The notes under the pieces were generated by a model. It worked only from the letters and a program-made list of their open reading frames with translations. It searched no databases and was not told where the DNA came from. The translations under genes and the position numbers were made by a program. From an uncultured Erythrobacter sp. (GTDB lineage: Bacteria; Pseudomonadota; Alphaproteobacteria; Sphingomonadales; Sphingomonadaceae): DNA of 64,000 bases. The DNA lies in contig CALBWA010000013.1 of NCBI GenBank assembly GCA_937969505.1, positions 62,001 to 126,000 on the forward strand, in the 5' to 3' direction. Within the stretch, counting starts at the first letter, position 1. Every line of letters starts with the position of its first letter. Shown here in pieces: positions 1-64,000 of this stretch.

Positions 1-1599
1 ATTGAGCCAGTCTGCCAGACTGTCCTCGGTCACTGAACTGTCGGCATCAGGGTTCAGCGTCACGTAAGCGCGCGGCACCTCGCCCCGGTAATCATCGGGC
101 ACGCCAATCACCAGCGCCTCTTTCACAGCGTCATGTTCGAGGACGACATCTTCGACCTGGCTCGGGAACACTTTGAACCCACCCACGGCAATCATGTCCT
201 TGATCCGGTCCACAATGGACAGGAAGCCAGCGCTATCGACGACAGCAACGTCGCCGGTGCGCAGCCATTTTTTGCCGTCGTGCTCGACGAAAACCTCGGC
301 ATCGGTTTCAGGCCGGTTCCAATAACCCTTCATGATCTGCGGCCCGTGAATGATCAGTTCACCCGGCTCGCCACCGGGTGCGGGCTTGGTCGGATCTTCC
401 TTGTCGACCAGCATGATTTCGGTGCGAGCGACCAATTGCCCAATTGTGCCCTTCTTCCGAGTGCCCTCGTAAGGATTGACCGACACGACACCGGAACTTT
501 CGGTCAGGCCGTATCCTTCGACCACTCGAACGCCAGTCACATCCTCGAACTTGCTGTGCACCGGCGCGGGCATCGGCGCGCCGCCAGAAATGCACACCTT
601 CAAGGAAGACATGTCTGTCCTGGTGATGTTAGGGTGGTCGAGCAGGGCCTGAAACATGGTCGGCACGCCTGGAAAGCCAGTGGTTTTGTATTTCGCCATG
701 GTCTTGAGAACTTGTCCGGCATCGAACCGGGGAACCATCGCGATCGAAGCGCCACTGGCAACAGCGTGGTTTAGCAGGGCTGTGTTGGCGAAAACATGAA
801 AAAAGGGCAACGCGCCCATCATCACATCATCGCGCGGATTATCGTAGGGGTTGATCGCGGCGACTTGCTGAGCATTGATGCTCAGCTGACAATGGCCGAG
901 CATCGCACCCTTGGGCTTGCCAGTCGTGCCACCCGTATATTGCAACAAGGCGACATCGGTGTCCGCTTCAAGATCGGGCAAAGCCGGCGCTTTGCCATCC
1001 ATCCAATCCTGCCAATCCCATGGCTCCAGAATGGTATTCCAAGGTTTGATCGTGTCCGACCAGTTGATTGCTGCAATCTTGCTGCGGCCCAGCGTCTTGA
1101 GCGCCAACCCCTTGTGCCATGGCAACATGTCAGACAGCCTGCCGAACACCAGGGTTTGCAAGGCTGATTGGTCCAGCACCTTGGTCGCCGTGTCGGCCAA
1201 TTCCGGCACATCCACTGTAACCAGAAGCCGAGTGCCCGAATCCTCAACTTGCCAGGCCAGTTCATCCACAGTGTAAAGCGGCGAGAAGTTCACCACGATC
1301 GCGCCAGCCATCATAGCCCCATAATAGGCCGAGGCGTAAATCGGTACATTGGGCAGAAACAGGCCGACCCGATCGCCCTTCTCAATGCCTGAAGCAATCA
1401 AGCCTGCAGCGAAGCGTCGCGCGTCCGAGAAAATTTCGCGATAGCTGAAGGTGCGACCCAAAAAGTGCAGAAACGGCGCATCCGGTCCGTGCCGGACGGT
1501 GCGTTCCAGCATTTGTGGCAGCGTCAGGCTTTCAAACCGGGCATCCCAGGGGGTGGGATGGTGATAAGGGGCGTTACTGACATTCATGTCAGCATGCAT
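1..1599 (-). CDS. Long-chain fatty-acid--CoA ligase (partial, 3' end cut by window edge)
   Basis: An open frame of 533 codons on the minus strand runs off the window start without a stop. The product is an AMP-forming acyl-CoA synthetase, which activates a fatty acid with ATP and CoA. The P-loop-like AMP motif YTGGTTGKPKG lies at residues 221-231. A second signature, GYGLTESSG, follows near 365, and the RTGD motif near 450 precedes the hinge to the C-terminal domain. The chosen ATG at 1599 has a GGGGTGAT sequence just upstream; a second in-frame ATG at 1587 is possible. Family members are about 550-560 residues, so only a short C-terminal piece is missing. Chain-length preference cannot be read from the sequence. 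Confidence 0.9.
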   Translation of the reverse strand, partial: MHADMNVSNAPYHHPTPWDARFESLTLPQMLERTVRHGPDAPFLHFLGRTFSYREIFSDARRFAAGLIASGIEKGDRVGLFLPNVPIYASAYYGAMMAGAIVVNFSPLYTVDELAWQVEDSGTRLLVTVDVPELADTATKVLDQSALQTLVFGRLSDMLPWHKGLALKTLGRSKIAAINWSDTIKPWNTILEPWDWQDWMDGKAPALPDLEADTDVALLQYTGGTTGKPKGAMLGHCQLSINAQQVAAINPYDNPRDDVMMGALPFFHVFANTALLNHAVASGASIAMVPRFDAGQVLKTMAKYKTTGFPGVPTMFQALLDHPNITRTDMSSLKVCISGGAPMPAPVHSKFEDVTGVRVVEGYGLTESSGVVSVNPYEGTRKKGTIGQLVARTEIMLVDKEDPTKPAPGGEPGELIIHGPQIMKGYWNRPETDAEVFVEHDGKKWLRTGDVAVVDSAGFLSIVDRIKDMIAVGGFKVFPSQVEDVVLEHDAVKEALVIGVPDDYRGEVPRAYVTLNPDADSSVTEDSLADWLN

Positions 1600-1694
1600 G
1601 GCCGATCACCCCGGCGGGCACAAGCTAATTGGCGCAGAAACAAGCAAAAAGAGCCGTAAATGGCCCCCTTGTCTGGCAAACACAAAGTTGCTTC

Positions 1695-2450
1695 TTAGCT
1701 GTCCGCCGCGCCGCTGGCGGGGGTTTCAACTGCGGTTGCGGCATCGCCACTGTCGTTCGCTTCACGCTTGGCTTCAAGCCAGGCCGCAGCTTCTGCCTCC
1801 TGGGCAGCTTCGGCCGCCGCTTCGGTGTTTGCTTTACGTTCGGCGTGCAGTTCTTCGATCAGTTTTTCACGATCGCTGCGACCATCTGTGGCAATCGGCT
1901 CGGCGCTTTCATCTTCGACAATACCGGCCCGCTTGGCGGCCTTGGCCACAACGGCATCAAGCTCGCGTTGCGAGCACAGGCCGAGCGTCACAGGATCTTT
2001 CGCCTGAATGTTCTGGATGTTCCAGTGGCTGCGTTCGCGAATGGCGCCAATTGTGTTGCGCGTGGTCCCGATCAACTTGGAAATCTGCGCATCGGATACC
2101 TCTGGATGGTTGCGCAGCACCCAAGCGATACCATCGGGCTTGTCCTGACGCTTGGACACGGGCGTGTAACGCGGGCCCTTGGTCCGGGTCACTTCAACCG
2201 GTGCCTTTTGCATCACCAGAGAATATTCAGAATCGGCCTGACCCTTGTCGATCTCTTCCTGCGTCAGTTCACCTGCGTGGACCGGATCACGACCGGTGTA
2301 TTTGCTGCCAGCAAGATCATCCGCCATCGCCTGGACTTCGAGGATATGCAGACCGCAGAATTCGGCGATCTGTTCAAAGCTGAGGCCTGTGTTGTCGACC
2401 AGCCAGGTGGCGGTCGCATGAGGCATTAGGGGTTTGGGCTGGTCGGCCAT
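1695..2450 (-). CDS. trcR: DUF1013 protein, cell-cycle transcriptional regulator TrcR
   Basis: The 251-residue product matches the alphaproteobacterial DUF1013 family, which includes the regulator named TrcR. A helix-turn-helix-like segment (EVSDAQISKLIGTTRNTIGA, about residues 117-136) fits DNA binding. The N-terminal 45 residues (LVDNTGLSFEQIAEFCGLH) look like a second helical recognition unit. The C-terminal third is Ala/Glu-rich and probably flexible. The gene stands alone downstream of a strong terminator. The family call is based on remembered family sequence features; a direct link to cell-cycle control in this organism is inferred. Confidence 0.85.
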   Translation of the reverse strand: MADQPKPLMPHATATWLVDNTGLSFEQIAEFCGLHILEVQAMADDLAGSKYTGRDPVHAGELTQEEIDKGQADSEYSLVMQKAPVEVTRTKGPRYTPVSKRQDKPDGIAWVLRNHPEVSDAQISKLIGTTRNTIGAIRERSHWNIQNIQAKDPVTLGLCSQRELDAVVAKAAKRAGIVEDESAEPIATDGRSDREKLIEELHAERKANTEAAAEAAQEAEAAAWLEAKREANDSGDAATAVETPASGAADS

Positions 2451-2484
2451 GGTGGCGTGTCCTGTGATGCTTTAAAATAGAAGA

Positions 2485-2504
2485 GCCGCCCCTTGCGGAG
2501 CGGC
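2485..2504 (-). terminator. Intrinsic terminator after the oxidoreductase-GST pair
   Basis: Read on the minus strand, an 8-bp stem (GCCGCTCC/GGGGCGGC, one G-T pair) closes a GCAA tetraloop. It is followed by a T-rich run (TCTTCTATTTT, positions 2484 down to 2474). It sits between the GST stop at 2551 and the trcR start at 2450, so it ends the upstream operon and separates it from trcR. Confidence 0.75.
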
Positions 2505-2550
2505 CGTTGCCCGAGCGATTTAGGGCATCGCCTCCGATTCAGCAAGCGTT

Positions 2551-3180
2551 TCAGTCCATCGGCACGAAATCAGGCAGGGCGCGCATCCGATCGATCCAGG
2601 AAAGGACGGCAGGATATTCGTCCAGTACGAACCCGCCGTCCTCAGCAACATGCGTATAAGCGAACAGCGCAATGTCGGCGAGAGTGGCGCAATCCCCCAC
2701 AAACCAATCACGGGTTTCAAGGTGCCTGTTCATCACTGCCAATGCCTCGCAGCCTGCAATCCGTTTGGGCATGATTTGCGTTTTCTGATGCGGAGAAAGC
2801 TGCGGCTCTCCCACAAAATGCAGCCAAAAGCGCAGAGTAGCCACATTGGGTTCGTGGCTATATTGTTCGAAAAACATCCAGCGGAGCATATCGGCGCGAG
2901 CGAAACGGTCATCAGGTATCAGGTGCGATCCATCAGCAAGATAGCAGCAGGCGGCATTGCTTTCGGGAAGATAGCGAATGCCATCAGTGCCATTGATCTG
3001 GAGCACCGGAATACGGCCACTTGGGTTCACATTACCAAGAAATTCGGGCGTGCGGGTCTCGCCAGCCATAATATCGTACCGCTTAAGCTCCAGCCGAAAA
3101 TCAAGCAGGGCCGCAGTCAGACGGATCTTGTAGCAATTCCCGCTACGGGGATCTTCGTGCAGAGTGAACATTCCTGTCAT
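2551..3180 (-). CDS. Glutathione S-transferase family protein
   Basis: The 209-residue protein has the two-domain GST layout. A thioredoxin-like N-terminal half (SGNCYKIRL near residue 13, the RIPVLQ cis-Pro segment near 54, and an ESNAA-like glutathione-binding stretch near 73) is followed by an all-helical C-terminal half ending in a DxALFAYTHVAEDGG segment. It would conjugate or reduce substrates with glutathione in the cytoplasm; the substrate is unknown. Its ATG overlaps the stop of the upstream quinone oxidoreductase by four bases (ATGA). The two are therefore probably translated together, perhaps for detoxification of quinones or electrophiles. Confidence 0.88.
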   Translation of the reverse strand: MTGMFTLHEDPRSGNCYKIRLTAALLDFRLELKRYDIMAGETRTPEFLGNVNPSGRIPVLQINGTDGIRYLPESNAACCYLADGSHLIPDDRFARADMLRWMFFEQYSHEPNVATLRFWLHFVGEPQLSPHQKTQIMPKRIAGCEALAVMNRHLETRDWFVGDCATLADIALFAYTHVAEDGGFVLDEYPAVLSWIDRMRALPDFVPMD

Positions 3181-4184
3181 CGAGTCACCTTAAGAACGAT
3201 TTTGCCGATATGCTCGCCAGCCTCCATCCGGGCGTGCGCGGCAGCCGCTTGTGCTAGAGGAAATGTGCGGTCCATCACTGGGGAGAGCTCGCCCTCTGTG
3301 AACAAGGGCCAAGCGTTCTGCGCGATATCGTCAGCCAGCGCAGCCTTGAATGCGTCAGAGCGCGGGCGCAGCGTCGACCCGGTCAGCATCAAGCGCCTCA
3401 TCATAACCATTGGCATGAACAATTCGGCCTTTGCACCGCCCAGCACCGCTATCGTGACATGGCGGCCATCCTCGGCCAGACATTTGAGGTTGCGCGGTAC
3501 GTAATCGCCTGAGACCATATCAAGCACGAGGTGAACCCCCTCGCCGCCGGTCGTATCGCGGATCACCTCGACGAAATCCTGCTCGCGGTAATTGATCGCA
3601 TGATCAGCTCCCAGATCAAGCGCAGCCTGGCATTTGGCAGCATCACCGCAGGTGACAAAAACCTCCATATCGAACGCCTTGGCAAGCATGATTGCCATGG
3701 TTCCGATCCCACTGGTGCCACCGTGAACCAGCAAGCGTTCGCCATCACGTGCCAAACCGCGCTGGAACACATTGTGCCACACAGTGAACAAGGTTTCAGG
3801 GATTGCAGCGGCCTGATCCAGCGGCATGCCGGCCGGCACAGGTAAGCAATGCTGCCAAGGTGTCAGGCAGTATTCGGCATAGCCCCCACCCGGCGTCAGC
3901 GCGCACACAACCTGCCCCAGCATCTCAGGGGGCACCTGGTCACCAATTGCAACAATGGTTCCGGCAACTTCCAGACCCAAAATGGGCGAGGCGCCCGCCG
4001 GGGCCGGGTAGTGACCTGCGCGCTGGATGCAATCGGGCCGGTTGACCCCGGCAAAAGCAATGCGAATCACAACATCGCCTGCACCCGCTTCGGGTACGGG
4101 CATTTCGGTTAACCCCAAAACATCAGGGCCGCCCGGTTCGTCAAAATGAATAGCCTGCATCGTTGCAGGCAGCGCATCCGCCAT
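3177..4184 (-). CDS. NAD(P)H quinone oxidoreductase, PIG3 family
   Basis: This is a zinc-free medium-chain dehydrogenase/reductase of 335 residues. It has an N-terminal GroES-like domain and a Rossmann domain with a GGTSGIG nucleotide loop. The GADHAINYREQDF segment is typical of PIG3/TP53I3-type quinone reductases. The open frame extends further upstream, but the ATG at 4184 (MADALPATM) has an AGAGAAGG ribosome-binding site at good spacing and gives the normal family length. The 3' end overlaps the GST gene by four bases. It probably reduces quinones with NADPH; the substrate is inferred from family only. Confidence 0.9.
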   Translation of the reverse strand: MADALPATMQAIHFDEPGGPDVLGLTEMPVPEAGAGDVVIRIAFAGVNRPDCIQRAGHYPAPAGASPILGLEVAGTIVAIGDQVPPEMLGQVVCALTPGGGYAEYCLTPWQHCLPVPAGMPLDQAAAIPETLFTVWHNVFQRGLARDGERLLVHGGTSGIGTMAIMLAKAFDMEVFVTCGDAAKCQAALDLGADHAINYREQDFVEVIRDTTGGEGVHLVLDMVSGDYVPRNLKCLAEDGRHVTIAVLGGAKAELFMPMVMMRRLMLTGSTLRPRSDAFKAALADDIAQNAWPLFTEGELSPVMDRTFPLAQAAAAHARMEAGEHIGKIVLKVTR

Positions 4185-4313
4185 GAAATGCCTTCTCTGT
4201 TGCAGCAAAACTGTGGCTCTGCGGATACAGGACGCAACAGACCTTGCACGAATGGGGGAGTAACCCCACCTTGGATTGACAGCAAGCCGTACTGCTTGCG
4301 ATGTTGCATGCGA

Positions 4314-4517
4314 ATGGACGATTTGGATCTCCCCCGCCCCCGCGGCGATGCAGCGAGCAAGCTCGCCGCAGAAGATCTTGGCCCCTATTCTCAGGACGAG
4401 CTGACCGAACGCATCGCCCTGCTGAAGGCCGAGATTGAGCGGGTCGACACCCACCGGTCCAAGGCATCCGCGCATCGCATTGCTGCCGACGCGCTGTTCA
4501 AGAAGCCCTCCGCATGA
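4314..4517 (+). CDS. DUF1192 small protein
   Basis: The 67-residue product starts MDDLDLPRPRGDAASKLAAEDL and continues with a heptad-like helix (SQDELTERIALLKAEIERV), the pattern of the alphaproteobacterial DUF1192 family. The function of the family is not known. An in-frame ATG six bases upstream (4308) is an alternative start. The gene lies between the divergent oxidoreductase and clpA, with no strong ribosome-binding site visible. Confidence 0.75.
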   Translation: MDDLDLPRPRGDAASKLAAEDLGPYSQDELTERIALLKAEIERVDTHRSKASAHRIAADALFKKPSA

Positions 4518-4654
4518 TCCAGGGGCATGACCTGGGTGGTGCATCGTCAACCGAACTGCTCCTGCAGCCTAGCTGTAAACGACGGGTTCACCACGAAACT
4601 TCATGCTCTCCTGCAACGGAGAATTCGCGCCCCCGAGACTAGAGAACATACATT

Positions 4655-7078
4655 ATGCCAAGTTTTGCCCAAAACCTCGAACGAACCCTGCATAACGCAC
4701 TTGCCCATGCGTCAGAGCGTCGCCACGAATATGCAACGCTGGAGCATTTGCTGCTGGCGCTGGTCGATGATGAAGATGGCGCCGGGGTGATGGCCGCCTG
4801 CGGAGTTGATCTTGCCGAGCTGACCGAGGTGGTGAAGCAATATCTCGATCAGGAATATCAGTCGCTCAAGACTGATGACGATGCGGACCCGCAGCCAACC
4901 GCCGGTTTTCAGCGGGTTATCCAGCGCGCCATTCTGCATGTCCAAAGCTCGGGCAAGGATACGGTGACGGGCGCCAATGTGCTCGTGGCGCTGTTTTCTG
5001 AGCGCGATTCCTATGCGGTTTATTTCCTGCAACAGCAGGATATGAGCCGCTTGGATGCGGTCAGCTATATCAGCCACGGTATCGGCAAGGGCGGCCGACA
5101 GCTGGAACCCAAATCAACCGAAGGGGCTGAAGGCACGCCGCAACCCGATGGCGACAAGCCGGCAGAGGCAGCGAAAAAGGAAACCGCGCTCGACCAGTTT
5201 ACGGTCAATCTCAACAAAAAGGCAGAAGACGGCCGGGTTGATCCCCTGATCGGTCGCGGGCCCGAGGTGGATCGTACGGTGCAGATCCTGTGCCGCCGGT
5301 CGAAGAACAACCCGCTCTATGTCGGCGATCCTGGCGTTGGCAAGACGGCCATTGCCGAAGGTCTGGCGCGTAAGATCGTCGAAGGCGATGTGCCCGAAGT
5401 GCTCGAAGATGCAGTGATTTATTCGCTCGACATGGGCGCATTGCTGGCCGGCACGCGATATCGCGGTGACTTTGAAGAGCGCCTCAAGCAGGTGGTTTCA
5501 GAACTGGAACAAATGCCCGAAGCGGTGCTGTTCATTGACGAAATTCACACCGTTATCGGTGCTGGTGCGACCAGTGGCGGGGCGATGGACGCCTCCAACC
5601 TACTGAAGCCAGCCCTTTCCGGTGGCACGATCCGCTGCATCGGTTCGACCACTTACAAAGAGTTCCGCAATCATTTCGAAAAGGATCGCGCTTTGCTGCG
5701 CCGATTCCAGAAGATCGATGTGAACGAGCCAACCATCGAAGATACGGTCAAGATTCTGAAAGGTCTGCGCAGCGCGTTTGAAGATCACCACAAGGTGAAA
5801 TACACGCCCGATGCGTTGAAAACCGCAGTCGAGCTTTCGGCACGCTACATCAATGATCGCAAATTGCCCGACAAGGCGATCGATGTGATCGACGAAGTGG
5901 GCGCGATGCAGATGCTGGTCCCGCCCAGCCGCCGCAAGAAGAAGATCACCGCGCGCGAGATTGAACAGGTCATTGCGACGATGGCGCGGATCCCGCCAAA
6001 ATCGGTCAGCAAGGACGACAAGAAAGCGCTCCAGAACCTAGATCGCGATCTGAAGCATGTCGTGTTCGGTCAGGACGATGCAATCCACCGCCTGTCGACA
6101 GCCATGAAGCTGTCGCGCGCAGGCCTGCGCGATCCCGACAAGCCCATTGGTAGCTTCCTGTTTTCCGGCCCCACCGGTGTCGGCAAAACCGAAGTCGCCC
6201 GCCAGCTGGCCTCCATCATGGGGATCGAGCTCAAGCGGTTCGACATGTCGGAATATATGGAGCGTCACTCGGTCAGCCGTCTGATCGGTGCGCCTCCGGG
6301 CTATGTAGGCTATGATCAGGGTGGTCTGCTGACCGATGCGATCGACCAGAACCCGCATTGCGTTTTGCTGCTTGACGAGATCGAGAAGGCTCACCCGGAC
6401 TTGTTCAACATCCTGCTTCAGGTCATGGACAATGGCCGGCTTACAGATCACCACGGCAAGACGGTGGATTTCCGCAATGTCGTGCTGATCATGACGACGA
6501 ATGCCGGTGCATCTGACATGGCCAGCCAGGGCATTGGCTTTGGCGATGTGTCCAAGGAAGATGCCAGTGAAGAAGCGGTCAAGAAGATGTTCTCGCCCGA
6601 ATTCCGCAACCGGCTCGACGCGATTGTGCCCTTCGCTTACCTCGGCAGGGATACTGTCGCTCGCGTGGTCGACAAGTTCATTCTCCAGCTCGAACTGCAG
6701 CTGGCCGAACAGAATGTTCACATCCAGTTTGATGGCGATGCGCGCGATTGGCTGGCGAAGAAAGGGTATGACAAGCTCTATGGCGCGCGTCCGATGGGCC
6801 GTTTGCTGCAGGACAGAATAAAGCAGCCGCTTGCCGAAGAATTGCTGTTCGGCAAACTGGCCGATGGGGGCGAGGTCCATGTGACGGTGAAGGACGGCAA
6901 GCCGTCTTTCGAACTCACTCCGGCTCCTCCCAAGGCCAAACGCAAGCCGCCTGCGCGCAAGAAACCTGCCGCGAAAAAGGCAGCGCCGAAGAAGCCCGAC
7001 CCCAAAGCACCGGAAACACCGCCGGAAACGCCTGAAAACTCGGGCAGCGATGGTCCGGCAAGCGACAGCAAGGACTAG
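4655..7078 (+). CDS. clpA: ATP-dependent Clp protease ATP-binding subunit ClpA
   Basis: The 807-residue AAA+ unfoldase feeds substrates to ClpP. An N-terminal repeat domain (residues 1-145) is followed by AAA module 1 with Walker A GDPGVGKTA near 224 and Walker B VLFIDEIHT. AAA module 2 has GPTGVGKTE near 504 and LLLDEIEKAH. The spacing and the absence of the long ClpB middle coiled coil identify ClpA. Unusually, the last about 55 residues form a Pro/Ala/Lys-rich then acidic tail (PPKAKRKPPARKK and onward) absent from E. coli ClpA. The adaptor gene clpS, often adjacent, is not here. ATG at 4655 follows the short leader CTAGAGAACATACATT. Confidence 0.96.
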   Translation: MPSFAQNLERTLHNALAHASERRHEYATLEHLLLALVDDEDGAGVMAACGVDLAELTEVVKQYLDQEYQSLKTDDDADPQPTAGFQRVIQRAILHVQSSGKDTVTGANVLVALFSERDSYAVYFLQQQDMSRLDAVSYISHGIGKGGRQLEPKSTEGAEGTPQPDGDKPAEAAKKETALDQFTVNLNKKAEDGRVDPLIGRGPEVDRTVQILCRRSKNNPLYVGDPGVGKTAIAEGLARKIVEGDVPEVLEDAVIYSLDMGALLAGTRYRGDFEERLKQVVSELEQMPEAVLFIDEIHTVIGAGATSGGAMDASNLLKPALSGGTIRCIGSTTYKEFRNHFEKDRALLRRFQKIDVNEPTIEDTVKILKGLRSAFEDHHKVKYTPDALKTAVELSARYINDRKLPDKAIDVIDEVGAMQMLVPPSRRKKKITAREIEQVIATMARIPPKSVSKDDKKALQNLDRDLKHVVFGQDDAIHRLSTAMKLSRAGLRDPDKPIGSFLFSGPTGVGKTEVARQLASIMGIELKRFDMSEYMERHSVSRLIGAPPGYVGYDQGGLLTDAIDQNPHCVLLLDEIEKAHPDLFNILLQVMDNGRLTDHHGKTVDFRNVVLIMTTNAGASDMASQGIGFGDVSKEDASEEAVKKMFSPEFRNRLDAIVPFAYLGRDTVARVVDKFILQLELQLAEQNVHIQFDGDARDWLAKKGYDKLYGARPMGRLLQDRIKQPLAEELLFGKLADGGEVHVTVKDGKPSFELTPAPPKAKRKPPARKKPAAKKAAPKKPDPKAPETPPETPENSGSDGPASDSKD

Positions 7079-7111
7079 GCGAAGCGCGCAGCAGGGGTTA
7101 AGTCCTGCGCT

Positions 7112-8812
7112 ATGACGGTAAAAACACTGACTCAGATGTGCGTGGCAGGGGCAATGGCTCTTGCCGCGCCTCTTTTTGCGCAAGACCCCGCTCCTTTGAA
7201 CGAGCGCACAGCCCAGACCGATATTCCTTTGGACGGTGCGCGCGCGGCGGCATCCATTGACCAGCTTGATCTCTCGATCGCTGTTAATCCTGACACCAAG
7301 AGTATTTCCGGGCGCGGTCTCTATCAGATCAGCACAACCAGTGCGTTGGAAGCCTTGGTGTTCGATCTTGATCCGCGGTTCGCAATATCGCGCATTGCGG
7401 TCGGTGATAGTGCGTTGCCTGATGGAGCTTGGCAAAGCTCGGATGGATTGTTGACGATTGCTCTGCCTGAAACACTTCGGGCCGGAGAGGCCACCGATGT
7501 CGCAATCGAATATTCAGGCCAGCCGCATGAAGCTGTCAGAGCGCCATGGGATGGAGGGATCGTATGGTCGCAAACCCCCGAAGGGCAGCCCTGGATCGCG
7601 ACGGCCATTCAAGGCGAGGGGTGCGACATGTTCTGGCCCTGCATTGATCATTCGTCAAAACGGATGGATCAGCTTGATTTGCGCATCACGGTGCCCGCCG
7701 GTCTGACAGCTGCAGGTAATGGAAGGTTGGTAGAAACTACGCAAAACAGCGATGGGACCACGACATTTCACTGGCAAGCCCGCGATCCGAACAATTATGG
7801 CGTCACGCTGCAAATCGCACCGTATGAATTGGCATCGCGTGATTACGCCAGCCGCTATGGCAATACCATTCCTCTGCGCTTCTGGCACTTGCCCGGCAAT
7901 GAAGAGGGCGCAGACCGCCTGCTTGATGAATTGGCCGATCAGATCGTTTTCATGGAAGAGACATTTGGCCCCTATCCCTTTGCCGATGAGAAGGCTGGCG
8001 TAGCCGAGACGCCGCATCTCGGCATGGAGCACCAGACCATCAATGCTTATGGCAACAGCTACCGACCAGAGGCTTACGGCCACGATTGGCTGCTGCAGCA
8101 CGAATTTGCCCACGAATGGTTTGCCAACCAGCTGACCCACGCCAGCATCAATCATATGTGGCTGCACGAAGGGATCACAACCTGGACACAGCCGCTATAC
8201 CTCGAGTGGGCCCGCGGGCGCATGTTCTACGAGGCAGAGATGTGGCGACAGCGACAGCGTGTGTGGAGCCGGGTTCCGCTGGTGCCGCCAGACGGTGAAC
8301 TGCCCGATTATGGCGATCGCGAAGCGCGCTGGGGCGATGACATCTATCACAAGGGGAGCTGGATCATGCACACGCTGCGCTACCTTGTGGGTGACAAGGT
8401 GCTGTTCCCGGCTGTGACGGAACTGACCTATGGCGCCAGCGATCCACAGCCCGGCGACATGAGCCCGGTCAGCCGCACAACCGATGATTTTCGCCTCATC
8501 CTGGAAAACAGGACGGGCCGCGAATTCGATTGGTTCTTTGACACCTATTTCTATCACGCGGATCTGCCCCGGCTTAATATGTCACGGTCTGGCGACGAAT
8601 TGACACTGGAATGGGAAACACCGTCGCAGCTGCCTTTTGCCATGCCAGTGGAACTCAGCTTCGACGGCACTTATCGCCGTGTACCAATGCGGACAGGGCG
8701 CAACACGATCACTCTACCGCCGGGCACAGGCCGCGTGCAGGTCGATCCGCACAACCGCATTCTGCGCTATGATGCTGATGTGGAAGCCTGGCAGAACCGT
8801 CCGCAAGACTAG
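7112..8812 (+). CDS. M1 family aminopeptidase-like metallopeptidase
   Basis: The 566-residue protein begins with a signal peptide (hydrophobic core AGAMALAAPLFAQ) and is probably periplasmic. The zinc site HEFAH lies at residues 330-334 with the third ligand E353 (HEXXH-X18-E), as in gluzincins of family M1. A GMEHQTI segment near 310 corresponds to the GxMEN exopeptidase motif. An N-terminal beta-sandwich precedes the catalytic domain; a full ERAP-type C-terminal domain is absent, as in the shorter leukotriene-A4-hydrolase-like subgroup. It lies 33 bases after clpA and may share its transcript. Substrate is unknown. Confidence 0.9.
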   Translation: MTVKTLTQMCVAGAMALAAPLFAQDPAPLNERTAQTDIPLDGARAAASIDQLDLSIAVNPDTKSISGRGLYQISTTSALEALVFDLDPRFAISRIAVGDSALPDGAWQSSDGLLTIALPETLRAGEATDVAIEYSGQPHEAVRAPWDGGIVWSQTPEGQPWIATAIQGEGCDMFWPCIDHSSKRMDQLDLRITVPAGLTAAGNGRLVETTQNSDGTTTFHWQARDPNNYGVTLQIAPYELASRDYASRYGNTIPLRFWHLPGNEEGADRLLDELADQIVFMEETFGPYPFADEKAGVAETPHLGMEHQTINAYGNSYRPEAYGHDWLLQHEFAHEWFANQLTHASINHMWLHEGITTWTQPLYLEWARGRMFYEAEMWRQRQRVWSRVPLVPPDGELPDYGDREARWGDDIYHKGSWIMHTLRYLVGDKVLFPAVTELTYGASDPQPGDMSPVSRTTDDFRLILENRTGREFDWFFDTYFYHADLPRLNMSRSGDELTLEWETPSQLPFAMPVELSFDGTYRRVPMRTGRNTITLPPGTGRVQVDPHNRILRYDADVEAWQNRPQD

Positions 8813-8852
8813 GATTTTGGAACGTTTGGCAGCGCCCGCAATTTCCTAAGGG

Positions 8853-9872
8853 ATGGCCGCCCCTTTTTCCTGGATCAAGCCCGAACCGTGGGGCATTCAC
8901 GTCGTTCCGGCTGACGCCTGGGTTGACCCGGCAAGAGCAGTCGACCGCGCTCTGGTGACCCATGGCCATGCCGACCATGCCCGCGGTGGGCATGGCGCAA
9001 CCGTTGCAACGCCTGAAACGCTCGCCATCATGAGGCTGCGTTATCAGACCGGGGAAGGCCCCTCTGGTGGCGATACGACCCCGGTTGCCTATGGCGAAAC
9101 CGTGCGCCTGCCTGGCAATGTCGATGCAACCTATATTCCGGCAGGCCATGTGCTGGGCAGCGCCCAGATTCTCCTCGAATATGCTGGTGAGCGGGTGATC
9201 GTCACGGGCGATTACAAACGCCGCGCGGATCCAACCTGCCCCCCATTTGAAGTGACCCCCTGCGATATCTTCATCACCGAGGCGACCTTTGGCCTGCCAC
9301 TGTTTCGCCACCCGCCTATCAAAGAAGAAATGGACAAGCTGCTGGAGCGGCTCAATGCTTATCCTGACCGCTGTGTGCTGGTCGGCGCATACGCACTGGG
9401 CAAGGCGCAGCGAGTGATCGCCGAATTGCGCGCCGCCGGCCACTCGGCACCGATCTATCTTCATGGCGCGATGGAAAAGATGTGCCGCCTGTATGAGGAG
9501 CACGGCGTTGATCTGGGTGAGCTGCGGCTGGTTGCAGATTATACAAAGGATGACATGCGCGGGCACATTGTCATCTGTCCGCCATCCGCGCTTAATGACC
9601 GTTGGTCGCGCCGCTTGCCGGAACCGATCACGGCCATGGCGAGCGGGTGGATGCGGGTGCGTCAGCGCGCCCGGCAGCGCAATGTCGAACTCCCGCTAAT
9701 CATTTCCGACCATGCCGATTGGGGGGAGTTGACCCGCACCATCAAGGAGGTGGACGCGCAGGAGAACTGGATCACCCATGGCCGCGAAGAGGCGCTGTTG
9801 CGCTGGTGTCAGATCAATCAGCGCAAGGCGCGGGCGCTGGCGCTGGTCGGTCGCGAAGAGGAAGACGATTAG
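8853..9872 (+). CDS. Ligase-associated DNA exonuclease (metallo-beta-lactamase fold)
   Basis: The 339-residue protein is an MBL-fold/beta-CASP-type nuclease. The HGHADHARGG motif (HxHxDH) lies near residue 33, VLGSAQI and VTGDYKR near 105-125, and ISDHADW near 285. It matches the exonuclease family encoded next to bacterial ATP-dependent DNA ligases. Its stop codon is two bases before the GTG start of the ligase, so the two form one repair operon. The role in end processing is inferred from family and context. Confidence 0.92.
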   Translation: MAAPFSWIKPEPWGIHVVPADAWVDPARAVDRALVTHGHADHARGGHGATVATPETLAIMRLRYQTGEGPSGGDTTPVAYGETVRLPGNVDATYIPAGHVLGSAQILLEYAGERVIVTGDYKRRADPTCPPFEVTPCDIFITEATFGLPLFRHPPIKEEMDKLLERLNAYPDRCVLVGAYALGKAQRVIAELRAAGHSAPIYLHGAMEKMCRLYEEHGVDLGELRLVADYTKDDMRGHIVICPPSALNDRWSRRLPEPITAMASGWMRVRQRARQRNVELPLIISDHADWGELTRTIKEVDAQENWITHGREEALLRWCQINQRKARALALVGREEEDD

Positions 9873-9874
9873 GC

Positions 9875-11503
9875 GTGGAGAAATTTGCTCGCCTGATCGA
9901 TGCGCTGGTTTACACCCGCAGCCGCAACGAAAAACTGCGCCTGATTGCGCAATATCTTCGCGCTACACCAGATCCCGATCGTGGCTGGGCATTGGCCGCG
10001 CTGACCGATGGGCTCGATTTTCCGGCGGTCAAAAGCTCTACCATCCGCACTTTGCTCAAGGAGCGGGTCGATCCGGTGCTGTGGACGCTGAGCCGAGATT
10101 TCGTCGGCGATACGGCAGAAACTGCCAGTCTGTTATGGCCGGACCCGCTTGACGACCAGCCAGCACCAGACGCGCCAAGCGTGAGCGAGGCTGTGGCCAA
10201 GCTTCAGGCGATGACCCGGGCCAATGTGCAAAGCGAATTGCCTGTTCTGCTCGACCGGCTCGATCCGTCAGGCCGCTATGCCCTGCTGAAACTGGCCACC
10301 GGCGCCATGCGGATCGGCATTTCCTCGCGGCTAGGCAAAACTGCCTTTGCTCAAGCCTTCGATGTCTCGGTGGACGAGGTGGAAGAATATTGGCACGCGC
10401 TCGCCCCGCCCTATGCTGAACTGTTCGCCTGGGCCGTTGACGGCGAAGCACCGCCCGATATCGCCAACATGCCCACCTTCCGTCCGTTCATGCTGGCTCA
10501 CCCGCTGGAAGACACGGTGGTTGATCTGACCGATTATGTTGCCGAGTGGAAGTGGGACGGGGTGCGAGTGCAGTTGGTCCACGCAGGCGGCCAGACCAAG
10601 GTGTATTCACGATCGGGTGATGACATGTCGCACACTTTCCCCGAACTGGTCAGCGCGCTCGATCAGCCTGCCGTGCTTGATGGTGAATTGCTGGTGCGCG
10701 GGACGACACAGGGCGGCGAAGCGAATGACAAAACGCAAGGCGGGGCAGCCAGTTTCAATGCTCTGCAGCAGAGGCTCGGCCGCAAGACAGTGTCCAAAAA
10801 GATGCTACAGGAATATCCCGCTTTTGTCCGCCTTTACGACGTCTTGCGCGATGGTGACCGGGACTTGCGAGACATGCCATGGACGCAGCGCCGAACTGCT
10901 CTGGAGCACTTGCTGACGCGGTTGCCCGATACACATTTTGATATTTCGAACATCGTCGATGCGGATGATTTCGATCACCTCGCCCGTATTCGCGAAGGCA
11001 CACGCGATGATGCCATCGAAGGGCTGATGCTCAAACGCCGCGACAGCCCCTACATAGCCGGGCGCAAGACCGGTCTGTGGTACAAATGGAAGCGAGACCC
11101 GCTGCTGATCGATTGTGTGTTGATGTATGCACAGCGGGGCAGCGGCAAACGATCGAGTTTCTATTCCGACTACACATTTGGCTGCTGGAAGGGCGATCCG
11201 GATACATCAGCTGATGGTGGCGCGGAACTTTTGCCAGTGGGCAAGGCCTATTCCGGTTTCACCGATGACGAATTGAAGAAGATTGATCGCCACGTGCGGC
11301 AAAACACCGTCCAGCGGTACGGCCCGGTGCGCGAGACGAACAAGGAATTGGTCTTCGAAGTTGCGTTTGATTCCGTGCACGAAAGCAAGCGCCACAAGTC
11401 GGGCCTCGCCATGCGGTTTCCCCGAATCCGCCGGGTGCGTTGGGACAAGCCAGCCCATGAAGCGGACAGGATAGAAACCCTGCGCGCTCTGGTCAGGGAT
11501 TAA
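9875..11503 (+). CDS. ATP-dependent DNA ligase (cisplatin-damage-response type)
   Basis: The 542-residue enzyme seals nicks in DNA using ATP. The nucleotide-binding lysine lies in EWKWDGVR (K about 226), and the later motifs DGELLVRG and EGLMLK/YKWKRD follow in the expected order. An N-terminal helical DNA-binding domain occupies the first about 200 residues, as in the bacterial ligases linked to damage tolerance. The frame is open upstream, but GTG at 9875 (VEKFARLID) matches the usual N-terminus and follows the exonuclease stop directly. The 3' end overlaps the convergent carbonic-anhydrase gene by four bases. Confidence 0.93.
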   Translation: MEKFARLIDALVYTRSRNEKLRLIAQYLRATPDPDRGWALAALTDGLDFPAVKSSTIRTLLKERVDPVLWTLSRDFVGDTAETASLLWPDPLDDQPAPDAPSVSEAVAKLQAMTRANVQSELPVLLDRLDPSGRYALLKLATGAMRIGISSRLGKTAFAQAFDVSVDEVEEYWHALAPPYAELFAWAVDGEAPPDIANMPTFRPFMLAHPLEDTVVDLTDYVAEWKWDGVRVQLVHAGGQTKVYSRSGDDMSHTFPELVSALDQPAVLDGELLVRGTTQGGEANDKTQGGAASFNALQQRLGRKTVSKKMLQEYPAFVRLYDVLRDGDRDLRDMPWTQRRTALEHLLTRLPDTHFDISNIVDADDFDHLARIREGTRDDAIEGLMLKRRDSPYIAGRKTGLWYKWKRDPLLIDCVLMYAQRGSGKRSSFYSDYTFGCWKGDPDTSADGGAELLPVGKAYSGFTDDELKKIDRHVRQNTVQRYGPVRETNKELVFEVAFDSVHESKRHKSGLAMRFPRIRRVRWDKPAHEADRIETLRALVRD

Positions 11504-12066
11504 AGTCCGCCCTCGGCAATCGCTGCGGCGTGGTGCTTTGCGTTTTCTGCATAATGGGCGACCCCCATACGCATACCGGCAATTGCTGCATCGGTCAGAG
11601 TTTTGAGCGGTTTGGCCGGGCGGCCGGCCCACAGCATTCGTTCTTCCATCACCTTGCCTTCGGTCAGCATGGCGCCGGCTGCCAACATGGCATCAGACCC
11701 GATCACCGACTTGTTCATCGCTATCGCGCCCAGTCCGACGAAGCCACGATCATGGATGGTGCAACCGTGAACCATCGCCATATGGCCGATTAGAACGTCA
11801 TCGCCGATGATCAAAGGGGAGCCATCAGGATCACCCGGACGTGGCGGGTCGCAATGCAACACGCTGCCGTCCTGGACATTGGTTCGCTCTCCAATCCGGA
11901 TTTTGAAGACATCGGCGCGCAGCACGCAATTGTACCAGATCGAGCTGCCAGCACCGATTTCAACATCGCCAATGATGGTGCAGCCCGGCGCAACGAAGGC
12001 CGCCGGGTGTATCTTTGGCGTCTTGCCGTGAATGGTGATGATGTTTGCGCCAGGGTGGTCAGTCAT
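11500..12066 (-). CDS. Gamma carbonic anhydrase family protein
   Basis: The 188-residue left-handed beta-helix protein carries hexapeptide repeats (for example VEIGAGSSIWYN and VLIGHMAMVHGC). Metal-ligand histidines are in VLHCD, IGHMAMVHG and the segment between them. It belongs to the YrdA/PaaY/CaiE group of gamma-type carbonic anhydrases, whose activity in vivo is often unproven. It is downstream of hemB and overlaps it by eight bases, so they are probably co-transcribed. Confidence 0.9.
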   Translation of the reverse strand: MTDHPGANIITIHGKTPKIHPAAFVAPGCTIIGDVEIGAGSSIWYNCVLRADVFKIRIGERTNVQDGSVLHCDPPRPGDPDGSPLIIGDDVLIGHMAMVHGCTIHDRGFVGLGAIAMNKSVIGSDAMLAAGAMLTEGKVMEERMLWAGRPAKPLKTLTDAAIAGMRMGVAHYAENAKHHAAAIAEGGL

Positions 12067-13066
12067 CTGAGCCTTCTTTCAATAGTCTGGCTGCGAGGGG
12101 AGCGTGATAGGTCAGTATGCCACTGCATCCTGCGCGTTTGAAGGCGAGCAAGGTTTCGAGAACCAGTGCGTTCCGGTCTCCCGCTCCTGCCGCCGCTGCC
12201 GCTTCAATCATCGCATATTCGCCGCTCACCTGATAAGCGAACACCGGAATTTCGAAGCGATCTTTAACCCGCCGCACAATATCGAGATAAGCCAAGCCTG
12301 GTTTGACCATGACGCTGTCCGCGCCCTCGCTGATGTCGAGCGCCACTTCGCGCAAGGCCTCCTCGCCATTGCCCGGGTCCATCTGGTAGCTTTTCTTGTC
12401 GCCCTTGAGCAAACCGCCCGACCCTACCGCATCACGAAAAGGGCCGTAAAATGCGCTGGCGTATTTGGCGGCATAGCTCATGATCTGGACATTGTGATGG
12501 CCGCCCATTTCCAGTGCCATCCGGATCGCATGAATGCGCCCGTCCATCATGTCGGATGGAGCGATTATATCCGCGCCAGCCTCGGCCTGATTGATCGCCT
12601 GATCAACCAGAACGGCAATCGTGTCATCATTGACGACATAGCCATCATCATTGAGCAAACCATCCTGCCCGTGGCTGGTGTAGGGATCGAGCGCGACATC
12701 GGTCAGAACACCAATGGCATCACCACATTCGTCCTTGATCGCGCGGATCGCACGACACATCAGATTGTCGGGATTGTGCGCCTCTGCCCCATCATCGCTG
12801 CGACGGTCTGCCTGCGTGTTGGGGAACAGCGCCACCACAGGAATGCCCAGTGCGATGGCTTCTTCCGCCTTGGACACAATGCCATCAACGGACCAGCGCG
12901 AGACACCGGGGAGCGTGTCAATCGGTTGTTCTACCCCCTCACCCTCGGTGACGAACAGGGGCCAGATCAAATCGGCTGGCGCCAGCGTGTTTTCGCGATG
13001 GAGCTTGCGGCTCCATCCAGCGGCACGGGTGCGGCGCAAGCGGGTGTTGGGGTAGCTACCGGTCAT
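12059..13066 (-). CDS. hemB: Porphobilinogen synthase (delta-aminolevulinic acid dehydratase)
   Basis: The 335-residue enzyme condenses two 5-aminolevulinate molecules to porphobilinogen in tetrapyrrole synthesis. The two Schiff-base lysines are in SYAAKYAS and VMVKPGLAY. The metal region DVALDPYTSHGQDG has Asp and His where zinc enzymes have a Cys cluster, so this looks like a magnesium-type enzyme. ATG at 13066 (MTGSYPNT) was chosen over the longer open frame because it gives the normal length. hemJ and hemE of the same pathway lie near 41-42 kb. Confidence 0.95.
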   Translation of the reverse strand: MTGSYPNTRLRRTRAAGWSRKLHRENTLAPADLIWPLFVTEGEGVEQPIDTLPGVSRWSVDGIVSKAEEAIALGIPVVALFPNTQADRRSDDGAEAHNPDNLMCRAIRAIKDECGDAIGVLTDVALDPYTSHGQDGLLNDDGYVVNDDTIAVLVDQAINQAEAGADIIAPSDMMDGRIHAIRMALEMGGHHNVQIMSYAAKYASAFYGPFRDAVGSGGLLKGDKKSYQMDPGNGEEALREVALDISEGADSVMVKPGLAYLDIVRRVKDRFEIPVFAYQVSGEYAMIEAAAAAGAGDRNALVLETLLAFKRAGCSGILTYHAPLAARLLKEGSDD

Positions 13067-13103
13067 GGCCCAGCCTGTTGCCGCAATTTGAACGGCGGCG
13101 CAA

Positions 13104-14708
13104 TCAGGTGACTGTGCGGGCGATGTCGATCTTGTCGATTTCGCGCACTGGCTCATCCGTCTCTGCCCGGTTGGGCTCAAGGTCTTCCAACGCCTTGCCC
13201 GGCTCGACATTCTTTATGCGGCGCAGCGCTGCCCGGAAGTCGAGGAGCTCGCGCCCCTCAAGCTGCGCCCGCGTAACAAAGCTGACCGAGGCCGGATTGA
13301 TCGCGCGCGAGCCGCGGTACATCTCGTAGTGCAGATGCGGACCGGTCGAGAGCCCGGTTGACCCGACATAGCCGATGACCTGACCGCGGCGCACGCTTTG
13401 TCCGCGGCGCACGGCCATCCGGCTCATATGGCAATAGCGGGTCGACAGATTGTTGCCGTGGTTGATCTTTACCGCGTTTCCGCATCCGCCCGCCCGTCCG
13501 GCAGAGGTAACCTGCCCATCGGTCACCGCCACAATCGGCGTGCCATGGCGGGCCCGAAAATCCATGCCCGAATGCATTCGGCGATACCCCAGGATCGGAT
13601 GGCGACGCATGCCAAAGCGTGAGGAGATGGGCCCCGGTACAGGTGCAACCAGTCCATTGCGCTGCTCGCCTACGCCAGAGGCTTCATAAAACCGCCCTTC
13701 ATTGCCCCAACGCATCAATTGCGTGCGCGGGTCGCCAGCGCGTTCAATCCCGGCATAAAGCAATTGGCCGGCTTGGCGCTCGCCAGTGGCTGCCCGGCGA
13801 TAGGAAATAATCATATCAAACTCGTCCGTCGCAGCGATCTGCCGGTTCATGTCAATCTGATCATCAATCGCCTTGATATAGGCCTGAACGGCGCTTGCCG
13901 GGGCGCCCGCTGCACGGGCTGAGCGGTAGAGGCTCTGCCCAACGGTGCCGCGAATTCGCAACGGTGTTTCATCGACCCGGATCGGGTTGCGCCGCAAAGC
14001 CAGATTGCCGGTGGTGCCACGCTCAACTTCCAGCTCAAGATCGAATTTGGCCCTGATTTTTAACGCATCGAGCGGTCGTGGCTGACCCTGAGCAGCCCGG
14101 CGGCCAAGTACAATGTCGACTCGGGTGCCCGGCTCGACTTCATCCAATGGAACCGCGCCCGCGACAAGCTGAGCCACGCGATCAGCATCACCGCTGCCAA
14201 CGCCAGCGCGCCGCAGCATGGAGGAAAAGCCATCACCTTTGGCGAGCGTTGCCACCATCTCGATCTGCGGTCGTTCAGGGGCGGATTCCAAGGCAATAAC
14301 CTGAGGGCCAGCGCCCGTCTGTCTGCCGCTATCCCCACCCAGTCCCAGAGGCATGATCATCTGGCTGCGGAATTCATCGCGAACCGAGGCATCGGTGACC
14401 ATGGCGGGTTTCGCTTCCAGGGCGGAGAAATCGGGCCAGAAGGCAAAGGCTACAGCACCCAGAACCATCATCGTCCCAAGGCCGCGGAACCAGCGTTTGC
14501 TGCCAATGTTTTCGGCCAGGCTAGGGGCGATATCGACTGCGGTCATCTTTTGCGAAGCATGGTCGCGCCACTGCAAATAGCGATCCCAGATGCCATCGGA
14601 TCGCTGCAGGACGAGCGAGCTGGCAGCGCCGTCGGCACTGTCTGCTGGCGTGGTCTCGCCTCTTATGGCTGCAGCGCGACCGGCGCGCGCATCGCTATGC
14701 TGATCCAA
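13104..14708 (-). CDS. M23 family metallopeptidase, membrane anchored
   Basis: This is a peptidoglycan endopeptidase-like protein with one N-terminal membrane segment (TMMVLGAVAFAFWP) and a LytM/peptidase M23 domain near residues 370-470. Zinc-site motifs are HSGMDFRA (HxxxD) and HLHYEM (HxH), with YCHMSRM between them. A long Ala/Arg-rich linker and an OapA/LysM-like region precede the domain. The start is uncertain. TTG at 14708 has a strong GGAGGGAATT ribosome-binding site, while ATG at 14738 or 14726 would add 10 or 6 residues. It probably cleaves peptide cross-links during growth or division. Confidence 0.88.
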   Translation of the reverse strand: MDQHSDARAGRAAAIRGETTPADSADGAASSLVLQRSDGIWDRYLQWRDHASQKMTAVDIAPSLAENIGSKRWFRGLGTMMVLGAVAFAFWPDFSALEAKPAMVTDASVRDEFRSQMIMPLGLGGDSGRQTGAGPQVIALESAPERPQIEMVATLAKGDGFSSMLRRAGVGSGDADRVAQLVAGAVPLDEVEPGTRVDIVLGRRAAQGQPRPLDALKIRAKFDLELEVERGTTGNLALRRNPIRVDETPLRIRGTVGQSLYRSARAAGAPASAVQAYIKAIDDQIDMNRQIAATDEFDMIISYRRAATGERQAGQLLYAGIERAGDPRTQLMRWGNEGRFYEASGVGEQRNGLVAPVPGPISSRFGMRRHPILGYRRMHSGMDFRARHGTPIVAVTDGQVTSAGRAGGCGNAVKINHGNNLSTRYCHMSRMAVRRGQSVRRGQVIGYVGSTGLSTGPHLHYEMYRGSRAINPASVSFVTRAQLEGRELLDFRAALRRIKNVEPGKALEDLEPNRAETDEPVREIDKIDIARTVT

Positions 14709-14793
14709 AATTCCCTCCGCCAGCATGCACCTGTCCATTGATGCATGCAGCGCGGCAAGGCACCCGTCATGGTACTACCGCGATGTGGTTCTC

Positions 14794-14865
14794 TGGCCGC
14801 TTTTGTGCACATTTCATAGTAAACAACGGATTAATCTGCGGTCAGATGACGCAACAAAGCGGCCA
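14794..14865. repeat. 10-bp inverted repeat in divergent promoter region
   Basis: TGGCCGCTTT at 14794-14803 and its exact reverse complement AAAGCGGCCA at 14856-14865 flank 52 bases in the 232-base gap between the M23 peptidase and the helicase. Flanking bases extend the symmetry imperfectly (GTGC against GCAAC). It may be an operator for one or both divergent genes; no promoter boxes are convincing. Confidence 0.5.
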
Positions 14866-14940
14866 AACGCGCAAAAAGTGTGGCCATAAGCCTCGCCGGC
14901 GCCATTGCCCCGGCCGCAACGCGATGTCACACTTGTCCGC

Positions 14941-17571
14941 GTGAACGACGGCATCATCAAGGCGGTCCTTGGTCCCACCAACACTGGTAAGACGCATTTG
15001 GCGATCGAGCGGCTGTGCGCGCATTCCTCCGGCATGATGGGCTTTCCCCTGCGATTGCTGGCGCGCGAAGTCTATGACCGGGTTCGGGCAATTAAGGGGG
15101 ACAAAGCCGTTGCTCTGATAACCGGTGAAGAGCGGATCGAGCCGCCCGATGCCCGTTATTTCTGCTGCACGGTCGAAGCTATGGACCGCACAGGCGGCGG
15201 ACATGCCTTTGTTGCTCTGGATGAAGCGCAATTGGCCGCCGATCCTGAGCGCGGCCATATCTTCACCGACCGCCTGCTGCACGCACGAGGGCGCGAGGAG
15301 ACGATGTTGCTGGGGTCAGCCACCCTGGATCCGATGGTCCGGGCTCTGATTCCTGAGGCCGAACGAGTTGAGCGGCCCCGTTTTTCGACCCTTTCCCACT
15401 CTGGTGGGTGCAAACTGTCCCGCTTACCGCCGCGCAGCGCAATTGTCGCATTCTCGTCCGAGCAGGTGTATGCAACGGCCGAAATGCTGCGCCGGTTTCG
15501 CGGGGGCGCAGCCGTGGTCATGGGCGCCCTTTCACCAGAAACACGTAACAGACAGGTTGAATTGTTCCAAAATGGTGAAGTCGATTATATTGTCGCAACC
15601 GACGCCATCGGCATGGGGCTCAATCTCGATTTGCATCACGTCGCTTTCGGAGCGCTAAGCAAATTCGACGGAAGGCGCAAACGCCGTCTCACCCCTGCTG
15701 AAATGGCGCAGATTGCCGGGCGGGCCGGGCGCCACCAGCGCGACGGAACCTTTGGTGTGTTGAGCGGCGGGCGCGGCGCTCAGGGGGCACCGCTCGAATT
15801 CACTGAAGAAGAGATTTTTGCGATTGAGGAGCACCGCTTTGCCCCGATAACACGACTCTATTGGCGCGAGGCGGAACCACGCTTCGCCAGTCTGGCCACA
15901 TTGCAGGCTGATCTGGAGCGGGCACCCGGCGAACCACAACTGACCAGTGCGCCCGAAGCCATTGATCTGGCCGTGCTACGCAAGTTGGCCGAGGAGCCCA
16001 TCGCCAGGGACGTGCAGGGGGCAGGGCTGGTGCGCCGATTCTGGGAAGCGTGCTCCCTCCCCGATTTCCGCCAGTCAGGAGCCGATACGCACGCCCGCTT
16101 TGTCGCACGGCTGTGGCAGGATTTGCGCGAAGGCTATATCGGCGCAGACTTTGTTGCGGCACGCATTGCCGAACTCGACCGTGTTCAGGGCGATATCGAC
16201 ACGCTACAGGGCCGAATTGCCGCCATCCGCACCTGGGCCTATATCTGTCAGCGCCCCGATTGGGTGCTGGCGCGCGACGAGATGGCAGCGCGGGCCCGCG
16301 CTGTGGAAGCGAAATTGTCGGATGCCCTGCATGGGCGCTTGACCGAAAGATTTGTGAACCGAAGGACGGCGATACTGATGAAAAGCCTGGGACAAGATGG
16401 CGCCAGCCTGCCTGTGACACTGGAGGCCGATGGCCAGTTGACAGTGGAAGGTGAGCTGATCGGCCAGCTCGACGGGTTCCGCTTCGCCGTGGCGCCCGAT
16501 GCAACCGTTACCGACCGCAAAATGCTGCTCGCTGCGGGCGAAAAGGCGTTGCCATCATTGCTTGCCAAGAGGGCTGAGTGGCTGCTTGGTGAAGGGCGCG
16601 AGCAGATTGAACTGGACAAGGGGGCAATCAGTTGGACTGGACAGGATCTGGCCCGAATCACCCTGCCCGACGATTTTGGTCAACCGCGCCTAGCCTTGTC
16701 CAAAGATTGCAACCGGCTCGCCGATGCAGAGCGCAAAAAGCTGGAGCAGGGCCTTGGCGTATGGCTCGAAGAAAAACTTGCGCCGCTGGAGCCATTGCGC
16801 AAGCTGGCTGGCGCCACCCGCGATCCGGACGCGGGTTCACAAGCGCGCGCACTGTTGCACACGCTAATTGCCGGGCATGGCGTCGTCAGTCGCGAGGACG
16901 CCGGGTTGGAGCATTTGCCCAAGGACATGCGCCCCTTTTTGCGCCGATTGGGCGTGACATTCGGAGCGCTCGATATTTTTGCCCCCGCTTTGCTCAAGCC
17001 AGCGCCGCGGCAAATGTTGCATATGCTGGGGATTGATCCCCGGCCGCTCAATGAAGCGATGTTGCCAGTGCTGAAGGATACCATAGCTCTGCCCGCTGGC
17101 TATCGCCGAGCCGGCAATCAGGCAATCCGGGTTGATCTGGCGGAGAAAATCCTGCGTGCAGCCTTTGATGCACGCAGCAAGGCCGCAGGCAAGCTGTTTC
17201 GGGTGGATCCGGCATTGGCCATCTCTGTCGGCCTGGACGAGGAAGGGTTTCGCCGCCTGCTGGGCAGCGCAGGCTTCAAGCTGCAACGCGGCCGCGAATT
17301 GGCAAAAGGAGCCATGGGCCCGCCTGCCCCTGACCGTTGGAACTGGCGGCCACGGCGATCCAATGAGAGGTCGGCACGTCCAACTCATGACAGCCGGCGC
17401 GGATCATCGCGCGCAGAAAATGCGGGCGCAAAGGGCGGCAAGCCAGACAATCGATCCGGAGCCAAGCGGCAAGGCAAACGCAGTGATGGCCCGCGCAACA
17501 CCCGGAAAGCCGATCATGGCCCGGCAAGAGCACGTGGTGCGTTTGATGGGCTGGCCGATCTTCTTGGCTGA
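14941..17571 (+). CDS. SUV3-like DEAD/DEAH-box RNA helicase
   Basis: The 876-residue protein resembles mitochondrial SUV3 helicase and its alphaproteobacterial relatives. Walker A GPTNTGKTH lies near residue 10, the motif II variant DEAQ near 95 and motif VI QIAGRAGRHQRDG near 260. A long C-terminal region of unknown role ends in a basic Arg/Lys/Gly-rich tail (about the last 75 residues), which suggests RNA binding. GTG at 14941 (VNDGIIKAVLG) fits homologues better than an upstream TTG at 14905. An S4-domain gene follows 48 bases downstream in the same frame. Together they suggest RNA remodelling or decay; the substrate is unknown. Confidence 0.85.
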   Translation: MNDGIIKAVLGPTNTGKTHLAIERLCAHSSGMMGFPLRLLAREVYDRVRAIKGDKAVALITGEERIEPPDARYFCCTVEAMDRTGGGHAFVALDEAQLAADPERGHIFTDRLLHARGREETMLLGSATLDPMVRALIPEAERVERPRFSTLSHSGGCKLSRLPPRSAIVAFSSEQVYATAEMLRRFRGGAAVVMGALSPETRNRQVELFQNGEVDYIVATDAIGMGLNLDLHHVAFGALSKFDGRRKRRLTPAEMAQIAGRAGRHQRDGTFGVLSGGRGAQGAPLEFTEEEIFAIEEHRFAPITRLYWREAEPRFASLATLQADLERAPGEPQLTSAPEAIDLAVLRKLAEEPIARDVQGAGLVRRFWEACSLPDFRQSGADTHARFVARLWQDLREGYIGADFVAARIAELDRVQGDIDTLQGRIAAIRTWAYICQRPDWVLARDEMAARARAVEAKLSDALHGRLTERFVNRRTAILMKSLGQDGASLPVTLEADGQLTVEGELIGQLDGFRFAVAPDATVTDRKMLLAAGEKALPSLLAKRAEWLLGEGREQIELDKGAISWTGQDLARITLPDDFGQPRLALSKDCNRLADAERKKLEQGLGVWLEEKLAPLEPLRKLAGATRDPDAGSQARALLHTLIAGHGVVSREDAGLEHLPKDMRPFLRRLGVTFGALDIFAPALLKPAPRQMLHMLGIDPRPLNEAMLPVLKDTIALPAGYRRAGNQAIRVDLAEKILRAAFDARSKAAGKLFRVDPALAISVGLDEEGFRRLLGSAGFKLQRGRELAKGAMGPPAPDRWNWRPRRSNERSARPTHDSRRGSSRAENAGAKGGKPDNRSGAKRQGKRSDGPRNTRKADHGPARARGAFDGLADLLG

Positions 17572-17619
17572 CCACGTCGATGTCAGGCGCATCCGGCGCA
17601 ACGGCATGGAAATGCCGGT

Positions 17620-17907
17620 TTGAGGATTGACCGGCTTCTTGTTTATCTGCGGTTTGCTCGCACCCGCAGCCGGGCCTGCGAGATGATTGATGCAGGACAT
17701 ATGCGGTTGAACGGCACACATGTGCATCGCCACAGCGAGGCTGTAAGGGCCGGATCGGTGCTGACTTTCATGATTGGTGACACCGTCAGGATCATCGAAA
17801 TTCTCTCCCTTCCTGACCGGCGCGGACCACCCGGCCTGGCCCGCTCTCATTATCGCGAGCTTGACCGCGATGGGGAAACCGCCTTAGCAGCCGATAAAGA
17901 CAGTTGA
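17620..17907 (+). CDS. S4-domain RNA-binding protein (HslR-like)
   Basis: The 95-residue protein is an S4 RNA-binding domain with the pattern [18 protein letters not shown], then [10 protein letters not shown]. This is the fold seen in Hsp15/HslR, which binds stalled 50S subunits. No ATG fits; TTG at 17620 places the start directly at the S4 domain. It follows the helicase in the same operon, and the gene order helicase-S4-fdxA-carD is common in alphaproteobacteria. Confidence 0.8.
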
Positions 17908-17929
17908 ATCGCGAGGTAAACAAGATTTC

Positions 17930-18268
17930 ATGACCTATGTCGTCACTGACGCTTGCATCAAATGCAAATACACCGACTGCGTCGAGGTGTGCCCGGTGGA
18001 TTGTTTCTACGAAGGCGAGACGATGCTGGTCATCAATCCGAGCGAATGCATCGATTGCGGTGTGTGTGAGCCGGAATGCCCAGCCGAAGCCATCCTGCCC
18101 GACACCGAAGACGGCTTGGAAAAGATGCTCGAGCTGAACACCAAATATTCCGCCGAATGGCCAAATATCACAAGCCAGAAAGATCCACCCGAAGACGCCG
18201 ATGAGTTCAAGGGCGTTGAAGGCAAGTTCGAGAAATTCTTCACCGAAGCTCCAGGCGAAGGCGACTAG
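17930..18268 (+). CDS. fdxA: Ferredoxin FdxA (7Fe type)
   Basis: The 112-residue ferredoxin has Cys at 9, 12, 17, 21, 25, 40, 43, 46 and 50. This pattern matches Azotobacter-type ferredoxin I with a one-residue offset. By that comparison C9, C17 and C50 hold a [3Fe-4S] cluster, and C21, C40, C43 and C46 a [4Fe-4S] cluster. The acidic C-terminal 60 residues are typical of the family. It would carry electrons in the cytoplasm; the partner is unknown. It starts 22 bases after the S4 gene. Confidence 0.95.
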
Positions 18269-18291
18269 ATCCGCCAGCGTTCTTCGCGCCA

Positions 18292-18306
18292 TTTCCGTAA
18301 CGGAAA
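18292..18306. promoter_or_regulatory. Palindrome TTTCCGT-A-ACGGAAA upstream of carD
   Basis: A perfect 7-bp inverted repeat with a single central base lies 24 bases after the fdxA stop, within the 263-base gap before carD. A TATAAT hexamer at 18363-18368 is a candidate -10 element, but no good -35 sits at 16-18 bases. The palindrome could be an operator or a weak part of an fdxA terminator. Confidence 0.4.
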
Positions 18307-18531
18307 CGGCGGAATTTTGCGCAACCTTTCGCGCGATTCGCAATTTTGTTGCGAGCGTGTTATATAATGCAACAACCCGACCGGCTTGGTCCCGGTCGCG
18401 GACGCGTAATTGTGAAAGGTGCGGACCAACAGCAGATCAATCGGAAAGTGCAAGTCAAGGCGGGCGTGCGAACGTTCGCCACTGACCGGTTTACTCTGTG
18501 ACATCGTCCACATCGAGAGAAAGGAAAGTCC

Positions 18532-19068
18532 ATGGCTAGCAAGGCTCCTGCCTTCGTTGTTGGCGATTATGTCGTTTACCCCAAGCACGGCGTAGGCCGC
18601 GTGATCGAGCTTCAAAATGAAGAGATCGCCGGCATGCAGCTGGAACTGTATGTGCTGCGTTTTGAAAAAGAGCGGATGACGCTACGCGTGCCGACCAACA
18701 AGGTCGAGGCGATCGGGATGCGCAAATTGTCTTCGGACAAGACGCTGAAGGAAGCGATCGAAACGCTCAAGGGCAAGCCCAAGGTCAAGCGCACCATGTG
18801 GTCGCGCCGCGCCCAGGAATATGAAGCGAAAATCAATTCGGGCGAAATCGTGTTGATTGCAGAAGTTACCCGCGATCTTTTCCGTCCAGATGATCAGCCC
18901 GAACAGAGCTATTCCGAACGTCAGATTTTTGAAGCTGCTTCCAGCCGTCTTGCGCGCGAACTGGCCGCGATGGAAGAGACCGACGAGCCCACAGCGCTCG
19001 AGAAAATTCTCGACGTTCTGCGCGAGCATGCTCCGCAATATTACGACAATGACGAAGAGGAAAGCTGA
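18532..19068 (+). CDS. carD: CarD family transcriptional regulator
   Basis: The 178-residue protein opens with the Tudor-like RNA-polymerase-interacting domain (DYVVYPKHGVGRVIELQ), followed by a helical DNA-contacting domain rich in Arg/Lys (KRTMWSRRAQEYEAKI). Proteins of this family bind RNA polymerase beta and stabilise open promoter complexes. The ATG is preceded by GAGAAAGGAAAG. A 263-base leader and a terminator after the gene mark it as an independent unit. Confidence 0.94.
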   Translation: MASKAPAFVVGDYVVYPKHGVGRVIELQNEEIAGMQLELYVLRFEKERMTLRVPTNKVEAIGMRKLSSDKTLKEAIETLKGKPKVKRTMWSRRAQEYEAKINSGEIVLIAEVTRDLFRPDDQPEQSYSERQIFEAASSRLARELAAMEETDEPTALEKILDVLREHAPQYYDNDEEES

Positions 19069-19110
19069 TTAGACAAACCTGTCGCATCGGCGCTCAGTCT
19101 GTGCAGCAAC

Positions 19111-19140
19111 AAAGGGTCGCCTGTGGAGGCGGCCCTTTTT
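19111..19140 (+). terminator. Intrinsic terminator after carD
   Basis: The stem AAAGGGTCGCC/GGCGGCCCTTT with a 7-base loop (TGTGGAG) runs into a run of T. It lies 43 bases after the carD stop. Confidence 0.85.
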
Positions 19141-19171
19141 GTACGCCTGCACTTCACGGTGACTTGCGCAT

Positions 19172-19199
19172 TGTTACTTGGTGTATTACATCAGTAACA
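19172..19199. promoter_or_regulatory. Inverted repeat TGTTACT-N14-AGTAACA
   Basis: Perfect 7-bp half sites with starts 21 bases apart lie 48 bases upstream of the head-GIN lipoprotein start. Half sites spaced by two helical turns are typical for a dimeric repressor such as a PadR, TetR or MarR protein. The regulator is not encoded in the window. Confidence 0.5.
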
Positions 19200-19247
19200 C
19201 GATGGGTTGTCGGGCCAACCCAGGACAGAGACAGGTGGAGAAACTGG

Positions 19248-19973
19248 ATGATTAGAACAACAAAGCACGCAGCACTTGCAACCATTGCCACATTGGGATT
19301 GGCTGTAGCCGGATGCGGCGACGTTGATGTGAAAATCAACGATGACGAAGGCGTGCCCTTGGCGCAGCTGGACATGGACGGTGCAGCTCCCAATCAATTG
19401 GTCGTCTCAACTGCGGCCAGGGTCATGGTGTCTGACGGTGAAAACCTCGACATTGAAGTGGATGGCGATACCGACAATGCATTGCGCTTTACCCTGAAGG
19501 ATGGCGTGATCGGGATTACCAGCGAAAAAGGTGCTGACTTTGATAGGGGCGCGGTGACGGTTCGTTTGACCATGCCCGCACCGGAATCAATCGTTGTCGC
19601 GGCCGCCGGGAATGTCTCATCCGAAACCTTGGCACCCGATTCCAGCCTGCTGATTGGCGGGTCGGGTTCGATTGATGTGGCCTCGATTGAGGCAGAAGCG
19701 CTTAACATCGCCATCGGCGGGTCGGGCTCGGTCAGCGGAGCTGGCACAACGGAGAATCTGGAAATCGCCATCGGTGGATCAGGCGATATTGATCTGGCCG
19801 AGCTGACCGCAAACAATGCTGAAGTTTCCATCGGCGGGTCGGGCGACGTTCAGTTTGCCTCGGATGGAGTGGTCGAAGCCAATATCGGAGGCGCTGGGGA
19901 AGTGCGCGTGTCGGGCGACGCCGATTGCACCCTCAATTCCTTTGGCAGCGGCAAGTTGATCTGCACCCCCTGA
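19248..19973 (+). CDS. Head-GIN domain (DUF2807) lipoprotein
   Basis: The 241-residue protein has a lipoprotein signal (LAVAGC, lipidated C23). It continues into a repetitive beta-solenoid-like region in which IGGSG motifs recur about every 20-25 residues (LLIGGSGS, IAIGGSGS, IAIGGSGD, VSIGGSGD, ANIGGAGE), ending in a Cys-containing tail. This is the putative auto-transporter adhesin head GIN/DUF2807 pattern. The function is unknown; surface or periplasmic display is inferred. ATG at 19248 follows GGTGGAG. Confidence 0.85.
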   Translation: MIRTTKHAALATIATLGLAVAGCGDVDVKINDDEGVPLAQLDMDGAAPNQLVVSTAARVMVSDGENLDIEVDGDTDNALRFTLKDGVIGITSEKGADFDRGAVTVRLTMPAPESIVVAAAGNVSSETLAPDSSLLIGGSGSIDVASIEAEALNIAIGGSGSVSGAGTTENLEIAIGGSGDIDLAELTANNAEVSIGGSGDVQFASDGVVEANIGGAGEVRVSGDADCTLNSFGSGKLICTP

Positions 19974-20018
19974 CACTCAACTGGCCGAAAGCCGGTTGCA
20001 TTGCCGTAAAGTGCGCGC

Positions 20019-20369
20019 ATGGTAGAGGCCATGCGCGCAAACCATCTCATCATAATCGCCGGAGCAGCATTGGCCCTACAGGGCTGCATCGCTAGAACCG
20101 CGGTCGATATTGTCACCGCACCGGTCAAGGTGGTGGGCAAAGGCGTTGACCTTGCAACCACCAGCCAGTCGGAAGCTGATGAAAAGCGTGGGCGAGAGCT
20201 GCGCAAGCGCGAAGAAGAGTTGGGCAAGCTTGAGCGGCGCTACGAAAAGGAAATGGAAGATTGCAGCGATGGTGATGATCGCGCTTGCTTCCGGGCGAAG
20301 GAAACCTATTCCGAGATCCAGATCCTGCTGCGCGACTGGCCTGCCTTGGACCAGGCGCCGGTGCGATAG
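20019..20369 (+). CDS. Small predicted lipoprotein
   Basis: The 116-residue product has a lipoprotein signal peptide (IIIAGAALALQGC) and then a short hydrophobic patch (VDIVTAPVKVVGKGVDLATT). A charged segment likely to be a coiled coil follows at about residues 50-85 (RGRELRKREEELGKLERRYEKE). ATG at 20031 is an alternative start and would shorten the signal by four residues. Similar proteins occur in sphingomonads without assigned function; I do not recognise it further. It converges on tsaC. Confidence 0.65.
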   Translation: MVEAMRANHLIIIAGAALALQGCIARTAVDIVTAPVKVVGKGVDLATTSQSEADEKRGRELRKREEELGKLERRYEKEMEDCSDGDDRACFRAKETYSEIQILLRDWPALDQAPVR

Positions 20370-20388
20370 GGTCGGCGGTTGATGGCCC

Positions 20389-21354
20389 TCAGGCGGCTGC
20401 CCGACGCAACCGGTCATTGATTGCACGCCCGATGCCATTTTCCGGGATTGGTGCGACGGCGATGCGCGGCTTTTCAGAAGCCGCCGCTTCGTGGAGACAA
20501 TCATAAAGCCGGGCTGCCGCTGTCCCCAATTCACCGGAACGTGACAGATTGCAGTCACCACCAAGGTCGTGAAATCCGATGTAAAACTCGTCTGGCGCAA
20601 CTTCCGTCGCTCCTAAACGAACCGGCTTGCCTGGCGCATAATGACTGGCCATCTGACCGGGTGCTTCAATTGTGCCGGACGATGTTTCCGTATCCGCCCG
20701 ATCGGAAAGCCCAACGCCGTAAATATGGCGATGCAAAGCATCGACATCGATCGGGCCGGGTCGCAATTCTTCCCATGCACCATGTGTTCGCAAAGCAAGA
20801 ATTGTGGATTCGACCCCGGACCTGGCCGGGCCGCCGTCCAGAACCATGTCGATCCGGCCATCCAGCGTTGCGCTGACATGCCCGGCAGTGGTCGGGCTGA
20901 TGTACCCGCTGACATTGGCCGATGGTGCGGCAAGTGGAAAACCAACAGTGGCAAGCAATTGCTGCATCACCGGATGCGCTGGGCAGCGTAATGCCACGGT
21001 ATCCAGGCCAGCCGTTACGGCGCGCGCCAGCGGAGCGCCTTCGCGCAGAGGTAACACAATGGTCAGAGGGCCGGGCCAATTGTGTCTAGCCACCAGATCA
21101 GCGGCATCGCTCCATTGCGAGAATTGCCGAGCATGATCGGCATCGCGAACGTGGACAATCAATGGATTGAAATCGGGTCGACCCTTGGCTGCATAAATCG
21201 CTGCCACAGCCTCGGCGCTGTCAGCGCGCGCTGCCAGCCCGTAAACGGTCTCGGTCGGAACCGCGACCAGCCCCCCTTGGTCCAGAATTGCAGCCGCCTG
21301 TGCAATTGCAGTTGCATCAGCCCAGACCGTTTGCGTTACCTTCTTGCCGCTCAT
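20389..21354 (-). CDS. tsaC: L-threonylcarbamoyladenylate synthase (Sua5/YwlC/TsaC)
   Basis: The 321-residue enzyme makes threonylcarbamoyl-AMP for the t6A37 modification of ANN-decoding tRNAs. The YrdC domain covers about residues 12-200 with the PTETVYGLA and AAKGRPDFNPL motifs (K57, R59). The long form, with a linker and a C-terminal Sua5 domain, is typical of YwlC/Sua5 rather than the short E. coli TsaC. It is divergent from the acyl-CoA dehydrogenase gene with about 75 bases between starts. Confidence 0.92.
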   Translation of the reverse strand: MSGKKVTQTVWADATAIAQAAAILDQGGLVAVPTETVYGLAARADSAEAVAAIYAAKGRPDFNPLIVHVRDADHARQFSQWSDAADLVARHNWPGPLTIVLPLREGAPLARAVTAGLDTVALRCPAHPVMQQLLATVGFPLAAPSANVSGYISPTTAGHVSATLDGRIDMVLDGGPARSGVESTILALRTHGAWEELRPGPIDVDALHRHIYGVGLSDRADTETSSGTIEAPGQMASHYAPGKPVRLGATEVAPDEFYIGFHDLGGDCNLSRSGELGTAAARLYDCLHEAAASEKPRIAVAPIPENGIGRAINDRLRRAAA

Positions 21355-21431
21355 GCCAGACGGCTATAGGTGGGGGCGCGTAAAGCCAAGTATTTTGGCA
21401 AATCCACGTGCAGCAAAAGGATACCAGCAAC

Positions 21432-23174
21432 GTGACCCCCTACACGCCGCCAACCCAGGACCAACTGCTCGCCATCCGGGTGAATGCCGGAATTGAAACG
21501 CTGGCGCAAAGTGAACGCTATGCTGCGGCAGAGCCAGATCTGGTCGAGGCGATTGTTGCTGGCGTGGGTGAGTTTGCAGCGGGTGAGTTCGCTCCGCTCA
21601 ACCGGGTCGGCGATCTGGAAGGGGCAAAGCTGGAAAATGGCGTGGTTCGTCTGCCCGAAGGCTTTGGCCCCGCTTACAACGCCTATGTCGAGCAGGGTTG
21701 GAACGCGATTTCCAGTCCAGAGGCATTTGGCGGCCAAGGCCTGCCCTTCACCTTGTCCTGCAATGTGTTGGAAAATCTGGGCGCGGCCAATATGGCCTTC
21801 ACCCTGCTTCCCATGCTCTCGGTCGGCGCAATCGAGGCACTGGAACATCACGGCAGCGACGCGCAAAAAGCGATGTACCTGCCCCAGCTGGTCAGTGGCG
21901 CATGGTCGGGCACTATGAACCTGACCGAGCCGCAGGCGGGCAGCGATGTTGGCGCATTGCGCGCCACCGCAACCCCGATCGAGGATGGAGAGCACGCCGG
22001 CAAATACCGGATTCAGGGTCAGAAGATCTACATCACCTGGGGTGAGCATGATCTGGCCCAGAACATCGTTCATCTGGTGCTGGCCCGTTTGCCCGGTGCG
22101 CCCGAGGGAAGCCGCGGCATCTCCCTGTTCATTGTGCCCAAATATCACGTCAATGCTGATGGTTCGCTGGGAGCCAAGAACGATCTTCGTTGCGTCAGCC
22201 TGGAGCACAAATTGGGTATCAATGCCTCGCCCACCTGCGTGATGAGTTATGGCGACAATGGCGAGTGCATCGGCGAATTGGTCGGTGCGGAGAACCGTGG
22301 CCTGATGGCCATGTTCACGATGATGAACAACGCCCGCATCAATGTTGGCAATCAGGGCGCCCAGATTGCCGAGCGCGCGACCCAACAGGCAATTGCCTAT
22401 GCCACAGACCGGGTTCAATCCGCCCGGTCCGGCTCGCCCGACAAGACCGCGGTGGCCATTATCGAACACCCCGATGTGCGCCGCATGATCCTGCGGATGA
22501 AGTCGCTCACCGAAGGGGTCCGCGCGCTGCTCTATTATTGCGCAGGTCACGTTGATCGCGGGACATTGGGGGACGAGGCATCAGCCATGCGCGCCGAGGT
22601 TCTGGTCCCATTGGTCAAGGCCTGGGGTACAGACGTGGGTGTCGAAGTGTCCGGGATCGGCATTCAGATTCATGGCGGAATGGGTTTTGTGGAGGAAACG
22701 GGCGCAGCCCAACATTGGCGTGATGCCCGGATTGCCCCCATTTATGAAGGAACCAACGGCATTCAGGCGGCCGATTTAGTGACACGCAAGCTGGGCTTAG
22801 ATAACGGCAATGCCGTTCTCGGCCTACTCGCCGACATCGCCAAGGATGCTGCTGACGAACCTTGCCTGCGCGCTCTTGCTCAAGATTGCGCAGAGATCGC
22901 GGGGTGGATGCGTGATGAGGCCAGTCTTGACGATCGGCTTGCTGGCAGCGTCCCCTTCTGCACCATGTTCGCAGTTGCCGTTGCCGGATGGCAATTGCAG
23001 AAACAAGCGCAAGCTGTGGCGGCAGGTGAAGCTCCATCTCTGGCCGAAACCAAGCCGGTGACGGCCCGATTTTTCCTCGAGCGCATCGTGCCAGAAGCAA
23101 GCGGGTTGAAAGCAGCCGCCACTGCGGGAGCAGATTTGCTGTACACGCTTCCGGCAGAGGCGTTTGCCGGGTAG
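21432..23174 (+). CDS. Acyl-CoA dehydrogenase, long (DmdC-like) form
   Basis: The 580-residue flavoenzyme has an N-terminal extension domain (YTPPTQDQL and onward), the FAD-binding motif MNLTEPQAGSDVG, and a catalytic Glu in IYEGTNGIQA near residue 439. An extra C-terminal domain of about 120 residues distinguishes it from classical short-chain enzymes and is typical of the 3-methylmercaptopropionyl-CoA dehydrogenase-like group. GTG at 21432 follows AAAAGGA at about 10 bases; GTG at 21408 would add eight residues. Substrate cannot be fixed from sequence. Confidence 0.9.
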   Translation: MTPYTPPTQDQLLAIRVNAGIETLAQSERYAAAEPDLVEAIVAGVGEFAAGEFAPLNRVGDLEGAKLENGVVRLPEGFGPAYNAYVEQGWNAISSPEAFGGQGLPFTLSCNVLENLGAANMAFTLLPMLSVGAIEALEHHGSDAQKAMYLPQLVSGAWSGTMNLTEPQAGSDVGALRATATPIEDGEHAGKYRIQGQKIYITWGEHDLAQNIVHLVLARLPGAPEGSRGISLFIVPKYHVNADGSLGAKNDLRCVSLEHKLGINASPTCVMSYGDNGECIGELVGAENRGLMAMFTMMNNARINVGNQGAQIAERATQQAIAYATDRVQSARSGSPDKTAVAIIEHPDVRRMILRMKSLTEGVRALLYYCAGHVDRGTLGDEASAMRAEVLVPLVKAWGTDVGVEVSGIGIQIHGGMGFVEETGAAQHWRDARIAPIYEGTNGIQAADLVTRKLGLDNGNAVLGLLADIAKDAADEPCLRALAQDCAEIAGWMRDEASLDDRLAGSVPFCTMFAVAVAGWQLQKQAQAVAAGEAPSLAETKPVTARFFLERIVPEASGLKAAATAGADLLYTLPAEAFAG

Positions 23175-23184
23175 ACTCTTCGCC

Positions 23185-24033
23185 GTGAGTGAAAACGAAC
23201 ACTATCTGGAACGCATTGCTGCAGCGCTCGAGCGGCTATCTCCACCGCCACCCAGGGCGATAGATTGGCGCACCTGTCCAGGCTATGTCTGGGATGGTAT
23301 CGCCGTGCGGGAACTCGATGCACTGGTCGCACCAGCCCTTTCCAATTTGCGCGGCATTGATCGGCAAAGGGACCAAGTCATCGCCAATGTAACGCGACTG
23401 GCTTGGGGCCATCCCTCGCACGATATGTTGTTGTGGGGATCGCGCGGTATGGGCAAATCCGCGCTTGTGCGGGCCAGCGTCAATGCGGTGCAGAGCGAGG
23501 CGCCCATGGCGTTGGGATTGGTGCAGGTTGCTGCGGACGCACTCGACACCCTGCCAGTCCTGTTTGCCGAACTGGCCGCAGTGCGCCGGCAATTTCTGGT
23601 TTTCATTGATGATCTGGGCTTTGCAGAGGACGATACGGTTGGCCCTCGCCGGTTGCGCAGCTGGCTCGAGGGTGGGATCGAAGCACGTCCTGCCAATGCA
23701 AGGCTGGCAGTGACATCGAACCGGCGCGCCATTCTGGCCCGCCAATTGTCGGAGCAGGATACGTCAAGCGGTGACGGCGCCCTCAACAGCCGCGATGCGG
23801 TGGATGACAAACTGGCGCTGGCTGACCGGTTCGGCTTGGCCGTAGGCTTTCATCCCTGCGACAAGGAATCCTATCTCGAGATCGTCGGCGGTTATGCCGA
23901 GCCGCTTGGTTTGACTTATAGCGACGAAGAGGCGCTGGAATGGGCCATGCAGCGCGGCTCGCGCTCGGGCCGATCAGCCTGGCAGTTTGTGGTTGAACTG
24001 GCCGGGCGCGAAGGCAAATCAATCCCGGTTTGA
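23185..24033 (+). CDS. DUF815 family ATP-binding (AAA) protein
   Basis: The 282-residue P-loop protein has Walker A GSRGMGKSA near residue 92 and Walker B FLVFIDDLGF near 136. It fits the DUF815 family of uncharacterised AAA-like ATPases. Another feature is an arginine-rich TSNRRAILARQL segment near the sensor region. GTG at 23185 (VSENEHYLER) was preferred; a TTG at 23164 would overlap the upstream dehydrogenase. No function is assigned to the family. Confidence 0.82.
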   Translation: MSENEHYLERIAAALERLSPPPPRAIDWRTCPGYVWDGIAVRELDALVAPALSNLRGIDRQRDQVIANVTRLAWGHPSHDMLLWGSRGMGKSALVRASVNAVQSEAPMALGLVQVAADALDTLPVLFAELAAVRRQFLVFIDDLGFAEDDTVGPRRLRSWLEGGIEARPANARLAVTSNRRAILARQLSEQDTSSGDGALNSRDAVDDKLALADRFGLAVGFHPCDKESYLEIVGGYAEPLGLTYSDEEALEWAMQRGSRSGRSAWQFVVELAGREGKSIPV

Positions 24034-24058
24034 TTTCGACCAGCTTGGTCAAACGCCC

Positions 24059-25522
24059 TTACTGCGCCGGTACGACCCGGGCATAATCGTCCTCGCCAAA
24101 GGATGCGCGTGGATCGCCACTCAATTCCTGACGCTCCCGCAAGGGTGCACCGCTGTTGCGCGCAATCCCTGCAGCAGGCTCGGCATCGGTGCCAATCACA
24201 CGCCAGATGATGCCCGCTGTATCGTCCGATACCAGTAGCGAGCCGTCGCTGGCCCATTCAACCCAGGTGGGGCGCCCCTTGGTGGTGCCATCGTCATTGA
24301 GGAATCCGGTCAGGATTGGCACCGGCTTGCCCTCAGGGTTGCCCCGGTCATCAAAGGGCACATAGACAACGTCATAGCCCGAGGCAGGTTTGCGGTTCCA
24401 TGATCCATGCTGTGCGATGAAAGCGCCATTGCCAAATTCGCTGCCCATGCGATTGCCTTCGGCTGAAAAGACCAGACCCAGAGCGGCCACATGCGGACCC
24501 AAGGCATATTCAGGTTTCCGTGCATATTCAACAAGATAGGCGGGCATTGGGGCTTCTACGCGGCGATCAAAATTGTCCCGCCAGTAAACCCAGGGCCAAC
24601 CATATTGCGCGCCGATCGGTACATTGGTGAGATAGTCCGGCACCAGATCAGAGCCGAGCATGTCGCGCTCGTTCACCGTGGTCCAAAGCTCACCGCTCCA
24701 CGGGCTCCAGTCGAGGCCATTGGGGTTGCGCAAGCCGGTTGCAAAGGGTCGCTGGCGACCCGTTTCCAGATTGTATTCCCAGATCATGGCGCGGCCTTCC
24801 TCGACCTCCATGCCCTGCTCGCCGATATTCGATACTGATCCGACTGCGACATAAATGCGCGTGCCGTCCGGGTTCAGCGCAATGTTGCGCATCCAGTGCC
24901 CGCCGCCAGGCGGCAAGTCCATCAGCTTTGTCGCGGTTCCGGAAACAGTGTCGCTGCCAAGCTCGTATGGAAAAGAAACGAGCGCATCGTGATTGGCGAC
25001 GAAGAGCGTACCATCGTTCCACGCCATACCCGAAGGCGAGGCAAGATCGTCCAGAATGACCTGCTGCGTTTCGGCAACCCCATCGCCGTCACTGTCACGC
25101 AGCAAAACGATCTGATCGGGCGATTCCCCTGCCGAGCCGGCTCGTTCGAAAAGAATGCCTGCAATGAAGGCCGTGATGCCGCCGCCATCATCCTCGCTTT
25201 TCGGTGCGCGGGTCAGGCTGACGAGAATGTCGCCATTGGGCAAGGCTTGCAGGACCCTGGGATGTTCAAGACCCTCGGCGAACCGTACCACTTCCAAACC
25301 CTCGGCTGCCACGGGCAATTGGCCCTCGGCCCAGCCGACCGGCTTGGCGATGTTAACCGTTGGGATGCTTTCGGGATTGGGCTCTTCCAATGTCGGATCA
25401 AGGCCCGAAACCTCCGCAACGCTGAGGTCAGCGGTGTCACCGCGGGTGACCAGAAAGATCGCCAGTGCAGCAATGAGGAGGAAGGCGACCAGGCCGATGA
25501 GGAATTTGCGGGTTTTGCTCAT
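24059..25522 (-). CDS. Sorbosone-dehydrogenase-like PQQ-dependent sugar dehydrogenase
   Basis: The 487-residue protein has an N-terminal membrane anchor (FLIGLVAFLLIAALAIFLV) and a six-bladed beta-propeller domain. Segments include HPRVLQALPNGDILVS, LRDSDGDGVAE, GGGHWMRNIALNPDG and FAEGLRNPNGLDW-type signatures of the GDH-B/sorbosone dehydrogenase family. It is probably a membrane-tethered periplasmic oxidase of aldoses or related compounds. The substrate and the cofactor requirement are not established for this subfamily. It converges with the DUF815 gene. Confidence 0.85.
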   Translation of the reverse strand: MSKTRKFLIGLVAFLLIAALAIFLVTRGDTADLSVAEVSGLDPTLEEPNPESIPTVNIAKPVGWAEGQLPVAAEGLEVVRFAEGLEHPRVLQALPNGDILVSLTRAPKSEDDGGGITAFIAGILFERAGSAGESPDQIVLLRDSDGDGVAETQQVILDDLASPSGMAWNDGTLFVANHDALVSFPYELGSDTVSGTATKLMDLPPGGGHWMRNIALNPDGTRIYVAVGSVSNIGEQGMEVEEGRAMIWEYNLETGRQRPFATGLRNPNGLDWSPWSGELWTTVNERDMLGSDLVPDYLTNVPIGAQYGWPWVYWRDNFDRRVEAPMPAYLVEYARKPEYALGPHVAALGLVFSAEGNRMGSEFGNGAFIAQHGSWNRKPASGYDVVYVPFDDRGNPEGKPVPILTGFLNDDGTTKGRPTWVEWASDGSLLVSDDTAGIIWRVIGTDAEPAAGIARNSGAPLRERQELSGDPRASFGEDDYARVVPAQ

Positions 25523-25598
25523 ACCTCAATCGATAAGCGAGGTCGTGGCTGGCTGCAATGGGCTTGCCCCCCAGCAAAAGTGCATTACATCACGGGCC

Positions 25599-26081
25599 AT
25601 GTTCGATTTTGCCCCGGATACTGGCCTCGCCACCCCAGAACGTTATCGCCAGATGCGTGATGCGGCGCTTGCGCTGACCGATGGCGAAAGCGACACCATT
25701 GCCAACATGGCCAATCTGGCAGCGCTGATGGCAGAATTTCTGCCCGATCTGAATTGGGCCGGATTTTATCGTGTTTCGGGCAGAGAATTGGTTCTTGGTC
25801 CTTTTATCGGGCGACCTGCCTGCATCAGAATTCCGGTCGGGCAAGGGGTGTGCGGCGCCGCAGCTGAAAGCGGCAAAACCCAGCTGGTTGAAGACGTGCA
25901 CGCCTTTCCCGGACATATCGCCTGCGATGCAGCCAGCCGGTCAGAACTGGTGGTGCCGATCGTTCGGGATGGAGAGGTGATCGCAGTGATTGATCTCGAC
26001 AGCCCGGTTCAAGCGCGCTTCACCCAAGAGGATGCCGCTGGGTTGGAAGCGCTGGCCACTGCCATTGCAGAGCGCGTGTAA
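25599..26081 (+). CDS. Free methionine-(R)-sulfoxide reductase (GAF domain)
   Basis: The 160-residue GAF-domain protein carries the three cysteines of the fRMsr family: C75 in GRPACIRI, C85 in GQGVCGAA and C109 in HIACDAASRSE. The VEDVHAFPGHIACD signature is strongly conserved in the family. It reduces free methionine-R-sulfoxide with thioredoxin in the cytoplasm. A long open frame upstream belongs to the antisense of the neighbouring gene; ATG at 25599 gives the normal length. Confidence 0.92.
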   Translation: MFDFAPDTGLATPERYRQMRDAALALTDGESDTIANMANLAALMAEFLPDLNWAGFYRVSGRELVLGPFIGRPACIRIPVGQGVCGAAAESGKTQLVEDVHAFPGHIACDAASRSELVVPIVRDGEVIAVIDLDSPVQARFTQEDAAGLEALATAIAERV

Positions 26082-26119
26082 ATTCCCACGGCCCAGATCA
26101 GGATGCGCCTGCTTAGCAG

Positions 26120-29029
26120 CTAGCGTGCAGGCGGGCCGTAAGTCTGCAGGTTGAATTCGGAACGAACCAGGCTCGCCACTTCTGCCGGTGGGTCGGCGCC
26201 TGTCTCGTCTTTGGCCTCTGCTGTTATAAGCGGTTGAGCGGGCTTAATGGAAGGCGCGACAGCAGGATTTCCTACCAGTGCGTCAGCTGTATTGCTGGCG
26301 ATGACCGGAGTATCAGACTTGAGTTTGATAACGCCGACGCGGACGATGTCCTCCTCGCTCGAGATGGTCAGACCGGGCGCGAGTTGCGCCGCCACTTGCA
26401 GTTTGCGCGCGTCTTCAGAGGCAATCTGCAAGCTGTATTGCCCATAAGGCACCCGCTCGAACAGGAAGAACCCATCATATTCCGACGTCGTGGTGGCGAT
26501 TGCGTTACCGGCGGTGTCGATCAATTCCAGCGCGACACCGGCCTGCTCCAGGCCGTTTAGACCAAGGAGTGATCCCTCCACTTCACCCGACGCGGTGATG
26601 GCAAGCTCGATCCGAGCGGCAACACCAGGACGAGGGACCACAACCACACCTTTGGTTGATGGTGCGAGATAGGGATCGCTCAACGATGCCTCATCAATGC
26701 CGACCAGAACAGCGCGATAGGGGCGCAGATTTTCCAGAATTGCCTGGCCATCATCGCTGGTCACCGCGCCGCTGCTGCGGAAACCCGCCTCAACACCGAC
26801 ATCCTTGAGTACCTGCTCGCCTTCATTGAACCGGCCATCACCATTGTCATCTCGGAATACGGTAACCGCTGCCTGGCCCGTCCGCGCCAGCTTGCTTTCG
26901 GAGAAACGCACCCCGCCTCTGGCAGGATCGGGTCCAATACTGAAAGCGAGCGACAAATTGGCATTGACCGCGCCGTCGGTATCGATACCGGCATCGCCGC
27001 GCAGCGCGAAACTGTCAAACCGCCGCGAGAAACCCAACTGGAAGCGCGTATTGTTCGTTTCCGCCAGATATTGAACTTCTGCCGCGAGGCGAGAGCGATC
27101 GCCAATCCGGCGCTCGACACTGATTTCAGCCGAGTCGAAGCCGCTGTCTTCGCCAACCAGCTCGAAAGTGGCGTTTCCGCGAAGACGAAGTCCCTTGATC
27201 CGCGTACTCGCAAGCAAATTGAGGCGAGTCTGGCTCTGATCTGGCAGATCTTCGCCACCATTTTGCTCTTGATGTTCAAGCTGTGCCGACAAAGCGACCG
27301 GACCGGTGTTGAAGGAAGCCGTTGTTAAGAATTCGGTAACATCCGTGCCGTCGCGCAGCTGCGAACGCTGCACCGCAGCCTGCACCGGTACAGATACGCG
27401 GCCCAACCTAAGCGATGTGTCAAATTGCAGGCCAAACCGGTTGTCCAGATTGAATTCAACAAACTCGCTTCGGAAATTCCCGAATGTCCACAATGCATTA
27501 GCACCGATATTGATAGATCCAACCCGTCCCAACGCATTCAGTTCGGTTATAGCACCGGAACCAAATTCATGCGCAGCTGCCCACTCAAGCTGCATCGCTC
27601 CAAAGCTGCGCGTCAGCGCCCCCTCGATATAGCGACGGCGTTCTGCGCCGAAAAACAGGCTATGCACGCCCAGAGCTGCAGATGTGCGCTTATCGAGGCC
27701 GTGCTCAACGCCGAAGCCCCAGCGCAACTTCTGTGGGCCGAAATTTTCCGACCTGTCTATCTCTATCAGATCGCGCTGATCTTGCAGCAGCCCGGCCCAG
27801 TAATATGTCTGGCCAGGCTCGATATTGTTGAGGCCGACCGGATAATCGGCTCTCTCGCGCCGGATTTGCCCTTGGGGGCCGTACAAAATGACTTCCAGTT
27901 CGTTGCGGCCGTAAAACAGGTCCACATCGATGAATTCGTAGCGACCATTGCCATCGTCTTCCTGAAAACCGATCAATTGACCGTTCCGATACAGCTCTGC
28001 ATCCCAACCGGCCGGCAAAACGCCGCGCAGAGTTGTGGTGGAGAAACGCGATGTGCGGCCAAGCGGTTGATTGGAGACGAATGCCCCGCGCCCAACGCCT
28101 GATTGACCGGTCAATTGTCCCGACAGTGTCTCTACGTCACCGACCGCAACCTGGGTGGCCTGGAGCGGCCCGAGCAGGTTCCCATCAGGATCGTAGCGAT
28201 AGGCCCGCAGGCGCAGCGAATTGGGCTCCAGATCCTCGTTTGTGGCCAGGCGTGCAAAATAGCTCGCTCCCAGTGCCTCACCTGCGACATAGAGCTCAAC
28301 TTGCGCAGAGGTTTCCCGGGTCAATCCCGAACCCGAGCGATATCCGGCATCAGCCACCACATCGACCGACGGTGTGCGCCAGGCTTTATATTCCATCTCG
28401 GCATGGGGAAACTTCGTTAAATCAAAGCTTTGCCTCTTGCGTCCAAGACGAGTAGCCCGATTGCGGCGCTCAATTGCCTGCATGAATGGCAATTCAACAT
28501 CACTTTCAAGACGAACGACAGAATTGAACAGGTCAGGAGCAAAATCCACGCCGAACCACCGTGATAGCGCCTGACTGTCCACGCACCAGCCCTCTGGCGT
28601 ATCGTAAATGTCGTCATTAACCGGTGCACGTCCTGTGTTCACGTTTTGTACCGTGTCAGAATCGCGATCAATCGTGATTTTCTGATCTTCCGCAAACAAC
28701 CAGCCAGTTGCGCGGCGCGACTTCTTGTCGAGCCTGATCGGCAAATCGAGCGATTGCACCACATCGGCCAGGTCAAGACAAACCCCCCGGTCTGTGCGGT
28801 ACCCACGGACGTCATATGTCAGCTTGTAATTCTTGATCACCAGCTGGAGGAAGAGAAAGTCATCCTCGTTGGCAACCCAGCCCTGACCTGGCTGCGTATT
28901 AGGAGTAAAGTCCGTTAAAACAGCAACATCCTGGGCGCTGACAGGTGCCGCTACGCCAAGCGTAGACGCACCAAAAGCCGCCGCGAAGGTCGCAGCAGCT
29001 CTCAGGCCAAGGTGTTGAATGGGTTTCAC
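26120..29029 (-). CDS. Outer-membrane usher protein of a DUF4402-type chaperone-usher pilus
   Basis: The 969-residue secreted protein has a signal peptide cleaved near VSAQ-D (residue 33). An N-terminal domain contains two Cys (C84, C149). A long beta-rich region resembles a usher barrel, with periodic amphipathic strands and a VGDVETLSGQL segment. The C-terminal about 270 residues contain carboxypeptidase-regulatory/SdrD-B-like beta domains. One holds an acidic DDNGDGRFNEGE loop near 728 that could bind calcium. It ends in a low-complexity Pro/Ala tail. It is last in the cluster pilin-chaperone-usher. Similarity to FimD is weak; the call rests on architecture and neighbours. Confidence 0.72.
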   Translation of the reverse strand: MKPIQHLGLRAAATFAAAFGASTLGVAAPVSAQDVAVLTDFTPNTQPGQGWVANEDDFLFLQLVIKNYKLTYDVRGYRTDRGVCLDLADVVQSLDLPIRLDKKSRRATGWLFAEDQKITIDRDSDTVQNVNTGRAPVNDDIYDTPEGWCVDSQALSRWFGVDFAPDLFNSVVRLESDVELPFMQAIERRNRATRLGRKRQSFDLTKFPHAEMEYKAWRTPSVDVVADAGYRSGSGLTRETSAQVELYVAGEALGASYFARLATNEDLEPNSLRLRAYRYDPDGNLLGPLQATQVAVGDVETLSGQLTGQSGVGRGAFVSNQPLGRTSRFSTTTLRGVLPAGWDAELYRNGQLIGFQEDDGNGRYEFIDVDLFYGRNELEVILYGPQGQIRRERADYPVGLNNIEPGQTYYWAGLLQDQRDLIEIDRSENFGPQKLRWGFGVEHGLDKRTSAALGVHSLFFGAERRRYIEGALTRSFGAMQLEWAAAHEFGSGAITELNALGRVGSINIGANALWTFGNFRSEFVEFNLDNRFGLQFDTSLRLGRVSVPVQAAVQRSQLRDGTDVTEFLTTASFNTGPVALSAQLEHQEQNGGEDLPDQSQTRLNLLASTRIKGLRLRGNATFELVGEDSGFDSAEISVERRIGDRSRLAAEVQYLAETNNTRFQLGFSRRFDSFALRGDAGIDTDGAVNANLSLAFSIGPDPARGGVRFSESKLARTGQAAVTVFRDDNGDGRFNEGEQVLKDVGVEAGFRSSGAVTSDDGQAILENLRPYRAVLVGIDEASLSDPYLAPSTKGVVVVPRPGVAARIELAITASGEVEGSLLGLNGLEQAGVALELIDTAGNAIATTTSEYDGFFLFERVPYGQYSLQIASEDARKLQVAAQLAPGLTISSEEDIVRVGVIKLKSDTPVIASNTADALVGNPAVAPSIKPAQPLITAEAKDETGADPPAEVASLVRSEFNLQTYGPPAR

Positions 29030-29061
29030 GATCTCTTCCGGGTTTCTCGTATCTCTGCAGC

Positions 29062-29901
29062 TTATCCGAGAACCGAATCGACGCTGGCCATCAGGCCACC
29101 GCCTGCCTCGGGCATGTCGCGATATTCAAACCGGAGCTGGCCCGTCAGGGCAGCCGCCTGTTCTGCTGTCAGTGGCAGGCGCACTTCCCGCTCTGTTACT
29201 TCGGGATAGACTGCAATCCCGCGAGCCATAACGATTGGATCGGCTACGCCAGGTTTGACCACCCGCACTTCGCCATAGGTTGAGCTATCGCCCTGACGTG
29301 ACAGAGTCAGCCGCAGTTCCGGGCCGCGAGGACCTTCAACCAGACGCGGCTGATTGATTGCAACCTGAGATTCCAGGCGGCCGTGGCGCACGATAATCGG
29401 AATGCTGACTCCATAAACCGGTACAAGGCGAATGCTCACCCCCTCGGATACTGCTTCATCCTGTGCTGCGACTGGCCGAGCCTTTGGAATGGCTTTAAAC
29501 GACATATGCACGCGATATTCGCCATCGGGCAGCTTTGCGTCTGGTCGAGCAGCAATACGCACGGCCTGCGGTTGACCCGGGGGCAAAGTGATCCGGCGCG
29601 GAGCATAGCGGATCATCTCGAGCGCGGCCCGCTCGTCCGCATTGACGGTGTTTTCATCCACTTCGACCAATTGGCCTGTGGCGTCCATCCGGCGCAGTTC
29701 CAGACCAATACGGTAGGTAGCTTCCTCGTTACCGACATTGCTGAGAATGACTTCGGTGCCACGGCGCCCATCCAGGATTACCCGCGTTGGAGCAATCAAG
29801 AGGTCGCCCTGGGCGACAGCCGGCGTTGGGACGGTAAAGGCACCCAAAAGAGCGATTACTGGGGCAAAACGCCGCAAGGCGCGTGTAAAGGCAAAATTCA
29901 T
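29062..29901 (-). CDS. Fimbrial periplasmic chaperone
   Basis: The 279-residue protein has a signal peptide (VIALLGAFTVPTPAVAQ) and the two-Ig-domain PapD-like layout. Segments LLIAPTRVILDGRRGTEVILSN and YRIGLELRR resemble the donor-strand G1 and A1 region, and RRITLPPGQPQAVRI is the chaperone core motif. It would fold and deliver DUF4402 pilin subunits to the usher. ATG at 29901 gives a standard signal peptide; an ATG 12 bases upstream is possible. The usher gene starts 32 bases downstream. Confidence 0.82.
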   Translation of the reverse strand: MNFAFTRALRRFAPVIALLGAFTVPTPAVAQGDLLIAPTRVILDGRRGTEVILSNVGNEEATYRIGLELRRMDATGQLVEVDENTVNADERAALEMIRYAPRRITLPPGQPQAVRIAARPDAKLPDGEYRVHMSFKAIPKARPVAAQDEAVSEGVSIRLVPVYGVSIPIIVRHGRLESQVAINQPRLVEGPRGPELRLTLSRQGDSSTYGEVRVVKPGVADPIVMARGIAVYPEVTEREVRLPLTAEQAAALTGQLRFEYRDMPEAGGGLMASVDSVLG

Positions 29902-29989
29902 GGTTCGACCCATCTCCACAGTGACGGAATGCTAACCAATCCTTTGGTGCACCCCAGGTAGTTCTGCAGAGTTTGGTAAGCGAACAAGG

Positions 29990-30003
29990 TTAAGAAGGTT
30001 TAA
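29990..30003. promoter_or_regulatory. TTAA-N6-TTAA motif upstream of the chaperone gene
   Basis: TTAAGAAGGTTTAA lies 89 bases upstream of the chaperone start, between the pilin terminator and the gene. It resembles the CtrA recognition pattern TTAA-N7-TTAA, but the spacer is one base short. It could mark a separate chaperone-usher promoter. Confidence 0.3.
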
Positions 30004-30030
30004 ACCATGGCGCACATTAGGCGCTGAACA

Positions 30031-30068
30031 GCAAAAAGCCGCACCCCCGGTTTGGAGGCGCGGCCTTT
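30031..30068 (-). terminator. Intrinsic terminator between pilin and chaperone
   Basis: Read on the minus strand, an 11-bp stem (GCCGCGCCTCC/GGGGGTGCGGC with two G-T pairs) closes the loop AAACC. It is followed by TTTTTG. It starts 46 bases after the pilin stop. It would let pilin mRNA end before the chaperone gene, giving an excess of pilin. Confidence 0.75.
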
Positions 30069-30110
30069 TGACTTTTCCAATACCTGCATCAGTTGCAGGC
30101 GGTCGCTATC

Positions 30111-30629
30111 TTACTGATAATCCACCGAAACTTGGAAAGTGTTCGAATATACGCCAGCAGCTTGCGTGGCGGCAACGGTGATCGTACCGCCGACGGTGAA
30201 CGATGCATCACCAGCAGCATCCGTGGTAACGGTTGCGTCGCTGGAAGTGATGGCAGTCAGCGGGATGCTGGTTGCCAGCGTGGCGTGGTTCAGGTTCACA
30301 GTACCGGTTGGAACGGTAACGGTTACAACGCGGCCACCCGATCCGGTCACATCAAAACCGGCAACCGTTGTGGTGCCCGAGCAGATGATGCCAGTGCCAC
30401 AAGTGTCGGTGCCATCAGGAGCAAGCGTAAGCGAACCACCGGTTGCTGCAACCGTATCCACCAGGATGCCGCCGAAATCGAGTGGAACCGTGTCCCATGT
30501 CAGGGTCAGAGCGGTCAAAACTTCAGCCGTCGCAGTTGCAGTCGCGTCCTGTGCATGCGCAGCAGAGTTCATGCTAACGAGAGCGGCGAGTGCAACACCC
30601 GCGGCGCCGAAACGAATATTCTTTGTCAT
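30111..30629 (-). CDS. DUF4402 major pilin-like protein
   Basis: The 172-residue secreted protein has a signal peptide ending at SAAHAQ (about residue 26). A DUF4402 domain follows with ATATATAEVLTALTLTWD and PLDFGGILVD near the N-terminus, one Cys pair (C77, C83), and Thr/Val-rich beta strands. This family is found next to fimbrial chaperones in alphaproteobacteria and is thought to be the structural subunit. ATG at 30629 has a strong GGAAGGGACC ribosome-binding site. It is first in the minus-strand pilus cluster. Confidence 0.82.
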   Translation of the reverse strand: MTKNIRFGAAGVALAALVSMNSAAHAQDATATATAEVLTALTLTWDTVPLDFGGILVDTVAATGGSLTLAPDGTDTCGTGIICSGTTTVAGFDVTGSGGRVVTVTVPTGTVNLNHATLATSIPLTAITSSDATVTTDAAGDASFTVGGTITVAATQAAGVYSNTFQVSVDYQ

Positions 30630-30770
30630 TATGCTGGTCCCTTCCAAGCGTAGTCTTCATTTTTTCTGTCGCGATTCGCAGAACCGAACGCGCCCCGGCA
30701 AAAGACGTGAATGCCTTTTCGCAAGACCCTATGTAGGACCACGAGGTTCAACCTTCGTTTTTGATTATGG

Positions 30771-30799
30771 TTAACGCAGAAGGGGTGTTTTCTTAACGC
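30771..30799. promoter_or_regulatory. Direct repeat TTAACGC with 22-bp spacing upstream of pilin
   Basis: TTAACGC occurs at 30771-30777 and 30793-30799 (GCGTTAA on the minus strand), 142-170 bases upstream of the pilin start. The 22-bp offset is about two helical turns, so a regulator could bind both on one face. One copy continues as TTAACC on the minus strand, like a CtrA half site. Confidence 0.4.
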
Positions 30800-30817
30800 T
30801 TTTGTTGTGCTGCGGAG

Positions 30818-30839
30818 GCCCTTGACCCTGGACAAGGGC
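30818..30839 (-). terminator. Possible weak terminator after parB
   Basis: A perfect 7-bp inverted repeat (GCCCTTG/CAAGGGC, 8-base loop) lies 22 bases beyond the parB stop. There is no T-run after it on the minus strand, so termination would be weak or of another kind. Confidence 0.35.
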
Positions 30840-30861
30840 ACATAACGCTCTCGAGGACGTG

Positions 30862-31872
30862 CTAAATATCGCCACCGGTCAGGCGCTGGCACACCAGATC
30901 CAGCTGGTCGAGCGTACGATAGCGGATTGTCACTGCACCCGAGCGCGGGTCTGCATCGGTCTTAATCCTGACGGTAAGGCCAAGAAATTCCTCAAGATGG
31001 GCCTGAACAGCAGCGATATCGGCGTCTTTGGTGGGGTCACGCGGCACTTTGGCCGATTTCACTTCCAGTTTTGCGCTAACATCACCATCCGTGGGACGGG
31101 CAAGCGTTTCAACGTCGCGGACCGAAAGCTGCTCTCGCACCGCCTGCTTGGCAAGTTTGATAGCATCATCATGGCCGATCAGCGCCCGCGCATGCCCCAT
31201 GGACAACGCGCCCTCCTCAACCATGTCGAGCACGGCATCAGGCAAGTTGAGCAATCGCTGGAGGTTCGCGACGTGACTACGGGATTTTTCGACCATGCGC
31301 GCGATATCGGCCTGGGTAAGCCCTTCTTCTTCACTCAACCGGTGATAGGCACGTGCCTCCTCAATCGGATTGAGATCTTCGCGCTGGATATTCTCGATCA
31401 GCGCCAATGCCATGACTTCGCGGTCCGTCAATTCACGGACAAGCGCTGGAATTTCATGCAGTTGCGCTTTCTGCGCAGCCCGCCAGCGGCGTTCACCGGC
31501 CACCAGCTGATACCGTCCATTACCGCGCGCGCGGACAATAATCGGCTGAATCACGCCGCGACTAGCGATTGAACTCGCCAGTTCGGCCAGCGCGGCCTCG
31601 TCAAACCGTTTGCGCGGTTGTCCCGGTAGGGGAGTAATCGCCGCTATAGGCAGTTGTGCAAGACCTGTGGTCACATGGGCGTGGTCATCGGATCGCGAAG
31701 GGATGGAGACACCTTCCTCCAATCCGCCCGTCTTCCCTGCAGCCTGTACGAGCGGTTCTTCCCGCCGTGTCTCTCCCAAAAGGGCGCCCAAGCCTTTGCC
31801 AAGCTTCTTCTTTTTGTCCGCAGCACTGCGAGAGGGTCCAGTGAACTGGATGGGATCGCTCGGATCGCTCAT
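30862..31872 (-). CDS. parB: Chromosome-partitioning protein ParB (Spo0J)
   Basis: The 336-residue CTPase binds parS and spreads to load SMC and engage ParA. The N-terminus has the lysine-rich GLGKGLGALLG peptide typical of the ParA-activating region. The ParB/Srx domain (ITPLPGQPRKRFDEAAL and the box II motif GERRWRAA) spans about 90-180. A helix-turn-helix (LTQADIARMVEKSRSHVANL) lies near 215. The C-terminal dimerisation domain follows. Its start overlaps the parA stop by four bases. Three matching parS sites lie within 4 kb upstream. Confidence 0.96.
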   Translation of the reverse strand: MSDPSDPIQFTGPSRSAADKKKKLGKGLGALLGETRREEPLVQAAGKTGGLEEGVSIPSRSDDHAHVTTGLAQLPIAAITPLPGQPRKRFDEAALAELASSIASRGVIQPIIVRARGNGRYQLVAGERRWRAAQKAQLHEIPALVRELTDREVMALALIENIQREDLNPIEEARAYHRLSEEEGLTQADIARMVEKSRSHVANLQRLLNLPDAVLDMVEEGALSMGHARALIGHDDAIKLAKQAVREQLSVRDVETLARPTDGDVSAKLEVKSAKVPRDPTKDADIAAVQAHLEEFLGLTVRIKTDADPRSGAVTIRYRTLDQLDLVCQRLTGGDI

Positions 31873-32645
31873 GCTGCCTTCCTTTGTGGTGGAATGCGTC
31901 CAATCAACTCGCGAGCCAGGCTGATGTAGGCCCTGCTCCCCGGACAAGAATGGTCATAAACAAGCGCCGGCAATCCATGGCTGGGTGCCTCTGACAAGCG
32001 CACATTGCGCGGAATGACGGTCTCAAACACAAGATTGCCGAGACAATCGCGAACATCATCAGCAACCTGATCTGTCAAACGGTTGCGGCGGTCAAACATA
32101 GTAAGAGTAACTCCAACGATACCCAGATCAGGGTTAAACCGCTGTTGTATGCGCTCAACCGTCTGCAAAAGCTGGCTTAATCCCTCCAGCGCAAAGAATT
32201 CGCATTGCAGGGGCACCAGCAACGTATCTGCTGCACAAAGCGCGTTGAGCGTCAGCAAACCGAGCGAGGGCGGGCAATCAATAAAGCAGATGTCGTGCCC
32301 GTGGTGCTGACCCAGCGCCTTGCCCAGACGCGCTGTTCGCTGTTCGACGGAGACAAGCTCCACCTCGGCGCCGCTAAGATCGACCGTAGCTGGCACCAGG
32401 TCGAGACCAGGAATGCTTGTCGGAACAATCGCTTGCGACAAGGGTGTCTCGTCAACCAGCACGTCGTAGCTCGACAGGCCTCGCGCTTCAGCGCCGACAC
32501 CCATGCCGGTCGAGGCGTTACCCTGAGGGTCAAGATCAATCAGCAGAGTGCGCCATCCGGTCGCCGCCATTGCAGTGGCAATATTGATGGCGGTCGTGGT
32601 TTTCCCCACCCCGCCCTTTTGATTGGCAATCGCAATAGTGATCAT
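31869..32645 (-). CDS. parA: Chromosome-partitioning ATPase ParA (Soj)
   Basis: The 258-residue deviant Walker ATPase has the P-loop KGGVGKTTT near residue 10, switch I DLDPQGNAST near 38 and Walker B FIDCPPSLG near 122. The short N-terminus without a DNA-binding extension identifies the chromosomal Soj type. It moves ParB-parS complexes toward the pole. It lies 34 bases after rsmG and overlaps parB. Confidence 0.97.
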   Translation of the reverse strand: MITIAIANQKGGVGKTTTAINIATAMAATGWRTLLIDLDPQGNASTGMGVGAEARGLSSYDVLVDETPLSQAIVPTSIPGLDLVPATVDLSGAEVELVSVEQRTARLGKALGQHHGHDICFIDCPPSLGLLTLNALCAADTLLVPLQCEFFALEGLSQLLQTVERIQQRFNPDLGIVGVTLTMFDRRNRLTDQVADDVRDCLGNLVFETVIPRNVRLSEAPSHGLPALVYDHSCPGSRAYISLARELIGRIPPQRKAA

Positions 32646-32679
32646 CAGATCAACTCCAGCTCTGGTTGGCGGTTGGGGC

Positions 32680-33303
32680 TCAACCTACAATGATGCCAGC
32701 ATCGGGATCGGTCAATGACTGTTCCACGTGGAACAATTTTCTCCGCCTCGCCGGCAGCTCTTGCAATTCTTGCGCCGCAGACCGCCCTTTCGGCAATACG
32801 TAGGTGGTTCTCTCTGTGGAAAATGGTGCGGATAAGTTCAGCAGCTTGGGTAGAGGGGCAAAAGCCCGAGCAGAAATGATTAAGGCAGGAAACGGTGCAA
32901 CCATCTCCAATCGCTTACCCTCAATCTCGCATTTGGATAGGCCCATCTCGTTTTTTGCCCGCTCCAGCCATTCCACCCTACGGCGTCGCGATTCCACAAG
33001 AATTACAGGCGTTTGGGGAAATATCGCTGAGATCACCAGACCTGGGAAGCCCGCACCTGTACCCAAATCCAACCAAGGGCCAGAAGGGGGCTCATTTGTT
33101 TCACGTGGAACAAATTTCAACAATTGAGCGCTGTCTGCAATATGCCGCTGCCACATGAATTGCTCAGACGGACGGGAAATGAGGTTTTGCCGCGAATTTT
33201 CATCAACAAGCAATTCGCACAGCAAATCAAGCCGCTTCATCCCATCATCATCGGTCAAATCGCCGACGAATCGCCGCGCGCTTGCTTCGTCATTGATCCT
33301 CAT
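32680..33303 (-). CDS. rsmG: 16S rRNA (guanine(527)-N7)-methyltransferase RsmG (GidB)
   Basis: The 207-residue SAM-dependent methyltransferase has motif [14 protein letters not shown] near residue 97 and the conserved [10 protein letters not shown] segment near 146. It methylates G527 of 16S rRNA; loss in other bacteria gives low-level streptomycin resistance. Two parS sites sit inside this gene, one encoding the C-terminal LFHVEQ and one encoding VPRET. The gene overlaps mnmG by four bases. Confidence 0.95.
32720..32735. other. parS site 1 (inside rsmG)
   Basis: TGTTCCACGTGGAACA is a perfect 16-bp palindrome and matches the bacterial consensus TGTTNCACGTGNAACA. It lies near the 3' end of rsmG, 75 bases upstream of the parA start. 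Confidence 0.95.
33097..33112. other. parS site 2 (inside rsmG)
   Basis: TGTTTCACGTGGAACA matches the consensus at all fixed positions. It lies 377 bases from site 1 within the middle of rsmG. Confidence 0.92.
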
Positions 33304-35156
33304 GCCGCTGCGGCGTGCCGTCGTTTGGCGTGAACGAGTAATGCCGACAGCGCAGCAGGGGTTATGCCGGCGATACGCCCGGCAGCTGCCAGATTGTGCG
33401 GTCGGGCAGCTGACAGGCGCTCAACCATTTCATTTGAAAGCCCCGGCACATCGGCGAAGGGGAAGTCATCACCCAGCAGCAAACGTTCCGAAGCCTTCAA
33501 ATCACGCAGTTCCGATTCCTGCCGAGCCAAATAGGGCGCGTATGCTGCATCTTCCGCCATTTCATCAGCCAATTCACGATTGGTGGTGACACGATCCGAC
33601 AGCCACGGGGCGAGCGCATCAATTGTTAGTCCATCGTGACGCAGCCATTCTGAAATGGACTTTTCCCCTCCGTCCCGACGGACAGGGAATCCATTATCGG
33701 CCAATTCCTTAGCTGCGACAGTTTGCGCAAATTCTTCGCTGATGCTTTTGCGGTGCTGGTCCCGATCTTCGAACCATTCGCGGCGCTCATGCCCGACGCA
33801 GCCAGCCGCAATTCCCAACGGTGTCAAGCGCGAAGACGCGTTGTTTGCACGCAGTCGCAAGCGGTACTCTGCCCGTGCTGTCAGCATTCTGTATGGCTCA
33901 CTAACTCCCTGAAGTGTCAAATCATCGACCATGACCGCGATATAGGAGTTTGACCGATCCAGTGCCGGAGCCTGACGGCCGGTGATCTTCGCTGCTGCAT
34001 GCAGTCCGGCAACCAGGCCCTGTGCGGCAGCTTCTTCATAACCAGTGGTGCCATTGATCTGCCCTGCACAATAAACGCCGGGAATGGCACGCAATTCCAG
34101 CGAATGGTCGAGTGCGCGCGGATCAATATGGTCATACTCAACAGCATAGCCTGGCACCTCCATCTTCACGTTCTCCAACCCCGGCATAGCCCGAAGCATG
34201 GTTTGCTGCACATCAACTGGCAGCGACGTGCTTATCCCGTTGGGATAGACAAAATGGGTGTCCAATCCCTCTGGCTCGAGAAAGACCTGATGTCCGTCGC
34301 GGTCACCAAAACGATGGATCTTGTCCTCGATCGACGGGCAATAGCGTGGCCCCATGGCGTCAATCGCTCCGCTAAATAGCGGAGAACGGTGTAAATTTGC
34401 CCGGATCGCGTCATGGGCACGCTCAGTAGTGCGAGTGATCGCGCAAAACACCTGCGGATTGGCGCGCTCGCGGTTTAATGGCGACATTGTCCAATGGTCG
34501 GCATCGCTGGGCTGTTCTTCGAGCGAAGCCCAATCGATCGTACGTCCATCCAGCCTTGGTGGCGTACCGGTCTTGAGCCGCGCCATCGGCAAATCAGCAT
34601 CGCGGAGCTGTTGCGCCAGCCTCTGGGCCGAATTCTCGCCGATCCGGCCACCTTCGAACCGCTCTTCACCGCGGAACAGTGTTCCGCCAAGAAATGTACC
34701 GGTACAGATGATAACAGCTTCGGCAGACAAGCGACTGCCATCACTCAATTCGAGCCCCGTCACACGCCCACCTGCGAGAACAAGGGCAGCCGCCTCACCC
34801 TCGATACAATCGAGATTTTTTTGTTGTGAGACAATATTCTGCACGTAGGCCTTGAACCGTTTTCGATCCGCCTGCACGCGCGGTCCCCACACCGCACTAC
34901 CCTTGCTTCGATTGAGCATGCGGTAATGAATTGCCCCTGCGTCAGCCGCTCGTCCGATCACACCATCGAGCGCATCTACCTCTCGCACCAAATGACCCTT
35001 GCCCAATCCACCAATTGCCGGATTGCAGCTCATCGCGCCGATTGCGGACAAATCAAAGCTGACCAATCCAACGCGCGCGCCCATTCGCGCTGCCGCACAG
35101 GCGGCTTCTACACCGGCGTGGCCACCGCCGATAACAAGGATGTCATAAGACTGCAT
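33300..35156 (-). CDS. mnmG: tRNA uridine-5-carboxymethylaminomethyl modification enzyme MnmG (GidA)
   Basis: The 618-residue FAD protein works with MnmE to add a carboxymethylaminomethyl group to U34 of certain tRNAs. The dinucleotide motif [10 protein letters not shown] is at residue 8. The conserved [23 protein letters not shown] segment and [22 protein letters not shown] near 360 are diagnostic. A C-terminal helical domain ends in ARRHAAAA-like Ala-rich residues. It is upstream of rsmG with a 4-base overlap and downstream of mnmE. Confidence 0.97.
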
Positions 35157-35241
35157 GGCGCAAGCAAATAGTCGACCGATGCAATATGGTCAAAGGGCTT
35201 TCACCATCCTTACGCTGCCTGTAGCGATTGAGTAGATCGAG

Positions 35242-35257
35242 TGTTCCACGTGAAACA
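35242..35257. other. parS site 3 (between mnmE and mnmG)
   Basis: TGTTCCACGTGAAACA matches the consensus TGTTNCACGTGNAACA. It lies in the 106-base gap between the mnmG start and the mnmE stop. Confidence 0.94.
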
Positions 35258-35262
35258 TCCCT

Positions 35263-36540
35263 CTATTTGCCGATACAAAACCGTCCGAAAAGAGAATCCA
35301 GCATATCCTCGGTCGTGGCGCGTCCTGTCAGCCTGTCGAAACTCAATCTTGCCGCTCGCAGGCCTTCGGCAATCAAAAGTGGGTCTGAAAAGTGCACAGC
35401 CTCACCCAATGCCCCGCTCGCCTCGCCCAGTAAACCATGTTGGCGGCGGTTGAGCGCAGCTTCACCTGGCTTCGGCAGAGCATCACGAGCGTCCTCCACC
35501 AACAAACACTTCAATTCAGACACATTTTCACCCGTCAGGCCTGAAACTGCAATCAATGCATTCGGTTTGGACGCTCCCCCTTTGCCGTCTGCGTGAGATG
35601 AAACCTCCCACACGCCTTCCGGCCCTTCGCCCTCGGGACCGAGCCACAAAATGCAATCCGCCTGCAGCAATTGACTTCGCGCACGCTCTATCCCCGTCAT
35701 TTCAATGGAATCGTCGCTTTGATCGCGCAGGCCAGCGGTATCAACAAAGGTAAAGGGTATTCCCGCGATCGCCACTGAACGCTCGATCACATCGCGCGTC
35801 GTTCCCGCCAGGGGAGAGGTTATTGCAGCCTCGCTATCCACCAAAGCATTGAAAAGGGTAGATTTCCCGGTGTTTGGGGGCCCTGCCAGAACCACGCGAT
35901 AGCCCTCGCCCAGTTTTTCGGCCCGCGGCCGGTCCAGCCATTGACGCCATTCTGCCAGAAGTTGTCCGACGTCATCGGAAAATGTTATTGGCATTTCGGA
36001 AACATCGTCATCGTCAGAAAAATCAAGGACAGCCTCAACCTGGGCGGTCAATTGCAAAAGTCGCGCACGCCAACCCTCAATCGCGCGGGAAAATACCCCG
36101 CCAGCCATCGCCAAAGCCGCCCCGCGCTGTAGCTGTGTTTCTGCACTGAGAAGATCCGCCAATCCCTCGGACTCGGCCAAATCAATCCGCCCGTTGGCAA
36201 AACTGCGCCGGGTGAATTCCCCTGGAAGCGCTGCTCGCAAGCCCACCATAGCTCCAAGCGCCGTTTCGACAGCGGCAATTACAGCCCGTCCACCGTGACA
36301 GTGCAGTTCCGCCAGATCTTCGCCCGTTGCCGTATTGGGACCGGGAAACCAAAGAACCAACGCCTCGTCCAGCAATTCGCCGTCTACAGTCTTCAAACGC
36401 GCAAGACTTGCACTGCGAGCGGGAATGTCGCGTCCTGCCAGCGCCCGCAGTACCTCCCCTGCTTTCGGGCCACTGATCCGAATGATGCCAATCGCAGCGG
36501 GCGGCGCCCCGCTCGATAAAGCATAGATCGTCTCTGTCAT
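35263..36540 (-). CDS. mnmE: tRNA modification GTPase MnmE (TrmE)
   Basis: The 425-residue GTPase is the partner of MnmG. An N-terminal tetrahydrofolate-binding domain (about 1-115) is followed by a helical domain that encloses the G domain. Motifs are G1 GPPNTGKS near 220, G3 DTAGLRDQSD near 266 and the C-terminal catalytic cysteine motif FCIGK at the very end. The length is slightly short for the family (about 430-450). Confidence 0.96.
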   Translation of the reverse strand: MTETIYALSSGAPPAAIGIIRISGPKAGEVLRALAGRDIPARSASLARLKTVDGELLDEALVLWFPGPNTATGEDLAELHCHGGRAVIAAVETALGAMVGLRAALPGEFTRRSFANGRIDLAESEGLADLLSAETQLQRGAALAMAGGVFSRAIEGWRARLLQLTAQVEAVLDFSDDDDVSEMPITFSDDVGQLLAEWRQWLDRPRAEKLGEGYRVVLAGPPNTGKSTLFNALVDSEAAITSPLAGTTRDVIERSVAIAGIPFTFVDTAGLRDQSDDSIEMTGIERARSQLLQADCILWLGPEGEGPEGVWEVSSHADGKGGASKPNALIAVSGLTGENVSELKCLLVEDARDALPKPGEAALNRRQHGLLGEASGALGEAVHFSDPLLIAEGLRAARLSFDRLTGRATTEDMLDSLFGRFCIGK

Positions 36541-36615
36541 GATCGCTTCTATCTCATATTTGGTGGTCAGAAGGCTGCTTCTGCGTCAATAATCCGACAA
36601 ACGAGACAAAAACCC

Positions 36616-36879
36616 TCAATCGGCGGACTTCTTGGGTTTGCCGGCAGCTGCACCCGCCTTCATCCCGCCTTCGACAAAGCTTTGGAACAATTTCAGCCCG
36701 ACCTGACCCATGGGCGCCAGTTGCTGGGCGTATTCCTGCAATTGATCGGGGTTGGTGACACCCTTCATCGCCTTGGCCATGGTGTCGACATAGATCGACT
36801 GCGCCTTCGAAACGTCGGGTAACCCCATGAATGTACGCGCTTCTTCAGGTGTGCAGTCAATTTCGATCTGGACCTTCAT
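36616..36879 (-). CDS. DUF6489 family small protein
   Basis: The 87-residue product (MKVQIEIDCTPEEARTFMGLPD, then APMGQVGLKLFQSFVEGGMK) matches a sphingomonad family of unknown function resembling phasin-like helices. ATG at 36879 follows a purine-rich TATGGAGGGAATGGC ribosome-binding region. It stands between mnmE and the divergent glutamate-synthase-like gene. Confidence 0.72.
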   Translation of the reverse strand: MKVQIEIDCTPEEARTFMGLPDVSKAQSIYVDTMAKAMKGVTNPDQLQEYAQQLAPMGQVGLKLFQSFVEGGMKAGAAAGKPKKSAD

Positions 36880-37005
36880 GGTGCCATTCCCTCCATAGGA
36901 CCCTGTTAACCTGGGCCTGTTGTCTGAACAGGCGTGGCGCACTGGCCAATCCTGCCAGGGTTAGATAAGCCGGTTTTGGACGGAATACAAAGGAACCAGT
37001 GCCCT

Positions 37006-38592
37006 ATGCCGTGGCGAACCATCATTCCTGTCGTGATCACCTCGATCACCGTGGCAGGAACCATCTGGCTGACTTGGCCACTAAACCTGATTCTGGCCCT
37101 TCTGGTCCCCGCAACCATCATCGCCTGGTGGGATTATCTTCAATCTGAACATACACTTAGGCGAAATTTTCCGCTAATTGCCCGGGTACGCTGGCTGGCA
37201 GAAGAATTGCGCCCCTTTGCGCAAAGTTATTTTGTCGAGGGTGATATGGAGGGCCGTCCCTTCACCCATCAGGAGCGCGCGCTTGTCTATGCAAGAGCCA
37301 AGGGTGATGTCGACGCACATCCGATGGGCACCGATTTCGATGTGTATTCGGATGAATACGAGTGGTTGAGCCACTCGGTTGCGCCTGATGACACCGCGCC
37401 GGAGACCTGGCGTAAACGGGTGGGAGCATCGACCTGCACCCAACCCTATGATGCAGCGATGCTGAATATTTCGGCGATGAGCTATGGATCATTGTCAGGC
37501 CGAGCCATCACAGCACTCAACACCGGCGCAAAGCTGGGTGATTTTGCGCATTGTACCGGCGAAGGCAGCGTCAGCCGGTTCCATCGCGAGCCTGGCGGAG
37601 ACCTGATCTGGCAATTGGGCAGCGGCTATTTCGGGGCCCGGGCCAAAGATGGTTCGTTCGACCCAGAACAATTCAAGGATGTCGCTGGCCGCGATCAGGT
37701 CAAAATGATCGAGATAAAGCTCAGCCAGGGCGCCAAACCTGGTCACGGCGGTGTGTTGCCCGGCAGCAAAGTGACCAAGGAAATCGCCGAGGCGCGCGGT
37801 GTCCCCGAGGGCGAGACGGTCTACTCGCCAGCAGCACACACTGCCTTCAGCAATCCCATTCAGATGCTGGAATGGATCGCCCAATTGCGCGAGATGTCCG
37901 GCGGAAAACCTGTTGGCTTCAAATTGTGTGTCGGCAAACCGCATGAATTGCTCGCCATCATGAAAGCGATGCACAAAACCGGGCTGCATCCCGACTTCAT
38001 CACTGTTGATGGCGCTGAAGGCGGCACTGGCGCTGCGCCTCTGGAATTGTCGAACAGTGTTGGCATGCCGCTGCGTGAGGGGCTCATCATGGTTCGCAAT
38101 GCTCTGGTCGGTACGCGGTTCAAGGACCGGGTTGCCATTGCCGCATCGGGCAAAGTCCATTCAGGAGCAAAAATGGCCACAGCCTTCGCGCTGGGGGCGG
38201 ATTGGTGCAATGCTGCGCGTCCCTTCATGTTCTCGCTCGGTTGTATCCTTGCGAAGCAGTGCCACACCGGAAATTGTCCCACCGGCATTGCGACCCAAGA
38301 GGAATGGCGCCAGCGTGGTCTGGTGATCGAGGAGAAAGCTGAGCGCGTGGCCCGCTATCACAAGCAAACACTGCATTCCTTGCGCGAGATAGTGGTGGCG
38401 ATGGGTTTGAAGACCCCGTGGGACATCCAACCCTGCGACATGCGCGAGCGGGTTAATGGCGCGCGTTCTGACTCGATCGACAACATCTACAACTTCTTTG
38501 ACGAAGGCGTTTTGCTGGACGATCCGGATTCCACCCGTCTTGCCGCCCATTGGCGCAGCGCAAGCGCAGAAACCTTCCGGCGGGTAGCATGA
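37006..38592 (+). CDS. FMN-binding glutamate synthase family protein
   Basis: The 528-residue protein has two N-terminal membrane segments (residues 7-42) and the FMN/3Fe-4S synthase domain of glutamate synthase. Diagnostic parts are SQGAKPGHGGVLPG near 240, VDGAEGGTGAAP near 340 and the cysteine cluster CILAKQCHTGNCPTG near 415. It lacks the amidotransferase domain of GltB, so it is not a complete glutamate synthase. It probably transfers electrons or acts on another substrate. The following NTF2-like gene overlaps it by four bases. Confidence 0.88.
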   Translation: MPWRTIIPVVITSITVAGTIWLTWPLNLILALLVPATIIAWWDYLQSEHTLRRNFPLIARVRWLAEELRPFAQSYFVEGDMEGRPFTHQERALVYARAKGDVDAHPMGTDFDVYSDEYEWLSHSVAPDDTAPETWRKRVGASTCTQPYDAAMLNISAMSYGSLSGRAITALNTGAKLGDFAHCTGEGSVSRFHREPGGDLIWQLGSGYFGARAKDGSFDPEQFKDVAGRDQVKMIEIKLSQGAKPGHGGVLPGSKVTKEIAEARGVPEGETVYSPAAHTAFSNPIQMLEWIAQLREMSGGKPVGFKLCVGKPHELLAIMKAMHKTGLHPDFITVDGAEGGTGAAPLELSNSVGMPLREGLIMVRNALVGTRFKDRVAIAASGKVHSGAKMATAFALGADWCNAARPFMFSLGCILAKQCHTGNCPTGIATQEEWRQRGLVIEEKAERVARYHKQTLHSLREIVVAMGLKTPWDIQPCDMRERVNGARSDSIDNIYNFFDEGVLLDDPDSTRLAAHWRSASAETFRRVA

Positions 38593-38987
38593 GCGCTGCA
38601 CAAGGTTTGCAGAAGTGGCATGAAGTTATCGAGGGTGGGAGCGAGCCGGCAGCACTCTCAGCGATTATGCGCGAAGATGCAGTGTTCCACTCACCCGTAG
38701 TCCACACACCGCAAGCTGGCCGACCGATAGTTGTGGCTTATCTGTCAGCTGCAGGGGCAACTTTGGGCAATGACAGCTTTCAGTATTTACGCGAGATCGT
38801 CGACGGCAATCACGCCGTGCTCGAATTCCAGACCGAGATGGATGGCATTCAGGTCAATGGCATCGACATGATCACCTTTGACGACGATGGGTTGATTGCC
38901 GACTTCAAAGTGATGGTTCGCCCGCTAAAGGCGGTGAACAAGGTGTGGGAAATGATGGCCGCGCAATTGGAGCGGGCGAAGGGTTAG
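38589..38987 (+). CDS. NTF2-like (SnoaL-fold) protein
   Basis: The 132-residue protein has the cone-shaped NTF2-like pattern, with AALSAIMREDAVFHSPVV near residue 18 and HAVLEFQTEMDGIQVNGIDMITFDDDGLIADFKVMVRP in the second half. Members include isomerases and binding proteins; activity is unknown here. ATG overlaps the stop of the glutamate-synthase-like gene, so the pair is translationally coupled. Confidence 0.82.
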   Translation: MSAAQGLQKWHEVIEGGSEPAALSAIMREDAVFHSPVVHTPQAGRPIVVAYLSAAGATLGNDSFQYLREIVDGNHAVLEFQTEMDGIQVNGIDMITFDDDGLIADFKVMVRPLKAVNKVWEMMAAQLERAKG

Positions 38988-39421
38988 GCTTCTTGTTCTG
39001 ACAAGAAATAGTCTGGTCTACCCTTTGGATCGATCGGCAATGAATAGACCGCAAATGGTATGTAGACGAGGGTGTAGAGTGGCGCTGCACCCCAAATAAC
39101 GGCCGCTCCGAACAATGTTGTGTAAACAGACGCAACTACACCGACCAACCATTTTAACGCACGTGTGGGGCGAATATCCTTTCGGTCACTGTGCTCCACC
39201 CCGCACTGCCGCAATATGTCCGAGGCGGCTTCATAGTCAGCGCTAGCGACACACAATCGATGTCCACCTAATGCTAGAGAAATGTACTCTGTTGCAGCGT
39301 GAGCTTCCCCATCAAGGCTGACCAAGAGGCCATACCCTTGCAGCATTGACGCAATTTCAATCGCTTCAAAACGAGATACGAAAACAGCAATCAGGACCAT
39401 CGAACCGTTTTCGCGTTTCAT
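38984..39421 (-). CDS. DUF2007-like signal-transducing/membrane protein
   Basis: The 145-residue protein starts with a ferredoxin-like half (VLIAVFVSRFEAIEIASMLQGYGL and GGHRLCVASADYEAASDIL) that resembles DUF2007. It ends with two hydrophobic segments (LVGVVASVYTTLFGAAVIW and LYTLVYIPFAVYSL). Function is unknown. It lies just after rho on the same strand (15 bases) and may be co-transcribed. Confidence 0.6.
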   Translation of the reverse strand: MKRENGSMVLIAVFVSRFEAIEIASMLQGYGLLVSLDGEAHAATEYISLALGGHRLCVASADYEAASDILRQCGVEHSDRKDIRPTRALKWLVGVVASVYTTLFGAAVIWGAAPLYTLVYIPFAVYSLPIDPKGRPDYFLSEQEA

Positions 39422-39436
39422 GGCCCTGATCTCTGA

Positions 39437-40702
39437 TTATTGATTCATCGTTTCGAAGAAATCTTCGTTGGTCTTGGAATCCTTCATCTTGTCGAGCAGG
39501 AATTCCATCGAATCGATTGTGCCCATCTGCATCAGGATGCGGCGCAGCACCCACATCTTGGACAGTTTGTCCTTCTCGACCAGCAGCTCTTCCTTGCGCG
39601 TGCCGGACTTGCCCACATCCAGCGCCGGGAAGATACGCTTATCGGCGACCTTGCGATCGAGCACGATTTCCGAGTTGCCCGTGCCCTTGAACTCTTCAAA
39701 AATAACCTCGTCCATCCGGCTGCCGGTATCGATCAGCGCGGTTGCAATGATGGACAGTGAACCGCCTTCCTCGATGTTACGGGCCGCACCAAAGAAGCGC
39801 TTGGGCCGCTGCAGTGCGTTGGCATCGACACCACCGGTCAGAACCTTGCCCGAGCTGGGCACAACCGTGTTGTAGGCCCGGCCAAGGCGCGTGATGGAGT
39901 CGAGCAGGATGACAACATCCTTCTTGTGCTCCACCAGACGTTTGGCTTTTTCGATAACCATTTCAGCGACTTGCACGTGGCGCTGGGCTGGTTCGTCAAA
40001 GGTGGAGGAAATCACTTCACCCTTCACGCTGCGCTGCATGTCGGTGACTTCTTCCGGCCGTTCGTCGACCAGCAGGACCAGCAGGAACACTTCTGGATGG
40101 TTGTCTGTGATTGCCTTGGCAATGTTTTGTAGCAGGACGGTTTTACCCGTGCGTGGCGGCGCAACAATCAGCGCACGCTGTCCCTTGCCCTGCGGCGAAA
40201 TGATGTCGATGACACGCGCGCTCTTGTCCTCGACCGTGGGGTCGAGCGTGTCGAGCGACAGTTTCTGTTCGGGATAAAGCGGTGTCAGATTGTCAAAGTT
40301 GGTCCGCATGCGAACCGCATCGGGTTCATCATAATTGACGCTGGTAAGGCTGGTCAGCGCAAAATACCGCTCGCCTTCCTGAGGTGCGCGGATTTCACCT
40401 TCCACGGTATCACCTGTGCGCAGACCCCATTTGCGAATCTGGTTGGGCGAGACATAAATATCATCCGGACCGGCAAGGTAGTTCGCCTCGGGGCTACGCA
40501 GAAAGCCGAAGCCGTCCTGAAGCACCTCGATCGTGCCGATCCCCATGATCTGTTCGGTATATTCTTCGTCATCGGCCAGCTCGCGCAGGATGCAGAACAT
40601 CAGATCCTGGCGGCGCATGGTGGAAGCACCCTCGACACCCAATTCTTCGGCCATGCTGACCAGTTCGGCGGGAGGTTTTGCTTTGAGTTCTTTAAGATGC
40701 AT
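39437..40702 (-). CDS. rho: Transcription termination factor Rho
   Basis: The 421-residue RNA-dependent ATPase is a hexameric terminator. The N-terminal RNA-binding cold-shock-like domain ([13 protein letters not shown] near 65) is followed by the P-loop APPRTGKT near 180, Walker [17 protein letters not shown] near 265 and the Q-loop/R-loop region. No long N-terminal insertion is present. The 219-base leader upstream has no gene; Rho is often autoregulated there. Confidence 0.97.
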
Positions 40703-40921
40703 TGAATTTATGTTCCGTCTTGGATTGGCCGGTCAGATCAGTGCCGCATCACAGATGGGGCTTGGGCTTGGAGAAAGCAGATTGGGTTGCACTGACTGGC
40801 AACCGCGAACCGGTGTTGAATTGAGCCGGAATTACGCCCGGCAAAGCGTGCCGTCAATCAGGATTCGCTCAAGCGAAGGATGAACCGGCTGAATCAGGAA
40901 GAATGCTATGCTTGGGAGTGT

Positions 40922-41368
40922 TCAAAACGGTCGGGCAATTGCCAGGATCACGATCAACACCGCGGCAAGGCCGGGCACTTCGTTCAAAAGACGCAGATTG
41001 CGGCCTTCCAAGGTCCGCTCACCCCGCGCCAGTTTCTTGGCATAGCCGGTCATCCACCCCTGATAGCCCGTCAGAGCCAGCACCAGCAGCAATTTGGCAT
41101 GAAACCACCCCTCGGTATAGGCGGCGGTGTAATAGGCCAGAAACAGGCCCAGCAGCCAAACCACGATCATTGCCGGCGTGAGGATGATCTTGACCAGGCG
41201 CCGCTCGCGCTCAATCCACTTGGCATCTGCCTCGCTTCCCGGCGGCCCATCTTCTTGATGATAGACGAAAAAGCGCGGCAACATGAACAGGCCCGCCATC
41301 CAGAAAATCACGAAGATGATATGGCCTGCCTTGAGCCAGAGATAAGTCATCGCGAGAATTTCCTGCAT
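40922..41368 (-). CDS. hemJ: Protoporphyrinogen IX oxidase HemJ
   Basis: The 148-residue four-helix membrane protein has the HemJ signatures LKAGHIIFVIFWMAG with a conserved His, RFFVYHQ, and WFHAKLLLVLALTGYQGW. It oxidises protoporphyrinogen IX to protoporphyrin IX. ATG at 41368 was kept; ATG at 41350 (MTYLWLKAG) is also plausible. It lies next to hemE, supporting its role. Confidence 0.94.
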   Translation of the reverse strand: MQEILAMTYLWLKAGHIIFVIFWMAGLFMLPRFFVYHQEDGPPGSEADAKWIERERRLVKIILTPAMIVVWLLGLFLAYYTAAYTEGWFHAKLLLVLALTGYQGWMTGYAKKLARGERTLEGRNLRLLNEVPGLAAVLIVILAIARPF

Positions 41369-41438
41369 GGTTTCGTTGATGTAGGCCGCGAGCCGTCAGA
41401 TTGCACCCCTTGACCGCTGAAAAATGTGCAGTTGGCCA

Positions 41439-42458
41439 TCAGGCTCCCCGAACGCGTGCGACCAGCTGCTCGACATGCTCGATCGGAGTGAATTGGCCAA
41501 TGCCATGGCCCAGATTGAACACATGTGGACGCTCGGCAAAGGCACGCAGAATGTGATCAATTTGCGCATTCAGCGTCTCGCCCCCGGCCAACAGAAGCAG
41601 GGGATCAAGATTGCCCTGAACCGGCATGCCGTCGGGCAGGGCAGAATGCGCCCAGACCGGATCAACAGTTTCATCAAGACCCAGCGCATCCACCCCCGTC
41701 TCGCGAGCGTAGGCGGGCAATTTGGCTCCTGCACCCTTGGGAAATCCGATCACAGGCGTATCAGGATGGCTCTGCTTCACTGCAGCCGTGATCGCAGCAT
41801 TGGGCGCGATAACCCAGCGTTCAAATTCAGCCGGTGCCAGTGATCCGGCCCAGCTGTCAAACAATTGCACCGCCTCGGCCCCGGCATCGATCTGACCGCG
41901 CAGATAGGTAATCGTCACAGCGGTGATCGCATCAATGATGGCCTGGAATCGCGACGGGTCCTGATAAGCAAGAGCGCGGGTATCGTGCTGATCCTTGCTC
42001 CCCTCGCCCGCCACCATATAGGTCGCAACGGTCCATGGACTGCCGGCAAAACCCAGCATGGTCACATCATCGCCAATCATCTGCGTGCACAGACGCACCG
42101 TTTCATACACCGCATCGAACCGGCTGAATTGCTCGGTAAAATCCTCCAGCTTTGCCTCGACCAGCCTGGGGGACAGGCGCGGACCTTCTCCTGCAAGAAA
42201 TTTCAGGTGTTGACCCATGGCGTGGGGCACGATCAGAATATCGGAAAACAGGATTGCACCATCAAAACCGAACCGGCGCAAAGGTTGAACCGTCACCTCT
42301 GCCGCAGAGGGGCTGTCATAGACCAGATCGAGAAATCCGCCCTTCTCTGCCCGCAAGGCGCGATATTCGGGCAGATACCGCCCTGCCTGGCGCATCAACC
42401 ACATGGGTGCCTTTTCACCCTTGGTTCCGCGCAATGTATCGAGAAGCAAACCAGGCAT
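41439..42458 (-). CDS. hemE: Uroporphyrinogen decarboxylase
   Basis: The 339-residue enzyme converts uroporphyrinogen III to coproporphyrinogen III. The signature PMWLMRQAGRYLPEYR near residue 18 and the second motif GFAGSPWTVATYM near 140 are present. The open frame extends upstream into the AT-rich gap, but ATG at 42458 gives the normal start MPGLLLDTLRG. In other alphaproteobacteria hemE flanks the replication origin. Confidence 0.96.
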   Translation of the reverse strand: MPGLLLDTLRGTKGEKAPMWLMRQAGRYLPEYRALRAEKGGFLDLVYDSPSAAEVTVQPLRRFGFDGAILFSDILIVPHAMGQHLKFLAGEGPRLSPRLVEAKLEDFTEQFSRFDAVYETVRLCTQMIGDDVTMLGFAGSPWTVATYMVAGEGSKDQHDTRALAYQDPSRFQAIIDAITAVTITYLRGQIDAGAEAVQLFDSWAGSLAPAEFERWVIAPNAAITAAVKQSHPDTPVIGFPKGAGAKLPAYARETGVDALGLDETVDPVWAHSALPDGMPVQGNLDPLLLLAGGETLNAQIDHILRAFAERPHVFNLGHGIGQFTPIEHVEQLVARVRGA

Positions 42459-42780
42459 CGGTATGGTCCAATCAATATAATATATATATTTATAAGAGTT
42501 GTTGGTGTTTGTTGGCCCTGTGGATTTCGGGGACAAGCGGCCACTGCCCGATTTCTCCCGATTTGAGAAGGGATTTGCGCAAAGCGAATCGCGGGTCTGC
42601 TTGAGTCGAGCAAAACTTATCCCGCTTGTCCCCAGCCTGTCGACAACACCGGTTCGATGGTGACAAGACGCGGTGAACAGGACTCGTTCCGGGCATGGAA
42701 TTCATCCCCGATCTTGTCGCCAGACCTGTCCCGTGGTTTATGCCCCTTGTTTCCACAAGCCGGATAGTGCCCAAAACCTC
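42459..42780. other. Candidate chromosome replication origin (oriC)
   Basis: This 322-base gap is the longest in the window and lies between hemE (minus) and ppsR (plus). In Caulobacter and Rickettsia the origin lies between hemE and a DUF299/RP001-type gene. An AT run at 42471-42495 could be the unwinding element. Degenerate DnaA-box-like 9-mers (match to TTATNCACA) are TTGTCCCCA at 42626-42634, GTTTCCACA at 42749-42757, and TGTGGATTT at 42519-42527 on the other strand. TTATCCCGC lies at 42617-42625. GANTC sites are at 42586, 42603 and 42681. This is inference from context and motifs. Confidence 0.65.
42471..42495. other. AT-rich run, candidate DNA unwinding element
   Basis: The stretch contains only two C/G bases in 25 and alternates AT steps (ATATAATATATATATTTATA). 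It is far more AT-rich than the rest of the window. It lies 13 bases from the hemE start and could alternatively serve as a promoter -10 region for hemE. Confidence 0.5.
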
Positions 42781-43626
42781 ATGAACCGTCTGCATTTGCA
42801 TCTAGTCTCGGACTCCACCGGCGAAACGCTGGAAATGATCGCCAAGGCGGCGCTTGCCCAGTTCGAAGATGCCAATGTCGTGCGCCATTTTTGGCCGATG
42901 GTGCGCTCGCGTCAACATCTCGACCGGATTGTCCCCGATCTGGCGGCAAGCCCGGGTTTGGTGCTGTTCACTTTGGTGAATGCTGAAACTCGCGCCCGGC
43001 TGGAAGAACACTGCCGCCAACTGGGTTTGCCTGCCGTGCCCGCTCTTGATGCCGTCACCGCTGCGCTGGAATCGCAATTGGGGCAAGAGGCGCATGGCCG
43101 GCCCGGCCGCCAGCATTTGATGGACGAGGCTTATTTCAAGCGGGTCGAGGCGATCCAGTTTACCATTGCCCATGATGACGGCATCGGATGGGAGAACTGG
43201 GAAGAGGCTGACATTGTTCTGGCGGGCGTTTCGCGCAGTTCGAAAACGCCGACCAGCATTTATCTGGCCAATCGCGGTTATAAGGTCGCCAATATCCCGC
43301 TGGTGGTGGAGAGCCCCCCACCCCAGGCGCTTTATGGTCTGCGTCATCCTCTGGTGGTCGGTCTGACTACCGCGCCTGAACGGCTGGTACAGATCCGCCG
43401 CAACCGCTTGCTTTCGCTGAACGAAGGCACCGAAACCTCTTATGTCGACAACGAAAGAGTGCGTAACGAGGTGCAGTTCGCGCGCAGGATGTTTGCCGAC
43501 AATGGCTGGCCCGTGATTGATGTAACGCGCCGCTCGATCGAGGAGAGTGCGGCCGCGATTATTCGTCTGGTGCAGGAACGCAATCGGCAGGACAAACCGG
43601 TCGACGGAACGGCAAAACCAATATGA
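42781..43626 (+). CDS. ppsR: Pyruvate, phosphate dikinase/PEP synthase regulatory protein (DUF299)
   Basis: The 281-residue bifunctional kinase/pyrophosphorylase uses ADP to inactivate, and phosphate to reactivate, PEP synthase or pyruvate phosphate dikinase. The motif GVSRSSKTPTSIYLANRG near residue 153 is the P-loop-like signature, and the N-terminus HLVSDSTGET is conserved. The target enzyme is not in the window. It opens an operon that runs rightward from the candidate origin. Confidence 0.94.
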   Translation: MNRLHLHLVSDSTGETLEMIAKAALAQFEDANVVRHFWPMVRSRQHLDRIVPDLAASPGLVLFTLVNAETRARLEEHCRQLGLPAVPALDAVTAALESQLGQEAHGRPGRQHLMDEAYFKRVEAIQFTIAHDDGIGWENWEEADIVLAGVSRSSKTPTSIYLANRGYKVANIPLVVESPPPQALYGLRHPLVVGLTTAPERLVQIRRNRLLSLNEGTETSYVDNERVRNEVQFARRMFADNGWPVIDVTRRSIEESAAAIIRLVQERNRQDKPVDGTAKPI

Positions 43627-44231
43627 GCTCTGCCGCGCGGCCCCCTCATCTTATATTGGCGTCGAAATCTTCTTCGCGCCGGGCCATGCTTGATGCTGCG
43701 GGAGTTGCCTATCAGGCGATGCCTGCTGATCTGGACGAGCGTGCAGTTGAAGAGAGTCTCGACGGATGCAGTGCTGCGCAAGTGGCTGAAGCGCTTGCCG
43801 CTGCCAAGGCGCAGGCAGTCGCAGCTGAACATCGCGATAGCCTGGTCCTTGGCAGCGATTCCCTGGTGGTGGTTGATGGCAAACGCTTCGACAAGCCAGC
43901 CAGCAGGGACAATGCAGCTGAGCATTTGCGCCTTTTTTCCGGGCGGGTGATGGAATTGCACAGCGCTGCAGCGCTGGTTCGCAACGATACATGCGAATGG
44001 AGCGAAGCCTCGCTGGCGCGCTTGCATGTCCGTGATCTGAGCGAAGAATTCATCGAACACTATCTCGATCAGGAATGGCCCGAGGTTGGTTTTTGTGTCG
44101 GGGTGTTCCGGATCGAGGCGCTGGGCGTGCAATTGTTCGAAAGTATCGAGGGTGATCAATTCACTGTCCTCGGCATGCCACTGCTCGGCGTTCTGGGCGC
44201 TTTGCGTGATCTGGATGTGATGCCATCATGA
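43623..44231 (+). CDS. Maf family nucleotide pyrophosphatase
   Basis: The 202-residue protein opens with LILASKSSSRRAMLDAAG, the Maf/ITPase-fold signature, and has LVLGSDSLVVVDG near 77. Maf enzymes hydrolyse modified or canonical nucleotides such as dTTP, UTP or m7GTP. Which subtype this is cannot be decided. It overlaps ppsR and aroE by four bases each. Confidence 0.93.
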   Translation: MSSAARPPHLILASKSSSRRAMLDAAGVAYQAMPADLDERAVEESLDGCSAAQVAEALAAAKAQAVAAEHRDSLVLGSDSLVVVDGKRFDKPASRDNAAEHLRLFSGRVMELHSAAALVRNDTCEWSEASLARLHVRDLSEEFIEHYLDQEWPEVGFCVGVFRIEALGVQLFESIEGDQFTVLGMPLLGVLGALRDLDVMPS

Positions 44232-45103
44232 ACGCTTCGTCAGATACCAACCGGCCCTATGCCGAAGTGATCGGTGATCCGATTGCCCATTCGAAAAGTC
44301 CGGTCATTCACGGTTTCTGGCTTGATGCGCTGGAAATTGATGCCGACTACCGCGCGCACCACGTCACCGCAGACGGGCTGAACGATTACATCGCGCAGCG
44401 CCGCACCGACCACCATTGGCGTGGGTGCAATGTCACCATGCCGCACAAGCGCGCAGTGATGGATCTGTGCGACCGGCTTGATCCTCTCGCTCGCCGTGTA
44501 TCGGCGGTCAACACAGTCGTGCGCGAAGCTGATGGTTCTCTCTCCGGCTATAACACCGATGTTGGCGGATTTCTTGAACCCTTGCGGGATCATCTGGAGG
44601 CGCAGCATCTGTTTCGCATGGCCCGCGTGCTTGGTACTGGCGGTGCAGCGCGCGCAATCGTTGCCGGGCTGACCGAGCACGGATTTCTCGTGGTGCTGGC
44701 CGGACGAAACACGCAGAAGGCCCAGGCCTTGATAGAAGATGTCGCGACGGGCAGCGATCACCATGTGGTCGACATCGGCCATTTTGCCGATTCCACCAAT
44801 TTCGCCTTCGATGACCGTGAGGGCTGCCTTGATCTGGTGGTCAACGCCAGTCCGCTCGGCATGCGCGGCCAGGGTGAACTCGCCTTTGACTGGAGCCACG
44901 CCCCACCCGGTGCGATTGCCTATGACATCGTCACAGATCCGCTTGATACGCCCTTTCTCCAGCGCGCCCGCGAGATGGGCCATGCAACTTGTGATGGTTA
45001 TGCCATGCTGATTGGTCAGGCGGATCAGGCGTTCGAGCTGTTTTTTGGTCAGAAACCACCGCGTGACAGGGATACGGATTTGAGGGCGTTGTTACCGTCA
45101 TGA
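44228..45103 (+). CDS. aroE: Shikimate dehydrogenase
   Basis: The 291-residue NADPH enzyme reduces 3-dehydroshikimate. The substrate motif [13 protein letters not shown] lies near residue 16, the catalytic Lys in [10 protein letters not shown] near 73, the Asp in GYNTDVGGF near 110 and the nucleotide loop [10 protein letters not shown] near 137. It overlaps maf and coaE by four bases. Confidence 0.95.
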
Positions 45104-45717
45104 TCGAGCAAACTGACCACAAACCGCTCATCATCGGGCTGACTGGGTCGATCGGCATGGGAAAATCGACCGTCGCCTCCATGTTTCAGGACGCAGGCGT
45201 GCCGGTGTTCGACGCCGATGCTGAAGTGCGCGCGATGCAGGGGCCTGATGGCGCGCTTGTGTCGGCAATCGAGAAAGCCTTTCCCGGCTCGACTGGGCCC
45301 GATGGTGTCTTGCGGGAAAAGTTGGGAAGTCAGGTGTTCGGCGACAAAGCTGCCCTCGCCCGGCTGGAGGCGATCGTCCACCCCGCGGTTGGTGCTCGCC
45401 GCTCGCAATTCCTGGAAGAAAACCGTGATGCTGCGATGATGGTGTTCGATATTCCGCTGTTGTTCGAAGGCAAAGGCCATACGCAGGTTGATAAAATTGT
45501 TGTCGTTTCCGCACCCGCAGCGGTGCAGCGTGAACGCGTTTTGGCCCGTGAGGGAATGACCGCTGAAAAATTCGCGCATATCCTGTCGCTGCAGACACCC
45601 GATGCCGAAAAGCGTTCGCGAGCAGATCATGTGATCGATACCGGCACAAGCCTTGAGGAAACGCGCGCGGAGGTCCGCAAGCTGATTTCCACTCTGCCCG
45701 GCTCTGCGCAAAAATAG
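45100..45717 (+). CDS. coaE: Dephospho-CoA kinase
   Basis: The 205-residue P-loop kinase phosphorylates dephospho-CoA in the last step of CoA synthesis. The motif [14 protein letters not shown] lies near residue 15. [11 protein letters not shown]-like ([12 protein letters not shown]) near 88 and [10 protein letters not shown] near 113 are family signatures. It overlaps aroE by four bases and is followed by dnaQ 50 bases later. Confidence 0.95.
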
Positions 45718-45767
45718 GCACAAAGCAGGGCTTGCCTCTGCGCAAACTTGGTCCGATAGTACGGCCA

Positions 45768-46493
45768 ATGCGTGAAATCGTTTTTGATACCGAAACCACT
45801 GGCCTTGACCCCAAGACGGGGGACAGGATGGTGGAAATAGGTTGCGTCGAAATGGTCAACCGGGTCGCCACAGGCAACACCTATCACGCCTATTACAACC
45901 CGGAACGCGATATGCCTGCCGGTGCCGAGGCGGTGCATGGGCTGTCGATTTCCTTTTTGTCGGACAAACCGCTGTTTTCGCGCACCGTTGATGAATTGCT
46001 GGAATTTCTGGGCGATGCGCCGCTGGTGGCGCACAATGCCGGGTTCGACTTCGGCTTTCTCAATAACGAGCTGAACCTGATCGGGCGTCAGCCAATCTCG
46101 CTTGAACGGATGGTCGACACCGTTGCCTTGGCGCGCAAACGTCACCCAGGCGCCAAATTGTCGCTCGATGCCTTGTGCAGCCGCTATGGGATTGATCGCA
46201 GCCACCGGGTGAAACACGGCGCGCTGCTTGATGCGGAATTGCTCGCCCAGGTCTATGTCGAACTCACCGGAGGCCGACAGATCGGTTTGGGTTTGGGCGC
46301 GCAAGACAGCGATTTTGCCGCAGGAAGCGCTCCAAATGGCGCCGCTTCAAAAGGCAACACAGGGGGTGAAAAGGTTTTTGGTCGGGCCAGCGGTGAACGG
46401 CGCGAGCCGCGCCCCCATCAACCCACCGCCGAAGAGCTGGAAAGGCACCGCGTGTTTCTGGAGGAGATCAAGGATCCCCTTTGGGCCGGATGA
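45768..46493 (+). CDS. dnaQ: DNA polymerase III epsilon subunit (proofreading exonuclease)
   Basis: The 241-residue 3'-5' exonuclease has Exo[12 protein letters not shown] at residue 5, Exo[15 protein letters not shown] near 95, and Exo[17 protein letters not shown] near 153. The C-terminal tail after 175 is low complexity, as expected for the alpha-subunit-binding region. ATG at 45768 (MREIVFD) is preferred to an upstream TTG. Confidence 0.95.
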
Positions 46494-46541
46494 ACATTAA
46501 CACCTGCCGTGCGTTAGAATAAAAAAGGAGAAGCGGTCATC

Positions 46542-47105
46542 ATGGATATTCGCGTTTCGGGACACCAGATGGATACGGGCAGTGCGCTGCAGGAACATGT
46601 TGAAGACCGCTTGGGCGGGATCGTCGACAAATATTTCGACCGGGCGATTTCCTCTCATGTGACCTTTGGCAAGGCCCCGGCAGGTGCCTTCCGATGCGAT
46701 ATCGTGACCCATGTGATGCAGGGTCTGATTCTCAAATCCCAGGCCGAAGCGCATGATGCTCATACGGCGCTGGATGCTGCCTCAGCCAAGATCGACACGC
46801 AGTTGCGCCGCTACAAGCGCCGCCTCAACGACCATCATCTGCAGATGGCCCATGCGCAAAAGGAAGAAGAGGCGGCCTATGTCATTTTCGCTGCGGAAGA
46901 GCCCGAGGAAGAGGTCACTTCGGACGCGCCACCCATTATTGCAGAGACCACGACATTGATTCCGGAAAGCTCGGTCGCTGATGCTGTCATGATGCTGGAT
47001 TTGCGCGATACGCCAGCCCTGTTTTTCAAAAATGCTGGCACCGGACGCCATAATATGGTTTATCGCCGCTCCGATGGATCGATCGGTTGGGTCGAACCAA
47101 GCTAG
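46542..47105 (+). CDS. hpf: Long-form ribosome hibernation-promoting factor
   Basis: The 187-residue protein has the S30AE domain (MDIRVSGHQMDTGSALQEHVEDRL and onward, residues 1-100) joined by a Glu-rich linker to the C-terminal dimerisation domain (TPALFFKNAGTGRHNMVYRRSDGSIGWVEP). Long HPF pairs 70S ribosomes into inactive 100S dimers. ptsN follows, as in many proteobacteria, though the usual upstream rpoN is missing. ATG has the ribosome-binding site AAAAAAGGAG. Confidence 0.94.
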   Translation: MDIRVSGHQMDTGSALQEHVEDRLGGIVDKYFDRAISSHVTFGKAPAGAFRCDIVTHVMQGLILKSQAEAHDAHTALDAASAKIDTQLRRYKRRLNDHHLQMAHAQKEEEAAYVIFAAEEPEEEVTSDAPPIIAETTTLIPESSVADAVMMLDLRDTPALFFKNAGTGRHNMVYRRSDGSIGWVEPS

Positions 47106-47241
47106 AGGCGCATTGCTGCGGGATTGAATTCCCCTTTGCGCGCTTCCTCTACCACAGGGCAAACCTTTGCCGCTGGCGCGGAGCAGAGGGTTTTGCGTGG
47201 TGGAGTGAATGATAAATTTTTAGGTACAGAGTTCTTCCAAG

Positions 47242-47703
47242 ATGAATGTAAATTTTAAAATGCTTCCCGAAGCGGTGGTCTGTGTGCGCCCTTCAACAAA
47301 GCAGGAAACTCTTGAATGTGTCGCCCGAACCTTTGCTGATGTCTATGGCATCGATCAACATGAGGTGCTGGAAGGGCTTGAAGAGCGTGAGCATTTGGGA
47401 TCGACCGGCTTTGGACGCGGCATTGCCATCCCCCACGCGCGATCACGTCAGATTCGCCGCCCAACCAGTGTGTTGTTGAGACTGGAAAGCCCGGTGGACT
47501 TCAATGCCGCCGACCGGATGCCGGTAGATATTGTTTTTGGCCTGCTTTCACCCGAAAACGCTGGCGCGACCCACCTTCACGCCCTTGCTGCGATTTCCCG
47601 GATAGCCCGTGATGAAGCTACCCACGAAGCGATGAGCGCAACTTCGGATCCCGAAGCGCTGTTTTCATTGCTCAACAATCATCTCGAAGTCGATGCCGCC
47701 TGA
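47242..47703 (+). CDS. ptsN: PTS IIA-like nitrogen-regulatory protein PtsN
   Basis: The 153-residue EIIA-Ntr domain has its phosphorylated histidine in GIAIPHAR (H65). The family signature LGSTGFGRGIAIPHAR is complete. It is part of the nitrogen phosphotransfer regulatory relay and does not itself transport sugar. It starts 136 bases after hpf, and its 3' end overlaps the thioesterase start by 11 bases. Confidence 0.94.
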   Translation: MNVNFKMLPEAVVCVRPSTKQETLECVARTFADVYGIDQHEVLEGLEEREHLGSTGFGRGIAIPHARSRQIRRPTSVLLRLESPVDFNAADRMPVDIVFGLLSPENAGATHLHALAAISRIARDEATHEAMSATSDPEALFSLLNNHLEVDAA

Positions 47704-48166
47704 ATCGGTGCCAATGCCGGGTGCCGAGCAGCATTATCGCTCGCTCGAGCGGCTCTACGCCTCTGCTCCGATCAATCAGAAATTCCAGTCCCAACTGGCG
47801 ATCGAGGGTGAAGGCCGCTCGCGCCTTACCTTTACGATTGATCAGGCGTCCTATCACGCTGCGGGCGCGGCGCATGGCACGATTTACTTCAAAATGCTCG
47901 ACGATGCGGCCTTTTATGCGGCCAATACGCTAGCAACCGACCGGTTTCTGCTTACCACCAGCTTCAACCTGCACTTCACCAAACCGGTGCGCGAAGGAAA
48001 GGTGGTAGCCGAAGGGCGCTGGATCAGCGGCAAGCGCCGCGTGTTTGTCGCAGAGAGCCGCCTGGTCGATGAAGAAGGCGATGAAATCGGCCGCGGGACA
48101 GGGACCTTCATGCGCTCGCGCATCGCTCTATCCAGTCTCGACGGTTATGCCGGGGCCGGTTCCTGA
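47693..48166 (+). CDS. PaaI-type hot-dog thioesterase
   Basis: The 157-residue hot-dog-fold protein has the AAGAAHGTIYFKMLDDAAFYAA helix near 60-80 and strands TTSFNLHFTKPVREGKVVAEGRW, the PaaI/YigI-like pattern. It would hydrolyse acyl-CoA thioesters; substrate unknown. It overlaps ptsN, and DUF1491 begins one base after its stop. Confidence 0.87.
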   Translation: MPPESVPMPGAEQHYRSLERLYASAPINQKFQSQLAIEGEGRSRLTFTIDQASYHAAGAAHGTIYFKMLDDAAFYAANTLATDRFLLTTSFNLHFTKPVREGKVVAEGRWISGKRRVFVAESRLVDEEGDEIGRGTGTFMRSRIALSSLDGYAGAGS

Positions 48167-48167
48167 T

Positions 48168-48506
48168 ATGGATGACGCGCGTCTGCCCGCCCATCTGGAA
48201 GCGGCTGGACTGATCCGCGCGGTCCAATCGGCAGGTGGGTTCGCCACCGTTTTGGCGAAGGGCGAAAAAGACGCCGGAACCATCCTTGTATTAACCACGT
48301 ATCGTGGCGGAAATGCAGTACTTTTCGAAAGAATGCCGCAGCTCGACGGGTCGCGACCCTATATTGCTGCAAAGCGGGAAAATTCTGAAAACAAACAAGA
48401 ATTTTTCGAGTATCTGGAAAAACGACGCCGACAGGACCCGGATATCTGGCTAATTGAACTGGACGTCGCGAATGCGGAACAGTTCATCGCATCCCGGGAA
48501 CCTTAA
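48168..48506 (+). CDS. DUF1491 family protein
   Basis: The 112-residue product (LPAHLEAAGLIRAVQSAGGFATVLAKGEKDAGTILVL and PDIWLIELDVANAEQFI) matches the alphaproteobacterial DUF1491 family, whose role is unknown. ATG at 48168 follows the thioesterase stop at once, so the genes are probably translated in series. Confidence 0.85.
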   Translation: MDDARLPAHLEAAGLIRAVQSAGGFATVLAKGEKDAGTILVLTTYRGGNAVLFERMPQLDGSRPYIAAKRENSENKQEFFEYLEKRRRQDPDIWLIELDVANAEQFIASREP

Positions 48507-48507
48507 C

Positions 48508-48540
48508 TTGACCTCGTGACCATTCCGGCTAGACGCGCGC
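48508..48540 (+). promoter_or_regulatory. Possible promoter for the cell-wall hydrolase
   Basis: TTGACC at 48508 is followed after 16-17 bases by CTAGAC/TAGACG near 48530. If used it would give a leader of about 170 bases before the hydrolase. The leader has GC-rich inverted segments (GCCCGAT against ATCGGGT) but no recognisable riboswitch or RNA family. Confidence 0.3.
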
Positions 48541-48708
48541 CAACTTCCAGACGCGCAGGCGGCCCGATCCGATAATTCAGTCATCGGGTTAGCACGCAGA
48601 CGGGGGGCGGCCGGCAGGCCTTGTTTCAGGACCCATAAAACCAAACGCATATTGCTTCAGGTCCATGCCTGCGTCTGAGCTCGTTCACCGCACAAAGTGA
48701 CGATATTA

Positions 48709-49371
48709 ATGAGTCGAAAGACCCACACCATCAGCGCTGCAGCCATTGCAGCGACATTAGGATTGACCTTTGGCAGCGCCGAAATTTCGGGCGCTGTGGC
48801 ACAGGATTCCGAAATCTCTTCTACCTTTGCCGCTCCGGTAGAAGATGAAAGCACCCAACCGGTGTTTGTTTCCGAAGAAATCGTCCAGCCGCTGGCTGTG
48901 ACAGATAGGGAAGCCGATGACACGGATACAGCAGCCGCAGTAAAGCCAGCTGCTGCATCATTGCGCGAGCTCGTTGCGATCACCGACAAGGATTACAGCC
49001 TGTCAGAGGAAATGCAGTGCCTGGCCGGGGCCGTCTATTTCGAATCGCGCGGTGAACCGCTCGCAGGCCAGCTGGCTGTTGCGCAAGTGGTCATCAATCG
49101 GGCCGATTCCTCGCGTTTCCCGTCAAGTTATTGCGGTGTGGTCTATCAGCGCGCGCAGTTTTCTTTTGTGAAGAACGGCAATATGCCGCGCATCCGCACC
49201 GGGTCCGCCGCGTGGCAGCGGGCCAAAGCGATCGCACGCATCGCTCATGAAGGGCATTGGGACAGCGAAGCGCAAGATTCGCTCTACTTCCATGCCAATT
49301 ATGTGAACCCCAGCTGGAGCCGCAAGAAAACGCGGATGGCCAGGATCAACACCCACATCTTCTATCGCTGA
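48709..49371 (+). CDS. SleB-type cell wall hydrolase
   Basis: The 220-residue protein has an Ala-rich signal peptide (AAAIAATLGLTFGSAEISGAVAQ), an acidic linker, and the hydrolase-2 domain with CLAGAVYFESRGEPLAGQLAVAQVVINR near 105. HANYVNPSW follows near 195. The catalytic Glu is probably in the YFESRGEP motif. It would cleave peptidoglycan (amidase or lytic enzyme). ATG at 48709 was preferred over GTG at 48697. Confidence 0.9.
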   Translation: MSRKTHTISAAAIAATLGLTFGSAEISGAVAQDSEISSTFAAPVEDESTQPVFVSEEIVQPLAVTDREADDTDTAAAVKPAAASLRELVAITDKDYSLSEEMQCLAGAVYFESRGEPLAGQLAVAQVVINRADSSRFPSSYCGVVYQRAQFSFVKNGNMPRIRTGSAAWQRAKAIARIAHEGHWDSEAQDSLYFHANYVNPSWSRKKTRMARINTHIFYR

Positions 49372-49398
49372 GCCGCTGGCCTAGCTGTCAAAAATCAG

Positions 49399-49427
49399 CC
49401 CCTCGCCTGCAACGGCGGGGGGTTTTT
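49399..49427. terminator. Bidirectional terminator between hydrolase and xthA
   Basis: CCCCTCGCC/GGCGGGGGG with a 6-base loop is followed by TTTTT on the plus strand. On the minus strand the stem is followed by CTGATTTTTG. It serves both convergent genes. Confidence 0.85.
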
Positions 49428-49465
49428 GTATGGGAAACGGGTTTGATGAGCGCTCGGATACGCGC

Positions 49466-50263
49466 TCAATCGTCAAGGGCGCACCATACGGGTGCGTGGT
49501 CGCTTGCCTTCTCGCGGCCGCGGTGGTCCCGATCAACCCCGACAGCGGTCAGCCGGTCGGCCAGCTCGGGGGTCAGCAACAGGTGATCGATCCGGAAACC
49601 GTGATCGCGCTGCCAGGCGCCGCGTTGATAATCCCAATAGGTCCACACGCCGCCACGCGGGTTGAGTGTCCTGACCGCATCGGTCCAGCCGTCGGCAAGC
49701 AAGCGACTGTAGGCGGCGCGCGATTCGGGTTGCATCAGGGCGTCGTCAGCCATCGATTTGGTTGACCAGACATCGTCATCATGGGGAATGACGTTGTAAT
49801 CGCCCACCACCGCGCAGGGCACCTCCTCGGCCCAGATGGCAGCCATGCGCTCTCGCAGCTTCGCCATCCAGGCAATCTTGTAGTCGAATTTGGGGCCCGG
49901 CAGCGGATTGCCGTTGGGAAGGTAAATACACACAACGCGCACGCCATTGACGTCCGCCTCAAGATAGCGGGCTTGCTCGTCAGTGTTCTCGCCAGGTCCT
50001 GGAACCCCCAGGCCGCGCTGTATTTCCGTCGGCCCATCGGGGCAGGCCTGTTTGTCGACCAGAATAGCAACGCCATTGAAGCTTTTTTGCCCGTGCCAGA
50101 TCGCGGTATAGCCGATGTCTTCAAACTCGTTTGCCGGGAAACCATCGTCTTGCGACTTGATTTCCTGCAGACAGGCGACAGTCGGCCGCGTTTCCTCCAG
50201 CCATTCCTTGAGCCGGGGCAGCCGTGCCTTGATACCGTTGATGTTGAATGTCGCGATTTTCAT
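49466..50263 (-). CDS. xthA: Exodeoxyribonuclease III
   Basis: The 265-residue AP endonuclease/3'-5' exonuclease has NINGIKARL at residue 7, CLQEIKSQ near 32, GDYNVIPHDDD near 153, FRIDHLLLTP near 224 and SDHAPVWC at the end. These are the full set of Xth/ExoIII active-site motifs. It works in base-excision repair. Confidence 0.95.
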   Translation of the reverse strand: MKIATFNINGIKARLPRLKEWLEETRPTVACLQEIKSQDDGFPANEFEDIGYTAIWHGQKSFNGVAILVDKQACPDGPTEIQRGLGVPGPGENTDEQARYLEADVNGVRVVCIYLPNGNPLPGPKFDYKIAWMAKLRERMAAIWAEEVPCAVVGDYNVIPHDDDVWSTKSMADDALMQPESRAAYSRLLADGWTDAVRTLNPRGGVWTYWDYQRGAWQRDHGFRIDHLLLTPELADRLTAVGVDRDHRGREKASDHAPVWCALDD

Positions 50264-50301
50264 GACAGCCTTACTGCATGAAACCGGTCGCCGGGTCTAA
50301 T

Positions 50302-50628
50302 CTAAATCCCGAAGCTGGAACCGCAGCCGCATCCAGCAGCAGCATTGGGGTTTTCGACCTGGAATGCAGCCCCGCCCAGTGACTCGACAAAATCGACCAC
50401 GCTGCCACCGACCAGATCAAGGCTGGTCGAATCCACCACCAGCTGAACGCCATCAGTTTCGCTTACCAGATCGTCTGTTTCTGGGCCGTCGGACAGGTCA
50501 AACTTGTACTGAAAGCCGGAACAACCGCCGCCTTCAACCGAAAGGCGCAAAATGGCTGGCCGGGACTGCTTTTGTGCAATCCAGGCAACGCGTTTCGCCG
50601 CAGAAGGGGTCAGTGTCATAGTGGCCAT
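50302..50628 (-). CDS. erpA: Iron-sulfur cluster insertion protein ErpA
   Basis: The 108-residue A-type carrier has the three conserved cysteines in GGGCSGFQY and CGCGSSFGI near the C-terminus. It delivers Fe-S clusters to apoproteins. The monocistronic position next to xthA is common in alphaproteobacteria. Distinction from IscA/SufA rests on length and context. Confidence 0.9.
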   Translation of the reverse strand: MATMTLTPSAAKRVAWIAQKQSRPAILRLSVEGGGCSGFQYKFDLSDGPETDDLVSETDGVQLVVDSTSLDLVGGSVVDFVESLGGAAFQVENPNAAAGCGCGSSFGI

Positions 50629-50701
50629 GGGTCTAATCTAGGCATTCAGCGCTGCTTCGACAAGCTTCGCAGGCTTGGGTTTTGATATCGAGCGACACGA
50701 A

Positions 50702-51133
50702 TCAGGCCGTCTGGATATAGGTCCGGATCGCTTCTGCTTCACGCTCCACTTCGTCGATCCGGGTCTTCACCAGGTCTCCGATCGATATAAAGGCAATCAG
50801 CGCCCCGTCGTGAATGACCGGAAGGTGACGAATGCGGCGGCGGGTCATCAGGCCCAGCGCTTCATCGACACGGGTTTCCGGCTGCACTGTAATGGGCGTG
50901 TCGGTCATGATGTCCGCCACACTGCGAGACAGGCACAGATCACCTTCCTCGGCCAAGCGATAAAGGACGTCACGTTCAGAAAATATCCCTGCAATCATGC
51001 CGTCGCGCATCACGGGAACAGCACCAATCCGCTTGCTGGCCAGCAACTTCACCGCATCGACCACGCGCGTATTGACGTCGCAAGTGATGATATCGGACGC
51101 GCTGCGTCCGGCGATGATTTGAGATATTTCCAT
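50702..51133 (-). CDS. CBS-domain protein
   Basis: The 143-residue protein consists of two CBS motifs (residues about 8-65 and 75-130). Conserved stretches are RIGAVPVMRDGMIAGIFSERDVLYRL and RRIRHLPVIHDGALIAFISIGDLVK. Such stand-alone pairs bind adenosyl nucleotides and regulate unknown partners. ATG at 51133 follows an AGGGTGCTC upstream run; GTG at 51139 would add two residues. Confidence 0.9.
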   Translation of the reverse strand: MEISQIIAGRSASDIITCDVNTRVVDAVKLLASKRIGAVPVMRDGMIAGIFSERDVLYRLAEEGDLCLSRSVADIMTDTPITVQPETRVDEALGLMTRRRIRHLPVIHDGALIAFISIGDLVKTRIDEVEREAEAIRTYIQTA

Positions 51134-51244
51134 GAGCACCCTCCATTTCTAAGTGCAAATAATGCCATCAATGCTGCAAAAATGCGAATCGAGATCGGTG
51201 AATCAGTGGTTGCAACTGGCAACGCAGGTGCGCATGGACCTGTG

Positions 51245-51538
51245 ATGGTTGGAAAAAGCCCTCTCGATGACCCTGAAAACGCCGCTTATGCCTGGGCGCG
51301 CTATCGCCGGCTGATGCGGTTCATGATGGGCGTAACGGTTGGCGTGGTCATTATCGCGTTGACCCTGCTCTTCGTGCGCGAAGGCGCCGTATCGGTGCAT
51401 TTTTACATTGCCGTTGCGCTGGGCATCGGTTTTTCGATGCTTTTGATGAGCGCGCTGATGGGGTTGGTTTTTCTGTCAAACGGGACCGGCCATGATGCTG
51501 CCGTCGACAACAATCTGCCCAGCAATGAGGACGATTAA
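51245..51538 (+). CDS. Small two-helix membrane protein
   Basis: The 97-residue product has two membrane segments (VTVGVVIIALTLLFV and FYIAVALGIGFSMLLMSALMGLVFL) after a PLDDPENAAYAWARYRRLMRFM lead. Short proteins with this sequence are common in sphingomonads, function unknown. ATG at 51182 would add 21 residues. It lies convergent with the ferredoxin-like gene. Confidence 0.65.
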   Translation: MVGKSPLDDPENAAYAWARYRRLMRFMMGVTVGVVIIALTLLFVREGAVSVHFYIAVALGIGFSMLLMSALMGLVFLSNGTGHDAAVDNNLPSNEDD

Positions 51539-51548
51539 AGCCTTGCCA

Positions 51549-51944
51549 TCACATTGATTTCAAACGGAATTCGTCCACCGGCTCGCCGCCGATCAAGTGT
51601 TCCTGAATGATCCGTTCGAGCACATCCGGGGTGCAGGAATGATACCAGACCCGGTCTGGCAGCACGAGTGCGATAGGTCCGCATGCGCAGATCTGCAGAC
51701 AATCAGCCTTGCTGCGCTGCATTCCGCCGCAGACATTGTGTTCTCCATCGCGCCGCTGAGGACCGGTCAGGCCCAATTGCTTCATGCGGGCCTTGAGAAA
51801 TTTCCATGAGAGTGCGCCCTGCTCTTTCGAACAGCATTTCTGCTTTTCGCTAAGCGCACACAGGAAAATGTGACGCTGAACCTGTTCGCCGCCAATGGTG
51901 GCAAGCGCGGTCTGCGCGGCACGCAAAGTGTTGGAATCACTCAT
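51549..51944 (-). CDS. (2Fe-2S) ferredoxin-domain protein
   Basis: The 131-residue protein resembles thioredoxin-like [2Fe-2S] ferredoxins, with cysteines in [30 protein letters not shown] and [16 protein letters not shown]. It has the C-x4-to-12-C and CxxxC arrangement of the family. It would carry electrons; partner unknown. ATG at 51944. Confidence 0.8.
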
Positions 51945-52000
51945 GAAGAATTATCGGCGCAGGGATCAGGTGTGTGCGGAGGGGAGCAGATGGCAGCGCT

Positions 52001-52519
52001 CTAGCGCTTCTTGCCTGCGATCCGGGCGATTTCATCCTGCACCATCTTTTCGACCATGCCGGGCAGGTTCTTGTCCATCCATTCGGCCAGCATAGGCCGC
52101 AGCATTTCGCGGACCAACCCTTCGAGCGAAGTTTCTCCCGAACGGACAATCTGCGGCTGGGCTCCGGGCTGCGCCAGCATGGCCAGCGCGGCAAAATTGT
52201 CCCGCATCGAACTGCGCACGGCTTCCGTGGTCAGCGGTTGTTCGGGTTCTTCATCTTCGAACTCTGTATCCAGATGACCATCGTGCTCGTCCTCGGCAAA
52301 TTCTTCTGCGTAGTCCATTTCTGCCAGATCGAGCACTTCTTCGGCATCGCTGAGATCGGGCATGGAGTTATCGACGGAGGTGGGCTGCTTTTCGCTGTCT
52401 TCAAATTCGGCCAGCCGGCGCCTGCGATCATCAAGAGCGCCTTCGCGATTGTCGCGCGCAATGACTTTCTTGATCGATTCGAGAATTTCCTCGACCGATG
52501 CCTCATTGCTGTGCGCCAT
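52001..52519 (-). CDS. PopZ-family polar organising protein (DUF2497)
   Basis: The 172-residue protein has the PopZ/DUF2497 layout. A short N-terminal helix (SVEEILESIKKVIARDN) and an acidic disordered middle (AEEFAEDEHDGHLDTEFEDEEPE) precede a conserved C-terminal helical block (LEGLVREMLRPMLAEWMDKN, then LPGMVEKMVQDEIARIAG). In Caulobacter PopZ forms a polar network that captures ParB-parS. The same window has parABS and a candidate origin. Function here is inferred from the family. Confidence 0.88.
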   Translation of the reverse strand: MAHSNEASVEEILESIKKVIARDNREGALDDRRRRLAEFEDSEKQPTSVDNSMPDLSDAEEVLDLAEMDYAEEFAEDEHDGHLDTEFEDEEPEQPLTTEAVRSSMRDNFAALAMLAQPGAQPQIVRSGETSLEGLVREMLRPMLAEWMDKNLPGMVEKMVQDEIARIAGKKR

Positions 52520-52580
52520 TAAAACAGTCCCTCGAATCGCAGTCAGTTGTGCGCTGAATGTGCCAGCATCGCTGGCAAGG

Positions 52581-54056
52581 TCAATCGTCTGTGCCGGGAA
52601 TTGTGATGCCGTCTATCGTAACGGTCGCGTCAGCGGCTGGCACATCGACCGTGCTGGGCGCAGTGGCAGAAGGTTCGGGATCGCGATCCCAATCCCATAT
52701 CTTGCCCTTTACCCGTTCGTAATTGAACTGGGGATCATACAGCACACCGCCGGTATCGAGATTGAGATCGCGCGCTTCGGCACGCCCCATCACCGCCAGC
52801 AAGGTAAAGCCAGCCACATAGGCATTGCGCCGGGCAGTGACCAATTGTGCCCGCGCCACCAGCAATTCCTGTTCAGCGTTGAGAACATCAAGGATCGTGC
52901 GGTTTCCGATCGAGTTTTCTGCCCTCACACCTTCCAGACTAAGAGTGGCAGCCGCAACCGCAGCCTGCGAGCTTTCGATAACGGCATTGGAGGCCTGCCA
53001 GCTGGCATAGGATGACCGGACATTGTCGATCACCAGCCGCTGTGTCGCGATGACATTTTCCAGGGCAGCATTCTCGCGGGCATAGGCCTGACGTTGGCGG
53101 GCGGCTGGCTCGCCGCCCTGAAAGATCGGAATGGTGATCTGGACACCGACATTGGCGGTGCGTTCTGACTGGGTGAAATTGGAGGAAACCGGCCCGCCCA
53201 GCGTACCGAAAAAGTCGGTATAATCGTAATTTCCGAAAGCGCCGATTGTTGGCAGGCGGCCGGCACCAGCCACTTCGCTGTCAAAACCAGCCGCTTCGGC
53301 CCGTTCCTTTGCGGCGATCAGATCAGGATTGTTTTCGAGCGCAATAACCACCGATTCGCCCACACTTTCAGGGAGACCGGGCAGGGGTGGGGGCGCCTGC
53401 AAGTTGGTTGGGGCATCGCCAACCAAGCGAATATAATCTTCACGCGCGTTGATCAGTTCGGCCCGCGCATTTTGCAGATCGCTGACTGCAAGTGCCCGGC
53501 GCGATTCCGATTGCGCGATGTCAGTGCGGGTTAGATCGCCAATTTCAAACCGGTCGCGAGTCGCCTCCAGATTGACCTGCAGGACATTGACCTGATTCTG
53601 GGACAAGGCCACCAGCCCCTCTGCCCGCAAAACATCCATATAGGCGGCAACGACCTGGGCAAAAATGCTGCTTTCCGTGCCGCGCAGCCCAGCTTGGCCC
53701 GCAGCAACCCGTTCCTTGGCCGCCTTGATCGAATTCTTAACCGCGCCTCCGGCGTAGAGTGGGACGGTCAGATCCGGGCCCACGACCAGAGTGCGCTCCG
53801 GAGCGGTAAAGCTGTTCGGCGAACGTTTGAGAAATTCAATCTGCGTGGCCCCCACGCTGAGATCGGGCAGGGCATTGGACCGTGCAATCGGCACGTCTTC
53901 ATCGGTTGCGCGCTGTTCAGCGCGAGCGGCCTGCAAAGACGGATTGGTCAGATAGGCTTTGGCCAGCGCTTCGCGCAGAGTGTCGGCCTGTGCGGGCGTA
54001 TGGGCCAGCACTGCCAAAGAGCAGAGCAACGCAACGCCACCCTTCCAGGCGGTCAT
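52581..54056 (-). CDS. TolC family outer-membrane efflux channel
   Basis: The 491-residue protein has a signal peptide (VALLCSLAVLAHTPAQA) and two OEP repeats, with long coiled-coil helices (DTLREALAKAYLTNPSLQAARAEQRA and AGNAENRL-like repeats) typical of TolC. It is probably the exit duct of a type I secretion or efflux system; the pump partners are not nearby. ATG at 54056 gives a good signal peptide. An ATG at 54119 would begin inside the neighbouring gene. Confidence 0.9.
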   Translation of the reverse strand: MTAWKGGVALLCSLAVLAHTPAQADTLREALAKAYLTNPSLQAARAEQRATDEDVPIARSNALPDLSVGATQIEFLKRSPNSFTAPERTLVVGPDLTVPLYAGGAVKNSIKAAKERVAAGQAGLRGTESSIFAQVVAAYMDVLRAEGLVALSQNQVNVLQVNLEATRDRFEIGDLTRTDIAQSESRRALAVSDLQNARAELINAREDYIRLVGDAPTNLQAPPPLPGLPESVGESVVIALENNPDLIAAKERAEAAGFDSEVAGAGRLPTIGAFGNYDYTDFFGTLGGPVSSNFTQSERTANVGVQITIPIFQGGEPAARQRQAYARENAALENVIATQRLVIDNVRSSYASWQASNAVIESSQAAVAAATLSLEGVRAENSIGNRTILDVLNAEQELLVARAQLVTARRNAYVAGFTLLAVMGRAEARDLNLDTGGVLYDPQFNYERVKGKIWDWDRDPEPSATAPSTVDVPAADATVTIDGITIPGTDD

Positions 54057-54106
54057 GTCTTTTGGCCCGACCACTCGCCCGATCCCCGGCCCAGTGCCTA
54101 GCATCG

Positions 54107-54697
54107 TTAGAAGCTCCATTCCTTGGGCCGGTCAAACATGGCCAGAACGGGAATGCCCACTTCGGCGAACGGTTGCAGAGCAACCTTGCCAGCGATTTTG
54201 CGGCCTGAAGCCAGCCTGGTGACACCGCGCTCTACCAACCCAGTCACGATGCGCCCGTTGTCTTCCAGCGCCTTTTCCAGACGAGGAGACAATTGCTCGA
54301 CCGCGCCATCAACAAGAATCAGCGAATAGCTTTTTCGACCACTGCCTTTGCTGGCGGCATCGTCTGCCGACAGCGTATCAAGGTTGGCAACCAGAGGGCG
54401 GAGCAATGCGCCAAGATAAGCCGAGCCGTTTTCAACCACCAGAACATTGTCCTGGGATGTCGGGGCGGCCTGCGCCAGCATCTTGCCGTGCACCACGGGG
54501 GAGGGCAGGAAACGCCCGTCGCCCAAGGGAATCGCTCGATCCATATAAGCCAGTGGCCGGGCCTTTTCAGGCACGAATTCCTCGCGCGGCACAGCGTTCA
54601 TCCGCGACAGCACAAAGGCATCGTTCACGCCGCTGGTGCGCAGCTGGCTGTCGATCATGGCCTTGCGGGCCTTTGTCATATCACTTGGTGTCATCAT
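54107..54697 (-). CDS. Protein-L-isoaspartate O-methyltransferase-like protein
   Basis: The 196-residue protein has the PCMT N-terminus (MIDSQLRTSGVNDAFVLSRMNAVPREEFVPE). Its SAM motif I is degenerate (VLVVENGSAYLGALL where the family has VLEIGTGSGYQ). It may be a non-catalytic relative; the tolC-adjacent PCMT-like gene is common in alphaproteobacteria. Start could be either of two adjacent ATGs (54697, 54694), with AAGAAGAG upstream. It may be expressed with tolC. Confidence 0.82.
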   Translation of the reverse strand: MMTPSDMTKARKAMIDSQLRTSGVNDAFVLSRMNAVPREEFVPEKARPLAYMDRAIPLGDGRFLPSPVVHGKMLAQAAPTSQDNVLVVENGSAYLGALLRPLVANLDTLSADDAASKGSGRKSYSLILVDGAVEQLSPRLEKALEDNGRIVTGLVERGVTRLASGRKIAGKVALQPFAEVGIPVLAMFDRPKEWSF

Positions 54698-54784
54698 ATC
54701 TCTTCTTACTGTATCACACGGATAACACAGTTGGTCAATTCTTCCCACTAAACGCTGCCAGCCGGAACGCCAAGTGCTTTGACG

Positions 54785-54805
54785 CTAAGCCGCACACATG
54801 CTTAG
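54785..54805. promoter_or_regulatory. Inverted repeat CTAAGC-N9-GCTTAG upstream of fumarase
   Basis: A perfect 6-bp inverted repeat lies 37 bases before the fumarase start, just after a TTGACG hexamer at 54778-54783. It could be an operator; it may also be chance. Confidence 0.3.
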
Positions 54806-54841
54806 GGGTTTTGTAATTAGACCGACAGGAGCTTCCCTTCG

Positions 54842-56368
54842 ATGAGCGACATGACCTTAATCCGCGAAGATGATCTGATCGAGACCGTGGCCGATGCGCT
54901 GCAATACATATCCTACTATCATCCGTTGGATTACATCACGGCTCTCGGCAAGGCCTATGAGGCGGAACAAGGCCCTGCAGCCAAGGATGCCATCGCGCAA
55001 ATCCTGACCAACAGCCGCATGTGTGCAGAGGGGCATCGTCCGATCTGCCAGGATACGGGCATCGTCAATGTGTTCGTCAAATGGGGGCAGGATTGCCGGC
55101 TGGAATCCAAACGCAGCCTGCAGGACATTGTCGATGACGGTGTGCGCAAGGCTTACAACCACCCCGAAAACAAACTGCGCGCCTCCATCCTTGCCGACCC
55201 TGCCTTCACCCGCCGCAACACGCGCGATAACACACCTTGCGTTCTCTCGGTCGAAATGGTGCCGGGCAATACAGTGGAGATCGATGTTGCCGCCAAGGGT
55301 GGCGGCAGTGAAAACAAATCCAAGTTCAAGATGATGAACCCGTCGGACAACATCATCGAATGGGTGCTCGAACAAATTCCGTCGATGGGGGCAGGGTGGT
55401 GTCCGCCGGGCATGCTCGGGATTGGTATTGGCGGAACGGCTGAACATTGCATGCGGCTGGCAAAACAAAGCCTGATGGAACCGATCGATATGGCGCAGCT
55501 GAAACAGCGTGGCGCTCAAAACGATCTGGAGCAGTTGCGGATCGACATCTTTGACGCCGTTAATGCACAAGGTGTCGGTGCGCAGGGATTAGGCGGACTG
55601 TCGACCATTCTGGACGTCAAAATCCACGATTGGCCCTGCCACGCCGCCGGCAAACCGGTGGCGATGATCCCCAATTGCGCGGCGACCCGTCACGCCCATG
55701 TCACCATGGATGGATCAGGCCCCGCCTATATCGATCCGCCTGACCTCAGCCAGTGGCCCGATGTACAATGGCAGCCGTCAGCCGAAGCAAAGCGGGTCAA
55801 TCTTGATGAATTGACGCCCGAGATTGTGGCGAGCTGGAAGGCGGGCGATCGCCTTCTGCTCAACGGTGCCATGCTGACTGGGCGCGATGCCGCGCACAAA
55901 CGCATTCATGACATGTTGCAGCGGGGCGAGGAACTGCCGGTCGAGTTCAAGAATCGGGCGATCTATTATGTTGGTCCGGTTGACCCGGTGATGGGTGAAG
56001 TGGTGGGGCCCGCCGGTCCGACCACCGCCACTCGAATGGACAAATTTACCGAAATGATGCTCGATCTTGGCCTGCTTGCCATGATCGGCAAGGCGGAACG
56101 CGGGGCTGATGCGGTGGATGTGATCAGCCGGTTCAAAGTGTCTTATCTGATGGCAGTGGGCGGTGCAGCCTATCTTGTCAGCCGTGCGATCAAGGAGGCA
56201 AAAGTTGTTGCTTTTGAAGATCTTGGCATGGAAGCGATCTATGAATTCACAGTTCAGGATATGCCGGTGACGGTGGCCGTCGACAGCACGGGCGAGAATG
56301 TTCACAAAACCTCGCCCGCCCTTTGGAAAGACCGGATTGCCAAGGAAAACCTGCTGGAAGGCACCTGA
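54842..56368 (+). CDS. fumA: Class I fumarate hydratase (iron-sulfur)
   Basis: The 508-residue oxygen-sensitive [4Fe-4S] hydratase interconverts fumarate and malate in the TCA cycle. It carries both N-terminal alpha-type (GHRPICQDTGIVNVFVKWG near 65) and C-terminal beta-type (VGPAGPTTATRMDKFTEMML near 390) fumarase domains in one chain. A cluster cysteine lies in the ICQDTG motif; others follow in IPNCAATRH and CPPGM-like segments. ATG has an AGGAG ribosome-binding site. Confidence 0.95.
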   Translation: MSDMTLIREDDLIETVADALQYISYYHPLDYITALGKAYEAEQGPAAKDAIAQILTNSRMCAEGHRPICQDTGIVNVFVKWGQDCRLESKRSLQDIVDDGVRKAYNHPENKLRASILADPAFTRRNTRDNTPCVLSVEMVPGNTVEIDVAAKGGGSENKSKFKMMNPSDNIIEWVLEQIPSMGAGWCPPGMLGIGIGGTAEHCMRLAKQSLMEPIDMAQLKQRGAQNDLEQLRIDIFDAVNAQGVGAQGLGGLSTILDVKIHDWPCHAAGKPVAMIPNCAATRHAHVTMDGSGPAYIDPPDLSQWPDVQWQPSAEAKRVNLDELTPEIVASWKAGDRLLLNGAMLTGRDAAHKRIHDMLQRGEELPVEFKNRAIYYVGPVDPVMGEVVGPAGPTTATRMDKFTEMMLDLGLLAMIGKAERGADAVDVISRFKVSYLMAVGGAAYLVSRAIKEAKVVAFEDLGMEAIYEFTVQDMPVTVAVDSTGENVHKTSPALWKDRIAKENLLEGT

Positions 56369-56466
56369 CGGGCGGCAGATACGCTGCGACAGGCATTCGA
56401 TGAACTGCCAACCGGCGCCGACGACCGATTGGCCACGCGGAGCTGCGCGGTCTATTGCGAGTGGCA

Positions 56467-57693
56467 ATGAAGCCGCTTGAAACCCACGAAACGCCGGGCG
56501 TGCCCTTTCGCGCCGTCCTGCTGTCGGTCGCTGGATTGTGGCTGACCTATTTTGTCATCGCCACATTGCGGTGGGAAATCATCTCTGCCCAGAACGCAGT
56601 GCAGATGATGCAATTGCGTGCCATCGTGACCGTTGCGGGCATGGCGGTTACCCTGGTCCTGTGGTCGATCATCCGCCTGTTCGATGCACGCTCGATCTGG
56701 GTCAAGGCGCTTGCAGCCTTGATAGTCGCCATGCCGGTTTCGGTCCTGCTTGCGCATATCAATGACTATGTTTTTTCCGAGATGAACGCCTATTTCATGG
56801 CCGAGGCCGAGCAAGTCTTTCCTGACACGTCGGGCAATATCTTTGTCGACACGCGAACTGGGCCTGACTCAACGGGTGATGATCGCGGCACAGTTGGTTC
56901 AGTCAAGATCCCTCCTCCACCGCCGGGGGCAGACGCGAAATCCAAAATGGGCGGCGTGTTCGGCTATCTGCGCCCTTTGAGCGAGCTTGCCTTCAGCCGT
57001 TATTTCATGCTGCTCGCCTGGGCCTCGCTCTATTTCTCACTGCTGGCGATCTCGCAGGCGCGGCTGGCAGAGCGGCGTGAGCAGCGGTTTCGCAGTGCGG
57101 CCAAGGCGGCAGAATTGCGCAGCCTGCGCTATCAGGTTAACCCGCATTTCCTGTTTAACGCGCTCAATTCGCTGTCCGCATTGGTGATGACGGGCAAGGC
57201 CAGCCGGGCAGAGGCCATGATCCAGACCCTGTCAAACTTCTATCGGCACAGTCTGGCCGATGATCCGACGTCGGATGTGACACTCGAGGATGAGATTGAC
57301 CTTCAACGGCTTTATCTCACCATCGAGGAAGTGCGCTTTCCCGAGCGGTTGGTGTGCAATTTTGACATCCCGGCCGACCTTCTCAGCGCACGGGTGCCGG
57401 GCATGATCCTGCAGCCGCTGGTCGAAAACTCGGTCAAATATGCTGTTTCGGCAGTAACGCGCCCCGTGACGATCAATATTTCCGCGCGGGAGGAGTTTGA
57501 CCGGCTGGTGATCGCCGTCAGCGATGATGGACCTGGCGTGCCCGAAGGGGCCTCGCATGGCTTTGGCATTGGTCTGGCCAATGTTCGCGACCGGCTGGAA
57601 GCGCGCTTCGGATCTGATGTAATCCTGTCCTCCGGCCCAATTCCGGGTGGATACAGAAACGAGATTCGCATACCTTTGACCCGTAATGGCTGA
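56467..57693 (+). CDS. LytS/YehU-type sensor histidine kinase
   Basis: The 408-residue protein has four or so N-terminal membrane segments and the His-kinase domain with the phosphorylated His in QVNPHFLFNALNSLSALV near 225. It has an ATPase region with LQPLVENSVKYA near 320 and DDGPGVPEG near 360. A Pro-rich loop (SVKIPPPPPGAD) precedes the last membrane helices. It overlaps the LytTR regulator by eight bases and so forms a two-component pair. The signal is unknown. Confidence 0.9.
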   Translation: MKPLETHETPGVPFRAVLLSVAGLWLTYFVIATLRWEIISAQNAVQMMQLRAIVTVAGMAVTLVLWSIIRLFDARSIWVKALAALIVAMPVSVLLAHINDYVFSEMNAYFMAEAEQVFPDTSGNIFVDTRTGPDSTGDDRGTVGSVKIPPPPPGADAKSKMGGVFGYLRPLSELAFSRYFMLLAWASLYFSLLAISQARLAERREQRFRSAAKAAELRSLRYQVNPHFLFNALNSLSALVMTGKASRAEAMIQTLSNFYRHSLADDPTSDVTLEDEIDLQRLYLTIEEVRFPERLVCNFDIPADLLSARVPGMILQPLVENSVKYAVSAVTRPVTINISAREEFDRLVIAVSDDGPGVPEGASHGFGIGLANVRDRLEARFGSDVILSSGPIPGGYRNEIRIPLTRNG

Positions 57694-58447
57694 CACTGAC
57701 ACCCCCCCATCCGTATTGCGAACCCTGATCGTTGATGATGAACCGCTTGCGGTTGAGCGCATGCAGGTGATCTGCGCGGGATTGGATGCAATCAATGTTG
57801 TGGGCACGGCGAGCGACGGTGAAGCGGCGTTGCGTCTGATCGAGGCACTTAAACCCGACCTTGTCCTGCTCGACATGACCATGCCAAAGCTCGACGGGTT
57901 GGGCGTGGCCGGCGCGCTGAACAAATATGATGGCGACGTTCGTCCGGCGGTCATCTTCGTGACTGCGCATGATGATTTCGCGGTAGAAGCCTTCGATCTG
58001 GATGCGGTTGATTATGTTCTCAAACCCGTGGCGGCCGACCGGTTGGGCCGCGCGATAGAGCGTGCCGCGGCGCGGCGCGGCCCTGGTGGCAGCGTCGCCA
58101 GCGACTGGCTGGAGGAATTGTGGGTTCCGCACCGTTCCGAGTTGCTGCGCATTGCCGTCAGCGAAGTGGGCCGGGTCGATGCAGAGCGTGACTATGTCCG
58201 CTTGCATGTCGGCGAGGGTGAAGAGGCGCGGTCTTACCTGCTGCTGCAGACCATTGCCGGCCTTGAAAAGAAGCTCAATCCTGCAGAGTTCATTCGGATT
58301 CACCGCTCAACCATTCTGCGCAAGGATCGCATTCGCGGCTTGCGCCATGATGGGTTGGGGGTCTGGTCGGCTGAAATTGAGGATGGCGAAGCGCTCAGGA
58401 TCGGGCGCACCTATCTGCCCAAGGTCAAGGCGATGGCTGGCCGCTAG
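57686..58447 (+). CDS. LytTR-family response regulator
   Basis: The 253-residue protein has a receiver domain (LIVDDEPLAVERM at residue 13, phosphorylated Asp in LVLLDMTMPKLDG near 63, conserved Lys in DYVLKPVAADRL near 112). A LytTR DNA-binding domain follows (VDAERDYVRLHVG near 170 and FIRIHRSTILRKD near 205). It would act with the upstream kinase. The overlapping genes are translationally coupled. Confidence 0.92.
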   Translation: MADTDTPPSVLRTLIVDDEPLAVERMQVICAGLDAINVVGTASDGEAALRLIEALKPDLVLLDMTMPKLDGLGVAGALNKYDGDVRPAVIFVTAHDDFAVEAFDLDAVDYVLKPVAADRLGRAIERAAARRGPGGSVASDWLEELWVPHRSELLRIAVSEVGRVDAERDYVRLHVGEGEEARSYLLLQTIAGLEKKLNPAEFIRIHRSTILRKDRIRGLRHDGLGVWSAEIEDGEALRIGRTYLPKVKAMAGR

Positions 58448-58491
58448 AGCCAGACGATACTGCGACAGGGCAACTCCAGGATTTTACAAAC

Positions 58492-58563
58492 TCGCACTTT
58501 TCCCAGGGTGCAGTGTACATAAAAGTGCGACCCAAGCCCAGGGACTGGAAGGGCTTGGGTCGC
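58492..58563. terminator. Two overlapping perfect hairpins between LytTR gene and urcA-like gene
   Basis: Hairpin A is TCGCACTTTT (58492-58501) against AAAAGTGCGA (58521-58530). Hairpin B is GCGACCCAAGCCC (58527-58539) against its perfect 13-bp complement (58551-58563). They share GCGA and so cannot form fully together. On the minus strand hairpin B is followed by ACTTTTAT, so it probably ends the UrcA transcript; hairpin A may end the plus-strand operon. Confidence 0.65.
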
Positions 58564-58595
58564 AGGCCGTGCCGGGGCACAAGGGTTGTGGGGCT

Positions 58596-58901
58596 TCAGC
58601 CTCCGCGTTGATCTTTTGCTACCAGTGTCGCGATCTGCTGCTTCACGCTCTTTACAGCATTGTCATAGCAAGCGCGCTTGCTGCGTGACTGGATGCGGGT
58701 GCCGGTTGTGTTGGTGGAAAGTTCGCAAATCTGGCGCGCGGCAACATCCACACGCTGGTCCAGCTTGGCCTGACCTTCAGGAGTCGAAAGATTCAGATCG
58801 CGATAGCTGATCTGCATCGACTGGTCAGGGGCGTCGGCGGCCAGAGCTGGCGTGGCGACAAGTGCAATTCCTGCGGCGGCGGTCATAAGGGTCTTCATCA
58901 T
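58596..58901 (-). CDS. UrcA family protein
   Basis: The 101-residue secreted protein has a signal peptide (MMKTLMTAAAGIALVATPALAA) and one Cys pair (in ARQICEL and KRACYDNAV). The YRDLNLSTPEGQAKLDQRVDVAARQIC stretch is the UrcA signature. UrcA proteins are found in sphingomonads and other alphaproteobacteria; role unknown. Confidence 0.88.
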   Translation of the reverse strand: MMKTLMTAAAGIALVATPALAADAPDQSMQISYRDLNLSTPEGQAKLDQRVDVAARQICELSTNTTGTRIQSRSKRACYDNAVKSVKQQIATLVAKDQRGG

Positions 58902-59007
58902 GTCTATCCTCCATCTGCGGATCTCTTCGGGGGGTGGGAGACCTTGTTCGCGATTTAAGAAATAGCCGGGATGGGTGCCGCGCGCATGCGATGCTCGACA
59001 ATTGCCA

Positions 59008-59373
59008 ATGGGCCTTCGATCGGCGATGCTGTATCAGGACGACGGTGATAAAACGCCCGATGAACGACAATTCCAAACCGACGAAGGGTTTCGCAACTTT
59101 GTAACAATGGCCATTGCGCTCATCTTTCTCCTCGGCATCGCCAACTTCGCGCTTCACAAGGCAGTGATGGAAAGCGGGCACCCTTTGCTGGGTCAGATGC
59201 CATGGTTTGTGCAGACCATGGGCGGCAAGTTGACCTTTATGACCGAATTTCTGGTTCTGCTGGCAGCCATGATGCTGGCGGCCAACGGGTGGGCTGGTCT
59301 GTTCTGGGCCTATCTGATTTATACCGGGCTCAATGCGCTGGCGGCGTGGTTGATTTTCAGCGACCGTATATAA
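59008..59373 (+). CDS. Small membrane protein
   Basis: The 121-residue product has a charged N-terminus (YQDDGDKTPDERQFQTDEGFRN) and three hydrophobic helices (FVTMAIALIFLLGIANFAL, LTFMTEFLVLLAAMMLAA and FWAYLIYTGLNALAAWLIF). I do not recognise the family. ATG at 59026 is an alternative start. It precedes a phosphoesterase gene by 79 bases. Confidence 0.6.
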   Translation: MGLRSAMLYQDDGDKTPDERQFQTDEGFRNFVTMAIALIFLLGIANFALHKAVMESGHPLLGQMPWFVQTMGGKLTFMTEFLVLLAAMMLAANGWAGLFWAYLIYTGLNALAAWLIFSDRI

Positions 59374-59452
59374 CGCGTCAAATCAAACAGCTGCGCCGTG
59401 ACGCTCAGGCCCGTCAATCGAACGCACACCGAAAGGCTTTCACAGGACATTT

Positions 59453-60196
59453 ATGGCAACTCGTCTGTTTCACCTTAGCGATCCGCATTTTGGCGTTGAA
59501 AACGAAGCCGCGCTTGCCAGTTTTGCACAGGCCGTAGCCGATGAAGCGCCCGATGCCATCATTTGTTCAGGCGATCTCACCCAGCGCGCAACCCATGCGC
59601 AGTTTGACGCGGCGGCGGAATGGTTTGCCCGGTTCGATTGCCCGGTTGTGCTGTGTGCGGGCAATCATGACATGCCCTATTACAATCTTTGGGAACGCTT
59701 CACCACGCCGTACAAGCGTTTCCAATCGCTCTATGCCGAAGTTGGCAGCGGTTTTGAATCAGATGATGTGGTGCTGGTTCCGCTGGTCACCACCGTACGG
59801 GCGCAACCTCGCTTTCCCTGGTCGGACGGATTTGTCCGCAAGCGGCCCCTGGCGGGCACGGTCAGGCAATTGCGCGGTATGATTGCCGACACGCGGCTGA
59901 AACTGGTGTTCTGCCATCACCCCCTTCTGGCTCATGATGATGCAGCGTCCAATCCGACCATCGGCGGCGATGAAGCTTTCGCCGAAATTGCTGCGAGCGG
60001 CGCTGACGCAGTCATTTCGGGCCATGTCCACATCCCGTTTGACCAGAAGCGCGAGCGCGGGGGCCACACGATGCGGATGATCGGCACCGGGACGCTTTCG
60101 ACCCGGCTGCGCGGGAGCCCGCCATGTTATCACGTGCTGACCTGCTCAAGGGATGAAGGGATCGGTGTGGAACGGCGCGAGCTAGACCCGGAATGA
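59453..60196 (+). CDS. Calcineurin-like metallophosphoesterase
   Basis: The 247-residue enzyme has the metal motifs SDPHFG near residue 9 (DxH), GDLT near 40 (GDxx), GNHD near 70, CHHPLL near 155 and GHVH near 186. This is the CpdA/YfcE-like fold; hydrolysis of cyclic nucleotides or other phosphodiesters is possible. It is a stand-alone gene followed by a strong terminator. Confidence 0.9.
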   Translation: MATRLFHLSDPHFGVENEAALASFAQAVADEAPDAIICSGDLTQRATHAQFDAAAEWFARFDCPVVLCAGNHDMPYYNLWERFTTPYKRFQSLYAEVGSGFESDDVVLVPLVTTVRAQPRFPWSDGFVRKRPLAGTVRQLRGMIADTRLKLVFCHHPLLAHDDAASNPTIGGDEAFAEIAASGADAVISGHVHIPFDQKRERGGHTMRMIGTGTLSTRLRGSPPCYHVLTCSRDEGIGVERRELDPE

Positions 60197-60248
60197 CAGG
60201 CAAGGCCTGAAAGGGCGGGTCGTTCATTCGTCTTGTAAACGCACAAAG

Positions 60249-60279
60249 AAAAAGGGCGACCCGTCGGGGCCGCCCTTTT
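60249..60279. terminator. Bidirectional terminator between phosphoesterase and rpsI
   Basis: AAAAGGGCGACCC/GGGGCCGCCCTTTT with a GTC loop has A-rich and T-rich flanks in both directions. It lies in the 104-base convergent gap. Confidence 0.88.
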
Positions 60280-60300
60280 GCTGTACCAGAGGCTGAAAAA

Positions 60301-60894
60301 TCAGCGCTTCGAGAACTGGAAGCTACGACGTGCCTTGGCCCGGCCGTACTTCTTACGCTCAACCACGCGGCTATCGCGCGTGAGGAAGCCGGCTGCCTTG
60401 ACGGTCGAGCGCAGAGCTGGCTCGTAACGGGTCAGTGCCTGGGCAATGCCATGCTTTACCGCACCAGCCTGGCCGGACAGACCGCCGCCGCGAACAGTGG
60501 CGATCACATCATACTGGCCTTCACGCTCGGTGATGGTGAAAGGCTGGTTGATGATCAGGCGCAGCGTAGGGCGTGCAAAATAAACGTCCTGTTCCTTGCC
60601 ATTGATCGTGACCACACCCTTGCCCGGCTTGATCCAAACGCGGGCGACCGCATCCTTGCGGCGACCGGTTGCATAGGCGCGGCCTTGCTTGTCGAGCTCC
60701 TGCTCACGCAGCGGCATGGTTTCGACCACAACGTTTTCAGCTGTGGCGGCATCCGCTGCAGGCGCGTCACCGGCGATATCCTTGAGATCGGCCAGATCGG
60801 TCACGGTTGTGCTCTCGGTTGCAGCCTCAGCCGGAGCTTCGGTGGTTGCAGCCGTTTCTTCAACTTTCGTCTCGGCGTTCTTTTCATCAGCCAT
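60301..60894 (-). CDS. rpsI: 30S ribosomal protein S9 with acidic N-terminal extension
   Basis: The 197-residue product contains the S9 core in its last about 130 residues ([21 protein letters not shown] and the C-terminal [17 protein letters not shown]). The first about 65 residues are Ala/Glu/Thr-rich and lack any known domain. The extension occurs in related sphingomonads. The start overlaps the rplM stop by one base. Confidence 0.96.
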
Positions 60895-61373
60895 TATGCG
60901 GAAACCTTGTTCTTGCGATTCAAAGAGGCAACATCGAGCACTTCGGGCTTCTGGCCGTCATGCGGGTGCTCGGTACCGTTATACAGGTGCAGGGCGCGCA
61001 TCTGGTCGCGTCCCAGCGGGCCGCGCGGAATCATCCGCTCAACCGCTTTTTCAAGCACGCGGTGCGGGAAACGACCTTCCAGGATCTTGGCAGGGGTGGT
61101 TTCCTTGATTCCGCCGACATAGCCGGTGTGCTTGTAATAGGTCTTGGTGTTCGCCTTGTTGCTGGTGAACTTCACCTTGTCGGCATTGATCACGATAACG
61201 TGGTCGCCGCAGTCAACATGCGGGGTATAGCTTGGCTTGTGCTTGCCGCGCAGGTGATTGGCGATGATGGCCGCCAACCGACCGACGACGAGATTTTCCG
61301 CGTCGATCAGGATCCATTTCTTTTCGACCTCGGCCGGTTTGATCGACCGGGTCTGCTTGCTGAGCGCCTTCAT
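60894..61373 (-). CDS. rplM: 50S ribosomal protein L13
   Basis: The 159-residue ribosomal protein has the L13 signature ([27 protein letters not shown] and [38 protein letters not shown]). rplM-rpsI is a conserved pair. The 240 bases upstream to the next gene hold no visible gene and should contain its promoter. Confidence 0.97.
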
Positions 61374-61613
61374 GGGTCAGTGTCCTAAATTGGTCGGGCA
61401 TTGGCGCAATGGCCAAAGCCGCATGGGTAAATTGTTCTAAATGGCCAGCAGGGGATGCTCCCTGGCTGGTTCAGATGCGCGCATTTGTCGTTTTGCACTC
61501 CGCAAGTCAAGCAAAACAGCGCCTTTCAGCGGAGGTAAAATAATACCTCGCCGACTGAGCCCTGCTGAATGGTGGCGCAGACCGGGCTTGCGAGACCGGC
61601 AATCGGGCCGAAA

Positions 61614-62336
61614 TCAGATCGGGAGCAGGGCCCAGGTTTCGCGCGATACACGCGTGCTGCCGCCAATTGTGGTGGTGATCAACCTTTGTGCTTCGTCCAG
61701 CCAGCCACAATCAGCTTGTGACCGGGCCCAATATTCCAACCGGAACTCGCCTGTTTCGCCGCCGGGCAGATTGACCGGTTGGACCGTTTCGATCGTTCCA
61801 CCGGCGGGATGCAACAGATCGGGCGGCAATGTTTCGAGCAGGGGTTGGGCCTGACTTTGTATCTGAACCATGTATTGGCGCAGCTGTTCGCGGCGAACCT
61901 GGCTTGCGCCGCGCTGCGCAAATGCGCTTTCAGCCAGAGCGACCGCCTTGGCGACCTGATCGCAGGCCGACAACGCACCGGTCGTTAAGATCAAGCCGCT
62001 GGGAGACAGGCGAATCGGGAAAAGTCCGCTAACTGTGCGGCCCCGTTCCAGCTCGGCAAAGGGAGCAAGCGCGGGCGGCGCATCCACCTCAACTGCAATC
62101 TCCTCTCCTTGCAATTGCAAACCACCAGCGCTCAGCGGGTCGGGCTGGAATGCCACCCGCCATTCGCGAACAATCGTTATAAACGCCCCGTCGGCCAGTT
62201 CGCGGGCAATGCTGCGTCTCAGCTTCCACTGTCCCGGCGGCGGTATCAGTTGGTGCATCGCCAATGCGGGCGAAGCAAAACCAATCCCGGTCGCCATCGA
62301 CATGCCCAGCCAGGCGCGCCTCGTCATCGAAACCAT
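61614..62336 (-). CDS. Secreted protein of unknown function with twin-arginine-like signal
   Basis: The 240-residue product begins MVSMTRRAWLGMSMATGIGFASPALA, which has a TRRAWLG twin-arginine-like box and a signal peptidase site. The mature part has no recognisable domain, only two Cys in the C-terminal half. The ATG at 62336 has an AGGGG ribosome-binding site. It is last in a ctaA-cutA-hypothetical operon. Confidence 0.7.
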   Translation of the reverse strand: MVSMTRRAWLGMSMATGIGFASPALAMHQLIPPPGQWKLRRSIARELADGAFITIVREWRVAFQPDPLSAGGLQLQGEEIAVEVDAPPALAPFAELERGRTVSGLFPIRLSPSGLILTTGALSACDQVAKAVALAESAFAQRGASQVRREQLRQYMVQIQSQAQPLLETLPPDLLHPAGGTIETVQPVNLPGGETGEFRLEYWARSQADCGWLDEAQRLITTTIGGSTRVSRETWALLPI

Positions 62337-62340
62337 GATG

Positions 62341-62658
62341 TTACCCCTTGCCACACAATGAGCCGAGCCAATCGCGCGCCGATGCATTCGCAGCATCGCA
62401 GACCCAACCCATGACTGCAGGTGTATCATAGGGATGCAGAGCGCCCAAGCGGTCGACGGCCTCGATTAAAATCTTGTCATCGGTCTTGCAAATCAGGCCA
62501 ACTTCGCTGGCGTTGCCGCGCTCGCCCTTCCATACAAACAGCGATTCCACCGCGGGCAGGATATTGGCACAGGCGATCAGCTTCTCATCCAGCAAGGTAT
62601 TGGCCACCGTCCGGGCCGAGGCTGTGTCGGGGAAGGGGCACCAGATCATCGCCGCCAT
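62341..62658 (-). CDS. cutA: Divalent-cation tolerance protein CutA
   Basis: The 105-residue product has the CutA1 pattern (CPFPDTASARTVANTLLDEKLIACANILPAVESLFVWKGE and HPYDTPAVMGW). It forms trimers like PII proteins. In related bacteria the copper-tolerance role is uncertain. It lies four bases before the hypothetical gene and 18 bases after ctaA. Confidence 0.93.
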   Translation of the reverse strand: MAAMIWCPFPDTASARTVANTLLDEKLIACANILPAVESLFVWKGERGNASEVGLICKTDDKILIEAVDRLGALHPYDTPAVMGWVCDAANASARDWLGSLCGKG

Positions 62659-62676
62659 TGCGTGGCTCCCATTGCC

Positions 62677-63744
62677 CTATGCTGCATCCGGTGGGCCCGG
62701 TCGCGCGTCCTTGCGGCCCGTCACATGCATCCCCCAGGCTGTTGCGACCACCAGCAAGGCGCCGACCAATTGGTGGGCAACCGCAATCCACAATGCGACG
62801 CCGGTCACGACAGTCGCAATGCCGAGCAGGATTTGTGTGCCGAACGCGCTGTGAATGGCGATCGATGCAGCACGATTGTGCGGTTTCACCCGCCGGGCGA
62901 GCCAGATCAGGGCGCCAACTGCAGCGAACGCCCACCAGCGATGCAGGAAATGCAGCAGGAAGGGGTCATGCGTCAGCGCCCAGCCCCAACCGCGTCTTAG
63001 GTCAAACTCCGGCACCAGCGTCCCTTGCATCAAGGGCCAATCGTAGGATGCATGACCTGCATTCAGCCCTGCCACCCAGGCCCCCAGCAACAATTGTATA
63101 AACAGGATGAGGGCAGTGACGAGTGTCCCCAGGGTTAGCCGCGACGGGACAGGATCACCCCCTGCGGCGACGGCGCGCGCATGGTCGCGCAGATCGAGCG
63201 CAGTCCAGATCAGTCCGCCCAGCGTGAACAGCGCGGTCAGCAAATGCACCGAAAGCCACAAATGGCTGACATCGGTCATCTCGCCAGACAGGCCCGACCG
63301 CACCATCAACCAGCCGAACACCCCCTGCAGGCCGCCCAGCGAAAGCAACGCCACCAGCCGCCATTTGTAACCGGCCGGAATCGCGCCGCGAATCCAGAAC
63401 CAGGCCAGCGGCAGGGCAAAGGCGACGCCGATTGCCCGGCCCATCAGCCGGTGAAACCATTCCCAGAAGAAGATGAATTTAAAGTCGGCCAGGGTCATGC
63501 CGGCGGGCCCCGCTTCAAAAATATACTCCGGCGTTGCGCGATATTCGTCGAATTCAGCCAGCCATTGCGCCTCGGAAAGTGGCGGCAGGATGCCTGAAAC
63601 CGGTTGCCACTGGGTAATCGACAATCCGCTTTCGGTCAGACGGGTAATCCCGCCGACCATGACAATCAGCACCACCATCAGCGCAATGGTATAAAGCCAA
63701 TTGGCCAATGCGTAGGGCCGGTGGAGTTGCGCAGCTTTGTGCAT
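62677..63744 (-). CDS. ctaA: Heme A synthase
   Basis: The 355-residue membrane protein (eight helices) converts heme O to heme A for cytochrome oxidase. Paired histidines occur in WEWFHRLMGR near 98, in DVSHLWLSVHLL near 160, and in FLLHFLHRWWAF and ALWIAVAHQLVGA in the second half. ATG at 63744 (MHKAAQLHRP) gives the usual N-terminus. The terminal oxidase genes are not in the window. Confidence 0.94.
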   Translation of the reverse strand: MHKAAQLHRPYALANWLYTIALMVVLIVMVGGITRLTESGLSITQWQPVSGILPPLSEAQWLAEFDEYRATPEYIFEAGPAGMTLADFKFIFFWEWFHRLMGRAIGVAFALPLAWFWIRGAIPAGYKWRLVALLSLGGLQGVFGWLMVRSGLSGEMTDVSHLWLSVHLLTALFTLGGLIWTALDLRDHARAVAAGGDPVPSRLTLGTLVTALILFIQLLLGAWVAGLNAGHASYDWPLMQGTLVPEFDLRRGWGWALTHDPFLLHFLHRWWAFAAVGALIWLARRVKPHNRAASIAIHSAFGTQILLGIATVVTGVALWIAVAHQLVGALLVVATAWGMHVTGRKDARPGPPDAA

Positions 63745-63852
63745 AATGACGTGCCCCTGCGTGTCGCGATGCAAAAGTGCAAGTCGAAAGGCTGCAATTT
63801 GGCTTGCGCCCCTTGCAAGATGATACACTATAACATACATCGCTGCCTGAAG

Positions 63853-64000
63853 ATGAGCCAAGCACCCTCCTTGATTCGCCGGCAACTGGACCGGACGGGC
63901 CTGTTGTTATCGGGCCTGTGCGCGGTGCATTGCATTGCCAGCATCGTGGCAATTTCGCTGCTGGGGCTGGGCGGTCATGCTTTCTTTTCGCCCGACATTC
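63853..64000 (+). CDS. MerC-domain protein (partial, 3' end cut by window edge)
   Basis: The first 49 codons read MSQAPSLIRRQLDRTGLLLSGLCAVHCIASIVAISLLGLGG. The CAVHC motif in the first membrane helix is the MerC signature. MerC proteins are small mercury or metal transport membrane proteins; housekeeping homologues have other roles. It is divergent from ctaA. ATG at 63853. Confidence 0.72.
   Translation, partial: MSQAPSLIRRQLDRTGLLLSGLCAVHCIASIVAISLLGLGGHAFFSPDI

Follow-up and report, generated by a model that had tools for sequence, protein, structure and literature searches.

Where does replication of the chromosome start in the Erythrobacter group? The first-pass annotation had placed a candidate origin between hemE and ppsR in the window, which is the whole 64-kb stretch analysed here (G000:C13:62001–126000, from a genome of 2.57 Mb in 43 contigs). 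The region it marked matched exactly the 322-bp gap between the divergent hemE and ppsR genes (Table 1). Computation of the gap anatomy, its conservation, the enrichment of DnaA-like boxes and the skew switch in relatives, together with parABS nearby, supported this proposal. The gap was very probably the chromosomal origin, oriC (probability about 0.94).

Gene context and conservation of the gap

The genes hemJ, rho, mnmE, mnmG, rsmG (GidB), parA and parB were found to the left of the gap with a few other ORFs interspersed, and maf, aroE, coaE and dnaQ to the right. The gap had been described as the only large one in the window, which was overstated: a mechanical ORF pass left other uncovered stretches of 292, 254, 247, 220, 219 and 203 bp. 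The same pass gave the hemE–ppsR gap just 136 bp, because spurious ORFs covered both of its ends.

The genes parA and parB and three parS-like palindromes were 7–12 kb from the gap. The palindromes were called against the parS consensus, and shuffling the window 100 times never produced three. Of the three sites (32721–35256), two were within rsmG and one was between mnmG and mnmE.

Table 1. Features of the hemE–ppsR gap and its surroundings (positions in the window).
Feature	Position	Strand	Basis
parB	30862–31872	-	TIGR00180, 191.1 bits, cut-off 58.45
parA	31869–32645	-	PF13614 and PF01656 above cut-offs; ParA name from position beside parB
parS-like palindrome, 2 mismatches	32721–32734		match to parS consensus
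parS-like palindrome, 1 mismatch	33098–33111		match to parS consensus
parS-like palindrome, 1 mismatch	35243–35256		match to parS consensus
hemE, uroporphyrinogen decarboxylase	41439–42458	-	TIGR01464, 382.9 bits, cut-off 302.95
hemE–ppsR intergenic region, proposed oriC	42459–42780		junction and block conservation, DnaA-like box enrichment, skew in relatives
AT-rich stretch adjoining hemE, proposed DNA unwinding element	42470–42499		AT content; also AT-rich in displayed alignment rows
DnaA-like box 1, AAATCCACA, inside near-invariant stretch around GTTGGCCCTGTGGA (42511–42524)	42519–42527	-	box scan and alignment
Weak DnaA-like site CTTGTCCCC (minus-strand reading)	42529–42537	-	box scan
Conserved block CCCGATTTCTCCCG	42547–42560	+	alignment
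GANTC, CcrM-type site	42586–42590		GANTC in 79/79 aligned gaps
GANTC site (GAGTC)	42603–42607		GANTC at column in 39/79 gaps
Two adjacent DnaA-like sites TTATCCCG, TTGTCCCCA, running into conserved CAGCCTGT	42616–42634	+	box scan and alignment
CTGTCGACAA, weak DnaA-like site, minus strand TTGTCGACA	42637–42646		box scan
Weak DnaA-like site CTTGTCACC (minus-strand reading)	42659–42667	-	box scan
GANTC site (GACTC)	42681–42685		GANTC at column in 31/79 gaps
CTTGTCG, then near-invariant block TCCCGTGGTTTATGC	42713–42743	+	alignment, fixed spacing
DnaA-like box GTTTCCACA near ppsR	42749–42757	+	box scan and alignment
ppsR/DUF299-type PPDK/PEP-synthase regulator	42781–43626	+	NF003742, 331.9 bits, cut-off 225

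Conservation of the gap in relatives, a check proposed with the candidate, was observed. Parsing recovered the junction in 78 of 80 relatives, which were the best 80 of 571 loci in a scan of GTDB genomes. In the two unparsed relatives, L078 showed the junction by eye, and the contig of L006 ended inside the gap. The 78 relatives and the window gave 79 aligned gaps with lengths of 315–386 bp. One base held at least 90% of the weight in 94 of the 328 aligned window columns (6 of the 94 being the two start codons), and the median pairwise identity among 65 non-redundant gaps was 0.55.

Conservation across the Alphaproteobacteria was also investigated. A PpsR match was obtained in 251 of 385 class genomes sampled, and 69 loci were selected among the matches listed (the 30 best-scoring and 39 hand-picked on the plus strand). 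In this selection, a HemE motif lay across the gap in 56 loci; 5 had PpsR without HemE in the stretch covered, and in 8 the PpsR anchor motif was not read. At least one GANTC was present in 52 of these 56 gaps, at least two TNTCCMCA in 33, and GAKTCG in 29. Two loci of one genus, g84 (L299 and L300), had a motif-parsed gap of about 1.6 kb, whereas the remaining 54 junction loci had 280–1040 bp; possible causes are an inserted gene, a motif matched by chance or a wrongly called start. Two PpsR matches of genus g12 (G017:C1:3605837–3606637 and G151:C1:182082–182879) carried one in-frame TAG each.

Sequence elements of the gap

The AT-rich end of the gap had been reported correctly. The 30 bp at 42470–42499, on the hemE side, were 90% AT, and no other 30-bp window in the 64 kb equalled this value.

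All three DnaA-box-like 9-mers of the first-pass annotation were present: AAATCCACA at 42519–42527 (minus strand), TTGTCCCCA at 42626–42634 and GTTTCCACA at 42749–42757. Each had 2 mismatches from TTATCCACA. The gap contained 4 sites with at most 2 mismatches from TTATCCACA, compared with 0.56 expected from the density in the window, and 2 of 300 Markov shuffles of the gap reached 4. No site with at most 1 mismatch fell within the gap, and the 64-kb window as a whole had 4. The pattern TTWTNCACA with 1 mismatch gave 1 gap site, which was at chance level (119 of 300 shuffles), and TTNTCCMCA with 1 mismatch gave 7 gap sites, compared with 0.42 expected, with no shuffle of 300 giving as many. The DnaA-like boxes of the window itself are weak and degenerate, yet enriched.

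Boxes were also enriched across relatives. TNTCCMCA was found 216 times in the 25,988 bp of 78 gaps (8.31/kb) and 81 times in 946,406 bp of flanking sequence (0.09/kb); its density in the flank intergenic DNA of relatives was 0.15/kb. The count in the gap exceeded that of all flank windows in 74 of the 78 loci. Among the gap-length windows of 1,880 kb sampled across four relatives, none had as many of these boxes as the gap of its own genome. In the 64-kb window, at least three GANTC together with at least two TNTCCMCA occurred only in gap-sized windows starting at 42429–42603, all of which overlapped the gap.

The blocks kept among the 79 gaps were the AT-rich stretch, GTTGGCCCTGTGGA with box 1, TGCCCGATTTCTCCC, the tandem TTATCCC-TGTCCCCAGCCTGT, CTTGTCG, TCCCGTGGTTTATGC and TCCACA. 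The spacing from TTGT to GTTTAT was 22 nt in 76 of 79 gaps, and TCCACA or TCAACA followed GTTTAT by 16–17 nt in 73 of 79. The pair CTTGTCG...GTTTAT with TCCCGTGGTTTATGC may be the ppsR promoter, and therefore origin and promoter probably overlap.

The block TCCCGTGGTTTATGC (42729–42743) is not a DnaA box; it could belong to the ppsR promoter or be recognised by an origin-binding protein. The exact 15-mer was found in 22 of 64 genomes of family f1 and in 0 of 83 others in the order sample; G127 was the one genome outside f1 that carried it in the class sample. It was located between the HemE and PpsR motifs in 10 of 10 loci examined. The block was also tried as a regulon motif. A 17-mer with at most 3 mismatches hit 3 places in the genome, compared with 7 for a reversed control pattern, and a near-match by gcrA fell within a long ORF. 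The regulon reading was rejected.

Sites for other regulators were searched. IHF-like sites were absent from the 78 relatives' gaps. The full CtrA site TTAAN7TTAA occurred in neither the 78 relatives' gaps nor the window's gap, where degenerate sites may remain, and the half-site TTAACC/GGTTAA occurred once in all 78 gaps. A CtrA-type match was present in 7 of the 56 class-wide gaps. The lack of a full CtrA box agrees with the account of PMC8116508 that neither growth nor viability of Sphingomonas melonis suffers from the loss of ctrA.

GANTC sites in the gap

GANTC was counted 342 times in the 79 gaps, at 13.0/kb compared with 1.98/kb in flanks, an enrichment of about 6.6-fold in which related sequences are counted repeatedly. 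The density in flank intergenic DNA was 1.74/kb (59,606 bp), and the Markov expectation for the 79 gaps was 110.6 (sd 8.4, 20 shuffles). The window's genome encoded both CcrM (512.4 bits to CcrMI 6pbd) and GcrA (PF07750). In another genome, the CcrM match G087:C64:3955–5070 had one in-frame TGA.

The site at 42586–42590 is a CcrM-type GANTC that was unchanged across every related gap compared, and this is the new detail of the gap. No report of an invariant GANTC/GcrA-type site in the gap of this lineage was found in the open-access literature. The centre base was A in 40, C in 38 and G in 1 of the 79 gaps (A 36, C 28 and G 1 in the 65 non-redundant gaps). Read on the minus strand together with the preceding C, the site was GAKTCG, the GcrA core, in 77 of 79 gaps. 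A further column, 42505, had GANTC in 56 of 79 gaps and none in the window.

GcrA is described as binding methylated GANTC and is a proposed activator of promoters with YGAKTCK/YGAKTCG (PMC7987155). Our hypothesis from the site pattern is that CcrM methylates the invariant GANTC and that this mark, perhaps with GcrA as its reader, tunes either initiation or the transcription that crosses the origin. A more specific scheme was considered rather unlikely. It would define an Erythrobacteraceae-type oriC with an invariant GAKTCG-core CcrM/GcrA-type site, extra GANTC and no full CtrA box. Hemimethylation after fork passage, read by GcrA or another protein, would time re-initiation or hemE-directed transcription, and methylation timing would replace CtrA control.

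The GANTC enrichment may instead be a by-product, arising from common descent together with other conserved motifs rather than from methylation control, a reading given a little less than an even chance; it concerns the methylation inference and not the origin call. Class-wide, the GANTC density of the gap was independent of CcrM, at 4.79/kb in the 6 genomes that lacked a full-length match and 5.83/kb in the 50 that had one. The gaps of L268, L313 and L315 had no GANTC, although all three came from genomes with full-length CcrM matches. Among seven control pentamers, AGNCT was raised too (7.49/kb in gaps compared with 2.28), probably because of the conserved AGCCT. The 3 GANTC of the window's gap are not rare, with at least 3 in 1410 of 63679 gap-sized windows, and the 2 in the gap of E. 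rubeus are likewise not rare. The full GcrA motif YGAKTCG was present at 42586–42590 in just 33 of 79 gaps, including the window, and was not kept across relatives. In Caulobacter, initiation control is described as normal after ccrM deletion (PMC3973325).

Against the by-product reading, the genome encodes both CcrM and GcrA, and the changes at 42586–42590 go beyond shared ancestry alone. On a tree of the flanking coding DNA, parsimony assigned 15 changes to the centre base (shuffled mean 27), compared with 0 at the other four bases. On the same tree, the median gap column had 13 changes, and 39 of 313 columns had 0.

Strand skew, origin assignment and known systems

Strand composition was investigated in relatives. 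Raw GC skew in 20-kb pieces was too noisy by eye, and therefore third-position GC skew per gene was fitted with gene strand as a covariate and an origin–terminus pair. In E. rubeus (G007), fitted on 590 genes from 34 pieces of 20 kb, the best grid point was 2,680 kb, compared with 2,677 kb for the gap, at a resolution of about 20 kb. No other grid point came within 2 lnL, and 0 of 300 permutations were as good. The position of dnaA was 15.1 lnL below the best point and 14.9 below the gap. In G001 (PpsR 96% identical; among the two closest relatives fetched), the gap was 0.78 lnL above every grid point, and dnaA was 5.4 lnL below the best grid point and 6.2 below the gap; other places within 2 lnL of that grid point spanned 1,640 to 1,800 kb. 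The resolution near the gap was sharper in these two genomes because sampling was denser there.

The signal was broader in three further relatives. The gap was 0.0 lnL below the best in G003, with dnaA 6.0 below and 14 of 300 permutations as good. In G008, where the interval was broad and 7 of 300 permutations fitted equally well, the gap was 0.7 lnL below the best, and dnaA was 2.6 below the best and 1.9 below the gap. In G005, the gap was 1.93 lnL below the best point, which lay 263 kb from the gap (15 of 300 permutations as good), and dnaA was 6.5 lnL below the best and 4.6 below the gap. The skew switch at the gap was thus sharp in G007, best in G001, and compatible but broad in G003, G005 and G008.

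A skew switch elsewhere had been named as evidence against the candidate. The gap was best or within 2 lnL in all five relatives, but the window's own contig (170 genes, weak signal) preferred a break at 66 kb, with the gap at 104.5 kb 4.1–4.5 lnL lower. This break is about 38 kb left of the gap, and by itself the contig gave no support for the gap. The local break at about 66 kb of the contig (about 4 kb in the window) is perhaps a local rearrangement or noise.

An origin beside dnaA was not indicated. In the window's genome, dnaA was on a different contig, C24; in the five relatives it was 381–428 kb from the gap (the G007 figure assuming circular closure), and it fitted the skew worse than the gap in 5 of 5. 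These fits bear on the possibility that the gap is only the divergent hemE/ppsR promoter region, conserved for transcription control, with the origin elsewhere, for example at dnaA. This was considered very improbable. CTTGTCG and GTTTAT do have a fixed, promoter-like spacing, TCCCGTGGTTTATGC may belong to a ppsR promoter, and GcrA activates promoters carrying its site (PMC7987155). However, this reading leaves the roughly 90-fold enrichment of DnaA-like boxes, the extreme AT block, the nearby parABS and the skew switch unexplained. A consensus sigma-70-like promoter and terminator scan, which covers E. coli-type promoters only, gave 0 sites, and one region can serve as origin and promoter together. 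Still less probable was an origin close to the gap but not in it (somewhere between hemE and parB, for instance), with the gap as an auxiliary DnaA-binding region: the limited skew resolution (about 20 kb in G007) and the leftward break of the own contig would allow it, but the extreme AT stretch sits within the gap, the joint clustering of GANTC and TNTCCMCA is confined to windows overlapping it, and the Caulobacter origin is at hemE (PMC8959179; Brassinga 2001 as cited in PMC4741004).

The gap as oriC is therefore the preferred reading, and DnaA binding, melting and initiation there are most likely by analogy with Cori of Caulobacter crescentus. DnaA would bind box 1 on the left of the gap and several further DnaA-like boxes, most of them weak, in its middle and right parts. 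Its assembly would open the AT-rich 42470–42499 beside hemE, and replication would proceed both ways from the gap. ParB on the nearby parS-like sites would segregate the new origins. The probable origin in the Erythrobacter group is thereby narrowed to 322 bp, which can be used for metagenome replication-rate estimates (peak-to-trough), genome orientation and plasmid building. With the invariant GANTC, the idea that methylation acts at a DnaA-type origin in Alphaproteobacteria becomes concrete and testable.

The oriC of Escherichia coli is alike in outline, with DnaA boxes, an AT-rich unwinding element and clustered methylation sites. It differs in gene context and in using GATC, Dam and SeqA, compared with GANTC and CcrM here; we know of no sequestration protein for GANTC/CcrM.

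Other counterparts are within the Alphaproteobacteria. Cori, like the gap, is beside hemE and has an AT-rich region, mostly weak DnaA boxes and several GANTC (PMC8959179, PMC4468827, PMC3973325); several GANTC motifs are described for the C. crescentus origin and close relatives (PMC3973325). Cori has 5 full CtrA boxes (PMC8959179), whereas the window and the 78 relatives' gaps have none. For Cori's origin RNA, CcnA, an Rfam search of 42300–42950 gave no match up to E 1, which is informative only if Rfam includes CcnA. The first-pass annotation had placed the Caulobacter and Rickettsia origins at the same junction, and Brassinga 2001 is cited for hemE-side origins in both (PMC4741004). The annotation's remark that a precise origin is not usually annotated was fair in part, but DoriC predicts an origin near hemE for most Sphingomonadaceae (PMC4741004). 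Sphingopyxis granuli TFA and other Sphingomonadaceae have a predicted oriC that resembles the gap: it is near hemE, the organisation of its genes and its DnaA boxes are conserved, and it has a putative unwinding element (PMC4741004). In the part of PMC4741004 describing the TFA origin, which was compared by description only, no GANTC or GcrA-type site is mentioned.

At ori2 (repABC) of Agrobacterium tumefaciens, GANTC motifs also overlap the origin and initiation is linked to methylation (PMC11514494). This origin differs in being a RepC-dependent second origin, not a DnaA-dependent hemE-type one, and ori1 of the same species is described as not visibly affected by CcrM depletion (PMC11514494). 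Hence both the hemE-side kind of origin and GANTC at origins were already known from these descriptions (PMC4741004, PMC3973325, PMC11514494).
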